Positions 1 to 49,538 of a stretch of 49,538 nt of DNA are shown piece by piece. Below the pieces are notes generated by a model that was not told the DNA's origin, did no database searches, and saw only the letters and a list, made by a program, of their open reading frames with translations. Source of the stretch: Anaerolineales bacterium. GTDB lineage: Bacteria; Chloroflexota; Anaerolineae; Anaerolineales; Villigracilaceae. The translations under genes were made by a program, and so were the position numbers. Location of the stretch: NCBI GenBank assembly GCA_014860805.1, contig JACZJB010000051.1, forward strand, positions 1 through 49,538, given 5' to 3'. Each line of letters begins with the position of its first letter. Position 1 is the stretch's first letter.

Positions 1-40
1 CCGTATGCTCATAGAGATAAACGATATCGACTTCTCGCAC
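1..40 (-). CDS. Start of an unidentified protein, cut by the window edge
   Basis: A GTG codon two bases after the transketolase stop opens a frame that stays open to the window edge and encodes VREVDIVYLYEHT. The tight spacing fits another gene of the same minus-strand operon. Only about 13 residues are visible, so the family cannot be named; the position after NeuB, aldehyde dehydrogenase, CMP transferase and transketolase suggests a glycan-related role. The start is uncertain because no clear ribosome binding site precedes it. Confidence 0.4.
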   Translation of the reverse strand, partial: MREVDIVYLYEHT

Positions 41-42
41 GA

Positions 43-2028
43 TTATTGATCGCTCGCTTCCAAAATTCTTTCCGCAAGCGATGCGCCGTCGAGACGATGA
101 TATTTCAAGGCTTCCTGTGGTGTGCCGCAGGCGGGCCAACCTTCCACGGCGAAGCGCACTAAGCGACGGGTGGCAAGCGGTTTGTTTTTGCTGGCAGCAA
201 GCAGTTCCAACAGGTGATCTGTTAACGCGCCGGAGGGATAATGGTCTTCCAGCACAAAGATTAATTCAAATGGCTTGATAATTTCTTCTAGCCATTTGGA
301 ATCTACGCGGTTGAGCCAGGGCAGGTTGACAACTTTTAAACCAACGCCGCGCTCGGCCAGTAATTCTTGAGCCAGTAACGCTTCATGCAGCATGACGGGG
401 CCATATGCAAACAGAATCGCATCCCTGCCTTCGGTAAGTGCTATGCCTTCCCCAAAGGTTAGTTTGTAATCTTTAGGTAACTGAATTTTGCGCGGCGAAG
501 GCCCAATAATGAAACGTAGGGCCACATTTTCTTTTGCCTGCTCCACGCTGTATTCCACCACCATACGCGTTTCTTCGGCATTGCAAGGTTGAATAATGAC
601 GCAATTTGGGAGCGCGGCAAACAATGAAATATCACGCAAAGATTGGTGGGATTTACCCGGGCCTGCGGGAATGAGACCAGCATAATGCAAGGCGTAGATG
701 ATCTTGGTTTTCTCGCTGGCATTGTTGTAAATTTGTTCGTTGGCACGAGAAGCAAGGAAACTTGCGAACGAATTGACGATGGGCAGCAATCCCTTACGCG
801 CCAGTCCGCCCGCCATGGAGACCATATCTTGCTCGGCGATGCCGTTTTCAATAAAACGTTCAGGATAGGCATACTCAAAGTCGCGGGTCTTACAGTCCGA
901 TGAGAGGTCGGCATCTAGGACAACAATATCTTTACGGCGTGCGCCAATTTCGACCAATGCCTGTCCATAGGCGCGGGCAACAAATTCATCTGTCACTTTG
1001 GAAGATAGTTTCTCCTGCGCGGCCTGGCTGAGAGGCTCGCCAGCCAGCATCGAAGCGGGCGGACGTTTTTCTTCAGGGGCGATATCTTTCAATTCAACAG
1101 GAGCAAGCCCCAGGCCCGAAAGAGAGGTGTTGATCCGTTCGATGAGTTCGTTGTATCCCTTTTCAAAGGACACATCATCTGGAGCGCCGGAATGCCAGGG
1201 ATAAAGTCCCTTACCCATTTCGAGGGCGGTTGAATGTTCCATAAATGAAATGCCGCGCCCTTTGATCGTATCCGCAATAATGATCTGCGGTCTATCTTTT
1301 ACTTTACGAACTTCTGCCAACGCTTTTTCAATTTGATGATAATCGTGTCCATCAATGCGCTGAACATGCCAGCCAAAAGCACGATATTTTGCCTCAATAT
1401 CACCCAGGCTCATGATTTCATCCACGAGCTTATCGGACTGCACCTTATTATCATCCACGATAACCGTGAGGTTGTCGATCTTCTGTTGAACAGCAGATTG
1501 AAGCGCCTCGTAATTCTGACCTTCCTGCCATTCGCCGTCTCCTGTCAAAACGTATACATGGCCGGCGTGCCTAAAGTGTTTCTTCGCCCAGGCCATTCCA
1601 CGTCCCTTTGAAATGCCCATACCTAGTGAACCGGAATTGGCTTCGATGCCAGGGATATTCAGGTCCGGATGTCCATCCAAGCCCCCAAGGCGGCGAAGGC
1701 TGATAATTTTTTCTTCGGGCAATATTCCCAGCGAATACATGGTTGCATAGAGGCCGGGCACATCGTGACCTTTGGATGAGAAATAAATATCGCGGTCAGG
1801 GCTATCGAAGCCCACTTTGAGGGTATTCATTTCTTCGTAATATAGCCATGTGACAATATCCATTGCGCTGAATGAAGAACCCAGATGCCCGGAACCTGCT
1901 CGCTTGACCTCCGCAAGCGTGTTAGCGCGATTCATATTGGCAATAATGGCAAGTTTATTGTATTTATCAATTTGAGAATTGTGAATACGTTGGAATTCTT
2001 GATAGGGGATGAGTTTGATTGTAGTCAT
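43..2028 (-). CDS. Transketolase, single-chain
   Basis: Thiamine-diphosphate enzyme that moves two-carbon ketol units between sugars. The 661-residue chain has both halves. The N-terminal half carries the diphosphate-binding GDGEWQEG (about 163-170) and VDDNK further on, with His-rich SKGHD and GSGHLG motifs. The C-terminal half carries ENGIAEQDM, containing the expected catalytic Glu. Length is normal for a fused transketolase, whereas many glycan loci use split halves. ATG 2028 has AAGGAAA just upstream. It is the last complete gene of the NeuB block, 82 bases after the cytidylyltransferase. Its place suggests that it makes or rearranges a sugar precursor for the surface glycan rather than serving central metabolism, but that is inference; a housekeeping role is not excluded. 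Confidence 0.9.
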   Translation of the reverse strand: MTTIKLIPYQEFQRIHNSQIDKYNKLAIIANMNRANTLAEVKRAGSGHLGSSFSAMDIVTWLYYEEMNTLKVGFDSPDRDIYFSSKGHDVPGLYATMYSLGILPEEKIISLRRLGGLDGHPDLNIPGIEANSGSLGMGISKGRGMAWAKKHFRHAGHVYVLTGDGEWQEGQNYEALQSAVQQKIDNLTVIVDDNKVQSDKLVDEIMSLGDIEAKYRAFGWHVQRIDGHDYHQIEKALAEVRKVKDRPQIIIADTIKGRGISFMEHSTALEMGKGLYPWHSGAPDDVSFEKGYNELIERINTSLSGLGLAPVELKDIAPEEKRPPASMLAGEPLSQAAQEKLSSKVTDEFVARAYGQALVEIGARRKDIVVLDADLSSDCKTRDFEYAYPERFIENGIAEQDMVSMAGGLARKGLLPIVNSFASFLASRANEQIYNNASEKTKIIYALHYAGLIPAGPGKSHQSLRDISLFAALPNCVIIQPCNAEETRMVVEYSVEQAKENVALRFIIGPSPRKIQLPKDYKLTFGEGIALTEGRDAILFAYGPVMLHEALLAQELLAERGVGLKVVNLPWLNRVDSKWLEEIIKPFELIFVLEDHYPSGALTDHLLELLAASKNKPLATRRLVRFAVEGWPACGTPQEALKYHRLDGASLAERILEASDQ

Positions 2029-2110
2029 AATTTCCTTTTGGCATGGTGATGTAGATAATAGATTTTTATACAGATCACATTACGCAAAAAGCACATTTCA
2101 CCATGAGATT

Positions 2111-2851
2111 TTATTTTATCTCGGGCAGTTTTGCCTGCCCAGTTCTTACGAGTTTTTCGGCCAATTCCCAGTCGTAGGGATGATTCACATCAAAGCCTTC
2201 ATAGTTTTGAGTTAGAAAAGGCATGACCACATTGCCAGCAATAGTATGCTCTTCCAAGACCACACGTGTCCACGCGATTTCCAGGCTGGCGTTTTGAATA
2301 TAGACTTCCGGCAATGCCTGATATGGTGTGCTGTGCCAGGGTTGTTCCGCCGGACCAATGGGTAAAAGCGGCATCATGCGTTTGCCACGAATGACCCACA
2401 TCTTACCAGGATGCTCATGGCACTTTTCTACGGCGCGGAGAGAGTCTACGCCTTCCACGGCAACGAACTCGTTCCATGCACGCTGGATCGTTTCAGGTAA
2501 TCGGAACGGGCTAGTTGGGCGCAAAAGGCTGAAGCAATCATATTCGCGGCCAAGTTCCCTAAGTCTGCGGAGTGTGTAATGGAGCCAGTCAATATCGGGG
2601 GATACATCTCCTGACATTTCCACAGGACGCAAAAAAGGAACCTCTGCACCGTATATTCGTGCTACTTCAGCATATTGTGGCGAATCGGTGGAAACAACGA
2701 CTGCGGAGAAAATGCCGCTTTGTATTGCCGCCGAGATCGTATATGCAATCATAGGGTGCCCGGCCAATGGACGGATATTTTTATCGGCAACTCGTTTGGA
2801 ACCAGAACGAGCCGGGAGCAAGGCGATTGCGGAAGGGGAATTCTTGATCAT
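2111..2851 (-). CDS. CMP-sugar (acylneuraminate-type) cytidylyltransferase
   Basis: Predicted to activate a 3-deoxy keto sugar acid with CTP, giving a CMP-sugar donor. The N-terminus has the family signature LLPARSGSKRVADKN (residues 11-25), which binds CTP, followed by a nucleotidyltransferase fold with VVVSTDSPQYAEVA and LLRPTSPFR. Its 246 residues match NeuA/PseF-type enzymes without an extra esterase domain. The start overlaps the stop of the aldehyde dehydrogenase by four bases (ATGA), showing translational coupling. Together with the NeuB homologue two genes upstream it points to a nonulosonic- or Kdo-like acid. The sugar specificity cannot be read from the sequence. Confidence 0.88.
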   Translation of the reverse strand: MIKNSPSAIALLPARSGSKRVADKNIRPLAGHPMIAYTISAAIQSGIFSAVVVSTDSPQYAEVARIYGAEVPFLRPVEMSGDVSPDIDWLHYTLRRLRELGREYDCFSLLRPTSPFRLPETIQRAWNEFVAVEGVDSLRAVEKCHEHPGKMWVIRGKRMMPLLPIGPAEQPWHSTPYQALPEVYIQNASLEIAWTRVVLEEHTIAGNVVMPFLTQNYEGFDVNHPYDWELAEKLVRTGQAKLPEIK

Positions 2852-4308
2852 ACCTTTGAGGGATCAATATTGATATACAGGTCTTTCAATTCAGAATAGA
2901 TATTCAGTGCTTCTGTCCCCGGTTCACGAGAACCATTTCCTGATTGTTTGCGCCCGCCAAACGGCATATGCGGTTCAGATCCATGCGTGCCCGCATTGAC
3001 AACCGCTACGCCGGTTTGCACTTTATCAGCAAAACGCAGCGCACGGTGGATGGACTTGGTGTGAATGGATGCCGTAAGGCCGTAAGGAGAATCATTTGCG
3101 AGAGCAAGCGCTTCGTCAAAATCCTTTACAGGGTAAAGAATCGCAACTGGACCAAAAAGTTCACATTCTGAAATCTCATCGTGCGGGGCAACACCATCGA
3201 TCAAAGTTGGAGCCATATAGAATCCGCTGCGATGGGAGTCGTCAACAAGGCGGTTACCGCCTGTCAAAATATTGGCACCATTTTTAAGCGCGTTTTGAAC
3301 TACCAATGTCATACTATTTAATTGGCCTTCATTGATCACCGGACCAAAATCGTCTTCATCGGATGTACCCACACGAAGTTTCTTTGTTTTTTCCACGAGC
3401 AAATCACGGAATTTTTCATACACGGCATCAAAGATAATCACTCGGCTGGTGGATGCGCAACGTTGTCCTGCGTTACTAAACGAAGAAAGAAGCACCCATT
3501 TAGCCGCATTATCCAGATCAGCATCGTCACACACTACAAGCGAATTCTTGCCACCAAGTTCAAGGGAGATGCGGGCAAAACGCGGCCCTGCGACTCGCTG
3601 GATATATCTTCCTACTTCTGTTGAGCCAGTGAAGGAGATCACCCCCACTTTAGGGTTCTCTACCAATGGAGCGCCGGCCTCCTCGCCATAGCCTTGTACA
3701 ATATTCAACACACCAGCAGGCAAACCAACCTCTTGGGCGATCTTTCCAATAAACCACGCCGTGGCAGGCGTATCCTCCGATGCCTTTAAGATGGCAGTAT
3801 TCCCGCAAATTAACGCGGGGAATATCTTCCACGCCACATTGGCGATTGGCGTATTAGCTGCAATAACGAGGCCTGCAACACCGATTGGTTGCCGAACTGT
3901 CATCGCATATTTATTTGGAGTCCCACTTGTCGTAGTGCGGCCATACAATCGTTGACCTTCGCTCGCGTAAAACAATCCGCACTGAATCGCTCCTCCAGTT
4001 TCGCCCAATGCTTCTTTATAGGATTTTCCAGTTTCCGCAGCTACGATGCGTGCAACCTCTTCCTGGCGGTTTTGCATCTCGACTACTATTTTATGAAGAA
4101 GAAGTCCGCGTTGGACGGCGGGTGTATCGGACCATGCCGGGAAGGCGTCTAACGCCGCCTCCACAGAAGCAGTCACATCGTCCGCGCGAGAACGGGCGGC
4201 ACGGGTTAGAAGCTTTCCGTTGGACGGATCCAGCTTGTCAAACCACTCATCTGCTTTGGCAGAACATTCTTCACCGCCAATCCAATTGGGAATTTTTTCA
4301 GGTATCAT
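2848..4308 (-). CDS. NAD(P)-dependent aldehyde dehydrogenase
   Basis: ALDH-superfamily enzyme of 486 residues, normal length. The catalytic Cys lies in NAGQRCASTSRV (about C284), the general base Glu in SLELGGKN (about E250), and the oxyanion Asn near N152. The NAD-binding SFTGSTEVGR is also present. It overlaps NeuB upstream and the cytidylyltransferase downstream by four bases each, so the three proteins are made together. An aldehyde dehydrogenase is not part of the known sialic, legionaminic or pseudaminic acid routes; it may oxidise a sugar aldehyde to an acid before or after the NeuB step. The substrate is unknown; succinate-semialdehyde-type enzymes are the closest general class by eye. 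Confidence 0.88.
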   Translation of the reverse strand: MIPEKIPNWIGGEECSAKADEWFDKLDPSNGKLLTRAARSRADDVTASVEAALDAFPAWSDTPAVQRGLLLHKIVVEMQNRQEEVARIVAAETGKSYKEALGETGGAIQCGLFYASEGQRLYGRTTTSGTPNKYAMTVRQPIGVAGLVIAANTPIANVAWKIFPALICGNTAILKASEDTPATAWFIGKIAQEVGLPAGVLNIVQGYGEEAGAPLVENPKVGVISFTGSTEVGRYIQRVAGPRFARISLELGGKNSLVVCDDADLDNAAKWVLLSSFSNAGQRCASTSRVIIFDAVYEKFRDLLVEKTKKLRVGTSDEDDFGPVINEGQLNSMTLVVQNALKNGANILTGGNRLVDDSHRSGFYMAPTLIDGVAPHDEISECELFGPVAILYPVKDFDEALALANDSPYGLTASIHTKSIHRALRFADKVQTGVAVVNAGTHGSEPHMPFGGRKQSGNGSREPGTEALNIYSELKDLYINIDPSKV

Positions 4309-5354
4309 GCCAGATCCTCGAACATAATATCCTCATCTTCAGCCAACGGACGCTTGAGCGTCTTACCAAGAATATTGTACAACTCGTAAGGGGGGAGGCC
4401 ATCACCGGGAGATTTGACAGCTATATCCGCCTCGGTCAAAACCTGACCTGCGGGTAGATTCTGCTTTGCAACAAGCTTTTTGCTCATCTTGGAAATTGGT
4501 CCCACCTCATTTGGCAGGACGTGTTTAATTCCGTCACCAAGCGCCTCACGAACACGACGTAAATCGCGGACGAGTTTTTTCATCCCAATCGGCTCAAGCG
4601 AAAAGACCTGATCCGTCCCTTTCCAGGTATGATTAATAGTGAAGTGTTGTTCAATGATGCGCATCCCAAGGATATAGGCAGCAGTTGCCATGGCAATTCC
4701 ATTTTCGTGATCAGAAAGACCGATTACAGTGTCAGGGAATTGGTGGCGAAATGTCTCAATCACGCGCAAATTAAGATCATGATGTTCCGCCGGGTACGAG
4801 GAGGTACATTGCAAAATAGCTAACTGGTTATTAATAGGCATAATTGCATCATAAGCACGTTGAACATCCTCCATATTCGCCCCGCCCGTACTAATAATCA
4901 TTGGCTTGCCAAATTTAGCCACATGCTTAAGCAAAGGTGTGTTTTTCAAATCACCCGAAGCGATTTTATAAACAGGCAAGTCGAGTTCGGCAAGGAAGTC
5001 CGCGCTAGGGATGTCGAATGCAGTGGCAAACATAGTCACGCCCAATTCTTTGGCATATTTCTGCAATTCAACATATTCCGCCTTACCAAATTCGAGAAAC
5101 TCACGGTGTTCACCATAAGTGAGGCCAAAACTATTCTCGTTTTCATACGGCTTATAATATGCCGCTTTTGTAAAAAGCGACTTGTTATCACGCTTTTGCA
5201 ACTTGACCGCATTTACACCGCACTCTGCAGCGGCTTTAAATAGTTGTTTTGCCTTCTCTAGGCTGCCTTGGTGGTTGTGTCCGATCTCGGCAATGACGTA
5301 ACAATCGCTGGAATCGGAGATTTCAAAATTGTTTATGATGAGTTTTCTAGGCAT
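4305..5354 (-). CDS. NeuB-family synthase (PEP-dependent keto sugar acid synthase)
   Basis: Condenses phosphoenolpyruvate with an aldose to give a 3-deoxy-2-keto sugar acid. The N-terminal TIM barrel has AEIGHNHQG (about 22-30), VKLQKRD, YKIASGD, and IGLSDHE; the C-terminal SAF/antifreeze-like domain lies at about 285-345 (QVLTEADIAVKSPGDGL). Its 349 residues match bacterial NeuB enzymes. ATG 5354 has AGGAAA eight bases upstream. It is the first gene of the overlapping block NeuB-ALDH-cytidylyltransferase. No hydrolysing UDP-GlcNAc epimerase or legionaminic/pseudaminic precursor enzymes are beside it, so its aldose partner is not identified. Confidence 0.9.
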   Translation of the reverse strand: MPRKLIINNFEISDSSDCYVIAEIGHNHQGSLEKAKQLFKAAAECGVNAVKLQKRDNKSLFTKAAYYKPYENENSFGLTYGEHREFLEFGKAEYVELQKYAKELGVTMFATAFDIPSADFLAELDLPVYKIASGDLKNTPLLKHVAKFGKPMIISTGGANMEDVQRAYDAIMPINNQLAILQCTSSYPAEHHDLNLRVIETFRHQFPDTVIGLSDHENGIAMATAAYILGMRIIEQHFTINHTWKGTDQVFSLEPIGMKKLVRDLRRVREALGDGIKHVLPNEVGPISKMSKKLVAKQNLPAGQVLTEADIAVKSPGDGLPPYELYNILGKTLKRPLAEDEDIMFEDLA

Positions 5355-5366
5355 GTGAATTTCCTA

Positions 5367-6146
5367 TTAATTTAGTTTAACCAGGATGTACTGCCCGGTC
5401 AATAATGTCATTGAAAAATACCCGGGTGTCACAGCAACAAATTCGTCTACTGCCTTTTTTACGCCTGGGCATGTGGTAAAGCCATAATCATCCACGATGA
5501 TAACACCGCCGAGGGCAAGACGTTCGTGGAAGAATTTCAGTCCAAACATGGTTGGGTCATAAATATCAACATCAAGATGAACAAAATGGATTTTTTTATT
5601 TTCCAATTCCTGGCATGTCTCCTGAAAACGTCCTTTGAAGACAAGTATATTTTTGAAAACGCTTAAATAATCCCTTACCGACTCATACTGCGTATCATTA
5701 AACATGGCGGGAAGATGAGATGTATCCACGGAAGAGTTAATATCCCGTGCATCGTGGCCTTCAAAAGTGTCAAAACAATGATGAGTTACCTGCACGTTAA
5801 AATATTTGGCACAAGAGGCTATAAAGTAGCTCGTCCCACCCTTATAGACTCCAACCTCCGCCGAATTAATTTTTTCAGATGGCTTAACCTGTGAGCTTAT
5901 ATGGCCAATCGCCTGAAAAATGACCTGTAAGCGGTCAAAATAAAGTGATGAACGTCCGCTTTGAATAACCTGTTTTGCCAAATCACCAAAAACAGGAGCA
6001 TCTGGAAGAAAATCCTGTTTAAAGTGAGCATGCCCGAAATAATCGGGAGCATAATGATAGCTTTTTTTGTATGGGTAAACGTCCAATCCAATCAAGCGAA
6101 AGGCAGATTGGGCAAAGAGAAGAACCATCTTTACATATTTATTCAT
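5367..6146 (-). CDS. TylF/MycF-type sugar O-methyltransferase
   Basis: Predicted SAM- and metal-dependent O-methyltransferase acting on a sugar hydroxyl. SAEVGVYKGGTS is the SAM-binding motif I, CFDTFEG follows, and HLDVDIYDPT with VDDYG are the metal/catalytic Asp motifs typical of the macrocin O-methyltransferase family. About 259 residues, normal for the family. ATG 6146 is preferred: the upstream TTG at 6155 sits only two bases after GGAG, whereas ATG 6146 lies at about 11 bases. It lies between an SGNH-like protein and NeuB in the same operon, so it probably methylates a residue of the surface glycan. The acceptor is unknown. Confidence 0.82.
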   Translation of the reverse strand: MNKYVKMVLLFAQSAFRLIGLDVYPYKKSYHYAPDYFGHAHFKQDFLPDAPVFGDLAKQVIQSGRSSLYFDRLQVIFQAIGHISSQVKPSEKINSAEVGVYKGGTSYFIASCAKYFNVQVTHHCFDTFEGHDARDINSSVDTSHLPAMFNDTQYESVRDYLSVFKNILVFKGRFQETCQELENKKIHFVHLDVDIYDPTMFGLKFFHERLALGGVIIVDDYGFTTCPGVKKAVDEFVAVTPGYFSMTLLTGQYILVKLN

Positions 6147-6164
6147 GAACAACAAAACTCCTTA

Positions 6165-7136
6165 TTAGCCAAGAGAGCTTTTTTCGAACACCGTATGTGA
6201 AATGAGGGCAGCCAATTCCGCCCGTCCACGTTGATTCAGGTGTTCTGTGGCTTCATCAATATTGAAAAATTTATCCGAGGATAAAGAAATACTAAAATCG
6301 GAAAAATTTATTGTATTACCCAGAAAAGGAAATATAGCGTCCTGAATTACCTGAGTATTTTTTTTAAGAAGTTTTACAAACTCATTACCCACATACCTCT
6401 CACCCGCCTGATAATTAATCGGTGTTATATAGATCAACAAATTAATCTTCAGTTCCTGCATGAGCCGAATGGTTTCGAGCAGAGAGTGCAATTTTGGATG
6501 TTGTGATGAAAGCGAATGAAGGTAATGAAAAATGAATATTTGCTCTTTTCTATAAAAAAATTGTTCTTGCGTCTGCGGCTTTCCATTAATGAGCAGACGG
6601 AACTGACCAATTCTGTTGAAATTCGTCAAAGGATAACATACTTCAGTAGCGTCAAAAACTTCGTATAACTCTGAGGTAATCACGGGCTTGTCCAATATAG
6701 GTATCGTTTTTGAGAGGCTTAAAACATAGTCACCAATCAGGCTTATTTCCTGTTCAAATTGCCAAGATGGTTCAAAATCCCATTGAGGGGAAAAACTCCG
6801 CATATTTATCGGGAAGATTACCAAATCAGGTTTTTGAGGTGTAATCTTCAATACCTCAAGGAGGCTGTAGTAAATCTTCGTATGATAGGCTGAATGCGAA
6901 AGGCAAGCTAGTTTGTATTTTCCTTCAAATTCCTTTTCGATAAACCTACCAAGGTTTCTCTTATCTGTATCCGACTTTGATACCCGTTCGGCAACGGAAT
7001 CTCCCAACAAAAGGATTTTTGGCGTGGGCATTTCAGAGCCATACCACTGGACCAAACGTTGTAATTCTACGTAAGGGTGTACACGTCGGGGCAGCATGGA
7101 CTTAATACGCTGGAAGATGGAATCTACCAAATTCAT
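6165..7136 (-). CDS. SGNH/GDSL-like protein of the glycan locus
   Basis: Hypothetical protein of about 323 residues with an SGNH-hydrolase pattern: KILLLGDSVAERV near the N-terminus (block I GDS with the candidate nucleophile Ser), PINMRSF in the middle, and EHLNQRGRAELA near the C-terminus, where a block V His is expected. SGNH proteins in such loci add or remove O-acyl groups. No signal peptide is obvious. ATG 7136 follows the flippase stop; an in-frame TTG at 7157 with AGGTG upstream would overlap the flippase by eight bases and cannot be excluded. It sits next to a sugar methyltransferase, which suggests glycan decoration. Overall similarity is too weak to give a reaction. Confidence 0.6.
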   Translation of the reverse strand: MNLVDSIFQRIKSMLPRRVHPYVELQRLVQWYGSEMPTPKILLLGDSVAERVSKSDTDKRNLGRFIEKEFEGKYKLACLSHSAYHTKIYYSLLEVLKITPQKPDLVIFPINMRSFSPQWDFEPSWQFEQEISLIGDYVLSLSKTIPILDKPVITSELYEVFDATEVCYPLTNFNRIGQFRLLINGKPQTQEQFFYRKEQIFIFHYLHSLSSQHPKLHSLLETIRLMQELKINLLIYITPINYQAGERYVGNEFVKLLKKNTQVIQDAIFPFLGNTINFSDFSISLSSDKFFNIDEATEHLNQRGRAELAALISHTVFEKSSLG

Positions 7137-7149
7137 ATACGAGGATCGA

Positions 7150-8685
7150 TCAGCCAACGGACACCTGCTTCTGCAAGAATCTCTTTAGAAACGGAGCTTT
7201 TTTAGCCAGATCAAGCACTGCCCATCGAATCGTGGGTGAAAATACCATAGACAAAACCAAATATATAAGACATCCGACTGTAATGTTGATAAACAAAAAT
7301 AGCAGCCCCTGAACGAATGATTGCACCAGATATGTAATGCCAAAAGTTGCAAGGCTTAATACAATGAACAACAAAGTATCTGTAAAATACCAAACTTTTT
7401 TCTCTGAAGGCAGAACATATCGATGCATAATATGTGGCACTATCAAATAATATGAAACATTAAAGATAAGCCATGCGATACCCGCACCCGCCACCCCATA
7501 GTGTTTGATTAGGAAATACATGAGGGGCGCAAGAACAACAAGATTGATGGCGTTGTTCCACAGACTGATCCAGGTGATGCCAGCTGCCAATTGCAGCATA
7601 AATGGAATTTGCATCATCGAATTGAAGATGGCAGCAATCGCAAGGATAGAAAGGGTCTGAGCTGAATGAACAGCGATGTCTTCAGAGCCCGTCCATAGCA
7701 AAAGGATGTCAAATGAAAAAAACAAAAGGATGCTGGTAATGGGCATGACAATAAAAGAGACGCACTGACACATTTTATGATATGTTGCCACAAGTTCATC
7801 ATGTTCATTTGAAGCAATCAATGCGGTAAAACGGGGAAATGCCACGGATGCAAAAGGAGAGGTAACCATCGACACGGCTGAATAAGCCGCATTTGCTGTC
7901 GTATAGTATCCCATCTGCGAAAGCAAAAGCAATTTGCTGATCAAAACTCTATCCATCTGTTTGGTAATTGCAGCAAAAAGAGAGTTTAAACCAACAGAGG
8001 CGCTAAATCTCCAGATCGGTTTCAAGAGAGAAATTTTTATTCGGGGAGCATGATCAGAGTCGACACGGATAACTCTCCAACCAGCCAGCGCCATAACACC
8101 CAATTCCAACAGAGCTGAAATCAATTGCCAAACCAGATAGGCAACGATGGTATGAGACACAAAAACAACTACAACGGCTGCGCCAACGCTCCGCAGCGTT
8201 GTCACCACCACAGAAAGAATGTTGTATAAAACCTGCTTCTCTGAGCCAAGCAGAATTCCATTATATAAAGCAACAGGCCAGCGTAACGCAAGTGTGATAC
8301 CAAAGATCATCGCAGCCAGGCGTACAGTCTCAACAGACAACTCTTGCTCGTTGATCCACTCCCGTGCCAGCCAATCTGAAGACAAAATGAAACCAGCTGC
8401 AATCAGAAGCGCAACCAATCCATACACCACTTCCAGAGTACGCATAAGGTCACGAGTCTTCTCTTTTTGTCCCGCTGAACTTAACCCATATGCCACTTCG
8501 CGATTTGTTGTTGTACTCAAACCTAAATCCAGAAAACCGATTAATGCCTGAAGCGACACAAAAAATCCTACAAGCCCATATGCCTCGATCCCTAAATAAT
8601 GCAGATATACTGGAACAAGAGCCAGCCCAAGCAAACTTGGCCAGACCCTGCCTACAAAGTTAGCAATAATATTATTTCTAACCAT
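7150..8685 (-). CDS. Wzx-type oligosaccharide flippase
   Basis: Polytopic inner-membrane protein of 511 residues in the MATE/Wzx polysaccharide-export fold, predicted to move lipid-linked oligosaccharide across the membrane. It has about 12-14 hydrophobic helices, with the N-terminal NFVGRVWPSLLGLALVPVYL helix and a GLVGFFVSLQALIGFLDLGL stretch typical of these flippases. Its ATG shares one base with the aminotransferase stop (TAATG), so it is co-translated with the UDP-ManNAc3NAcA pathway genes. A second flippase lies at 26987-28318, so the window may serve two export routes. Confidence 0.85.
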   Translation of the reverse strand: MVRNNIIANFVGRVWPSLLGLALVPVYLHYLGIEAYGLVGFFVSLQALIGFLDLGLSTTTNREVAYGLSSAGQKEKTRDLMRTLEVVYGLVALLIAAGFILSSDWLAREWINEQELSVETVRLAAMIFGITLALRWPVALYNGILLGSEKQVLYNILSVVVTTLRSVGAAVVVVFVSHTIVAYLVWQLISALLELGVMALAGWRVIRVDSDHAPRIKISLLKPIWRFSASVGLNSLFAAITKQMDRVLISKLLLLSQMGYYTTANAAYSAVSMVTSPFASVAFPRFTALIASNEHDELVATYHKMCQCVSFIVMPITSILLFFSFDILLLWTGSEDIAVHSAQTLSILAIAAIFNSMMQIPFMLQLAAGITWISLWNNAINLVVLAPLMYFLIKHYGVAGAGIAWLIFNVSYYLIVPHIMHRYVLPSEKKVWYFTDTLLFIVLSLATFGITYLVQSFVQGLLFLFINITVGCLIYLVLSMVFSPTIRWAVLDLAKKAPFLKRFLQKQVSVG

Positions 8686-9785
8686 TAGGAACCTGCAAAC
8701 CCTCTCACCGCCGCGATCACTTCATCCTGCTGTTCCAGAGTCAACTCCGGGTAGAGTGGAAGCGCCAGTGTCTCGCGTGCAGCCAGCTCGGCATGAGGAA
8801 AATCGCCTTCTTTATATCCAAACGCGCGGCATGGCACAGAAAGATGAGGCGGCAGGGGATAATACACTTCCGAAGCAATCCCCTTTTGCTTTAAGAACGC
8901 TTGCAGTTCATCGCGTTTCGCAGAACGGATAATATACAAATGATACACATGCTTCGCCCATTCACACTCCAAAGGAATTACAACCCCTGAAGAACCAAGC
9001 TTCTCATTGTAACGATGAGCCAACGCACGGCGTTTATCATTCCATAAATCGACATATGGAAATTTCGCCTGAAGGATTGCGGCCTGCAACGCATCAAGGC
9101 GGCTGTTATAACCGACCTCTTCTGAATAATATTTTTTCTTCCAGCCATGCGTGCGCAGCATTCTCATTCGTTCATCCAGTGCAGGATCGTTCGTCAACAC
9201 CATGCCTGCATCGCCAAACGCACCGAGATTTTTTGTGGGGAAGAAACTTAAAGAGGCAATATCACTCAAAGAACCTGTTTTTCTTCCCAGGTATTCCGCA
9301 CCAAATCCCTGGGCATTATCCTCGATCACTTTCAAATTATTTTCGCGCGCAATCGCAAGGATCGGATTCATATCAGCAGGATGCCCGTAAAGATGCACAG
9401 GGATGATCGCCTTTGTCTTTGGCGTAATCGCGGATTTAATTTTGTTCACATCAATTTGATAACTTTGCGGATCCACATCCACAAACACAGGCTTCGCACC
9501 AACAGACATGACCGTGCCGGCAGTTGCAAAAAATGTATACGCAGGAATAACAACCTCATCGCCCTCGCCGATATTCAATGCACGCAAAGCAATGACAAGC
9601 GCATCTGTACCTGAGGCAAGCCCAATGGCATGCTTCACGCCAAGATATGTCGCAACACTTTCCTCAAACTTTAGGACCTGAGGACCAAGGATAAAATGCC
9701 CAGACTCCAGAGTGGATAATACAGCCGCATCAATTTCTTCCTTGATGGAATGATACTGCGCTGTTAAGTCAACCAAAGAAATCAT
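8685..9785 (-). CDS. wlbC: PLP-dependent sugar aminotransferase (WlbC/WbpE-like)
   Basis: DegT/DnrJ/EryC1 aminotransferase of 366 residues, predicted to aminate UDP-3-keto-GlcNAcA at C3 using glutamate and PLP. The PLP Lys is K185 in [24 protein letters not shown] and [11 protein letters not shown] complete the PLP pocket. It is placed directly between the WlbB acetyltransferase (four-base overlap) and the flippase (one-base overlap). The assignment to C3 amination rests on the neighbouring WlbA and WlbB homologues; other family members act on dTDP-sugars, so specificity is inferred from context. Confidence 0.85.
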
Positions 9786-10363
9786 TGCTCGCCTCTCTCT
9801 GAACCGACAACTGAGTCCTGTTTTCTATATGCATCGCCGCAGCTTTGACAGACTGCCCGATCGCTCTCAAACTTTAACTGCTCCCCACATTGACACATCC
9901 ATCCACGCACACGCGCAGGCGACCCATAGACAAGTGCATAATCAGGCACATCCTTTGTCACCACCGCGCCCGCACCGACAAAACAATATTTCCCCAATGT
10001 CACACCGCACACAATCGTTGCATTCGCCCCAATGGACGCCCCTTTGCGCACCAGCGTGGTCTTATATTCGTCCTTACGATTTACATGGCTGCGTGGATTG
10101 ATCACGTTGGTAAAGACCATCGAAGGACCGAGAAAGACATTGTCCTCAACGATTACACCAGTATACAGCGAAACATTGTTCTGGATTTTTACATTATTTC
10201 CAATCGTCACATCAGAGGAAACCAGCACGTTCTGACCGATGTTACATCTTTCGCCGATCTTCGCACGAGGCATAACATGGCAGAAATGCCATATTTTCGT
10301 ACCAGCGCCAATCTCTGCGCCGTCATCCACATAACTGGATTGGTGAACAAAATAATCTGGCAC
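9782..10363 (-). CDS. wlbB: UDP-3-amino-sugar N-acetyltransferase (WlbB/WbpD-like) with C-terminal zinc ribbon
   Basis: Left-handed beta-helix acetyltransferase, 193 residues, expected to acetylate the 3-amino group with acetyl-CoA. Hexapeptide repeats fill residues 15-140 ([37 protein letters not shown]). After the usual [10 protein letters not shown] end it carries C157-x-C159 and C172-x-x-C175, a short zinc-ribbon-like tail. The start is GTG at 10363, eight bases after the WlbA stop; the in-frame ATG downstream would cut the conserved N-terminus. The wlbA-wlbB-wlbC order is that of known diacetamido-uronic acid clusters. Confidence 0.88.
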
Positions 10364-10370
10364 AGTGACT

Positions 10371-11312
10371 CTACTTCTTTAAAAGCGGATGAATCAGATC
10401 ATCCTTCGGTGAGATTTCGGCTGTACGTATCGCATGGGTCAGGCCAATTGAAGGACGGGCATCCGCAATGCCAAAGCCGCGTCCTGCCAGGGTTTCTTCA
10501 TAGACGCGGGTATGCAGATCCGTAAAACCTTCTGAAAATTCGACTTCCTTGCCGTCCACCGTAATGGAGCGGTAGGTTGTCTTTCCGCCGGCTTTTGCAG
10601 AGTCAGGCAGATCGTTTTTATCAACGGACAAAAACCAACGCACACGCGCACGCTCCAGTTCAATAAAACCAGACATGCGCTGATCATCCGAATGATATAC
10701 CTTGATGCCGTTTACAGGGCCGAACAGCCACATCAACAAATCAAAGAAATGCACACCGATATTCGTCGCGACACCGCCCGATTTATCGGAGTGTCCCTTC
10801 CAGGAAACCTGATACCAGGGACCGCGGCTCGTAATATAAGTCAGGTCCACATCATGGACGGCGCTCTCTTTTTGAAGAGACTCGCGGAGCTTGATCAATG
10901 CGGGATGAACACGCAACTGCAAGACCGTATGGATGTGGTGCTTTGTTTCAGCTTCAAGTTCTTCAAGGGCATCCATGTTCCAGGGATTGATGACGAGCGG
11001 CTTTTCGCAGATCACATCTGCTCCGGCGCGCAGGGCAAGGCGGCAGTGTGAATCATGCAAATAGTTTGGCGAACAAATCGAAACATAGTGGATGCGTCCC
11101 ACTTCAGGCCCTCTGCGCAATTTTTCCAAATGACGGTCAAAGCGCTCGATCTCGGTAAAGAATTTCACATCGAAGGAATACTGGTCCAGCACGCCAACCG
11201 AATCCTTTGGATCCACGGCTGCCAGCAGTTGATTGCCAGTATCTCGAATGGCTCGCAAATGGCGGGGTGCAATATAACCGCCTACGCCGATCACAGCAAA
11301 GTTCTTTGACAT
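10371..11312 (-). CDS. wlbA: UDP-GlcNAcA 3-dehydrogenase (WlbA/WbpB-like oxidoreductase)
   Basis: Gfo/Idh/MocA-family enzyme of 313 residues that oxidises UDP-GlcNAcA at C3. It matches WbpB/WlbA closely by eye: [18 protein letters not shown] (NAD-binding), [41 protein letters not shown] and [14 protein letters not shown] are all family landmarks. ATG 11312 is chosen because AAAGGGAA stands just before it; longer upstream frames overlap the regulator. It lies 17 bases after the winged-helix regulator and heads the wlbA-wlbB-wlbC run. Known homologues recycle NAD using 2-oxoglutarate; the sequence does not show whether this one does. Confidence 0.92.
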
Positions 11313-11329
11313 AAATTCCCTTTTGGATA

Positions 11330-11797
11330 TTATCTCTTTAACCGCTTTACTTGATACCCCTGCCCGGCAGATTCGAGCACACAATCATCTGGAATATCGC
11401 TGATGTGAATCCCAGCTTCGATACAGGTGAGCCGTAAAATGTCGATCATCTCATCGTCGCCGTTGAGATAGACATTTTGAACTCCTTGTTGTTGTAGTTC
11501 CACTGCAATTGCTTTTGCCTTTTCACGAAAACTGCCATAGACTTTTAACGAATCCCGGGCATACGAAACTGCACGCTGGGTAAATATTTTCATACCTTCA
11601 GGCGTCAGGTCATATTTCAGGCGGGTGCGGTCGAGGTGTGAAACCTTTACCCAGCCGCGATGAATCAAACGTTTGATATACCAGTTGACGCTGCCAACAG
11701 CGATACCAAGGCGGTCAGACAAATTAGCCTGGGTCACCATCGAATCCTGGGCAATTTCATTGAGGAGGGCGTATTCGTGCTGTTTGATTTCTGTCAT
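11330..11797 (-). CDS. Winged-helix transcriptional regulator of the glycan locus
   Basis: Protein of about 155 residues with an N-terminal MarR-like winged helix: HEYALLNEIAQDSMVTQANL, then LGIAVGSVNWYIKRLIHRGW as the recognition helix and wing. The C-terminal half (residues 65-155) contains an alpha/beta segment with VQNVYLNGDDEMIDILRLTC, of unknown ligand. ATG 11797 is preferred because the more distant TTG at 11848 lies inside a good TTGACA promoter hexamer. It is transcribed first in the wlbA-to-transketolase run, so it may control that operon. No ligand or operator is known. Confidence 0.75.
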   Translation of the reverse strand: MTEIKQHEYALLNEIAQDSMVTQANLSDRLGIAVGSVNWYIKRLIHRGWVKVSHLDRTRLKYDLTPEGMKIFTQRAVSYARDSLKVYGSFREKAKAIAVELQQQGVQNVYLNGDDEMIDILRLTCIEAGIHISDIPDDCVLESAGQGYQVKRLKR

Positions 11798-11819
11798 AAT
11801 TTGAGCATTCAGTTTTTGA

Positions 11820-11848
11820 ATTCTCACATAAAAACACCCCCGTGTCAA
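11820..11848 (-). promoter_or_regulatory. Sigma-70-type promoter for the regulator-wlb-neuB operon
   Basis: Reading the minus strand, TTGACA (11848-11843) is followed by a 17-base spacer and GAGAAT (11825-11820). The perfect -35 and ideal spacing make this the best classical promoter in the window. It starts transcription just before the winged-helix regulator and after the UDP-GlcNAc 2-epimerase gene. Confidence 0.65.
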
Positions 11849-11860
11849 GTAACGAAATTT

Positions 11861-12931
11861 TCAGCGGAGGGCCGAGAAAATTGTTTTACTGATCTCAACG
11901 GCAGAATGGCCGTCGCCATACAATGCGGCACGCTCCCCTTGCGGATGCCAGTTTTTATAGGTGTCCACAATCAGATCCGTATTCACTCCCACAAGTTTAT
12001 TCCACCCAGCCGCGACCGTCTCCACCCATTCTGTATCTTCCCGCAAGGTAATACAGCGCACGCCGGCCAGATACGCCTCTTTTTGGACACCTCCTGAATC
12101 GGTCAGAATACAATTGGAATTTTCCTGTAGGACCAGCATATCAAAATAGCCAACCGGCTCAACCATCAACACGTTCGCGCCTGTTGATATTTCCCATTCA
12201 TTGATCGTTTTGCGTGTGCGCGGATGTACGGGAAAAATGACCTGAGTATCCAATTTCCCCAGCCCATCCAGAATGGAACGCATCCGTTCGATGGAATCTG
12301 TATTGGCGGCGCGATGGACTGTGGCAAGCGCGTATCCGCCTTTTTTCAGGCCAAGCTGATCCAAAATTTTAGATTTCGCGCGCGCGTTAGCAAGGTTATA
12401 CAGCAGGGCATCATACATGACATCGCCTACTCGATGGACACCCTGTACAATCCCCTCTTTTGCAAGGTTTTTAACCGCCGCGTCTGTTGGACAAAACAAC
12501 AAGTTGGATACATGATCGGTCAAAACACGATTGACCTCTTCCGGCATCGTTCGGTCATAGGACCTCAAACCTGCCTCTACGTGAGCAAGCGGAATCCCAG
12601 CTTTTGCCGCCGCGAGTGCGCCAGCCAGGGTGGAATTGGTATCGCCATACACCAAGATACAATCAGGTTTGACTGAAGTTAAAATCTTTTCAAGCTCAAT
12701 CAGCATCAGGCCTGTTTGTTCAGCGTGCGTCCCTCCCCCAATACCGAGATTGAACTCGGGCTTCTTTATTTCCATCTCTTCGAAGAAAACATCGGACATG
12801 CCGTAATCATAATGCTGCCCGGTATGAACCATCACTTCATGAAAGAACGGTATCAACGCCCGGGAAACCGGAGCCGCCTTTATGAATTGAGGTCGCGCCC
12901 CGACAATGGTGACAATAGTTTTAGCCTTCAT
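11861..12931 (-). CDS. UDP-GlcNAc-type 2-epimerase (non-hydrolysing, WecB/WlbD fold)
   Basis: 356-residue epimerase that inverts C2 of a UDP-HexNAc substrate. Landmarks are VGARPQFIKAAPV at the N-terminus, VHTGQHYD, HVEAGLRSYDRTMPEEVNR with the active-site residues, VHPRTRK and LTDSGGVQKEA with the UDP-binding region. In a WlbA/B/C context it most likely converts UDP-GlcNAc3NAcA to UDP-ManNAc3NAcA (WbpI/WlbD role), but plain UDP-GlcNAc epimerisation (WecB) is possible and cannot be separated by eye. Its ATG overlaps the upstream GT4 stop by 11 bases. Confidence 0.88.
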   Translation of the reverse strand: MKAKTIVTIVGARPQFIKAAPVSRALIPFFHEVMVHTGQHYDYGMSDVFFEEMEIKKPEFNLGIGGGTHAEQTGLMLIELEKILTSVKPDCILVYGDTNSTLAGALAAAKAGIPLAHVEAGLRSYDRTMPEEVNRVLTDHVSNLLFCPTDAAVKNLAKEGIVQGVHRVGDVMYDALLYNLANARAKSKILDQLGLKKGGYALATVHRAANTDSIERMRSILDGLGKLDTQVIFPVHPRTRKTINEWEISTGANVLMVEPVGYFDMLVLQENSNCILTDSGGVQKEAYLAGVRCITLREDTEWVETVAAGWNKLVGVNTDLIVDTYKNWHPQGERAALYGDGHSAVEISKTIFSALR

Positions 12932-14054
12932 TCAGCACACTCTGAAATATCTGTTGATATTTGTCAACGACTTTTTGTATATCGAAATCGCGCGATTTTT
13001 TAACGCTGGCTTTACGGAATTGAAGAAGGACTTCCGGGCTGGAGATGAGTTTTCTCAAAGCCTGAGAAAAAGCCAACTCGTCATGCACCTCAACCAGATA
13101 GCCATTCTCTTCATGATCGACCAAATCCAGAAAGCCGCCAATTCGGCTGGTTACCAGGGCAAGTCCCTTGGCAAGCGCCTGCACCCCAACCACAGGCAGT
13201 CCCTCTGAAAAGGATGGCATAAATAAGATATCACCTTTTGAAAATTGATCCAGCACATCTTCCGGCGTAACCCAGCCCGGCAAGTTGAAACGGGCAGACA
13301 TATCATATTTTTCTATCTCTTTTTTTACCTCTTCAAACATGGGGCCATCTCCCAGCATGGAACAGGACCAATCCAAATCTTTGAGATGGGAAAGGATTTT
13401 TACGATGGCAAGCGGGTTTTTCTGGTATACGAACCGCCCGGCAAAGACCAGGTGAGGTCGTTTATTAAGTTTCACTTCAACCGGAACAAGATGCAAGGCG
13501 TCCACACCATTTGGAACCACTTGAACTTCCACTGCGTAATGCTGCAAAGCCAGCTGACGTGTAAACTCACTGACGGCAACCACTTTTTTTGCACGCCTCC
13601 AGATCGGTTTTGTGAATGGTTCAAGCCAGCGGAACCATTTTCCCGTTTTTTCCGGCACTCCTCCGGGAACGTCGCCCAAGTGCGCGGTCAGCACATATGG
13701 GATTCCAGTCAACACAGACAATGTCCATGCAAGGGCGCCGGAAGGTACAGCGAAATGAGTGTGAATGATGTCGGGGCGATGAATGTAAATTAAACGGAGC
13801 CCGGCCCAAAGTCCCGCAAGAACGTAGGCTAGCATGGTGAAAAATGTCGCGCGGAAAGGTTCTCTCCTCAGAGAGGATATGCGTGTGACGTGAATCCCGT
13901 CCTCATTATTTTGAAATGGAAGCCCCTGCATGTGAGCCGTTAGAACAGAAACATCATGTCCGCGTGCGGCAAGCTCCTTGCAAATATCGTAGGCAGCCCT
14001 GCCCCCGCCGCCGCCAATGGGCGGAAATTCATAAATCACCGTAAGGATACGCAT
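12921..14054 (-). CDS. Glycosyltransferase family 4
   Basis: Cytoplasmic GT-B glycosyltransferase of 377 residues that would add a sugar to the lipid-linked glycan. The N-terminus has the acceptor-side loop YEFPPIGGGGGRAAYD; the donor side has VVPNGVDALHLVP, VFAGRFVYQKNPLAIV and PSFSEGLPVVGVQALAKG. In this last motif the second Glu of the usual E-x7-E pair is Gln. Start and end overlap or abut neighbours in the same operon. Donor and acceptor are not known; UDP-ManNAc3NAcA made by neighbouring enzymes is one candidate donor. Confidence 0.85.
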   Translation of the reverse strand: MRILTVIYEFPPIGGGGGRAAYDICKELAARGHDVSVLTAHMQGLPFQNNEDGIHVTRISSLRREPFRATFFTMLAYVLAGLWAGLRLIYIHRPDIIHTHFAVPSGALAWTLSVLTGIPYVLTAHLGDVPGGVPEKTGKWFRWLEPFTKPIWRRAKKVVAVSEFTRQLALQHYAVEVQVVPNGVDALHLVPVEVKLNKRPHLVFAGRFVYQKNPLAIVKILSHLKDLDWSCSMLGDGPMFEEVKKEIEKYDMSARFNLPGWVTPEDVLDQFSKGDILFMPSFSEGLPVVGVQALAKGLALVTSRIGGFLDLVDHEENGYLVEVHDELAFSQALRKLISSPEVLLQFRKASVKKSRDFDIQKVVDKYQQIFQSVLNEG

Positions 14055-14063
14055 GGGAAATTT

Positions 14064-16040
14064 TTATTCCGCGAACGGATCTTTACAGACCGGCCGACCC
14101 GGGCGCGGCACGAAGATCTGTATATTATTGGAAAGAAGACTCTCGGCAGGTTTATATGCGCACAAAAGAGGCGCCCCTATGTAACGCACCCATGCATTAT
14201 CCTCTTCCACGAAAGAGCCATTATTGCGGGGATTATATTTTTGCTCCTCCGCAATAATGAGCGCGAAGCGGCGATTATCAAGATCGGAATAATACTGCTC
14301 AAGGTATTCACGATTGCCGGACATCGCCATTTCCATCAGCTCAACCTGCTCATATTCTGGAATTAGAGGAATATTTTTCAGTTCGCCAAATGTAAGGAGC
14401 TGGCGCTCTGTAATAAACAAAACTTCGCCGCCATTGTCCACAGCCTGTGAAACAACTTGCTGGAGTCGCTGGATATCCTTCTCCACTTTGACATGGTTGT
14501 ATGAATTAAAGAATCCAATCTGTGGAAGCGCGAATCCAAGCGGGACCAGTAAAGCTGCCACACCCCATTGAACATTTCCCCAGCTGGGTCTTGGCTCGTC
14601 ATCGCCGACGACACGTCCTGCAAAAAAAGATGTGGTAATCAACGCCAGCATCACAAGGAAGGCATCCATGTTGTGTAAATCACCGCCGCCGCCGATCTTT
14701 GTGCTGACGACCAATCCACCGAAGAATAAAATCAGCACGAGCGCAAGGAGAACGAGAGAGCGTAAAGGGTGTAATTTCGCCAGTCTTCCATTCAACATTT
14801 GATATAGGGCAATCCCCAATGGAGCGGAGACGATCAATATACCCGGCAGGATGCCCAAAGAAAATGTGTTATTGGGAAACAGACGATTCCAAAGCAAATC
14901 AGACGTAAAACTTGAACCGAACGCACGGGCATCGACATTGCCAGAAATTTCAATGTAGATAAATTGGGCGGCAAACGCGGCAGCAAGCCCACTCACGCCC
15001 ATGAGAAACGGATGTATCCAATAACGCCAGCCCTTCCCCGCAATTTGTGTTTCAAGAACATAGACTGCAATCCCCAGCATGGCAGGGACAGGAAACCAGT
15101 TCACGCGGCTAATGCCTGCCCAAATTGAAGCCAGAGACACGAACAACAGGGAACGCCAGGGATTCTTTACCGACACACCAGCCAAAACAAGAATCACACA
15201 AACCTGAAGATGATAATACACGGCGCCTTGCAGAAAATACAAAAATGCCCAGGCAACCGCCAGATGACGCATCCAACCGCTCAAACGCATTCTGGCAACC
15301 AACAGCATGGCAGAGGCAAAGGTCAACACCAGCCATAATAAAGATTGCCACATGCGGTGAAACCAAAGCGGCAATCCCTCCATCAAAAACGGCAGGGACA
15401 TCAGCAGGTAGCGTGAAGGATGCAAAAACGGATAGGGAGTTTGTACGCCATACAGGAATTTCGCATAAAACAATGAGGCGTAATAATGACGACTGGCTTC
15501 AGAGTACCCTATTGAAAAGGGATAGCCTGAAATATCAGCAATGCGGCCATATACCTGATACACCACTCCCTGTAAAAGAATGACTGCGGCAAAAAGCGGA
15601 TACCACTTCAATCCGCTCAGCAATCTCAAACCAAATACCTGCAGCAGGCTTGCCCACAGAAAGACCCAAAGGATGGGGGTCAACTGCGGAAGAAATTTCC
15701 CAAAAAAGAATAAACGTACCGCCCATATAAGGAAGAATCCAGAAATAACCAAAGCCAATCCGAGCAGTTTTCTAAGGATACTCGAAGGATCAAACCCGAG
15801 GCTGTCCATCCAACGGGAACTGCGTTCCAAAAACGGTGAGAAAAGGATGAAGGAACCAGCCGCAATATTCAGCGCAAATATGCCTAAAAGGAAAACCCAT
15901 TTTGAGCGCCAAAGAAGAATCTCCAATTCGTTGACGCGTTGAACAGTTTGAACAATTGCCAGAACACTCAATAGAATGCTGGTCCAAAGAAATGCTTGCA
16001 GGAATTTTTTTGTAGACAGGGGTTCCATGTTCCAGTCCAT
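14064..16040 (-). CDS. Polytopic membrane protein, possible glycosyltransferase (ArnT/GT39-like topology)
   Basis: About 658 residues with roughly 12-13 hydrophobic segments over the first 500 residues and a C-terminal soluble part (about 530-650) containing FITERQLLTFGEL and IIAEEQKYNPRNNGSF. This layout matches lipid-phospho-sugar-dependent membrane glycosyltransferases, whose catalytic loop faces outside. No diagnostic active-site motif was recognised, so function is inferred from topology and context. ATG 16040, four bases after the upstream stop, is preferred; ATG 16070 overlaps the upstream gene by 26 bases and ATG 16028 is also possible. Confidence 0.65.
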   Translation of the reverse strand: MDWNMEPLSTKKFLQAFLWTSILLSVLAIVQTVQRVNELEILLWRSKWVFLLGIFALNIAAGSFILFSPFLERSSRWMDSLGFDPSSILRKLLGLALVISGFFLIWAVRLFFFGKFLPQLTPILWVFLWASLLQVFGLRLLSGLKWYPLFAAVILLQGVVYQVYGRIADISGYPFSIGYSEASRHYYASLFYAKFLYGVQTPYPFLHPSRYLLMSLPFLMEGLPLWFHRMWQSLLWLVLTFASAMLLVARMRLSGWMRHLAVAWAFLYFLQGAVYYHLQVCVILVLAGVSVKNPWRSLLFVSLASIWAGISRVNWFPVPAMLGIAVYVLETQIAGKGWRYWIHPFLMGVSGLAAAFAAQFIYIEISGNVDARAFGSSFTSDLLWNRLFPNNTFSLGILPGILIVSAPLGIALYQMLNGRLAKLHPLRSLVLLALVLILFFGGLVVSTKIGGGGDLHNMDAFLVMLALITTSFFAGRVVGDDEPRPSWGNVQWGVAALLVPLGFALPQIGFFNSYNHVKVEKDIQRLQQVVSQAVDNGGEVLFITERQLLTFGELKNIPLIPEYEQVELMEMAMSGNREYLEQYYSDLDNRRFALIIAEEQKYNPRNNGSFVEEDNAWVRYIGAPLLCAYKPAESLLSNNIQIFVPRPGRPVCKDPFAE

Positions 16041-16044
16041 GCAA

Positions 16045-16950
16045 TTATTCTGGCTGTATTTTTTTCTCATTCATCGCAGCAAGAATGGATGGTAAAAAGA
16101 AGGCGCCCGGCAGGCTGGTGATAATAAACAGAGCGCGGGTAAGCAATGCAACGGTGGCGCTTTCTGAAGGGCTTAATCCACCCAGCTGAGTAAGCAGGAA
16201 AGTCATGGAGAGTTCCTGCACTCCCAGGCCGTTGATGGAAATTGGAAAAAGGGTCACAAAGTATGTGAGTGTATACAAACCCGCAACCAGCCAGTAGGAA
16301 ACCTGATGGTCAATGCCCAGTAAAAGCAAATACACCGCCAGATAGATAAATACCATGTTGCCAAAGGTGGCGAGAAGGGAACCGCTCAATGCAAGCGGTT
16401 TCTTCAACCAAATGGAAAAAGACTCGAGCGTCCGCTTGGCAAAATCCACGCCTTTTTGGATCAGCGCAGAAATCGTAATGGATTGTGATACTCCTGTATC
16501 CATCGAGAACACAGGGATCAAACCCAAAGGGAGTGCAATGCTCATTCCTGCCAGACCAATCAAACGGTCGGCAACGAGCGAGGCGACGCATACAACGCGG
16601 TCGTATCCCAATTGCATCGCGCCTGCAAGCCGAACCACATCCCCGCCAATGGTTGTCGGTAAAAAATTGGATGAAAAGTTACCTGTAAAAGTCAGCATCA
16701 CCGAGCGCATAAAAGGAATATCCACGCCAGCTGATTTAAGCAGGATATGCCAGCGGGTGGCTGCGAACAAACGCGAGATGGTCAATGCAACGACGGCTGC
16801 AAGAAAATATCCAATGGACACGCGCCGCAACGCAGAAAAAAGTTCGCCGTCCCCTTCTTCCTCAAGTAACACGATCAAGAGCGCCAGCGCCAGAATGCTG
16901 CCTAATGCACGCACAACCGTCTGGCGATTTTCACGCAGCCAATTAATCAT
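16045..16950 (-). CDS. Lysylphosphatidylglycerol-synthase-type membrane protein (UPF0104, flippase-like)
   Basis: 301 residues, about 7-8 membrane helices. It shows family features: TISRLFAATRWHILLKSAG, FTGNFSSNFLPTTIGGDVVRL and a late GLGVQELSM. These are the landmarks of the AglD2/MprF transmembrane domain family, often found beside GtrB-like glycosyltransferases and thought to move polyprenyl-phospho-sugars across the membrane. The gene overlaps the GtrB-like gene by eight bases, which supports a paired role. It lacks the soluble lysyl-transfer domain of true MprF. Confidence 0.82.
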   Translation of the reverse strand: MINWLRENRQTVVRALGSILALALLIVLLEEEGDGELFSALRRVSIGYFLAAVVALTISRLFAATRWHILLKSAGVDIPFMRSVMLTFTGNFSSNFLPTTIGGDVVRLAGAMQLGYDRVVCVASLVADRLIGLAGMSIALPLGLIPVFSMDTGVSQSITISALIQKGVDFAKRTLESFSIWLKKPLALSGSLLATFGNMVFIYLAVYLLLLGIDHQVSYWLVAGLYTLTYFVTLFPISINGLGVQELSMTFLLTQLGGLSPSESATVALLTRALFIITSLPGAFFLPSILAAMNEKKIQPE

Positions 16951-17905
16951 CCGTATCCCGGTTGAGGTTTATTTTTGTGCGGACCGTATAGGTTGGCTTG
17001 CGCTGGGATTCGTGATAGGTACGAACCAATTGTTCTGCGATCAAGCCCATAAGCATGGATTGAAATCCCAGGATGAAAAACATAACACTGGTTTGAAATA
17101 AGGGTGAGCCTGTAACACTAATAAAGAAGAACAAACGCCGCAGGAATAAATACAACATGATAAGAGAGCTGATGACCATCAACAACCCGCCGGTACCGCC
17201 AAACAAATAGATCGGCTTGGAGGAATATGCGACGAGGAATTTCACAGTGAACAGATCGAGGATGACCTTCACGGTTCTTTCCAGCCCGTACTTGGTCTTT
17301 CCAAATTTGCGGGGGTGGTGGCGGACAGGGACTTCGGTAATGTTTGCACCGACAGAACTGGCATATACCGGAATGAAGCGGTGCATTTCACCATACAAGC
17401 GAAATCCCACAAGCACATCACGGCGATAGGCTTTCAAGGTACAGCCATAATCATGCAGGTGCACCCCGGTCACGCGCGAGATCAACGAGTTTGCGAGCAT
17501 GGAGGGAAAATTGCGGGTAACAGCATTATCCTTGCGGTCTTTGCGCCAGCCGCTGACAAGGTCATATCCTTCATCCAACTTGGCGAGCATCATTGGGATG
17601 TCCGCGGGATCATTCTGCATATCCGCATCCAAAAGAACGATGATCTCACCTCGGGAATAATCCAATCCTGCGGCAATGGCGGCGGTCTGTCCAAAATTGC
17701 GGCGGAATGAAACCACGCGAATATGTTCCGGGTCCTTTTCGGCATATTCCTTGAGCACCGAAAGGCTTTTATCGTGGCTGCCGTCATCCACCAGAATCAC
17801 TTCCCATGATTTTTGCATGGGCTTCATGATCGGGTAGAGCGCATCGAACAAGAGCGGCAGGTTTTCCTGCTCGTTATAAACTGGAATGACAAGTGATAGG
17901 TTCAT
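16943..17905 (-). CDS. Polyprenyl-phosphate glycosyltransferase (GtrB/DPM1-like, GT2)
   Basis: 320 residues. A cytoplasmic GT2 domain (SLVIPVYNEQENL at the start, LVDDGSHDKS, LLDADMQNDP with the DxD metal site, VPVRHHPRKFGKTKYG) is followed by two membrane helices (about 235-260 and 270-295). This is the layout of enzymes that put glucose, mannose or aminosugars on undecaprenyl phosphate. ATG 17905 overlaps the upstream polytopic gene by four bases. It would supply lipid-phospho-sugar to the ArnT-like polytopic proteins around it. Confidence 0.87.
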   Translation of the reverse strand: MNLSLVIPVYNEQENLPLLFDALYPIMKPMQKSWEVILVDDGSHDKSLSVLKEYAEKDPEHIRVVSFRRNFGQTAAIAAGLDYSRGEIIVLLDADMQNDPADIPMMLAKLDEGYDLVSGWRKDRKDNAVTRNFPSMLANSLISRVTGVHLHDYGCTLKAYRRDVLVGFRLYGEMHRFIPVYASSVGANITEVPVRHHPRKFGKTKYGLERTVKVILDLFTVKFLVAYSSKPIYLFGGTGGLLMVISSLIMLYLFLRRLFFFISVTGSPLFQTSVMFFILGFQSMLMGLIAEQLVRTYHESQRKPTYTVRTKINLNRDTDD

Positions 17906-19761
17906 GGGTTTTTATGAAATATCCTTAACTCACCGCCTTCATAACATGTGGGGGCTGCCGGAGGCGGCGCATATTCTTCGAACGCTTGCGGGGTCAAATA
18001 ATCTTTCCAAGCTGAAAATCGTTTTGCTTCGATGATAAAAACATCGGCGCTGTCTTTCCATTCTTCATTCAGTTCACTATTCCAATGGCTGTGTCGGTGA
18101 AGAATTTCAGGGTCGCCGCCAATCCGGTAGGTATATCCATCGTTGATCTGGATTGGAAAAATACGGGCGTGAGGCACATATACCATTGGCGTAAAAGCAT
18201 TTCCGCCATCCCAATATACCAGACTATTAGGCGGGATAACCGCTGAAAGATAAGCGCCCAATTCCTCATGGGCGAGGATCATATCCCGCCTGCAATTTAA
18301 GCTGCTTTCCCCCAAATTAAGGATGGGAGAAAGCAGCAAGCCGGCAATCAGATATGAGTTAATGGTAATGCGTGCAAAGCCAGACTTTGTGGGACGCCAA
18401 ATGAAATAGGAAACCAGCAATATTCCCACCGCAACCATGAAACCAATCGCTGAACTGATCAAGCGTTTGATGACCGGCAGTTCCAGATCAAATCGGTATT
18501 TTAGGATGTCCACAAGAGCCGTGGTGCCGGGAAGAATCTGCCCTTCGCGCATCCTCGGGACGGGTAAATTGAGGAGGCCGTTGCCAACATTTTCAAACAG
18601 CGAAAAGCCGATTCCAACCGAAACAACCACCATCAATGTGACTGCCAGTCCCTGCTTAATGCGGGAGGAGGATACTTGCCACGCAGTTGACAGCACGATC
18701 ACAAACAGAAGCAGCCCAAGGGGGTCGAAGAAGGTCAGGTAGTTGGAAAAACAAAAGACACAGCTATAGCTTTCATACTGACTTGCCAGTGCCGCCCAGG
18801 CATGCATGGCAAAGAGAATGAAATATGATGAAGCGAGAAAAACTGCAGCTCGCATGGCGGGAACAGATTTCCAGTCCGAACGAGGCGCCCAAAATATAAG
18901 GACGATCATGCTGCCGACCAGCATAATGAAGTGATAACGTATCCCTTGAAAGAAGGCATTCATCCGATTCCAAAAATCAATGGAAGGATCCCAAATTGGA
19001 ACAGCATCCTCAGGCAGGCGAAATGCATTGAGAAATGGAGTAACTGAATCAGGAAGCCAGGGCGCCCAAATGGCAAGGATGTTCGGCCAATAATAGGCGT
19101 GGACTGCAATGAAAACAATTGACTCCGCCGCCAATGACCATATCCCTTTTTGCCTGCCGTGCTGCCAAAAAACATAAAAGACAAGCAGTGGCAGGATCAA
19201 AACCATGTTCTGGCGTGTGAGCACAGCCATTGCCGCCAGCACCGAGCCAAGAATGATCTGCCAGAGCGGGCGCTCTTCATCCAGCACCAGCACACACATC
19301 CAGGCCAACATACAAGCGATGACCACCTCTGAAACTGTGCGCGCATGTAGTTTAATGATCATTGGGCTGAGTGCAAACACCCATACCGCACCTGCGGCCA
19401 TCCATTTGCCTGCCCATCGGCGCGCTGTGATCCAAACGCCCAACACGGTCATTAAACCTAGAAAAATGGAAAAATAACGCCCGGTCCGCAGACCTGGACC
19501 AAACAAGTATTCAGCCAGCCCGGGAATCAGGAATGCAAACGGGGCTTTATTTGTAAGGGGACCATAAGGTTCGAACGGCTCATACACGCCCCGCCAATAA
19601 AAAATTCCCTTTATTAAGTAGGAGCCTTCATCTAAACTGCTGACCGTAGTGTGCGCATAAACGACCGCTTGAATTAAATAAAGAAAAGCCCCCACACCAG
19701 CCAGCATTGCCGGCATCCATGAAGGCCACTTCCTTTCTTTGAAAAACTCGGACAATCTCAT
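17902..19761 (-). CDS. Polytopic glycosyltransferase, PMT/ArnT (GT39/GT83)-like
   Basis: About 619 residues with some 12 membrane helices and a C-terminal outside domain (510-619). The first loop contains SLDEGSYLIKGIFYWRG, matching the conserved acidic Asp-Glu motif after helix 1 in the PMT_2 family; LTRQNMVLILPLLVFY is also typical. It is expected to transfer sugar from polyprenyl phosphate outside the membrane. ATG 19761, 11 bases after the GDP-mannose dehydratase stop, is chosen; upstream in-frame codons lie inside that gene. It is directly followed by the GtrB-like enzyme that could make its donor. Confidence 0.75.
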   Translation of the reverse strand: MRLSEFFKERKWPSWMPAMLAGVGAFLYLIQAVVYAHTTVSSLDEGSYLIKGIFYWRGVYEPFEPYGPLTNKAPFAFLIPGLAEYLFGPGLRTGRYFSIFLGLMTVLGVWITARRWAGKWMAAGAVWVFALSPMIIKLHARTVSEVVIACMLAWMCVLVLDEERPLWQIILGSVLAAMAVLTRQNMVLILPLLVFYVFWQHGRQKGIWSLAAESIVFIAVHAYYWPNILAIWAPWLPDSVTPFLNAFRLPEDAVPIWDPSIDFWNRMNAFFQGIRYHFIMLVGSMIVLIFWAPRSDWKSVPAMRAAVFLASSYFILFAMHAWAALASQYESYSCVFCFSNYLTFFDPLGLLLFVIVLSTAWQVSSSRIKQGLAVTLMVVVSVGIGFSLFENVGNGLLNLPVPRMREGQILPGTTALVDILKYRFDLELPVIKRLISSAIGFMVAVGILLVSYFIWRPTKSGFARITINSYLIAGLLLSPILNLGESSLNCRRDMILAHEELGAYLSAVIPPNSLVYWDGGNAFTPMVYVPHARIFPIQINDGYTYRIGGDPEILHRHSHWNSELNEEWKDSADVFIIEAKRFSAWKDYLTPQAFEEYAPPPAAPTCYEGGELRIFHKNP

Positions 19762-19772
19762 AAAATCTGGAT

Positions 19773-20735
<963 letters not shown>

Positions 20736-20770
20736 CTAAGCTATCTCCTAATTCAAAATTCAGCGGCTGA

Positions 20771-20776
20771 ATTATA
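20771..20776 (-). promoter_or_regulatory. TATAAT -10 box before gmd
   Basis: TATAAT on the minus strand, 35 bases before the gmd ATG, overlapping the stop codon of the upstream polytopic gene. No good -35 hexamer is seen. Here the leader contains an AGGAG site, unlike the leaderless cases elsewhere in the window. Confidence 0.45.
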
Positions 20777-22364
20777 CACCATGTCCGGCACGCGGATTTC
20801 GGTCACGCCAAAGACCCAGCAAAAATATCAAAGTCCAAACTCCAAAGATTCCCAACACCATGGACGCGAACGGCAACTGCACCCCAACATGAAAATAGCG
20901 GCTTGCATACCATTGTCCAAAAAAAAACACAAAAACAAGTTCCATGAGGAGCACCCGCACGAACCATGCATTCCGTGTCTCACGCCACCATACCCAAACA
21001 TTCCCTGCGAGGATCGCCTGCCACAAAAACAGGATCAAACGATAACGTGGATTGTCCCATTGATCTCCGCCGCCCCGCAACGCTGTAAACAGAATCCAAC
21101 CCCATACCACCAGACTCAACCAAAGGAAGATGCTTCGACTTCGCTCAGCACGCTTCTCCTCCCCGCCTGTGCCTGCCGAGGCGGCAAAAGAGAGGATCAA
21201 AGCTGGTAGTAAAGCGTACCAGCCGGCAGCGCGCAAGATGCCAATCATCTTCCAGACAATGGTTGTGGGGGCAATCAAGATCGCAGGCAAAACAGGCTGC
21301 AAAAAGCCATAGATCATCACGAAAGGCAAATGCAGCGCTTCAGGCATTTCATCAAAGAGTTTCTGCACCCAACCTGAACCTTCTTCGATCTTAAATACAT
21401 TCCACTTCAAAGCCTCACGCACAAAATTATTGATCACCCCAAAGGGAGACCCGCTTCCCAAATTCCCCTCCCGATTTAAAGCAGAGGAAAGAATGAACAA
21501 GCCGGCAATGAAGATGACTCCTGCAATTGCAGGAATCCACCAGGGGATGTGTGCGCGCTCACGGGTGAAATACATCCAGCCTGCAAAAATGATCAGGGTA
21601 ACCAGCGCAATGGAAGGCGAGACCAACAACATCCCCACAATACCAATTGCAAGCCAAATCAAGTCTTTTTTATTCTGACTTGCAAGCCAATTCGCAAATC
21701 CCCAAAAAGCAAAGGCGCTGAAGGCAAGCAAATAAGGTTCGCGCATGGCAGAACCGCCAAGCAGGATACTTTCAGGATAAAGAGCGAAAATCCAGCCGCA
21801 GGCAAGAGCCATTTTCTCCCCCCACAACAAATTGAGCGACTTCCACAAGAATGGAACGCCCAACGCTCCCATAAAAGCGGACAGCAATACCAGCATCAAC
21901 ACACGATGCGCGTCAGGAGAAAAATAGCGATAGATAAATGCGCTAAATGCCAGAAGTCCGCCATATTGATCGTATGCATATTTCTTTTGAAACGCCGTGA
22001 GTATGGGGTTTTCAGAAACTGCCAAATCCCAGGCTTGATCGTCGCGGCGATGCGCATCGGTGTAGACAAAACCAGCACTTTGATCTTCATCATCTACATA
22101 CCCATAAACGGGAAGCGCAAAGTATGTAGCAACACCGCCGGCAAAGCGCAAAGCGAAAGCAAGCGCCACCATCCACGCCAGGGTCTTTCCACCGCCTGCC
22201 CATCTTGTTGACGTGACTGAAAGCGACAGCGAAAGAAGAAAGAGGAAAGAGAATCCTACCCAGCCAGCGAACCAGCTGCCGGGTTGCAGCGAAGCGAGAA
22301 TCGCTCCCAGGCCAAGCGACACCGGCAAAATCCAAAGAAAATCACGTTGATGCAGGTTCTTCAT
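20772..22364 (-). CDS. Polytopic membrane protein, ArnT-like topology, with a repeat-derived loop
   Basis: About 530 residues and 12-13 membrane helices. After helix 3 there is an acidic loop (YGYVDDEDQSAGF), and later YAYDQYGGLLAFSAFIYRYF and ALYPESILLGGSAMREPYLL, typical of EpsG/GT39-like or Wzy-like membrane proteins. The cytosolic or outside loop GGEEKRAERSRS is encoded by a short genomic repeat (21130-21184). ATG 22364 is chosen as it follows the upstream gene without overlap and begins just before the first helix. Polymerase or glycosyltransferase function is inferred from context only. Confidence 0.65.
   Translation of the reverse strand: MKNLHQRDFLWILPVSLGLGAILASLQPGSWFAGWVGFSFLFLLSLSLSVTSTRWAGGGKTLAWMVALAFALRFAGGVATYFALPVYGYVDDEDQSAGFVYTDAHRRDDQAWDLAVSENPILTAFQKKYAYDQYGGLLAFSAFIYRYFSPDAHRVLMLVLLSAFMGALGVPFLWKSLNLLWGEKMALACGWIFALYPESILLGGSAMREPYLLAFSAFAFWGFANWLASQNKKDLIWLAIGIVGMLLVSPSIALVTLIIFAGWMYFTRERAHIPWWIPAIAGVIFIAGLFILSSALNREGNLGSGSPFGVINNFVREALKWNVFKIEEGSGWVQKLFDEMPEALHLPFVMIYGFLQPVLPAILIAPTTIVWKMIGILRAAGWYALLPALILSFAASAGTGGEEKRAERSRSIFLWLSLVVWGWILFTALRGGGDQWDNPRYRLILFLWQAILAGNVWVWWRETRNAWFVRVLLMELVFVFFFGQWYASRYFHVGVQLPFASMVLGIFGVWTLIFLLGLWRDRNPRAGHGV
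21130..21184. repeat. REP-like repeat fragments inside a coding region
   Basis: Positions 21130-21150 contain a TGCTTCGACTTCGCTCAGCA-type sequence, and 21163-21184 is an inverted repeat beginning CCGCCTGTGCC and ending CGAGGCGG. The first belongs to the same CTGAGCGaagTCGAAG family seen as intergenic elements at 35033-35148 and 37525-37601. Here it is in frame and gives the charged loop of a membrane protein. Confidence 0.6.
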
Positions 22365-22405
22365 ATCCACACTTTTACCACGAATCCATTTATGTTTGTC
22401 AAAAA

Positions 22406-24181
22406 TTATGGACACCCAATAAGCTGATACACTTTTGCGCGCGGCAGTGAAAAAACAACCTGATACCAATCTTTGATCATTTCCAGTTGATGCCCATCAA
22501 AACTCTGCGGCATGCCGCCGACATAAATATAATCTGCGCCGCGCCTGCAAATCTCGGCATGGACTTCAAGTTGGTCAAACTTTAAGTTTCCCCGTGCAGG
22601 GATTATCCTTCTGGAAATCATCGGGGCGATCCAGATGCCGCCATCCACACCTGCCAGAGTATCCGCAGCCTCCAAAGAGGTAACTATTAAATCTGTAGAA
22701 GCGATCAAAATATTGGCATCTGGTGAAAGCGTGTTATCCATCCATTGCAAGGTTGCCAGGTCATCGTAGCTGACAATCTGGCAGCAATCCGAGGGGTAAA
22801 AATCATAATTGACCACGGCATTCAAAATCACGAACCCAAAGAATAAAAAAGCGACCCAGTGAGGTGACGGCTTTAGGCGAAAAGAGAATCTTTGCATGGA
22901 TCGATTCAGTCCCGCCAACCCCAACCCGCCAAATACGGAAAGCGGAAGATAAATCAGCATTTGCACATAAGGTCTGTCAAGCAGTGTCAGGGATCCATAT
23001 CCCAACCATCCAGTGACAGGCAGGAACAGCCCAGCCAGCATAAGAGAAAACGCAGCAAGGAAGAAAAAAGTCAGGTCAGTAAAAATATATGCAGAAAAAA
23101 TAAACAGGAATAGCACCAGGCCGGTTATGAATATATCCCGCCCGGAATAGGTTCCAAACAGCAAAGCAAGCAAAGAGCTATTCTGCACAAACGCAACTTC
23201 AACAGTAAGAATGAGCAGCAGGATGGAAAACACGAGGCGCCGCGGAAAAGTAGGCAGACGCTTCTGTAAAACCGTCAGCAGTAATGACGCTCCCATGAAG
23301 ACAAAAACGATCAATGAGCGGGTATGGACCAAGGTGGAAACCAAAATACCGAAAGATAACAACCAATACAAGGCGTGGCGTTCAAATTTAAATCGATCAT
23401 TTCTGTACATCAGGCATCCGATATTCAAAACAAAATGGATGCCAACCAGGCTCAACAGGGCAGGATACTTTCCCCAATCCATTACGTGGGACGGCATGTG
23501 CCAGCCAAATCCCGCCAGCAGACAGGCAAACGCCGCCACAGCGCTTGAACCTGTCTCTTGTTTGACGATAAAAAACAAGGAGAGTGGAAGCACCGCCAGG
23601 ATCACCTGTCCCAACACAAGCATGGTGTCCACGATGCCCAAGTGAAATATATCGGAGATCGTTGCGGAGAGGAAATGAAAGCCCACATGATAATAATTTG
23701 TCAATGGGAGATCATTGACTGGCAATTCATACAAGCCCACAAAATATTTGATAATTCGATAGTGTTCTGCAGAATCAAAATAGGCGGGCAGGACCATATT
23801 CTTGAGAAAAGCAAGCCGCAACACGATAGAGATCACCAAAGCAAAAACAAATGCAAAACCGGCAGGGAGGGACGTTCGATCCAGCTTCCAGCGGAATAAA
23901 ATGAAAGGCAGGGCAACCAGCGCCAAGACCGAAAGAAGCGTTCCTGCAATCTTTCCAAACAGCATTTCCCCCACAAATATCAATACAGACAAAAGGAATA
24001 CCGGCAAAATCCATCCCGCCATGCCAAGCGAAATGTAATCGGAGTTTGTCAATTGATTTTTGGAGATTTTCTTTAGCAGGAAAATGAATACGATCTGCCC
24101 CCAGACAACCATGATTAATATACTAAATACAGTCCAGGCTTGATAACTCAGAACGGCTAAGCCGTCCATCACAACGTTCAT
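22406..24181 (-). CDS. Polytopic membrane protein, probable glycosyltransferase
   Basis: About 591 residues, some 12 helices, followed by a soluble C-terminal tail (about 510-591). An outside loop after the early helices has LPAYFDSAEHYRIIKYFVGLYELP, with an Asp-Ser-x-Glu-His pattern like the first catalytic loop of ArnT/STT3-type enzymes. ATG 24181 lies 12 bases after the upstream stop; a nearby ATG at 24169 is also possible. Longer in-frame extensions lie inside the upstream gene in another frame and are not credible. Donor and acceptor are unknown. Confidence 0.68.
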   Translation of the reverse strand: MNVVMDGLAVLSYQAWTVFSILIMVVWGQIVFIFLLKKISKNQLTNSDYISLGMAGWILPVFLLSVLIFVGEMLFGKIAGTLLSVLALVALPFILFRWKLDRTSLPAGFAFVFALVISIVLRLAFLKNMVLPAYFDSAEHYRIIKYFVGLYELPVNDLPLTNYYHVGFHFLSATISDIFHLGIVDTMLVLGQVILAVLPLSLFFIVKQETGSSAVAAFACLLAGFGWHMPSHVMDWGKYPALLSLVGIHFVLNIGCLMYRNDRFKFERHALYWLLSFGILVSTLVHTRSLIVFVFMGASLLLTVLQKRLPTFPRRLVFSILLLILTVEVAFVQNSSLLALLFGTYSGRDIFITGLVLFLFIFSAYIFTDLTFFFLAAFSLMLAGLFLPVTGWLGYGSLTLLDRPYVQMLIYLPLSVFGGLGLAGLNRSMQRFSFRLKPSPHWVAFLFFGFVILNAVVNYDFYPSDCCQIVSYDDLATLQWMDNTLSPDANILIASTDLIVTSLEAADTLAGVDGGIWIAPMISRRIIPARGNLKFDQLEVHAEICRRGADYIYVGGMPQSFDGHQLEMIKDWYQVVFSLPRAKVYQLIGCP

Positions 24182-24192
24182 GGTTTCGTTCG

Positions 24193-24801
24193 CTACGGAT
24201 AGGACGGATTGGGATACGATGGCTCTGGAGTAAATGTGATGGTAACAAGGGGAACTTCCTGAGTCAAAGAGACAGGCGTTGCAGTTTCGGTATCGGCAAG
24301 GATGGCCGGCGCTGGCGTGAACGTGCCTTGAACATCCTGAGCCTGAGCCGTGGAGATCAAGATGGCGTTCAATGTAAAGGTACCTGCCGCAAGCATACGA
24401 TCGTCCGCTTTTGCAAAAAGGCTGATCTCCATTTTCTCCTGCAAGTTGACCATGTCTCCGTAGCACAGCACAATGGTTTGCACTTCCCTGTTTTTTTCAC
24501 ATTCATAAATACTCTCCCCGGTTATTCTCTTGATCTTCAAATAAAAATCAGGGAATTTGCGCTCTGGAACAAACACATTCACCACCAGATTCTCTTCCGC
24601 ATCCCGCCCAAAGGAAAGCACGCACAACGCTTCTGGTTCTGCCCCGCAATATGTGATTTTGAAAACCGGCTCAGAAACAACCTGCGAAGCTGACTTTTGC
24701 AATGAAACGATCCGCCAGGTCAGCAGGAGCAAGGCAAGAGTGGCAACGCCAGCAAGAACGAGCAAAATTGATTTTCGTGAGCTAAAAAGTTGTTGGAGCA
24801 T
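24193..24801 (-). CDS. Membrane-anchored hypothetical protein
   Basis: 202 residues with one N-terminal hydrophobic segment (about 11-29) and a soluble outside part. The middle contains paired Cys (ITYCGAEPEALCVLSF and YECEKN/VLCYGD). The C-terminus is Thr/Pro-rich and ends in a tandem YPNPSYP-type tail. No family was recognised. It is the first gene of the left-hand glycan block and starts seven bases after a TAGAAT box, without a ribosome binding site. A role in glycan assembly is suggested only by position. Confidence 0.65.
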   Translation of the reverse strand: MLQQLFSSRKSILLVLAGVATLALLLLTWRIVSLQKSASQVVSEPVFKITYCGAEPEALCVLSFGRDAEENLVVNVFVPERKFPDFYLKIKRITGESIYECEKNREVQTIVLCYGDMVNLQEKMEISLFAKADDRMLAAGTFTLNAILISTAQAQDVQGTFTPAPAILADTETATPVSLTQEVPLVTITFTPEPSYPNPSYP

Positions 24802-24808
24802 ATGGAAA

Positions 24809-24814
24809 ATTCTA
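24809..24814 (-). promoter_or_regulatory. TAGAAT -10 box, leaderless start
   Basis: TAGAAT on the minus strand ends seven bases before the ATG at 24801. Transcription would begin at or next to the start codon, and no ribosome binding site fits in the gap. Confidence 0.5.
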
Positions 24815-24925
24815 CCACCACAAAAAACTGAAATGTAACAACGGTCATGTCATGCAAAAGAATCCCCCCTCTACAGGATGAGAAAAAGGTAGTCATGCAG
24901 TAGCTTGCTCACACTCTTTGACTAC

Positions 24926-24931
24926 TATAAA
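24926..24931 (+). promoter_or_regulatory. TATAAA -10 box for the alpha/beta hydrolase
   Basis: TATAAA lies 23 bases before ATG 24955, with AAGGAAA between them. A weak -35 (around TTGCTC, 24905-24910) is 15 bases upstream of the box. The rest of the 153-base divergent gap shows nothing recognisable. Confidence 0.4.
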
Positions 24932-24954
24932 CTCATTCCAAGGAAACGCACACC

Positions 24955-25881
24955 ATGAATTCAAAGTCACAGACCCCTATTGGCAAATTGGTAGATGTAA
25001 ATGGACACAAGCTCCATATTCATTCAACTGGCGAAGGTAGTCCAACGGTTGTATTTGAATCAGGTGGTGCAAGTTGGTCACTGGACTGGCACCCAGTTCA
25101 AACAGAAGTTGCAAAAATTACCAGTGCTTGTTCTTATGACCGCGCAGGGTTTGGTTGGAGCGACCCAGGCCCCAAGCCTCGCACTAGCCGGCAGATCGTT
25201 ACAGAGTTACATTCTTTATTAACAAAAGCAGAAATTAGAAAACCATATATCTTCGTTGGCGCATCATTTGGCGGCCATACAGCCAGACTCTTTGCCAAAA
25301 AATATCCAGACGAAGTGGCTGGCATTATCCTGCTGGATGCACGGCATGAATCCCTAAACTCAAAAATGCCCTCTTCATGGAAGAAGTTGGAGGCAACAGG
25401 AAAAGGAACGTATCAATTTATGCTGGCAGCGTCTAAGCTAGGCATTCTGAATTTTTTAGGCAGGTTGATGGGAGAAAGAGCTGCGCCACCAATCGTGATG
25501 AAACTGCCCCCAGAAATTAGATCAACCTATCTTGAAATTGGGTTTCAGCCAAAATATTTTCAAAGCAATCTTGATGAACTGGCAGCATGCGCCGAAAGCG
25601 ATAAACAATTGGCTGCAACTGGTTCATTAGGCAATATCCCGCTGACTGTCATCAGACATGGCATCCCTGATCTATTTGCCAGTTTTCCTTCCGCTCACGC
25701 GGAGCAGGCTGAACAAGTTTGGCAGGAATTGCAAGCTGATTTAGCCAAGCTTTCGTCAAACAGCCGATTACTTATTGCTGAAAAAAGCGGTCACGGAATT
25801 CAGGTCGATCAACCTGAGTTAGTAATTGATGCGATACGTCAAATGGTTGAACTTGTCCGTAATGGTTCAGATTCTTTATAG
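24955..25881 (+). CDS. Alpha/beta hydrolase
   Basis: 308-residue alpha/beta-hydrolase-fold protein. The nucleophile Ser104 sits in the elbow VGASFGGHTAR; the catalytic His is about H280 in EKSGHGIQVDQPE; the acid is probably in ILLDARHES or a later Asp. VFESGGASWSLDWHPVQ forms the oxyanion region and YDRAGFGWSD is a strong family mark. Substrate unknown; such enzymes hydrolyse esters or lactones. It is the only plus-strand gene between 1 and 34977, overlaps the convergent GT4 by six bases at the stop codons, and looks AT-richer than its neighbours, which suggests separate acquisition. Confidence 0.88.
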   Translation: MNSKSQTPIGKLVDVNGHKLHIHSTGEGSPTVVFESGGASWSLDWHPVQTEVAKITSACSYDRAGFGWSDPGPKPRTSRQIVTELHSLLTKAEIRKPYIFVGASFGGHTARLFAKKYPDEVAGIILLDARHESLNSKMPSSWKKLEATGKGTYQFMLAASKLGILNFLGRLMGERAAPPIVMKLPPEIRSTYLEIGFQPKYFQSNLDELAACAESDKQLAATGSLGNIPLTVIRHGIPDLFASFPSAHAEQAEQVWQELQADLAKLSSNSRLLIAEKSGHGIQVDQPELVIDAIRQMVELVRNGSDSL

Positions 25882-27009
25882 CCCTGCAACTCTCTCCATC
25901 ACCATCTCCCCCCTCTTCACCCAGGTCAACTTGGACACATCCTCCCGTGCCTGAGAACCTAGCGCCAACCTGCGCGGCGCATCTGCAAGCAAAGTTTCAA
26001 TTTCCATTTTCCACTTTTCAAAATTTCCAGCTTCCACCAACACCGCACTCCCCACATTCAACACCTCTCGGATCGATGGCAAGTCTGCCGAAACGATAGC
26101 CCGCCCCGTCGCCATGTACTCGAACATCTTCATCGGGTTGATGACCTCGGCAATATCCTGTCCACTGCTGGCTTCGATGGAGCGGCTGTACGGCATCAGC
26201 AAAATGTCCGCAGCGGCTTGATAGAGCGGAATACTTTCATGCTTCACAAAACCTGTCATTGTCACATTGGTCATTTTCGCTTCGGTCAACTTGCCTCGCC
26301 AAAAATCAACCAACTCAGGCGTGCCGCCCACCCACAAAAAATTCACCTGCGGCATTTCCTTCGCAAGCGCAAACAACAAATCCGCACCGCGCCCGGGATA
26401 AATGTGACCTGTGAATCCAACGGTCAACCCATCAGGCAGATTTAATTGACGACGCGCCTCAACCGGATTCGGCAACCCGTCATATTTTTCAAACTCGACG
26501 CCATTCGGCGCGAGCAGCACCGCCTCATTCTTAAACTGGAGCTTGGTCGAACGTTCCAAAGCATTTCTCAACGCTGACGTAGTTACCGTCATCACCTTGC
26601 GTCCGTTTGACTTCCAGAATTGACGCATCCACCACGCACCCAATATGCCAGAATTATCGGCGTGCATTTCCAACACAACGGGATAGCCTGACCACAATCC
26701 CAGCACTGCGGATTGGGGCAGCCAGGTGTAGACCAAGTCTGCGCCAAATTTCTTCGCGGCCCGCTGGGCGTGGAGGATAAAGTCAAAGCGTTTGAGCCGC
26801 TTGATGGACGGGAGCAGTTCAAGGCGGGGGGCGAGGCGCAGACCATAATGAGTCAGCAGAGCTTCTTGAGTCGCAGGTTCCACTTCCGCGGGGGCGAACA
26901 TCTTAACATCGTGATCCAATTGCATTAACGCCTGAGCGACTTTCATCGCCTGAATCGAATTGGCAGTGAGGGATGGAATCCGGGAATTAGTGATGAGCGC
27001 GATTTTCAT
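25876..27009 (-). CDS. Glycosyltransferase family 4
   Basis: About 377 residues, GT-B fold. The N-terminus IALITNSRIPSLTANSIQAMKVAQAL is the acceptor-side loop; LPDGLTVGFTGHIYPGRGADLL and VINPMKMFEYMATGRAIV are the donor-binding parts. The first Glu of E-x7-E is absent, as in the subgroup with PMKMFEYMA. ATG 27009 is chosen; an in-frame TTG at 27018 is the alternative. It overlaps the upstream flippase by about 23 bases, so the two form an operon. Donor sugar unknown. Confidence 0.85.
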   Translation of the reverse strand: MKIALITNSRIPSLTANSIQAMKVAQALMQLDHDVKMFAPAEVEPATQEALLTHYGLRLAPRLELLPSIKRLKRFDFILHAQRAAKKFGADLVYTWLPQSAVLGLWSGYPVVLEMHADNSGILGAWWMRQFWKSNGRKVMTVTTSALRNALERSTKLQFKNEAVLLAPNGVEFEKYDGLPNPVEARRQLNLPDGLTVGFTGHIYPGRGADLLFALAKEMPQVNFLWVGGTPELVDFWRGKLTEAKMTNVTMTGFVKHESIPLYQAAADILLMPYSRSIEASSGQDIAEVINPMKMFEYMATGRAIVSADLPSIREVLNVGSAVLVEAGNFEKWKMEIETLLADAPRRLALGSQAREDVSKLTWVKRGEMVMERVAGL

Positions 27010-28318
27010 TTTTTCCAATCTCGATCAAGCCGCGCCAGACCATGATGCCCACCGAAACGATGTAATAGAACGACAGCAGCGCCGCCGCTGCGATGATGCC
27101 AAAACGTGCGACAAGCAGAAACGACAGCCCAAGTTTGAGCAAACCAACGATCAACGTGACATAGATCGGGAACTCAGGCAGCCCAAGCGAAAGCAGCAGC
27201 GGGCGATTCCAAAAGAGGACATAATTGAAAACAAGACCGATGGTGAGCGCAACCAGTGCGGGGTAGGCATTGAGATATTCTTCGCCAGAATAAATGAAAA
27301 TGATCCAGCGCCCAAAAAGGATCAGCGCCGCGCCAAGCAGGACGTTGTACGCGAATGAAAAAGCCGTGATCTTGCGCAGAAAACTTTTGAGGCGTCCCCA
27401 GGCGTGCTCAACTGCCAGACGATTGATCTCAGGAAAGGTCGTGGCGATGAGTGGGTCGGCGGGAATGGCAAGAAAATGGACGATGGTATATGCCACGCGA
27501 TAATAGCCAACTGCGGTGGTATCGAGGAAGAAACCGATCCAGATCAATTCGCTTTCGCGGAAAATCTTGATGATGGTTGCGCTGATATTGGAACTGAGCG
27601 CAAAACGAATCAACTGGCGTGTAGATGTGAGCGCGGAGAACGGCACGCGCCACCACCCCGCGCCAAGCGCTTTGTGTAATTGAATTTGCGCGGCGATGAA
27701 CATGCCCAGCCCAAGAATGGATTTGCCCAGCAGATATGCAACGAGAATGATGGTGATACTTCCATTCGAAAAATATGCACCGACAATAATGATGGATGTA
27801 AAAATACTTTGCGCGAGGTTGATGGCGCCTTGCAATTTGATTTTGCCCGTAATTTGAAGAATACCCGTGGATGTTTCGGTGTTGAAATTGGCGAGCAGTC
27901 CAAGCGCGTAGACCGTGAACATCCATGCAGCGTTTGGAGTTTTGGCGAGATATGTTTCTGCGAGCCCCGCCGTGAGCAGGACGACAAAAAAAGCCGCAAG
28001 AGAAACTGCGCCTTCGGTCAGCCCTGCAGCTTTCATCACTGCGGAAGTTTTTTCTTTCTCTCCCTTGTTGAGATATTCGCCGCCATATCGCACAACCAGT
28101 TCGCTCATCCGAAACGAGAAAATGCTGTTTACAGTAGAAGCAAATGCCATCACAACGCCGATCAAGCCAAAGCCTGCGGGTCCAAGCAGGCGGGTTGCCA
28201 TCACGCCCTGCAAAACGCTCAACCCAAGGCTGATAGTATTGCTGCTGAACAACGCCCCGCTGGAGCGAATCACTTTTGCAAAGAGCGGGTCATTTTTGAA
28301 TTTTGAGAGGAGGGACAT
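26987..28318 (-). CDS. Second Wzx-type flippase
   Basis: 443 residues with about 12 membrane helices in the MATE/Wzx fold. FSSNTISLGLSVLQGVMATRLLGPAGFGLIGV is the typical first two-helix region. It begins seven bases after a TATAAT box with no ribosome binding site, and is followed by an overlapping GT4. Together they look like an export/assembly module separate from the flippase at 7150-8685. Confidence 0.85.
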   Translation of the reverse strand: MSLLSKFKNDPLFAKVIRSSGALFSSNTISLGLSVLQGVMATRLLGPAGFGLIGVVMAFASTVNSIFSFRMSELVVRYGGEYLNKGEKEKTSAVMKAAGLTEGAVSLAAFFVVLLTAGLAETYLAKTPNAAWMFTVYALGLLANFNTETSTGILQITGKIKLQGAINLAQSIFTSIIIVGAYFSNGSITIILVAYLLGKSILGLGMFIAAQIQLHKALGAGWWRVPFSALTSTRQLIRFALSSNISATIIKIFRESELIWIGFFLDTTAVGYYRVAYTIVHFLAIPADPLIATTFPEINRLAVEHAWGRLKSFLRKITAFSFAYNVLLGAALILFGRWIIFIYSGEEYLNAYPALVALTIGLVFNYVLFWNRPLLLSLGLPEFPIYVTLIVGLLKLGLSFLLVARFGIIAAAALLSFYYIVSVGIMVWRGLIEIGKNENRAHH

Positions 28319-28325
28319 GAGTGAA

Positions 28326-28331
28326 ATTATA
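28326..28331 (-). promoter_or_regulatory. TATAAT -10 box, leaderless start of the second flippase
   Basis: TATAAT on the minus strand ends seven bases before the ATG at 28318. It lies between the terminator of the upstream operon and the flippase, exactly where a new promoter is expected. Confidence 0.6.
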
Positions 28332-28337
28332 AACGCT

Positions 28338-28376
28338 AAAAAAAGACCTCCGAGTTCTTGAAGAACTCAGAGGTTT
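28338..28376 (-). terminator. Rho-independent terminator after the epimerase operon
   Basis: On the minus strand a stem of GAGTTC/GAACTC extended by CCTC/GAGG (28347-28373) is followed by a run of seven T. It starts only a few bases after the epimerase stop codon and separates that operon from the flippase promoter. Confidence 0.8.
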
Positions 28377-28382
28377 GAGAGG

Positions 28383-29354
28383 TTACGGCGTCAGGATGTC
28401 CTTTGCCCAGCTTCGTTCTGCCTTGTACCACTCGATCAGGTTGCCGATCCCCTCACGCAAATTGACCTGTGGATTCCAGCCCAACATTTCACGAGCCTTG
28501 CTCACATCCGCCTGATTCATGAACATATCTGCAAGGTTGGGCGGACCATATTGAACGCTGGCTTTTTTACCTGTCAGATCTTCGACCAATTCAACCAAGC
28601 CATTGATGGTAATGACTTCATGTCCGCCAAGGTTAATGATCTCATATCCAAGCGGCTTGAGCGCGGCAATCGTCCCACGGGCAATATCATCCACATAGGT
28701 GAATCCGCGGGATTGCGTCCCATCTCCATTGATGCGGATCGGCTCACCTTCCATGATCCATTTCACGAAACGGAAGATGGCGAGGTCGGGGCGCCCAGCA
28801 GGTCCATAGACCGTGAAATAGCGGACGATGGTCACATCAATATCATAAAGATGGTGATAGGAATGCGCCAGCGCCTCGGCGCCTTTCTTGCTTGCGGCGT
28901 ACGGCTGCATCGGCTCGCTGCTGGAAGCCGTTTCTGGGGTGGGATACTGGGGATTCTCGCCATAAATGCTGGACGTGGAAGCGAGAATAAACTTCTTGCA
29001 ACCGAACTGGCGGCACACTTCCAGCATATTCAAAGTTCCTGTCACATTGGATTCAACGAAGGCCCAGGGGTTGTCCACGCTGAAGCGTACGCCCGCGCGG
29101 GCCGCAAGGTTGATGACCCCATCAATTTTTTCATTCTTGAACAGGTCAATGGAGGCTTTATCGGAAATATCAGCCTTGTGGAACTTGAATCTGTCTAATT
29201 CTTGAAGTTTTTTAAGGCGATATTCCTTGATGCGAGGGTCATACGCATCGTTGATATTATCAATACCAACGACGGTATGTCCCTGCTCGATGAGCATTTG
29301 CGAAGTCCGCGCGCCGATGAATCCTGCCGCGCCTGTGACAAGGTAATTCGACAT
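28383..29354 (-). CDS. NAD-dependent sugar epimerase (UDP-glucuronate 4-epimerase-like)
   Basis: 323-residue extended SDR enzyme. TGAAGFIGARTSQML binds NAD; STSSIYGENPQYP has the catalytic Ser/Thr; YAASKKGAEALAHSY has the Tyr-x3-Lys pair; RYFTVYGPAGRPDLA and GDGTQSRGFTYVDD are typical of the GalE/LspL branch that acts on UDP-glucuronate or UDP-GlcNAc-uronate. Its ATG directly follows the stop of the UDP-sugar dehydrogenase, so it probably epimerises the uronic acid that enzyme makes. Exact substrate not determinable. Confidence 0.87.
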   Translation of the reverse strand: MSNYLVTGAAGFIGARTSQMLIEQGHTVVGIDNINDAYDPRIKEYRLKKLQELDRFKFHKADISDKASIDLFKNEKIDGVINLAARAGVRFSVDNPWAFVESNVTGTLNMLEVCRQFGCKKFILASTSSIYGENPQYPTPETASSSEPMQPYAASKKGAEALAHSYHHLYDIDVTIVRYFTVYGPAGRPDLAIFRFVKWIMEGEPIRINGDGTQSRGFTYVDDIARGTIAALKPLGYEIINLGGHEVITINGLVELVEDLTGKKASVQYGPPNLADMFMNQADVSKAREMLGWNPQVNLREGIGNLIEWYKAERSWAKDILTP

Positions 29355-30677
29355 TTACAATCTTTCAACCTTCTCGTGGTCTTTCCCATACTTCCCCGTT
29401 GCATTGCGTGAATCAAAGACAAATTTGGCGGCTTCGATGATCGCCTTGTAATCATATTCGCTGTGGTTGGTAATGATAACGACTGCGTCGGATTCTTTCA
29501 CAGATTTCATCATATCCTTAACGCTGTCCATTCTCCAGCCGTCGTATTCATGATGGATGCGCGGAATATATGGATCGTGATACTCCACGATTGCCCCTTT
29601 CTTTTGCAGCAGGCCAATCACATCCAACGCAGGTGATTCACGCACATCATCAATGTCAGGTTTGTAAGCCACACCAAGGACAAGTACCTTCGAGCCTTTA
29701 AGGGGTTTGCCGCGATCGTTCATACCTTCGAGCACACGGCTGACAACATAACGCGGCATATTGGTGTTGATCTCAGACGCCAACTCAATGAAGCGGGCAT
29801 TGTAATTAAAGGATTTCATTTTCCAGGAAAGATACAGGGGGTCAATCGGAATGCAATGTCCGCCCAAGCCTGGGCCTGGGGTGAATTTCATAAAGCCAAA
29901 TGGTTTGGTCGCCGCCGCCTCGATCACTTCCCACACATCCACGCCAAGGCGTTCACACATGATTGCCAGTTCATTGACTAGACCAATGTTGATCATGCGG
30001 AACGTATTCTCCAGCAGTTTAGACATTTCCGCCGCTTCCGCAGTAGATACATGATGCACAGTCTTAATCGCACCTTCATACCAGACTGTCGCCACCTCAC
30101 CACAGGTTTCGGTGATACCGCCCATCACCTTGGGTGTGTTGATGGTCGTGTAATCTTCGCGCCCGGGATCCACACGCTCCGGGGAAAATGCAAGGAACCA
30201 ATCCACGCCAACTTTCAAGTCGTGTTCGATCCCCAGCTTTGGCAGGAGCAGTTCACGGGTCGTACCGGGATACGTGGTTGATTCTAAAACAACCACCATG
30301 CCTTTATGCATGTACTTCGCCAATTCCTCCGTCGCCGAAATAATGAAGGACATATCCGGGTCGCCTGTCTGGCGCAGCGGAGTCGGCACACAAATGCTGA
30401 CCGCATCCATATCCTTCAATACTGAAAAATCGGTTGTGGCGGTGAAAAGACCATCTTTGACGAGTTTTGCGACGGCTTCCGTTTTCACGTCTGGGATATA
30501 GGATTCCCCTGCCAGTAACGCGTCGATCTTACGTTTATCAGGGTCCACACCAGTGACATGGAACCCCGCCTGACCAAATACCACAGCCAGCGGCAGGCCT
30601 ACATACCCCAGCCCAAGGATGGCAACTTTTGCACTTTTATCTTTTAATTTTTTCGTCAAACTTTCTTTTGTAGTCAT
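29355..30677 (-). CDS. UDP-GlcNAc/UDP-glucose-type 6-dehydrogenase (WbpA-like)
   Basis: 440-residue nucleotide-sugar dehydrogenase oxidising C6 to the carboxylate with NAD. ILGLGYVGLPLAVVFGQAGF is the NAD-binding motif; ESTTYPGTTRELL and FSPERVDPGRED are typical of the WbpA/UDP-GlcNAc branch; catalytic Cys is in GPGLGGHCIPIDPLYL; VLGVAYKPDIDDVRESPA marks the C-terminal domain. ATG 30677 has GAGG seven bases upstream; the TTG at 30689 is inside that spacing and is rejected. It can provide UDP-GlcNAcA for the WlbA-B-C enzymes 17 kb away, or uronate for the adjoining epimerase. Confidence 0.9.
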   Translation of the reverse strand: MTTKESLTKKLKDKSAKVAILGLGYVGLPLAVVFGQAGFHVTGVDPDKRKIDALLAGESYIPDVKTEAVAKLVKDGLFTATTDFSVLKDMDAVSICVPTPLRQTGDPDMSFIISATEELAKYMHKGMVVVLESTTYPGTTRELLLPKLGIEHDLKVGVDWFLAFSPERVDPGREDYTTINTPKVMGGITETCGEVATVWYEGAIKTVHHVSTAEAAEMSKLLENTFRMINIGLVNELAIMCERLGVDVWEVIEAAATKPFGFMKFTPGPGLGGHCIPIDPLYLSWKMKSFNYNARFIELASEINTNMPRYVVSRVLEGMNDRGKPLKGSKVLVLGVAYKPDIDDVRESPALDVIGLLQKKGAIVEYHDPYIPRIHHEYDGWRMDSVKDMMKSVKESDAVVIITNHSEYDYKAIIEAAKFVFDSRNATGKYGKDHEKVERL

Positions 30678-30710
30678 TCTGTTCCTCAATTTTTACTGTA
30701 ATTTCAAAAT

Positions 30711-31112
30711 TCAACTTCTTAACGCAAACATATGGCCTGATTTAGCATCAATTAGTACTTGGCACTTAGTCATAGCTATCGGCGCATTTGTGCCATCTTC
30801 TGCCGGAGGGCCCCAATGAAACCACAAACCATCCATTGACACAAACCATACCATTGAGTCCGATGAATGGTACCCATCTATACTACATCCATTCCAACCT
30901 GTTTGCGCCACAACATCTGCACATTTAATCAATTTTGCTTCAATGTTATATGGTTCTTCTTGGGGCTGAGAGTGAACCTCCATACAAGATAATTGTGCTT
31001 GTTCAATTGCAGTTTTTTTATCTATATATTTCTCTTGAGTTAGGAGAAAGTAAGCAGACACAGCTCCTAAAACAACAAAGATAACTAAAAGTAATTTGAA
31101 AATTTTATTCAT
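30711..31112 (-). CDS. Small exported PepSY-like protein
   Basis: 133 residues. An N-terminal hydrophobic segment (about 5-24) acts as anchor or signal. The rest resembles a PepSY-type fold by pattern: KKTAIEQAQLSC helix, VWFVSMDGLWFHWG and CQVLIDAKSGHMFALR strands. Four Cys could form disulfides. No certain family. It starts two bases after the uracil-DNA glycosylase stop, without a clear ribosome binding site, and is visibly AT-rich compared with that gene, so it may be a later addition to the end of the tsaE operon. Confidence 0.65.
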   Translation of the reverse strand: MNKIFKLLLVIFVVLGAVSAYFLLTQEKYIDKKTAIEQAQLSCMEVHSQPQEEPYNIEAKLIKCADVVAQTGWNGCSIDGYHSSDSMVWFVSMDGLWFHWGPPAEDGTNAPIAMTKCQVLIDAKSGHMFALRS

Positions 31113-31114
31113 AA

Positions 31115-31759
31115 TTAAAACAAACTCAATTGTTGCGGCTTTTCAACCTGCTGCACGACCGCTTCTTTCTTCTTCACTTTAATCTTTCTGCCCAATGCTG
31201 CACGCGCTTCACTCAACTGATCGGGCAGTTTTGCAAAATCCGCAAGAATGGACGGTTTCAACGGTGGCTGATGCAATGCCGCCGCGGGATGGAACATTGG
31301 AATAACAAACCGTTCCCCCACCTTCTGCATCTGCCCGTGGATGGTGCTGATCTTCGCGCCAGGGATGAATTTATTCATCGAAAAGCGTCCCAGCGTCACA
31401 ATGATACTCGGATTGATGGCTGTTATCTGCGCTTCCAGATGAACGTCACATGCGGACAATTCCTCAGGCAACGGGTCACGGTTCCCGGGCGGACGGCATT
31501 TGACCACATTGGCAATGAATACATCTGCGCGGGTTAGATCAGCTTGCGCCAACAATTGATCCAGAAATTTTCCAGCCGCCCCTACGAACGGACGTCCCTG
31601 CTCATTTTCATGAAAGCCCGGACCTTCGCCGATGAACATGATCTCCGCATCAGCCGGCCCATCGCCCGGCACAGATTTTTTACGGCTTTCATGCAAGGCA
31701 CAATTTGTGCAGACCGAAACATCCTTTGCAATCTGGGCAAGTGTCTCTTCGGCAGTCAA
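31115..31759 (-). CDS. Uracil-DNA glycosylase, family 4 (Fe-S)
   Basis: 214-residue DNA repair enzyme removing uracil. Four Cys that hold the 4Fe-4S cluster are visible: C17 and C20 (VCTNCALHE), C88 (VKCRPPGNRDP) and C104. The active-site GEGPGFHENEQGRPFVGAAG and MFHPAAALHQ motifs are intact. The start is TTG at 31759: GGAGG stands five bases before it, overlapping the rimI stop, and the only nearby ATG runs straight into a stop. A Lys-rich tail (KVKKKEAVVQQ) follows the domain. Last recognisable housekeeping gene of the tsaE operon. Confidence 0.9.
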   Translation of the reverse strand: MTAEETLAQIAKDVSVCTNCALHESRKKSVPGDGPADAEIMFIGEGPGFHENEQGRPFVGAAGKFLDQLLAQADLTRADVFIANVVKCRPPGNRDPLPEELSACDVHLEAQITAINPSIIVTLGRFSMNKFIPGAKISTIHGQMQKVGERFVIPMFHPAAALHQPPLKPSILADFAKLPDQLSEARAALGRKIKVKKKEAVVQQVEKPQQLSLF

Positions 31760-31760
31760 G

Positions 31761-32216
31761 TCATCCTCCAGGCAAGTGATTCAATGACATAAGGATCGCA
31801 TCCTCGCCGTTATCTTTATAATATTCCTTGCGGCGTCCGTCTTCCACAAAACCAAAACTACGGTACATCTTCCGCGCAACTTCATTACTTTCGCGCACTT
31901 CCAGGAACGATTTTATTGCGCCTTCTTCCTTTGCAGAACGCAATGCATGCAAAAGAATCTCGCTGCCAATCCTCCGACCGCGAAATTCAGGATGCGTCGC
32001 AATCGTAGCCACATGCAATTCATCCACGATGAGCCAGCCGACCAGCATCGCGATCACGCGTCCATCCATGTCTGCAACCCAGGAACGAGATGCTTCATTA
32101 TCCGTCAATTCAAATTGAAAGGAACGCGCAGGCCACGGCAGACTAAATGAAACCTGGTCAATCGCAACCACCTGCTCCAGATCTTGCAGGGTCATTTTAC
32201 GGATCACATAATTCAT
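31761..32216 (-). CDS. rimI: Ribosomal protein S18 alanine N-acetyltransferase
   Basis: 151-residue GNAT acetyltransferase. IRKMTLQDLEQVVAIDQVSF is the family N-terminus; IATHPEFRGRRIGSEILLHAL is the acetyl-CoA-binding motif; FLEVRESNEVARKMYRSFGF and RRKEYYKDNGEDAILMSL are typical of RimI. The ATG overlaps the tsaB stop by four bases. Co-location with tsaB and tsaE is common for rimI. The equivalent tsaD is not in the window. Confidence 0.9.
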   Translation of the reverse strand: MNYVIRKMTLQDLEQVVAIDQVSFSLPWPARSFQFELTDNEASRSWVADMDGRVIAMLVGWLIVDELHVATIATHPEFRGRRIGSEILLHALRSAKEEGAIKSFLEVRESNEVARKMYRSFGFVEDGRRKEYYKDNGEDAILMSLNHLPGG

Positions 32217-32878
32217 GCAATCGGCGTCCCAGCCACATGCAAATAGATCGGCGCAAGCGCAGCCGCATCATCCGCTTCACCGTTCTGCCAGCGCGCCCAA
32301 GCCAACTCCGCAAGGACAGACGGGCGGCGCAAACAATTCACCGGCGAAGCCAGCAATATATTTTTCTTTTTCGAAAACTTCTTGCGGTCTTCAGCGGATA
32401 ATTCACCAGCGACGATGGTTGGAATCTCGATTTTGTTTAATAACTCATCCACTGCCCCGCTTCGGACTCCGCCCTCAGCCTGCCACATTTTCTTCTCGCT
32501 TTTGTATACATTGAAAGCGATACGCGTCCGCCCAGCTTGTAGCAGCGCCACCAGCGGGTGTTTCGATACAGGCTGTGCCGCCGCGATCACATCCAACGTG
32601 GGAATGCCGACGATCGGCAAATGACGAGCCAGCGCAATCCCTTTTACCAAAGACAACCCAACTCGCAAACTTGTGAACGAGCCGGGCCCGATCGCAACTG
32701 CCAAAGCGGTGACCATGTCCATGGAAACCGCCGACCAACTCAAAAGTCCGGAAAGAGCCGGCGCCAATTCCGTTGTATGATGCTGGCGCGTGGACCATGT
32801 CATCTCGCCAAGCACTTGAGTCCCATCATATAAAGCCAGCCCCACCTGCGCGGTGGAAGTATCAACAGCAAGTAACAT
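32213..32878 (-). CDS. tsaB: tRNA threonylcarbamoyladenosine biosynthesis protein TsaB
   Basis: 221 residues, ASKHA fold. LLAVDTSTAQVGLALYDG is the N-terminal phosphate-1-like motif and IGPGSFTSLRVGLSLVKGIAL the family signature. It partners TsaD and TsaE in making t6A at position 37 of ANN-decoding tRNAs. ATG shares one base with the tsaE stop (TAATG). Confidence 0.92.
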   Translation of the reverse strand: MLLAVDTSTAQVGLALYDGTQVLGEMTWSTRQHHTTELAPALSGLLSWSAVSMDMVTALAVAIGPGSFTSLRVGLSLVKGIALARHLPIVGIPTLDVIAAAQPVSKHPLVALLQAGRTRIAFNVYKSEKKMWQAEGGVRSGAVDELLNKIEIPTIVAGELSAEDRKKFSKKKNILLASPVNCLRRPSVLAELAWARWQNGEADDAAALAPIYLHVAGTPIA

Positions 32879-33375
32879 TACGCCCCTCCAAACATGGACT
32901 GGCGAATGCCGTCCAACAGGTCATCATAACGTTTTCCGCGCGCGTGAAAATTCATTTGACGATGTTCATCAACGATGTGATCGAGTTGAATCCATAAATT
33001 TTCCGCGGGAATTAAATTTCCAAGCCGCTCCGGCCACTCAATGATAAGAGCGCCTTCGGCAAGCATCGCATCAAGGTCAAGTTCCTCGCCTTCAGGCACA
33101 GAGTCGAGGCGATACGTGTCAAGGTGAAAAATTTTTTCACCATCAGCGCGGCCGTATTGATTGACAAGAATGAAAGTCGGGCTTGAAACTGGATCAATGG
33201 AACCCCAGCCTTGTGCAAGCCCCTGAACGAAAGTGGTTTTGCCTGCACCGAGATCGCCTTGCAGGCAAATGACATCCCCTGCTTTTAACGAACCACCCAG
33301 CCGCATGCCGATGCGGCGCGTCTGTTCAGGGCTGCGGCTGAAAAATTCCAGCATGTGTTCATCTAAAATGGGCAT
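32878..33375 (-). CDS. tsaE: tRNA threonylcarbamoyladenosine biosynthesis ATPase TsaE
   Basis: 165-residue P-loop ATPase needed for t6A synthesis. Walker A is GDLGAGKTT at about residues 40-48; SSPTFILVNQY, FHLDTYRLD and IEWPERLGNLI are family landmarks. ATG 33375 is chosen: it lies nine bases after a TATAAT box, and the TTG upstream at 33408 would put the promoter inside the gene. First gene of the tsaE-tsaB-rimI-udg run. Confidence 0.92.
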   Translation of the reverse strand: MPILDEHMLEFFSRSPEQTRRIGMRLGGSLKAGDVICLQGDLGAGKTTFVQGLAQGWGSIDPVSSPTFILVNQYGRADGEKIFHLDTYRLDSVPEGEELDLDAMLAEGALIIEWPERLGNLIPAENLWIQLDHIVDEHRQMNFHARGKRYDDLLDGIRQSMFGGA

Positions 33376-33384
33376 GGCGGAAGA

Positions 33385-33390
33385 ATTATA
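33385..33390 (-). promoter_or_regulatory. TATAAT -10 box, leaderless start of tsaE
   Basis: TATAAT on the minus strand ends nine bases before ATG 33375. No ribosome binding site lies between them and no clear -35 was found. Confidence 0.55.
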
Positions 33391-33429
33391 CACCGCCCTC
33401 CAGCGCAAACCGTTTTGATTTACATAAAT

Positions 33430-34749
33430 CTATTTCTTCTTTTTGCCCGGCATCATCTTACCGATCTCTGTGCGAATCATGCGGTTAATGCGTGTTGGAA
33501 TTTTATTCATGCTGCTCATATTGCCCGAGATCATCCGCTGGAAGAAATTACCGCGCCAATTTTGCAGGATGGCTTCCAAATATAACTTCTCCAACGCCCT
33601 CACCTGCCCCTCGATGGAATATTTCTCGCTCAAGTGCTGGGAGTGCTTTCCAAAACGCTCCAGCTTTTCACGGTCTGCCAGCAAATCTGCAACTGTGTCA
33701 GCATACTTCTGAAGATTCAATGGAACTGTGTAACCGTTCAGGTCATCTTCGATCATGCGTTCGAAGGCTTCATCTGCCACTGCCACTAACGGCAATCCGG
33801 ATGCAATTGCCTCGATGACAGAAATGGGGTGCACTTCGGTCGTGGACGCAGACAAGAATACAGTTGCATCGTGCAAAATATCAGGCAATTCCGCACGGTT
33901 GACCATTCCCAAAAAGTGAATGCGGTCTTTCGCATTCGCGCTGCCCACTTTTTCTTCCAGTCCCTTGCGCGAGCTTCCATCTCCGGCAAAGACCAAATGC
34001 ACATTCGGGACTCGCTTTGACAAAACCTCGAACGCATCTACGATGAAATCAAGGCGCTTCTCCGGATCCATGCGGCCTACGGTGAGGAGAATCGGCGCAT
34101 CAGACTTAATCCCGAGCCTTTTTCGCAAACTACCAGGATTCTTCGCCGCCTTAAAACTGCTCAGGTCAATCCCATTGGGGATGACATTGATCGGGCGGCG
34201 GACATCCTGAGCCAAAAGCAGGCGCTGGAATTTCGGCGAGGGGACAACGATCTGGTCACCCAAATTGGTCGTGGCGGAACTGAACCACCCAGCCGCATAT
34301 TTGATAATTCGCGTCCCACCGATGAATTTAATGTAGTGTGTGTAATCGGTAATAGACGTGTGATAGGTATAGATCAATGGCAGGCGTTTCGTGGATGCCG
34401 TGAGATAAGCCAGCAACCCCACACTTGCCGGGCTGTGCGCGTGGAGCACATCGAAGTGCCTGCGTGTCAGCGACCAGGTGGAGCGCGGCGTCCCCAATAC
34501 TGCCACATAAATGGGCGGGTTATTCAAATATTTCAGCGAAGGCAGGCGCATCACATTCGGCTGGTCATCTTTGTAACCGGGGAAGCGTGGCGCAAAAATG
34601 GTGACTTGGTGTCCGCGATTTTTAAGTCCTTCCGAGATCAATTGCAGGGAAATGGAAACGCCGTTCACTTGCGGCGCATACGTGTCTGTGAACAAGCCAA
34701 TACGAAGCGAGCCAATGGGAAGCTGCTGGTCTGTGTGCTGTGATTCCAT
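33430..34749 (-). CDS. Glycosyltransferase family 4 (glycolipid-type)
   Basis: 439 residues, GT-B fold. RIGLFTDTYAPQVNGVSISLQLI, FAPRFPGYKDD and HAHSPASVGLLAYLTA match the diacylglycerol glucosyltransferase / PimB-like group; VIPNGIDLSSF, LTVGRMDPEKRLDFIV and STTEVHPISVIEAIASG (intact E-x7-E) bind the donor. A basic C-terminal tail (GKMMPGKKKK) fits peripheral membrane association. ATG 34749 has AGGAGA upstream and is 18 bases after DUF951. It may make a membrane glycolipid; the acceptor is inferred from resemblance only. Confidence 0.85.
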   Translation of the reverse strand: MESQHTDQQLPIGSLRIGLFTDTYAPQVNGVSISLQLISEGLKNRGHQVTIFAPRFPGYKDDQPNVMRLPSLKYLNNPPIYVAVLGTPRSTWSLTRRHFDVLHAHSPASVGLLAYLTASTKRLPLIYTYHTSITDYTHYIKFIGGTRIIKYAAGWFSSATTNLGDQIVVPSPKFQRLLLAQDVRRPINVIPNGIDLSSFKAAKNPGSLRKRLGIKSDAPILLTVGRMDPEKRLDFIVDAFEVLSKRVPNVHLVFAGDGSSRKGLEEKVGSANAKDRIHFLGMVNRAELPDILHDATVFLSASTTEVHPISVIEAIASGLPLVAVADEAFERMIEDDLNGYTVPLNLQKYADTVADLLADREKLERFGKHSQHLSEKYSIEGQVRALEKLYLEAILQNWRGNFFQRMISGNMSSMNKIPTRINRMIRTEIGKMMPGKKKK

Positions 34750-34767
34750 GAAATCTCCTAATAGACC

Positions 34768-34977
34768 TTATTGGTCTTTATTATTTTCTTCGTGCGGTGT
34801 TAAGTTTACTTTCAATCGTTTTGCAAGTTCCCGCCTTGTCAACATCACACGATGACCGCACCCTTTGCATTCCAAACCGATATCCGCGCCAAGGCGAATG
34901 ACTGTCCACTCATATGAGCCGCATGGATGCGGCTTGCGCAAGCGCAAATGGTCATTCAGCTGCAAATCTGGAAGCAT
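34768..34977 (-). CDS. DUF951 protein
   Basis: 69-residue protein of the DUF951 family, recognisable from LRKPHPCGSYEWTVIRLGADIGLECKGCGHRVMLTRRE by its ordered pieces: HPCG, RLGADIGL and CKGCGH. Cys19, Cys37 and Cys40 may bind metal. Members are widespread in Firmicutes and Chloroflexota and have no firm function; a nucleic-acid or GTPase-linked role has been guessed from context elsewhere. It starts seven bases after TATAAT and leads an operon with a GT4. Confidence 0.9.
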   Translation of the reverse strand: MLPDLQLNDHLRLRKPHPCGSYEWTVIRLGADIGLECKGCGHRVMLTRRELAKRLKVNLTPHEENNKDQ

Positions 34978-34984
34978 GAGCAGG

Positions 34985-34990
34985 ATTATA
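34985..34990 (-). promoter_or_regulatory. TATAAT -10 box, leaderless start of DUF951
   Basis: TATAAT on the minus strand ends seven bases before ATG 34977; the gap has no ribosome binding site. Confidence 0.6.
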
Positions 34991-35032
34991 CCGCCGCGAC
35001 ATTAACCGTTTGTAAACAAAAGAAAATCTCCA

Positions 35033-35148
35033 TCCTGAGCGGAGTGACGAGCGCTCTCCAAGGAACGCAGTCGAAGGATCGGTGATTTATATCCATCTGT
35101 CCTTCGACTGCACCGCACAAGACCAAATGCATGCGGTTCCGCTCAGGA
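35033..35148. repeat. Composite inverted repeat, CTGAGCG/TCGAAGG family
   Basis: Outer arms TCCTGAGCGGA (35033-35043) and TCCGCTCAGGA (35138-35148) enclose inner arms GCAGTCGAAGGA (35067-35078) and TCCTTCGACTGC (35100-35111). Both pairs are perfect. The whole unit could fold as one long branched hairpin. A related copy lies at 37525-37601 and a fragment at 21130-21150. Confidence 0.75.
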
Positions 35149-35166
35149 CGAACAATTCATACAGCA

Positions 35167-35186
35167 GCTGGGAAATATTTCCCAGC
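35167..35186. promoter_or_regulatory. Perfect 20-base palindrome upstream of the MBL-fold gene
   Basis: GCTGGGAAATATTTCCCAGC is a perfect dyad with no loop, so it looks like a dimer-binding operator rather than an RNA hairpin. It lies 20 bases before a plausible -35. Confidence 0.5.
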
Positions 35187-35205
35187 CTCCGTGCGAAAAC
35201 TTTCC

Positions 35206-35235
35206 TTGAAGAAAACCCCATATCACAGATAATAA
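35206..35235 (+). promoter_or_regulatory. Probable promoter of the MBL-fold gene
   Basis: TTGAAG (35206-35211), an 18-base spacer and TAATAA (35230-35235). The start site would fall at the beginning of the leader hairpin at 35241-35285. Hexamers are imperfect, so this is moderate evidence. Confidence 0.4.
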
Positions 35236-35240
35236 AGTTG

Positions 35241-35285
35241 TTTCAGGTGGCAGGGACTTCTGAACGTGGGGGCTGCCACCTGAAA
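35241..35285 (+). promoter_or_regulatory. Leader hairpin before the MBL-fold gene
   Basis: TTTCAGGTGGCAG (35241-35253) pairs perfectly with CTGCCACCTGAAA (35273-35285), giving a 13-base-pair stem with a 19-base G-rich loop. No T run follows, so it is not an ordinary terminator. It ends about 28 bases before ATG 35313 and could protect the mRNA end or control translation. Confidence 0.55.
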
Positions 35286-35312
35286 ACCGAAAAGCTCGAA
35301 CGGAGGTTTGAC

Positions 35313-36281
35313 ATGAACAGCGAACTCAACATCAAATTCTGGGGCGTGCGTGGAAGTTATCCCACACCTGGCGCAGGGACGATCCAATACGGCGGCAACA
35401 CTGCTTGTGTGGAGATCAACGCTAATGGGCGCACGATCATCCTCGATGCCGGCACGGGCATTATTCCGCTCGGGCGTGATCTGGCAAAAACAAAACGTGC
35501 GGGAGAAATTCTGCTGCTGTTCAGCCACTTGCATCATGACCACACACAGGGTTTCCCGTTTTTCGTGCCTGCCTATATTCCAAACACAAAGTTGCACATC
35601 TACGGGCCTGGCGGCACACCTGAAACATTGAAGCATGTGCTGGAGCACAATCAATCCTCCGAGACATTTCCCATCAGTCTGCGGGACATGTCTGCGAGCA
35701 AGGACATTCAATCGGTGCGCGAGTCGCAGGTCATTGTCTGGGATGAGGATGGAGTCCGTGTGGCTGAATCAACTTCCAGATTAAGTGACGAGGCGCTTGT
35801 CATCCGCATGTACAAATCCCACGCGCATCCCGGCGGCGTGTATGTGTATCGCATCAACTATCTTGGCAAGTCCATCGTGTACGCGACTGACACAGAAGGC
35901 TACATCGGCACGGATCGCAAGCTGGTGAATTTTGCGCGCAATGCGGATGTGCTGATCCACGACGCGCAATACAACGACGAGCATTATTATGGAAACCTCA
36001 CTGGATTCCCATCCACGCAGGGATATGGACACTCGACGGCGAAGATGGCTGCAGAAGTTGCCGCCTCTGCCGAAACGGGACAGTTGATCCTGTTCCATCA
36101 CGACCCTGTCTACTCCGACGAATTCGTCGCCGCGCAGGAAGCGAATGCGAAAACTGTTTTTCCTGATTCGCGTGCGGCGTATGAGGGCATGGAGATTCCC
36201 CTCACTCCCACCCTCACCCCTGTCCCTCTCCCTAGAATGGGAGAGGGGAGAATGGAAGTAAAATATGTTCAGAATGGTTGA
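35313..36281 (+). CDS. MBL-fold metallo-hydrolase (phosphodiesterase-like)
   Basis: 322 residues, metallo-beta-lactamase fold. KFWGVRGSYPTPGAGTIQYGGNTACVEI is the family N-terminus; the metal motif is FSHLHHDHTQGFPFF; YATDTEGYIG, LIHDAQYNDE, and HSTAKMAAEVA complete the site. Members are cyclic-nucleotide or lipid phosphodiesterases, often next to cNMP-binding proteins. GGAGG stands seven bases before ATG 35313. The C-terminal 20 or so residues after YEGMEIPL are encoded by a genomic hairpin repeat and are likely not part of the fold. It overlaps the Crp/Fnr gene by about 17 bases, so the pair may be a cyclic-nucleotide hydrolysis and sensing unit (inference). Confidence 0.87.
   Translation: MNSELNIKFWGVRGSYPTPGAGTIQYGGNTACVEINANGRTIILDAGTGIIPLGRDLAKTKRAGEILLLFSHLHHDHTQGFPFFVPAYIPNTKLHIYGPGGTPETLKHVLEHNQSSETFPISLRDMSASKDIQSVRESQVIVWDEDGVRVAESTSRLSDEALVIRMYKSHAHPGGVYVYRINYLGKSIVYATDTEGYIGTDRKLVNFARNADVLIHDAQYNDEHYYGNLTGFPSTQGYGHSTAKMAAEVAASAETGQLILFHHDPVYSDEFVAAQEANAKTVFPDSRAAYEGMEIPLTPTLTPVPLPRMGEGRMEVKYVQNG
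36198..36248. repeat. Hairpin repeat with CCCTCTCCC/GGGAGAGGG stem
   Basis: A C-rich run (CCCTCACCCCTG) leads to a hairpin whose arms are CCCTCTCCC (36224-36232) and GGGAGAGGG (36239-36247). The shape and wording are those of widespread bacterial REP-type repeats. It is read through as the end of the MBL-fold coding region. Confidence 0.6.
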
Positions 36282-36972
36282 ACTCAAGAAAGACGATACC
36301 CGCAACATCCTTTCGGACATTCAGTTGTTCGAGGGACTCACGCCTGCACAGTTGGACTGGGTCTCTCACCGCGCGCATCGCCGTGTGTTCCCAACGGGCA
36401 GGAATGTGATGATCGTTGAACAGCCCGGCGAAGCGGTATACATCATCCTGCATGGGACGGTGAAGGTCTACACCGAGCAAGGCGGGCGCGATGCGATCCT
36501 GTCCATTTTGGGGAGCGGCGATTTGATCGGCGAGATGAGCTTGATCGACAGCGTGGGGCGCTCTGCCAGCGTGGTGACTTTGGAAGACTCGCTGATGTTA
36601 TGGATGGACAAAGTCACATTCAATTACATGCTGGATAACTTCCCGCCGATCGCGCGTAATTTGGTGAAGATCCTTTCGGCACGCGTGCGGCTTTCGGATC
36701 AGATGATCCAATCCCTTGCCACGCTGGATGTGAACGGACGGGTGGCGCGTCAACTGCTGGCGTTCGCAGAACGATACGGACGCGACGCAGACGGCATGTT
36801 GAAGATCCGTATCGCGCTCACACAAAGTGATATCGCCGACCTCGTGGGAGCTTCGCGCAAGCGTGTCAATCAGACGATGGTTTTCTTTAAAGAAGAAGGC
36901 CTGGTCAGCATGGATGCGGATGGCCGAATCAACATCCACAACAAGGAAGGGTTGGCGCGGTTCTGTAATTAG
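36265..36972 (+). CDS. Crp/Fnr-family transcriptional regulator
   Basis: 235 residues. The N-terminal cyclic-nucleotide-binding-type domain (about 20-135) has FPTGRNVMIVEQPGEAVYIILHGTVKVYT and GSGDLIGEMSLIDSVGRSASV; the C-terminal winged helix (about 160-230) has LTQSDIADLVGASRKRVNQTMVFF as recognition helix region. The GEMSLIDSVGRSASV loop keeps the Glu-Arg pattern used for phosphate binding in cAMP receptors, so a nucleotide ligand is plausible. Start ATG 36265 or 36274. A hairpin terminator follows. Confidence 0.9.
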   Translation: MFRMVELKKDDTRNILSDIQLFEGLTPAQLDWVSHRAHRRVFPTGRNVMIVEQPGEAVYIILHGTVKVYTEQGGRDAILSILGSGDLIGEMSLIDSVGRSASVVTLEDSLMLWMDKVTFNYMLDNFPPIARNLVKILSARVRLSDQMIQSLATLDVNGRVARQLLAFAERYGRDADGMLKIRIALTQSDIADLVGASRKRVNQTMVFFKEEGLVSMDADGRINIHNKEGLARFCN

Positions 36973-36992
36973 TCGGTTAGTTTGATAGCCTA

Positions 36993-37088
36993 ATAGTCAA
37001 GTAGTCAAAGAACAGTCATGGGTTATCCGTGGCTGTTCTTTTTGAGCAAGCGACAACCTGACTATTCGACTAAAGACTATTTGACTAT
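36993..37088. repeat. Imperfect inverted repeat of TAGTC/GACTA units around the terminator
   Basis: ATAGTCAAGTAGTC (36993-37006) and GACTATTTGACTAT (37075-37088) match in 13 of 14 positions as inverted arms. More GACTA/TAGTC units lie nearby. The right arm contains part of the -10 box of the thioesterase gene. Confidence 0.45.
37007..37043 (+). terminator. Rho-independent terminator after the Crp/Fnr gene
   Basis: AAAGAACAG (37007-37015) pairs with CTGTTCTTT (37033-37041), with extra inner pairs, and a short T run ends the stem. It lies 35 bases after the regulator stop. Confidence 0.7.
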
Positions 37089-37091
37089 AAT
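37086..37091 (+). promoter_or_regulatory. TATAAT -10 box, leaderless start of the thioesterase
   Basis: TATAAT ends six bases before ATG 37098 and no ribosome binding site fits between. It follows the terminator of the upstream gene, so it marks a new transcription unit. Confidence 0.6.
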
Positions 37092-37097
37092 CCCGCT

Positions 37098-37517
37098 ATG
37101 ACTACCTATAAATTCTTTCATCCAATTGAAGTCCGCTACGGGGATTTGGACCCGCAGGGACATGTGAACAATGCAAAACACCTGACGTACTTCGAGCAAG
37201 CGCGCATTGCCTACATGATCGAATTGGGATTGTTCACGAAAGACCAATCGTTCATGGAGATCGGCGTAATTCTGGCGGATATTCACATCACCTATCTCGC
37301 GCCTGTTTATTTTGGCGAACGCATCAAGGTTGGGGTCCATGTTTTGAAAATGGGAAACAAGTCCATGACGTGGGCACAAAACATTGTAGATGCGAAGACA
37401 GGCAAAGAGCTGGCCAAAGGAGAGGTTGTGATGGTGACGTACGACTACAAAGAGGAAAAGACGATCAACATCCCTCACGAATGGCGCGAGAAGATAAAGG
37501 CGTTTGAAGGTTTGTAA
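37098..37517 (+). CDS. Acyl-CoA thioesterase (4-HBT/YbgC hot-dog fold)
   Basis: 139 residues. VRYGDLDPQGHVNNAKHLTYFEQAR contains the catalytic Asp and the hot-dog helix; IHITYLAPVYFGERIKVGV and the later strands are typical. It hydrolyses a short or medium acyl-CoA or aryl-CoA ester; substrate unknown. Leaderless start by position of TATAAT. It stands alone, followed by a repeat element. Confidence 0.88.
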   Translation: MTTYKFFHPIEVRYGDLDPQGHVNNAKHLTYFEQARIAYMIELGLFTKDQSFMEIGVILADIHITYLAPVYFGERIKVGVHVLKMGNKSMTWAQNIVDAKTGKELAKGEVVMVTYDYKEEKTINIPHEWREKIKAFEGL

Positions 37518-37524
37518 ACCAGCT

Positions 37525-37601
37525 TGTCATGCTGAGCCGTTTTTTTGGCGAAGCATCTCTACTGGTGTATGTAGAGACCCTTCGCTTTCGCTCAGGGTGA
37601 C
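37525..37601. repeat. Composite inverted repeat, second copy
   Basis: Outer arms GTCATGCTGAGC and GCTCAGGGTGAC match in 10 of 12 positions; inner arms GCGAAGCATCTCTAC (37549-37563) and GTAGAGACCCTTCGC (37571-37585) match in 13 of 15. It fills most of the gap between thioesterase and M42 genes. Same family as 35033-35148 but a different subtype. Confidence 0.65.
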
Positions 37602-37620
37602 CTATTAAAAGGAATCTCCC

Positions 37621-38664
37621 ATGTCCCTCCCAAAAATTGACGAAACATATTTCACCACTTTCCTTGTTGACCTGCTCAACATCCCGTCGCCTACTGGATT
37701 CGCAGAACCCGCGATTGAGTTTGTGGAAAAGGAACTGTCCAAATATAAGCAGCTCGAACTTTCTCGCACACGCAAGGGAGCGCTCGTAGCAAAGTGGGAA
37801 GTGGAAAGTGATCTCCCGCCCGTTGCATTGACCGCACACGTGGATACGCTCGGCGCAGTGGTAAAGGAGATCAAGTCAAATGGAAGATTGAAGTTAAGCC
37901 GTGTGGGCGGAATCCAATGGCCGACTGTGGAAACCGAAGGCGTTTGGGTGTTCACCGCCAAAGGCGAGAAGATTCGCGGCTCGGTGTTGATCGACACGGC
38001 ATCGGGTCATATTTATGGAACCAGCGACACTCCGCGTAACGATGCACACATGGAAGTCCGATTGGACGCGCGAACGACATCAGAAAAAGAAACGCGCGCA
38101 TTAGGAATCAACATTGGCGATTGTGTGGCTTTCGACACACGCACCGAAGTGACGAACGGATTCATCCGCTCGCGATTCCTGGACGACAAGGCCTGCGTGG
38201 CAAATCTCGTAGCGGCGATCAAGTCAATTGCTGAATCAGGTCAAAGTCCCGCACGAAGCGCCTACTTCCACATTTCCAATTACGAGGAAGTTGGTCACGG
38301 CGCATCCGCGGGAATTCCATCTGAAGTTGTGGAATTGATTTCAGTGGATATGGCTGTCGTCGGCGAAGGGCAGGAGTCGGATGAATTCCATGCAACCCTG
38401 TGCATCAAGGACAGCGGCGGTCCATACCACGAGGGCTTGAATAAAAAACTGCGGGCTATTGCAGAGAAGCACAGCATTCCCTACAAAACAGATGTGTATC
38501 CGTTTTACGGTTCGGACGGCGAAGCGTTTTGGCGCGCAGGCGGCGACGTGGCGTTATCGCTCATCGGCCCTGGCATCGACGCATCTCACAATTACGAACG
38601 CGCCCACATGGACGGATTGAACGCCACCACGAACTGGATCATTGCGTATTTGCTTGAATCTTAA
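37621..38664 (+). CDS. M42-family metallopeptidase
   Basis: 347 residues, di-metal aminopeptidase fold (FrvX-like). Metal ligands appear as H73 and D75 in LTAHVDTLGAV, Asp in RSRFLDDKACVA, the Glu-Glu pair in ISNYEEVGHGAS, and His in ASHNYERAHMDG. IPSPTGFAEPAIEFVE is the usual N-terminus. It probably trims peptides in the cytoplasm, or acts as a glucanase as some members are annotated. ATG 37621 has AAAGGAA nine bases upstream. Confidence 0.9.
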   Translation: MSLPKIDETYFTTFLVDLLNIPSPTGFAEPAIEFVEKELSKYKQLELSRTRKGALVAKWEVESDLPPVALTAHVDTLGAVVKEIKSNGRLKLSRVGGIQWPTVETEGVWVFTAKGEKIRGSVLIDTASGHIYGTSDTPRNDAHMEVRLDARTTSEKETRALGINIGDCVAFDTRTEVTNGFIRSRFLDDKACVANLVAAIKSIAESGQSPARSAYFHISNYEEVGHGASAGIPSEVVELISVDMAVVGEGQESDEFHATLCIKDSGGPYHEGLNKKLRAIAEKHSIPYKTDVYPFYGSDGEAFWRAGGDVALSLIGPGIDASHNYERAHMDGLNATTNWIIAYLLES

Positions 38665-38733
38665 TCAAACACTAACGTAATGGATTTAATTGTGAAGTTA
38701 TCTTCATATCAAACAACTCTTTAGGATTTAAAA

Positions 38734-39228
38734 ATGGCTATTGACTCAATCGAAGCAAAGATCGGCTCGCTCGCACCTGACTTCAAACTGCGCGCCACCA
38801 ATGGGCAGGAGATTTCGCTGTCAGATTTTCGCAGCAAATCGAACGTCATTGTGTTCTTCATCCGCGAGACGACTTGTCCACAATGCCGCACGCACGTAGC
38901 TCAGCTTGGCCGAATGTACGACCAGTTCCGTGAAGCAGGCGCAGAGATCGTCGTCATCCTCGGCGAAGATGTGGAGAAATCCCGCGAATATGCAGACGGT
39001 ATCCATCTGCCCTTCCCAATTCTCTCAGACCCAGACCGTGCTGTGTACCATTTATATGAATTGGAAAAATACTTCCTGCTTTTTCAGCGGACCGCTTCAC
39101 TGGTTGTGGACAAGAGCGGCATTGTCCGCTATTTGAAACGCACCACCGTTCCGAACGTCTGGCTGCAGGAAAGCCGTGAACTTTACGGTTTCATGCTCAG
39201 CCTCGAAGAAGGTCTACCAGTTCGATGA
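38734..39228 (+). CDS. Peroxiredoxin-like (AhpC/TSA) thioredoxin-fold protein
   Basis: 164 residues. KIGSLAPDFKLRATNGQEISLSDFRSKSNVIVFFIRE is the family N-terminus; the redox site is TTCPQC with C48 and C51; LSDPDRAVYHLYELEKYFLLFQRTASLVVDKSG follows. The Cys-x2-Cys spacing suggests a peroxidase or disulfide reductase using an internal disulfide. ATG 38734 has AGGA ten bases upstream. A strong terminator follows directly. Confidence 0.82.
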   Translation: MAIDSIEAKIGSLAPDFKLRATNGQEISLSDFRSKSNVIVFFIRETTCPQCRTHVAQLGRMYDQFREAGAEIVVILGEDVEKSREYADGIHLPFPILSDPDRAVYHLYELEKYFLLFQRTASLVVDKSGIVRYLKRTTVPNVWLQESRELYGFMLSLEEGLPVR

Positions 39229-39269
39229 ATGAAAAAAAGTCCCACAAGAATGTGGGACTTTTTTTCATT
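39228..39269. terminator. Bidirectional rho-independent terminator
   Basis: A perfect 19-base-pair stem: the left arm (39228-39246) contains A7 then GTCCCACA, the right arm (39251-39269) TGTGGGAC then T7. The loop is AGAA. It starts at the peroxiredoxin stop codon. Confidence 0.9.
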
Positions 39270-39302
39270 TGCATTGCTCTGGCAGGATAACCCCGCCCCT
39301 AC

Positions 39303-39308
39303 TATACT
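39303..39308 (+). promoter_or_regulatory. TATACT -10 box, leaderless start of the F420-type oxidoreductase
   Basis: TATACT ends six bases before ATG 39315. No ribosome binding site fits between. It follows a terminator, so a new transcript is expected here. Confidence 0.55.
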
Positions 39309-39314
39309 TGCCAT

Positions 39315-40313
39315 ATGAAACTAGATGCCGCCCTTCCCCCTGTTGCGTTGAAAGATATTCCCGCCATTGCGAAAGCCGCGCAAGAGACAGGCTTCGCCGC
39401 GCTGTGGACTCAAGAAACCCAGCATGATCCCTTCCTGCCCTGCACGTTGATCGCGGAACATTCCTCCAGCATGGACTTTGGCACAGCTATTGCTGTGTCG
39501 TTCTCACGCTCGCCTGCCAACCTTGCCTACACCGCATGGGATTTGGCGGCTCAGTCTGGCGGAAGATTCATTTTGGGGTTGGGCACACAGGTCAAGGCGC
39601 ATATCGAGAGGCGTTTTGGCGTCCCGTGGCCCGAGTCTGTGACGGGGAAATTGCGCGAGCAAATTCAAGTCATTCGCGCGTTTTGGGATACATGGCAGAA
39701 CGGCACCAAGTTGAATTTCCGTGGAGAGAATTACAAGATCACGTTGATGTCGCCGTTCTTTAACCCTGGCGCAATTGAAAATCCAAATATCCCGATTTAC
39801 ATTGCAGGAGTTAACACGGGGCTTGCAAAACTGGCTGGCGAAATGTGCGAGGGATTCCATGCACATCCATTTAACAGTCCGCGCTATATGAATGAAGTGC
39901 TTTTGCCTGCCATTGAAGAGGGCCTGCAAAAGAGCGGACGCAAACGCAGCGACATCAGCATCTCGATGACTCCCTTCATGGCGACTACGCCCGAAGAGGA
40001 AGGCTTCGCACGGATGCAGGTTGCGTTTTACGCATCCACGCCTTCCTACAAATCCGTGATGGATTTGCATGGCTGGGGTGAAACGGCTGAAAAATTATCG
40101 GGGTTCGCCGCCAAAGGTGAATGGGCTGAGATGCCCATGCTCATCACAGACGAAATGTTAAATGAATTCTGTCTGATGACCACGCAGGAAAATCTGGCTG
40201 AGGATCTGAAGAAACGCTATACAGGCATCGCGGACAGGATCACTCTGTACACACCCTTTGTCCCGAAAGAGAAGGATGAGTGGTGGAAAAACCTAGCGAA
40301 GGCGTTTAATTAA
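39315..40313 (+). CDS. LLM-class F420-dependent oxidoreductase
   Basis: 332 residues, luciferase-like TIM barrel. KLDAALPPVALKDIPAIAKAAQETGFAALWTQETQHDPFLP is typical of the MSMEG_2256-like F420 group; GTAIAVSFSRSPANLAYTAWDLAAQSGGRFILGLGTQVKAHIERRFG is the cofactor and phosphate-binding region. Reaction unknown: hydride transfer with F420 (or FMN). It suggests the organism makes or imports F420, though no F420 biosynthesis gene is in the window. Leaderless by TATACT position. Confidence 0.88.
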   Translation: MKLDAALPPVALKDIPAIAKAAQETGFAALWTQETQHDPFLPCTLIAEHSSSMDFGTAIAVSFSRSPANLAYTAWDLAAQSGGRFILGLGTQVKAHIERRFGVPWPESVTGKLREQIQVIRAFWDTWQNGTKLNFRGENYKITLMSPFFNPGAIENPNIPIYIAGVNTGLAKLAGEMCEGFHAHPFNSPRYMNEVLLPAIEEGLQKSGRKRSDISISMTPFMATTPEEEGFARMQVAFYASTPSYKSVMDLHGWGETAEKLSGFAAKGEWAEMPMLITDEMLNEFCLMTTQENLAEDLKKRYTGIADRITLYTPFVPKEKDEWWKNLAKAFN

Positions 40314-40332
40314 TTTTCCCCGCGAATTTCCG

Positions 40333-40352
40333 TTAATCTTCCAGAAGATTAA
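40333..40352. promoter_or_regulatory. Dyad upstream of mazG
   Basis: TTAATCTTC, two bases, then GAAGATTAA: a perfect 9-base dyad, 30 bases before ATG 40383. It may be an operator; an RNA hairpin would have too tight a loop. Confidence 0.35.
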
Positions 40353-40382
40353 TTCACAAACAAAGAGAGAAAAGAAACTCAC

Positions 40383-40712
40383 ATGAACTTCACCGACTAC
40401 CAAACCAAATCCCGCGCCACTGCAAAATACCCAGCTATTGGGCATGCTGTCATCTACCCCACTCTGGGACTCGTCAACGAAGCAGGCGAAGTGGCAGGCA
40501 AGATTAAGAAAGTCTTCCGTGACAAAGACGGGCAGATCAGCACCGAAACCCGCGAGGCTCTCAAAGCCGAACTCGGCGATGTGCTCTGGTATCTGGCGCA
40601 GGTCGCGACAGAACTGGACCTCTCCCTTGACGAGATCGCCGAATCAAATATAACCAAGCTGCTGGATCGTCAAGCACGCGGTAAAATACAAGGCGACGGG
40701 GACAACCGCTAA
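40383..40712 (+). CDS. MazG-like nucleotide pyrophosphohydrolase
   Basis: 109 residues, all-alpha NTP-PPase fold that hydrolyses (d)NTPs to monophosphates. GLVNEAGEVAGKIKK and AELGDVLWYLAQVATEL hold the Glu/Asp metal ligands (E-x2-E and E-x2-D). The C-terminus RGKIQGDGDNR is a family mark; its near-copy at 45211-45255 is a remnant of a paralogue. Ribosome binding site AGAGAGAAAAG upstream. Confidence 0.88.
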   Translation: MNFTDYQTKSRATAKYPAIGHAVIYPTLGLVNEAGEVAGKIKKVFRDKDGQISTETREALKAELGDVLWYLAQVATELDLSLDEIAESNITKLLDRQARGKIQGDGDNR

Positions 40713-40781
40713 ACCACACATTCCAGCCATCCACACAGCGCAATCGCGTTCTCCATTTATAGGTTCGAGCAAGGAGGAGAT

Positions 40782-42506
40782 ATGCTATTTCAAGCAACGG
40801 TATTGGTTGACCTTACGGCAATGGCGATCTGCCTGTGGATGGCTTTCTACCTTTTCGCGCGGGGCTTCCCAAGCAAAGTGACCATACGAGGAGTGATCCT
40901 GCTCCTCTCCTTATCCGCGTTTTTCTTTGGCGCATACAACAATATCTTCAACCAGGTCAGTGGCACGGCAGTCTGGCGCGCAGTTTTCCTTATCATCGGC
41001 ATTGGCGCCTGGTACGAAATCACCCTCCAACTACTTTCTGCTCAAAATCGAAAAAACCTGCTCCCATGGACAGTTGGCATTTACACGATCGGCCTCGTTA
41101 CCATTGTGTTATTGCTCAGCACACGCAATGCCTTTGTCGGCGAACAGGGAAATTCCATTTATGTTGCCCACATGGGCATTGGCATTCCATACATCCTGTA
41201 TGGAATTTTTGAAATTGCCGCCTGTTTTGGCATTTTCCAAAACCTGCTCGCGCATGGAAAGATCGGCATGACCTCGCAGGGAAAATTTTTCCTGTTCGCA
41301 TCCATCTTCCCTGTGGCAGGCGTCACCTATGGCATTGTGGCCCTCGCCATGCCTTCGCCCATGCCGCGCCTGGTTCAAGATCTGATGATTTTCAGCGGCG
41401 TCTTCCTCATGGGGATTTCTGTGGCGCGCCACCAAACCCTCGTGGAAAGACGGACAACCCTGCAGGATTTTCCCATCACCAGCCTGACGATTCTTTTCCT
41501 GGCAGCAGTCTACGCTCTGATGGCTTTTCGCCTCGGTCTCCCCCTGCAGTTGGTCGGTCCACTTGTGGCATTCGTGGTGCTGACACATGCTCTCTACGAC
41601 CTCGTGCGTGAATTCCTCGAGCGCCTGCGCATCCGCAACGAAGGAACACTGCGCAAACAACTGCGCAAACTCGAAAGCGAAAGATCATCCGAGGAATCCC
41701 TCCGCCTGCGCTTGCAGGAAGGGCTTTCTCTTTTATGCAACACGTTGGATTCATACAGCGGATTCATCGCCATTAAGCGGGGCGAGGATTTCGTCGTAGC
41801 AGCAAGCAGGCAATCGGTCCAGCTTGAGCGGAGTTTTTCTTCATCAGATGTCGCGTACGAAGACATTACCCACGCTCCAAGCGAACAGTTCCCCGGCATC
41901 CAGTATTTCGCCCCATCCTTTGATGGACAGATCCAAATCGCCCTTGTTGGCATTGGCAAGCCAAAGTCACGGCTTGATTATTCGCACGGTGATTTGGACC
42001 TGCTCTCTGAAGTGGCAGACCAGATCGGCACCATCGTCTCCCTGAGCAATGTGCAGCTGCCCATTGCACAATCTGAGATTAATGAAAAAGAAGCGAACAT
42101 GGTTACCGGTGAAATGATCGACGCGATGGGCAGCAATTCCGACCCCGAGTTCGTAAAAATAGTAGAAGAAGGGCTGCGCCATCTATCGGATTACATCACG
42201 CTGGGTCAATCCCTTCTTGCCGATAAACTGGATGTGAAGGCCGGGTCACATATCGAACGCGGCAGGGAATTGCAAAAGGTGATCGTTGATTCCATCGAAC
42301 TGCTGCGCCCTGCAGACAAACGCCCGCCCGAGCCGCTTCCCCGGGTTTGGTACAACCATGCCGTACTGCACGACGCCTACGTGGAAGGTGTACCCAACCG
42401 CGAGATCATGGCACGGCTGTATATCTCCGAGGGCACGTTCAACCGCACCCGCCGCAACGCCATCCGCGGACTGGCAAGGTTATTGATGGAAAAAAGAGCA
42501 GGATAA
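40782..42506 (+). CDS. Membrane-bound sensor-regulator: multi-helix domain, GAF, C-terminal helix-turn-helix
   Basis: 574 residues. About seven to nine membrane helices fill residues 1-275, followed by a charged helix likely coiled coil (about 278-312, LRIRNEGTLRKQLRKLESER), a GAF-like domain (about 315-425) and a linker. The end (about 520-574) reads HDAYVEGVPNREIMARLYISEGTFNRTRRNAIRGLARLL, which looks like a DNA-binding helix-turn-helix. No kinase or receiver domain is seen, so this would be a one-component regulator held at the membrane. ATG 40782 has AAGGAGGAG directly upstream. Signal and targets are unknown. Confidence 0.7.
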   Translation: MLFQATVLVDLTAMAICLWMAFYLFARGFPSKVTIRGVILLLSLSAFFFGAYNNIFNQVSGTAVWRAVFLIIGIGAWYEITLQLLSAQNRKNLLPWTVGIYTIGLVTIVLLLSTRNAFVGEQGNSIYVAHMGIGIPYILYGIFEIAACFGIFQNLLAHGKIGMTSQGKFFLFASIFPVAGVTYGIVALAMPSPMPRLVQDLMIFSGVFLMGISVARHQTLVERRTTLQDFPITSLTILFLAAVYALMAFRLGLPLQLVGPLVAFVVLTHALYDLVREFLERLRIRNEGTLRKQLRKLESERSSEESLRLRLQEGLSLLCNTLDSYSGFIAIKRGEDFVVAASRQSVQLERSFSSSDVAYEDITHAPSEQFPGIQYFAPSFDGQIQIALVGIGKPKSRLDYSHGDLDLLSEVADQIGTIVSLSNVQLPIAQSEINEKEANMVTGEMIDAMGSNSDPEFVKIVEEGLRHLSDYITLGQSLLADKLDVKAGSHIERGRELQKVIVDSIELLRPADKRPPEPLPRVWYNHAVLHDAYVEGVPNREIMARLYISEGTFNRTRRNAIRGLARLLMEKRAG

Positions 42507-42527
42507 AATCAGTTTATTTAGTTTTTT

Positions 42528-42569
42528 CAGCCCCTGAAGGTTTCAAAACCTTCAGGGGCTGTTTTTTTT
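42528..42569 (+). terminator. Rho-independent terminator after the membrane regulator
   Basis: CAGCCCCTGAAGGTTT (42528-42543) pairs with AAACCTTCAGGGGCTG (42546-42561), perfect 16 base pairs, then eight T. The CCTGAAGGTTT core resembles the palindrome at 47900-47941. Confidence 0.9.
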
Positions 42570-42598
42570 ACCCGACGAAAAGGAATTAAAAAATTGGC

Positions 42599-42633
42599 GT
42601 CTTTTGGCAGTTTCTTCTCTGTCTTTGGCAGTT
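42599..42633. repeat. Direct repeats upstream of the VTT gene
   Basis: GTCTTTTGGCAGTT (42599-42612) and GTCTTTGGCAGTT (42621-42633) are near-identical, with starts 22 bases apart, about two helical turns. They lie between the terminator and ATG 42671, a typical place for a tandem activator or repressor site. Confidence 0.4.
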
Positions 42634-42670
42634 CAAAAATGCGAAAGTAAGACAAGAAAGGAAATTCGCT

Positions 42671-43330
42671 ATGAAAAAAATCCTTACCGTTATTTTGTTC
42701 GCAGCCGCCGCAGTAGCCATTTTTATTTTTCGTGTCCCCCTTGCAGACCTGCTGAGTTGGTTCGGAGATCGTGAAGCAGTTGTCAGTTCCATACGGGACC
42801 TGGGCATGTGGGGACCGCTCGTCTTGATCATCCTGCTCATTTTGCAAGTCTTTCTTGCTTTTATCCCCGGGCAGGCGCTGATGGTGGCTTGTGGATATGT
42901 CTATGGATTTGGGTTGGGCTTCCTAATTTCATGGTTCGGTCTGTTCACAGGCGGACAGGCTGCCTTCGCCCTGGCACGCCGCTACGGACGTCCCTTCGCG
43001 GAGCGCTGGATCGCCCCGCATATCCTCTCAAAATGGGATAAAGCCGCAAACGGGCAAGGGGTTGGTTTCTACGCTCTTTCGCTGGTTCTCCCCATTTTCC
43101 CTAATGATGCCATGTGCTACGTGGCTGGGCTTGGAAAAATCCAATCCCGCCGCTTCACCCTTGCCAATACTCTCGGGCGCGGATTGGCTTGCCTGCTGAC
43201 AAGTGCCGCTGGTGCATTCGGAGATCAATTGAGTATTCAAAGCTGGGTCATCATCGCCGTCATCGTTCTGCTGGTTTGCGTCGGCTGGCTCATCGTCAAA
43301 AATCTCAAGCCGAATCTTTTGATCGCCTAA
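42671..43330 (+). CDS. VTT-domain membrane protein (TVP38/TMEM64, DedA-like)
   Basis: 219 residues, about five to six membrane segments with the re-entrant loop mark FIPGQALMVACGYVYGFGLGFLISWFG and FALARRYGRPFAERW. Family members move lipid carriers such as undecaprenyl phosphate or act in membrane balance. AAGGAAA lies 8 bases before ATG 42671. It is followed at 12 bases by PlsC and then by a GT4, so lipid or glycolipid metabolism is a plausible shared task. Confidence 0.85.
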   Translation: MKKILTVILFAAAAVAIFIFRVPLADLLSWFGDREAVVSSIRDLGMWGPLVLIILLILQVFLAFIPGQALMVACGYVYGFGLGFLISWFGLFTGGQAAFALARRYGRPFAERWIAPHILSKWDKAANGQGVGFYALSLVLPIFPNDAMCYVAGLGKIQSRRFTLANTLGRGLACLLTSAAGAFGDQLSIQSWVIIAVIVLLVCVGWLIVKNLKPNLLIA

Positions 43331-43341
43331 AGGAGTTTGCC

Positions 43342-44025
43342 ATGTTCACACCTATTCAAATCTCCCGATTTGTCCTGAAATCGTATTTTACAGCCTTCAA
43401 CCGCACCTTTGATGTCAACGACAATGTTTCCCTGCCCGATGGAGCGAAGATCATTGCCATGAACCATACACCCGGGTTTGACCCGCTCTACCTGCCGTTC
43501 ATCCTCAAAGATACGCCTCATTTCCTTTTGCAAGACGGCATGTTCAAAATCCCGTTCATCGGTTGGATGCTGAAAGCGTCAGGTCAGATCCCCGTTTACC
43601 GCGGGACAGACAGAGCAAAAGAAGCCAAGCAACAGGCGTGTGAAATTCTTCGCGCAGGCGGGACCATTGCCATCTTTCCCGAAGGAAAAGATGTTGAGTT
43701 CGGGAAACGCATCCCTGCCAAGACGGGCGTCATGAGAATGGCTCTGGAAACCGGCGTCCCAATCGTTCCACTTGGCTTATTTTCGCCAAATCAAAACCTT
43801 ACTCCGCTCCATTTTCAATGGGATGGTGCTCCTCGTTGCGGAGCATGGCAATTCTCAGGAAAAAGCTACATGCGGATTGGCACTCCCTGGCTGCCAAGCG
43901 TTGAAGCAAATGTCCACGCACAGACCGAAGAATTAATGGATCGCATCTATTCGCTTGTTGCAGAAGCAGAAAGAGACTCGCAATGCGTATCGCATACCTT
44001 ACTCAACCCTATCCACCAATGGTAA
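43342..44025 (+). CDS. 1-acylglycerol-3-phosphate acyltransferase (PlsC-like)
   Basis: 227 residues. AMNHTPGFDPLYL has the catalytic H-x4-D and IAIFPEGKDVEFGK the acyl-acceptor motif; IPVYRGTDRAKEAK is the usual third motif. It would attach a fatty acid to lysophosphatidic acid or a related lipid. ATG 43342 follows AAAGGAG; the frame is open far upstream inside the VTT gene, but that part is not credible. Its 3-prime end overlaps the following GT4 by 43 bases in another frame. Confidence 0.87.
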   Translation: MFTPIQISRFVLKSYFTAFNRTFDVNDNVSLPDGAKIIAMNHTPGFDPLYLPFILKDTPHFLLQDGMFKIPFIGWMLKASGQIPVYRGTDRAKEAKQQACEILRAGGTIAIFPEGKDVEFGKRIPAKTGVMRMALETGVPIVPLGLFSPNQNLTPLHFQWDGAPRCGAWQFSGKSYMRIGTPWLPSVEANVHAQTEELMDRIYSLVAEAERDSQCVSHTLLNPIHQW

Positions 44026-45209
44026 GTGGAGCCTCGGCCGTTGCCGAACACCTGGCAAAGGAAATGGCAACCCGTGGGCACGAGGTTCTTGTAATTGCCG
44101 CGAGTGAAAGGGACCATGGCTACACTCAAACAGAAGGAAATCTAACGGTCATGCGTTTGAGGTCGATCAAAAATCCCTTGCGGGTCGGTCAGAAGATTTT
44201 GCTCTTCCCGCGCAACAAGGTACTGAAAGCCTTGAGTGATTTTCAACCTGATGTGATCCATGCTCATGAACCGATTCAAATGGGCTCCCTTGGTCTTGAG
44301 TTTGCTAATCAGGCGCGCATCCCAATCACGATGACCACACATCAATTACCCTGGTTCGTTTCCAGCTACCTGCCAGACAAATTTGGCATTCGGAAAATAG
44401 TGGAAACCCTTCTCTGGAGATATGCAGGCCGGCTGACAAAAAAATTTTCGGCTATTATCTCGCCCACCCAAACAATCTCGCGGATCATTAAACGTAAAAT
44501 AGGCATAAAGCCAAAGACCATTTCGTATGGGATCAACCTGAAAATATTTCACCCGCATCCAACCGCTGAAGAGGAATTTGAAACTTGTGCCAAATTTGGC
44601 CTGCCGTTGAACAAACCTGTCATCCTACATACAGGCAGGTTGGATGCTGATAAATCAGTGAAACGAGTGATTCTCGCAACGGCGCCAGTTCTCTGCGAGT
44701 GTGATGCGCATCTGGTTGTGGCGGGAGATGGAAATCAAAAGCAATCTCTTGAGGAACTTTGCAGATTGCTCGGCATCGAGTCGCGTGTCCGTTTCACTGG
44801 CTTTATTTCAAACAAGAAAGAACTTGCAAAAATATACAGAACATCCGATCTCTTCATCACAGCCTCTGAAATTGAAACTCAGGGCATCGCCATCCTTGAA
44901 GCAGCTGCCAGCGGACTGCCCATTGCAGCGGTAAGAGCCACCTGCATTCCGGAAATCGTACAGCATGGATACAACGGCTATCTTACGAATCCTGGTGACA
45001 TCAGCGCCATGAGCAAGTCGATCCGAAAAATATTAAGCGACCCAGCCAAGACCAGTGAAATGAAAATGAAAAGCCGCAGCATCGCCGAGAAATTCAAGTC
45101 AGAGATCACATTCACCAAACACGAAAAGCTGTACAAACAAATGATCAGCCAAAAAAGCAGGCAGACCTTTGCCTCCAGAAAACCAGCCAAAAATCCCCTA
45201 TACGTTTAG
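43983..45209 (+). CDS. Glycosyltransferase family 4 (glycolipid-type)
   Basis: 408 residues, GT-B fold. RIAYLTQPYPPMVSGASAVAEHLAKEMATRGHEV and HAHEPIQMGSLGLEFANQA are the acceptor-side parts; LHTGRLDADKSVKRVI and TASEIETQGIAILEAAASG (intact E-x7-E) bind the nucleotide sugar. Resembles the diacylglycerol-glucosyltransferase/PimB group. Placed behind PlsC and VTT, it probably makes a membrane glycolipid. The C-terminal tail is basic (RKPAKNPLYV). Confidence 0.85.
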   Translation: MRIAYLTQPYPPMVSGASAVAEHLAKEMATRGHEVLVIAASERDHGYTQTEGNLTVMRLRSIKNPLRVGQKILLFPRNKVLKALSDFQPDVIHAHEPIQMGSLGLEFANQARIPITMTTHQLPWFVSSYLPDKFGIRKIVETLLWRYAGRLTKKFSAIISPTQTISRIIKRKIGIKPKTISYGINLKIFHPHPTAEEEFETCAKFGLPLNKPVILHTGRLDADKSVKRVILATAPVLCECDAHLVVAGDGNQKQSLEELCRLLGIESRVRFTGFISNKKELAKIYRTSDLFITASEIETQGIAILEAAASGLPIAAVRATCIPEIVQHGYNGYLTNPGDISAMSKSIRKILSDPAKTSEMKMKSRSIAEKFKSEITFTKHEKLYKQMISQKSRQTFASRKPAKNPLYV

Positions 45210-45210
45210 A

Positions 45211-45255
45211 CAGGTATTTTGCGGTAAGATACAGGGAGATGGGGACAACAGGTAG
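45211..45255 (+). pseudogene. Remnant of a second mazG gene (3-prime end only)
   Basis: Directly after the GT4 stop, one frame reads RQ, three other residues, then GKIQGDGDNR and a stop, matching the last residues of MazG at 40383-40712 without an amino-acid change. The DNA differs mostly at third codon positions (about 26 of 33 bases identical), so it is an old divergence. No upstream part of the gene remains. Confidence 0.7.
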
Positions 45256-45361
45256 TTGTGAGCGGCCAGCTAGTAGCAATTCGCTAAAAGCAGCCGCAAA
45301 CCGCACAGGAACCCGTAAGGAAACTCTAACCTTTTTCCTACACGGACTCCCCCCGCTTTTT

Positions 45362-45376
45362 GGTAGAATCCCTACC
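45362..45376 (+). promoter_or_regulatory. clpC -10 box inside a dyad
   Basis: TAGAAT (45364-45369) lies inside the dyad GGTAG-N5-CTACC. The start site would leave a short leader with AGGAG before ATG 45397. No -35 hexamer is clear. No CIRCE or CtsR-type heptamers were recognised. The rest of the 187-base gap shows only the mazG remnant. Confidence 0.4.
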
Positions 45377-45396
45377 AGGAATTATAGGAGATAACT

Positions 45397-47889
45397 ATGG
45401 CTGGTATGGAAAGATTTACACAGCGTGCAAGGCGTGTTCTCAGCCTCGCCCATCAAGAGGCCGAACGCGCTCGCCAGAACAATATCGGAACCGAACACCT
45501 TCTGCTTGGATTAATGGATGAAGAAGGCGGAGTTGCAGGCCGCGTCCTGCGCGAACTCGGCATGACCTCCGAACGCGTGCGTGAAGTCGTTGCGCGCGTT
45601 TCAGGCAACCCAGCCAGTTTCGACCCCAACCGCATTGAACTTGCCCCAGAAACTCAACAAGTGCTCGAATTTGCCGTCGACGAGGCTCGTCGACTCGGTC
45701 ATCATTACATTGGAACTGAACATATTTTATTGGGATTGGTCCGCGTCGAATCCACTGCGATGGAAGTGCTTCGCCGCCTCGGCGTCACAGCCGACCAGAT
45801 CCGCCGCCAGACTCGCCGCGTGTTGAATGAATCCGCTTCATCCTCCTCGCCGACGCCTGCCGGCCCGCAACCAGCAAAATCCGGCCCTGCTGGAGCCAAC
45901 CCCAAAACCCCGCTCGTGGATCAACTCGCTTCGGATTTAACATCCAAGGCTGAAGAAAAGAAACTTGACCCCGTCATTGGCCGCCAGATGGAAATCGAAC
46001 GCGTGATTCAAATTCTCGCGCGCCGCACAAAGAACAATCCCGCCCTCATCGGTGAACCCGGCGTCGGCAAGACTGCCATTGTCGAAGGTCTTGCCCAACG
46101 CATCGTCGAAGGAGACGTGCCTGCGCCGCTCATGAACAAACGCGTTCTTCAACTAGATGTGGGTTCGCTGGTCGCTGGCACGATGTATCGCGGTCAGTTC
46201 GAGGAAAGACTCAAGAGAATCATTGATGAGTTAAAAACCTCAGGCGCGATTCTGTTCATTGACGAGGTTCATATGCTGGTCGGAGCAGGAGCCGCAGGCT
46301 CTTCGGTCGATGCGGCAAATATCCTCAAGCCTGCCTTATCCCGCGGCGAACTTCAAGTCATTGGCGCCACCACGTTGGACGAATACCGCAAACACATTGA
46401 ATCGGATGCCGCTCTCGAACGCCGCTTCCAACCCGTTCAAGTGGACGAGCCTTCTGAAGAGGAGACTATTGCGATCCTTAAAGGTATTCGCGGCGCTTAC
46501 GAAGAACATCATCACCTGGTGATCTCTGATGAAGCGCTCGAAGCTGCCGCGCATTTATCCTCCCGCTATGTTACTGAGAGATTTTTACCTGACAAAGCCA
46601 TTGATCTAATTGACGAATCATCCTCCCGCGTGCGCATGTACAAAAGCCCCGCAGCCAAACACGCCAAAGATTTGTTCGGCCAATTGCGCGCCGCGCGCCA
46701 GAACCGCACGCTCGCTCAGGAAGAAGGCAACAACGAAGATGTGAAGGAATGGGAAGAGCGCGAGTTCGACCTCAACCAGCAGATCGAACGCCTGCGCACT
46801 GGTTGGGATCGCGCCAACAGTCCCGTTGTTTCTGCAGAAGATATTGCCGAAGTCGTCTCCATGTGGACGGGTGTGCCGTTGATGCAATTGGCGGAAGCCG
46901 AATCACAACGTTTGCTCAAAATGGAAGAGGAACTCCGCAAAGGCATCATCGGCCAGGAAGATGCGATCATCGCCATCTCCCGTGCCGTGCGCCGCGCCCG
47001 CGCAGGTTTAAAAGATCCCAAACGCCCCATCGGTTCATTCATGTTCCTCGGACCCACAGGCGTTGGAAAAACTCAGTTGACCAAGACCCTCGCCAAGTTC
47101 ATGTTTGGCAGCGAAGATGCCGCCATTCAATTGGATATGTCCGAGTTCATGGAACGTCACACGGCTGCCCGCTTGGTGGGCGCGCCTCCCGGATACGTCG
47201 GCTACGAAGATGCAGGCCAGCTCACCGAAGCCCTGCGCCGCAGACCATACTCCATTGTCGTCTTCGATGAGATCGAAAAGGCTCATCCCGAAGTCCACAA
47301 CATGCTGCTGCAGATCATGGAAGAAGGACATCTCAGCGATGCGAAGGGCCGCAAGGTCGATTTCCGCAACGCCATCATTGTGATGACCTCCAACATCGGC
47401 GCAGATGTGATCAAGAAGCAAACCTCCCTCGGGTTCGCGTTGAAGCGCGATGAAGTCACCGAAGAAAGACTCTCCTACGAAGACATGCGCAAGAAGTTGA
47501 GCGAATCGCTCAAGCGCGCCTTCCGCCCGGAGTTCATCAACCGCATGGATTCCGTGGTCATCTTCCGCTCGCTGAACAAGGAAGACATCCAGAAGATCGT
47601 TTCCCTGGAAATTTCCAAAGTCGCCGAACGCCTCAAGGACCATAACCTCGTGCTGACCGCTTCCACTGAAGCATTATCCTCGCTCGCAGAACAGGGCTAT
47701 GACGCCGAGTTTGGCGCACGTCCGTTACGCCGCGTGATTCAGCAAAAAGTGGAAGATCCTCTATCTGACAAGATGCTTTCCGGCGACTTCGTCAATGGAG
47801 ACTCCGTTGAAGTGAATGTCAACGACGACGGCGAAGTCACACTGGAAAAAATTCAAGATCCAGCCGTTGTAGTTGAACCAAGTATATAG
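45397..47889 (+). CDS. clpC: ClpC-type AAA+ chaperone ATPase
   Basis: 830 residues. The N-terminal Clp_N repeats (1-150: [29 protein letters not shown] twice) bind substrates or adaptors. D1 has Walker A GEPGVGKT from about residue 219 and Walker [15 protein letters not shown]; the middle domain is a coiled coil (about 400-470); D2 has Walker A GPTGVGKT from about 552 and Walker [14 protein letters not shown]. Works with ClpP in protein quality control. No ClpP is in the window. The length and lack of the long middle of ClpB fit ClpC. Ends by a striking palindrome. Confidence 0.95.
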
Positions 47890-47899
47890 GAAAACAATG

Positions 47900-47941
47900 A
47901 GACCCTAAAGGTTTCCCCGTACGGGGAAACCTTTAGGGTCT
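47900..47941. repeat. Perfect 42-base palindrome between clpC and the TPR gene
   Basis: AGACCCTAAAGGTTTCCCC, GTAC in the centre, then the exact reverse complement. All 21 base pairs match. No T run follows, so it is not a standard terminator, although it may still stop or stabilise transcripts. The core CCTAAAGGTTT resembles the terminator at 42528-42569. Confidence 0.8.
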
Positions 47942-47949
47942 ATACACAA

Positions 47950-49002
47950 ATGAACAAGCAAGAACTCCTCAAGCAAGCTGACTACAACTACCAACGCGGC
48001 AATCGTGAGTTGGCAAAAAAATATCTTTCCGATCTTCTCGCAGCATATCCCAGGGAAGAGTCCGCATGGATTCTGCTCGCAAAAGTGGAAGTAGTAAAAG
48101 AGCGCAAAATCGAATGTTACCAACGCGCGCTTAAGATTAACCCCGGCAACAATGAAACCCGCATCGCGCTGACCCGCATCGACTCAACCAGCCCAACATT
48201 GCCGCGAGACGGCAGGTTGACCATCACACCGCTGCAGTCATCTAAACCTTACAAAGGAACGCTGCGCGCAATCCTTGGAATTGCAGCCGTCTTATTCATC
48301 TTTGGAACAACCACACTGGTAGTTGCGCGGAACAACCCCGAATCAAAAGTTGCAAAATTACTCATCAATGCCACACCCACAATGTACGGGAATGTTTCCA
48401 TTGAAAGCGACATTGCGCCTGACACACGCGCAGAGATTGGCATGAAATATCCGCAATACGCGCCGCTTGTAGATGCGTTGATCATGCTTGCCATGGAAAA
48501 CTCCAGTGCGGGCATGGAAGGCGCCCCTGAACGCCCCGGCGCCGAAATCATCACTTCGGATGTAAAAGCATTGGAAGCAAAAACCCTGCTGGCGAACGCA
48601 ATTCCCCAGCCGGGCTCCTTGTCATCTGCGACGATCACCGAACAGCAGATCACTTCCTGGCTCGCCATGGAAATGGAGAACAGCGCCGACCTGCCTTTGA
48701 GCGATGTTCAGGTTTATTTGCGCGGCGGGCAAATCCAGATCTGGGGAATGGTGAATGGCAGTACTGGTTCCACCTCGGCACTGCTAGACGGGACGATCAG
48801 CATTGATGGAAATGCACAGCCCGTTTTTACCCTCGAGTCGATGCAAATTGGACAGCAAAAAGTACCGGATATCCTGCTCTCGCAGGCGGAAAACTGGCTG
48901 AACCAAATCCTGGCAGAAAAGATAAACTCCGAAATTCCCGGTTTGCGGCTGATGAATATTAACGTAACCAATGGATTAATCACAGTATCGGGAATGAGAT
49001 AG
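47950..49002 (+). CDS. TPR-containing membrane protein of unknown function
   Basis: 350 residues. Residues 1-60 form one or two TPR-like helix pairs (LLKQADYNYQRGNRELAKKYLSDLLAAYPREESAWILLAKVE and KIECYQRALKINPGNNETR). A single membrane helix lies at about 104-126 (LRAILGIAAVLFIFGTTTLVVA). The outside part (127-350) has two possible lipid-binding-like beta segments: ITEQQITSWLAMEM and LLSQAENWLNQILAEKIN, with repeated strand patterns. ATG 47950 has no ribosome binding site and is only eight bases after the palindrome, so the start is uncertain. Function unknown. Confidence 0.75.
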   Translation: MNKQELLKQADYNYQRGNRELAKKYLSDLLAAYPREESAWILLAKVEVVKERKIECYQRALKINPGNNETRIALTRIDSTSPTLPRDGRLTITPLQSSKPYKGTLRAILGIAAVLFIFGTTTLVVARNNPESKVAKLLINATPTMYGNVSIESDIAPDTRAEIGMKYPQYAPLVDALIMLAMENSSAGMEGAPERPGAEIITSDVKALEAKTLLANAIPQPGSLSSATITEQQITSWLAMEMENSADLPLSDVQVYLRGGQIQIWGMVNGSTGSTSALLDGTISIDGNAQPVFTLESMQIGQQKVPDILLSQAENWLNQILAEKINSEIPGLRLMNINVTNGLITVSGMR

Positions 49003-49007
49003 GAATC

Positions 49008-49038
49008 AAAAAGACCGCTCAAATTGGGCGGTCTTTTT
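49008..49038 (+). terminator. Rho-independent terminator after the TPR gene
   Basis: AAAAAGACCGCTC and GGGCGGTCTTTTT form a strong stem with an AAATT-type loop and a T run, directly after the stop codon. Symmetric A and T tracts allow both directions. Confidence 0.88.
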
Positions 49039-49128
49039 GATTTAACTGTAATACTTTCTTAATATATTTTACGGCACACGTGTTGTCCATATGATGTTGA
49101 AACCGGACTTTAGTGAAGGAGACCTGAA

Positions 49129-49538
49129 ATGAAGACCTATCGCAAACCAACTGATCAAGAATTACGTCAACGGCTTTCTCCGCAGCAATATCAAGTCACA
49201 CAAAATGCAGGGACAGAGCCGCCTTTTCAGAACGAATTTTGGGATCACAAACAGGACGGCATCTACGTTGACATCGTCTCTGGAGAGCCGCTGTTCAGTT
49301 CCCTGGAGAAGTTCGATTCGGGCTGCGGCTGGCCCAGTTTTACAGAACCATTAAGCTCGGAAAACATCACGACGCATACTGACACCAAGTTCTTTATGGT
49401 GCGGACGGAGGTTCGTTCCAAACACGGCGACTCACATCTGGGGCATGTTTTTGACGATGGTCCCGCCCCCACAGGTCTACGCTATTGCATCAACTCCGCA
49501 GCACTGCGTTTCATTCCAGTGGAGGAATTGGAAAAAGA
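49129..49538 (+). CDS. msrB: Peptide-methionine (R)-S-oxide reductase, cut by the window edge
   Basis: At least 136 residues. [27 protein letters not shown] is the MsrB start, [10 protein letters not shown] contains the substrate-binding part, and [14 protein letters not shown] with [11 protein letters not shown] carries the catalytic Cys. It repairs oxidised methionine. The two zinc-binding Cys-x2-Cys pairs of many MsrB proteins are absent here, so it is the zinc-free form. GAAGGAG lies nine bases before ATG 49129. The stop is beyond the window, but nearly the whole domain is present. Confidence 0.92.

Follow-up and report, generated by a model that had tools for sequence, protein, structure and literature searches.

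What do a transketolase and an aldehyde dehydrogenase do beside a NeuB-family synthase and a CMP-sugar synthetase? The question is raised by four genes at the left end of the window, i.e. the whole stretch of 49,538 nucleotides analysed here, which is the entire contig G000:C140. The genes are listed in Table 1.

Table 1. Genes of the window operon, in order of transcription.
Product	Positions	Strand	Pfam match
NeuB-family synthase (NeuB), with C-terminal SAF domain	4305..5354	minus	NeuB, 258 bits
Aldehyde dehydrogenase (ALDH), NAD(P)-dependent	2848..4308	minus	Aldedh, 499 bits
CMP-sugar synthetase (CMPt), PseF/NeuA-like cytidylyltransferase	2111..2851	minus	CTP_transf_3, 72.8 bits
Full-length transketolase (Tkt)	43..2028	minus	Transketolase_N, Transket_pyr, Transketolase_C (PP, Pyr and C domains)

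An earlier note had described these genes as an operon in which all members overlap or abut. They do form one operon, with 4-base overlaps at the NeuB/ALDH (4305-4308) and ALDH/CMPt (2848-2851) joins, but 82 bases separate the CMPt stop from the Tkt start, and this last pair neither overlaps nor strictly abuts. The operon probably extends upstream, since a TylF-like methyltransferase gene stops 12 bases short of NeuB. As the window spans the whole contig, its left edge is simply where the assembly stops. The protein encoded at 6165-7157 was assigned to no family by NCBIfam or Pfam scans.

In the Neu5Ac, legionaminic and pseudaminic acid pathways, the PEP-condensing and CMP-activating enzymes belong to the same families (NeuB/PseI and NeuA/PseF). 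The window proteins, however, all scored under the curated cut-offs. The best NCBIfam match of NeuB was TIGR03569 (307 bits, cut-off 399.65), and its score with the PseI model was 239.6 bits (cut-off 340.25); CMPt, which is 71-75% identical to its same-genus copies, obtained 134.5 bits with PseF (cut-off 205.7). ALDH matched best the alpha-ketoglutaric semialdehyde dehydrogenase model (416.6 bits, cut-off 770), and Tkt the transketolase models, again under their cut-offs. ALDH, Tkt and the SDR dehydrogenase described below are extra compared to these three pathways, and neither a hydrolysing epimerase nor a dehydratase-aminotransferase set is part of the cassette. The only epimerase of this family seen near it, encoded at 11861-12931, is of the non-hydrolysing WecB type: it scored 318.5 bits with the WecB model (cut-off 210.15) and 57.7 bits with the NeuC model, far under the cut-off of 235.9. 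No NeuC-type hydrolysing UDP-GlcNAc 2-epimerase was found among the window genes scanned, nor in the cassettes found elsewhere.

Related loci were sorted by identity into 15 belonging to the window's group and 41 outside it. Most had been found through a CMPt match, which favours CMPt-bearing loci, only some of the searches having started from Tkt; in two of the loci (L066 and L083) CMPt was missed in gene scoring although both had been fetched by it. Copies that are split or disrupted (L028, L080, G138) were kept unaltered. Outside the window's genus, the operon also encodes an SDR dehydrogenase and, in many cases, a KdsC-like phosphatase of the HAD type (HAD), in the order NeuB-HAD-SDR-ALDH-CMPt-Tkt, and this six-gene set recurs in unrelated bacteria of several phyla and in one archaeon. 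Full sets occur, for example, in Delta proteobacterium NaphS2 and at the archaeal locus L069, and Solirubrobacter soli DSM 22325 and Geminicoccus are cultured carriers. The four-gene set noticed in the window holds across genomes and phyla, but as part of a set of six functions. Its recurrence over phyla rules out chance neighbours, and we consider the gene set and its conservation well supported.

Co-occurrence was scored on the 32 Tkt loci outside the window's group. SDR was present in the fetched stretch in 24 and elsewhere in the genome in 5, that is, in all 29 that could be tested. NeuB was local in 22 and elsewhere in the genome in 6, the remaining 4 being untestable. ALDH was local in 22, with one more elsewhere in a genome, and missing in 9, for three of which it was missing from the fetched flanks as well. 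HAD was local in 13, and 3 more were found in wider stretches. Searches by Tkt alone, in which at most three candidates per genome were scored, gave a match in 8 of 794 genomes (two of them, G529 and G531, known beforehand), and SDR and NeuB were present in 8/8. A single plasmid record contained a Tkt relative at E 1e-70, its genes being read from open frames. In two Actinomycetota loci, NeuB, SDR and Tkt occur next to aminotransferases while CMPt and ALDH are absent, which is what a shared aldehyde intermediate would predict. Conversely, two loci (L063 and L072) have NeuB, SDR and CMPt without Tkt, and SDR must therefore have a use independent of Tkt.

Within the window's genus, the cassette was found in 12 of the 13 loci larger than 12 kb that have this Tkt, amid variable polysaccharide regions; the 13th, G138, retains only a Tkt remnant, the other cassette genes being absent. 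Downstream of Tkt lies a protein of about 470 aa in 10 of the 12 loci, and a different one of 434 aa in the other 2. The two examples scanned gave no match to Pfam, and the predicted structure of the ~470-aa protein was unusable (mean pLDDT 41.4). In one same-genus locus, L031, the cassette adjoins a further set, separate from it, that includes another NeuB, an epimerase-like protein and another CMPt. This arrangement, together with the conservation across phyla, supports the view that the cassette probably encodes a pathway of its own rather than a broken Neu5Ac, legionaminic or pseudaminic route. Neither SDR nor HAD lies beside the cassette in this genus, where the corresponding steps would need to be supplied from another locus. 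An SDR relative (44-45% identical) was found at another locus, which has its own NeuB and sulfation genes, in the six window-genus genomes searched, and the window's own genome encodes a CMPt-HAD fusion on contig C216.

A displaced housekeeping Tkt was ruled out, as an ordinary transketolase is encoded on contig C212 of the same genome, scoring 488.6 bits where the cassette Tkt scored 134.7; a further Transketolase_N match lies on contig C24. The cassette Tkt was aligned with its relatives in 39 rows, 4 of which are duplicate contigs, and counts are given on the 35 distinct rows. The catalytic histidines 48, 88 and 120 are kept in 34/34 rows covering them, H461 in 35/35, and the catalytic E399 in 34/35, the exception (L149) having Ala at the expected Glu position. 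At the positions equivalent to R358, S385 and R520 of the E. coli enzyme, the residue is changed in 34, 34 and 35 of the 35 rows, respectively; the split Tkt of L080 retains Arg and Ser at the first two. The column of E. coli H461 contains no His, while 17 rows have one a column further on, the register being uncertain by about one residue. These four E. coli residues are, we assume, the contacts to the substrate phosphate. A new arginine, R505, is invariant (35/35). The cassette Tkt thus shares domains and catalytic His and Glu with transketolase (EC 2.2.1.1) and 1-deoxyxylulose-5-phosphate synthase, but differs from transketolase by the replaced phosphate-contacting Arg and Ser and by R505. 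Its predicted structure (pLDDT 83.5) has a DXS-like domain packing, with a TM of 0.74 to DXS and 0.45 to human transketolase, which is perhaps an artefact of single-chain folding. We conclude that the cassette Tkt is a dedicated enzyme, distinct from the housekeeping transketolase.

As for NeuB, a YGxHRE motif was present in 21/21 aligned cassette-type proteins, in 0/4 other NeuBs, and in 0/2 NeuBs from the second locus of the same genus. We take this motif to resemble that of animal NANS, and its presence suggests mannose-6-phosphate as the substrate; the window NeuB is accordingly predicted to be a Kdn-9-phosphate (3-deoxy-2-ulosonate phosphate) synthase. The window ALDH translation shows GQRC and LELGG, whose Cys and Glu are presumably of the catalytic type, and its predicted role is oxidation of the aldehyde left by Tkt.

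Our preferred reading, to which we give a probability of about 0.4, is that the set encodes a pathway dedicated to a CMP-activated ulosonic acid with a shortened tail, the enzymes acting in the order NeuB, HAD, SDR, Tkt, ALDH, CMPt. The chemistry that we infer, including all substrates, the order of the steps and the product, would run as follows. NeuB would join PEP and mannose-6-phosphate into Kdn-9-phosphate, from which the KdsC-like HAD would take off the phosphate. The NAD-dependent SDR would then oxidise the C8 hydroxyl, giving a hydroxymethyl ketone at C8-C9, and Tkt would use this 8-keto product as a donor, removing C8-C9 and leaving an aldehyde at C7. Oxidation of C7 to a carboxylate by ALDH would yield 3-deoxy-hept-2-ulosaric acid, and CMPt would form the CMP-sugar for a polysaccharide glycosyltransferase. 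When 8-keto-Kdn is numbered from C9, its C3-C5 show the D-fructose configuration (derived by hand), which is that of a natural Tkt donor. Kdn exists predominantly as a pyranose whose ring includes O6, and Tkt would need to act on this form or on the open chain. In favour of this pathway we count the same-genus conservation, the cross-phylum operon with SDR and HAD, the co-occurrence, the altered Tkt residues, the two Actinomycetota loci, the HAD scores, the established Kdn route described below and the donor configuration. Against it stand the pyranose form of Kdn, the ALDH gaps, the low identity of the second-locus SDR and its place in a locus with a NeuB of its own, the local presence of HAD in a minority of loci, the absence of SDR and HAD beside the window-genus cassette, and L063 and L072, as well as the Tkt residues of L080 and L149, the H461 register, the DXS-like packing of the model and the G138 remnant. 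A tentative, broader proposal, possible though short of probable, is that Tkt serves as a chain-shortener of a sialic-acid-type sugar, the C7 aldehyde being then oxidised by ALDH for polysaccharides or transaminated in the Actinomycetota clusters.

The proposed route partly resembles a known one. In the accessible part of PMC6200933, Kdn-9-phosphate synthetase, phosphatase and CMP-Kdn synthetase constitute an established route, which in Bacteroides thetaiotaomicron and Prymnesium parvum relies on a NeuB-type synthase and a CMP-sugar synthetase, as here, and in Bacteroides on a HAD phosphatase, an enzyme whose gene is local in a minority of the Tkt loci outside the window's group. In both the CMP-Kdn pathway and the cassette, amino-sugar precursor genes are unneeded if the substrate is mannose-6-phosphate, and their absence is then no puzzle, because that sugar is a central metabolite. 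As described in the same part of that paper, however, the CMP-Kdn route has no SDR, Tkt or ALDH, and the HAD relatives, which scored best with KdsC, matched the Kdn-9-phosphatase model as well, under its cut-off.

Among other explanations of the same gene set, one is chain lengthening or branching, in which the SDR would produce a ketone acceptor on the ulosonic acid, Tkt would add a two-carbon ketol to it, yielding an ulosonic acid that is branched or longer, and ALDH would act on a side product or in a further step. Thiamine enzymes do add two-carbon units to keto-sugars in branched deoxysugars, and the lack of ALDH in 9 of the 32 Tkt loci indicates that aldehyde oxidation is not always required. 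We nevertheless judge this unlikely: it leaves unexplained why ALDH is so frequent in the operon (22/32, plus the one elsewhere in a genome), and it needs a separate ketol donor, for which no gene recurs in the loci.

The order offered in the earlier note, where Tkt first turns a ketose into an unusual aldose and NeuB then adds PEP, ALDH forms the second carboxylate and CMPt activates the product, appears improbable to us. It would use all four window genes, dispense with precursor genes and also result in an ulosaric acid, but the aldoses made by an ordinary transketolase are available anyway, the genome having a housekeeping-type enzyme, and HAD together with the YGxHRE-type NeuB indicates a phosphorylated hexose as the NeuB substrate. 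Placing Tkt after NeuB is more likely because it explains both the SDR, which has no role in the Tkt-first order despite its presence in every testable Tkt locus or genome, and the loss of the phosphate-contacting Tkt residues. The second carboxylate of that proposal is kept here as the best guess for the product.

That the product is a plain ulosonic acid, for instance CMP-Kdn, with Tkt and ALDH only balancing central metabolism or serving a neighbouring sugar, is very doubtful, for although NeuB, HAD and CMPt suffice for CMP-Kdn in the organisms covered by the accessible part of PMC6200933, Tkt, SDR and NeuB remain linked across several phyla, even where CMPt is missing, the changed Tkt active site speaks against a housekeeping role, and the set is constant while neighbouring sugar genes vary. 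The balancing could concern PEP, pentose phosphates or removal of glycolaldehyde.

The product class proposed for the preferred, chain-shortening pathway is that of the plant ulosaric acid Dha, 3-deoxy-hept-2-ulosaric acid, although Dha has Kdo-like stereochemistry and the Kdn-derived acid, worked out by hand, would be the L-arabino isomer. The accessible part of a 2025 review lists the enzymes and the nucleotide form of Dha as unknown (PMC12168206). Among the matches listed, the heptulosaric literature, judged by title and abstract, concerns mostly plants, pectin and algae. No description of the gene set was found in the literature on NeuB or nonulosonic synthases with transketolase, a search that covered subscription papers poorly.

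If the preferred reading is true, the cassette would define a new branch of nonulosonic acid pathways, leading to dicarboxylic seven-carbon sugars in the capsules or glycans of environmental bacteria. Wastewater Chloroflexota are among the bacteria concerned. Transketolase would there trim a finished sugar skeleton, a new use of this enzyme in sugar-nucleotide biosynthesis, and the genes of a route to an ulosaric acid would be defined. The bacterial gene set would then supply candidates for the Dha enzymes and a way to reference compounds. Finally, the combination of this Tkt with NeuB and SDR offers a marker by which to find polysaccharide and natural-product clusters, which annotation would otherwise dismiss as central metabolism out of place.

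The window is an entire contig (C140, 49,538 bases) of genome G000, which comprises 4.23 Mb in 274 contigs. The gene table and profile matches bear out the positions and families given by the earlier note for its NeuB-family synthase (NeuB), aldehyde dehydrogenase (ALDH), CMP-sugar synthetase (CMPt) and transketolase (Tkt), here called the cassette. When the window's Tkt was used as query on 152 genomes of the family, matches were found in 18 at E 1e-60, every one in the window's genus. Same-genus stretches came from 16 of the 17 other matching genomes plus one further; 13 exceed 12 kb, the rest being cut by contig ends. All four genes are present in 12 of these 13, directly consecutive and in the window's order in 8 of the 12 loci, with NeuB placed farther upstream in another of them (G100). 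Cassette proteins are 70-82% identical to those of the window, and flanking genes vary from locus to locus. The thirteenth stretch (G138) carries a Tkt remnant in a polysaccharide-type region, and no other cassette gene was found within its 14.9 kb. In G102, where ALDH is separated from NeuB by other genes, the cassette is a decaying or misassembled copy. Coordinates are collected in the table.

Features in the window and in related loci
Stretch	Positions	Feature
Window	6165-7157	330-aa protein, no Pfam/NCBIfam match
Window	8685-12931 and 29355-30689	Gfo/Idh dehydrogenase, hexapeptide acetyltransferase, DegT aminotransferase, WecB-type epimerase, nucleotide-sugar dehydrogenase
Window	19773-20735	GDP-mannose 4,6-dehydratase, 447.3 bits (above equivalog cut-off, 415)
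L041 (G138)	7074-7944	Tkt, C-terminal remnant only
L028 (G102)	5485-11248	Cassette; two-piece matches for each of ALDH, CMPt and the ~470-aa gene
L031	10981-12390	~470-aa protein 3′ of Tkt
L143 (G000, contig C216), second ulosonate locus	1453-10378	ATP-sulfurylase/APS kinase, PMT-like protein, short-chain dehydrogenase (SDR), CMPt-HAD fusion, NeuB, sulfotransferase, Capsule_synth protein
L161 (Streptomyces plasmid NZ_CP108509.1)	4717-22996	Gene cluster with NeuB, SDR, Tkt

The gene beyond position 1, which the note had wished to see, could be read in relatives, the window itself ending there: in 10 of 12 loci its product has ~470 aa, and in the other 2 it is a different protein of 434 aa. The ~470-aa proteins share 58-80% identity with each other, and no Pfam match was found in the examples scanned. 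Immediately upstream of the L031 cassette lies a second set, of NeuB (28%), a WecB-like protein (28%) and CMPt (31%), which argues that the cassette makes another product or feeds a different step.

Elsewhere in the window, the 330-aa protein recurs next to the cassette in several same-genus loci. The two-segment sugar set, whose nucleotide-sugar dehydrogenase matches TIGR03026 at 438 bits, resembles the known UDP-2,3-diacetamido-2,3-dideoxy-mannuronate (Wbp/Wlb) set. The start of the GDP-mannose dehydratase, as called, overlaps the 3′ end of a 649-aa membrane-type frame.

The search for the four-gene set in other genomes, proposed in the note, showed that it recurs both within the genus and in other phyla. 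A CMPt alignment was scanned against 84,980 species genomes, and 80 loci were kept. CMPt of >50% identity was found in Chloroflexota, Desulfobacterota-type and other Deltaproteobacteria, Alphaproteobacteria, SAR86, Acidobacteria, Bdellovibrio relatives, Bacteroidetes, Actinomycetota and archaea; these assignments rest on record titles, of which at least one ('Bifidobacterium breve') seems mistaken, and several of the genomes are MAGs. Among these loci, the majority have the order NeuB-HAD-SDR-ALDH-CMPt-Tkt, frequently with overlapping genes, HAD being a KdsC-like phosphatase. HAD scores 117 bits with the KdsC model (cut-off 208) and 83-98 bits with the Kdn-9-phosphatase model (cut-off 180); for the SDRs, matches to many models of sugar and acyl dehydrogenases all stay below cut-off. 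An Asp, the usual sign of NAD use, closes the second strand in 18 of the 21 SDR alignment rows shown. Cassette NeuBs are of a KLQKR type (window-like) or a KFQTRNN type (L070, L074, L080, L189), with YGxHRE common to both.

Cassette-type Tkt is present in 32 of the 41 loci outside the window's group. SDR lies in the stretch for 24 of the 32 and elsewhere in the genome for 5; L058 and L075, on cut contigs, and L068 were not assessable. NeuB was scored in 22, with 6 further elsewhere in the genome and 4 not assessable, and ALDH in 22, with 1 further elsewhere. ALDH was not found for L060, L061, L067, L068, L075, L149, L150, L161 and L165, nor in extra 20-kb flanks of L060, L061 and L149. CMPt was counted in 27 by script and in 29 including L066 and L083 (both fetched by CMPt), with 1 further elsewhere; it is absent from L161 and L165. 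HAD is in 13, and wider stretches add 3. Among the 9 loci missing Tkt, two (L063, L072) hold NeuB-SDR-CMPt; ALDH without Tkt occurs once, on a cut contig (L084). As a less biased test, Tkt served as the sole query on two other phyla (396 and 398 genomes); with only 3 candidates scored per genome, this gave 3 and 5 matching genomes, 6 of the 8 being new, and all 8 hold SDR and NeuB. Three of the 8 at first appeared incomplete, but wider stretches revealed, 20 kb off, NeuB-HAD-SDR-ALDH-CMPt for G1287, and for both G706 and G1249 NeuB-HAD-SDR.

In the window's genus the cassette lacks SDR and HAD. An SDR relative (44-45%) was found at a separate locus beside a second NeuB in all 6 same-genus genomes searched. 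In G000 this second NeuB has 293 aa, its alignment stopping before the SAF region, and the gene content of L143 suggests a sulfated ulosonic acid glycan. Our guess is that the cassette borrows SDR and HAD from this locus.

The genome also encodes an ordinary Tkt (PF00456, 488.6 bits, versus 134.7 for the cassette Tkt). PMC7661550 and PMC10787763 support a place for R358, S385, D469, H461 and R520 of transketolase along the substrate site. In an alignment of 35 distinct cassette Tkts with housekeeping Tkts, His 48, 88, 120 and 461 are kept, as is Glu 399 in 34 of 35. At the E. coli R358 column, Arg is found in L080 alone; at S385, 34 cassette Tkts have Asp and L080 alone Ser; at R520, none has Arg; and no Asp/Glu occurs in the stretch around D469 in the 35 rows. 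R505 is present in 35/35, where housekeeping Tkts have Ala/Ser, and R465 in 32/35, where they have Glu. L080, a split-type Tkt, clearly departs from this pattern, and in L149 the catalytic Glu is missing. In E. coli transketolase, R358, S385, H461 and R520 contact the substrate phosphate. Changes at H100 are linked to pyruvate use in PMC10787763. This column is His in every row covering it, which favours a hydroxymethyl-ketone donor.

According to PMC6200933, CMP-Kdn is made from mannose-6-phosphate by NeuB and a KdsC-like phosphatase. Mannose-6-phosphate as NeuB substrate would explain why precursor genes are not needed. C2-C6 of mannose become C5-C9 of Kdn. Oxidation at C8 would give CH2OH-CO-CHOH(C7)-CHO(C6); read from C9, by hand on standard Fischer projections, 8-keto-Kdn would be D-threo, then of D-fructose configuration through the next carbon. 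Transketolase donors share this configuration. Removal of C8-C9 by Tkt would leave a C7 aldehyde, the substrate that ALDH requires. A product without phosphate would fit the changed clamp residues, and a C6 oxygen held in a pyranose ring would fit the lost D469 equivalent. We hold this specific heptulosarate route tentatively, at somewhat under even odds.

NeuB, SDR and Tkt are also consecutive, without CMPt or ALDH, in the Streptomyces plasmid and in genome G702. Both neighbourhoods include aminotransferases: of class III and class I/II on the plasmid, together with a HAD_2 phosphatase, an RmlD-like reductase, a P450 and an O-methyltransferase, and of class IV in G702, together with an RraA-like protein, an FAD oxidase and an aldo-keto reductase. 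NeuB-SDR-Tkt thus looks like a core, with ALDH and CMPt or aminotransferases as alternative finishing steps. This arrangement is consistent with an aldehyde as intermediate, but gene neighbourhood does not prove it. The Actinomycetota clusters L161 and L165 possibly make a natural product with a ulosonate as its core.

In 16 searched loci outside the second-locus control there is a protein of ~570 aa that weakly matches PF05159 (Capsule_synth), often directly 3′ of Tkt. As PF05159 members include Kdo transferases, it is a candidate for transferring the CMP-sugar product. We conclude that the gene set most likely serves one pathway (probability about 0.85); what the note had called a possibly undescribed pathway is, at the level of genes, a real and recurring set in the ulosonic acid family, and apparently an undescribed one.
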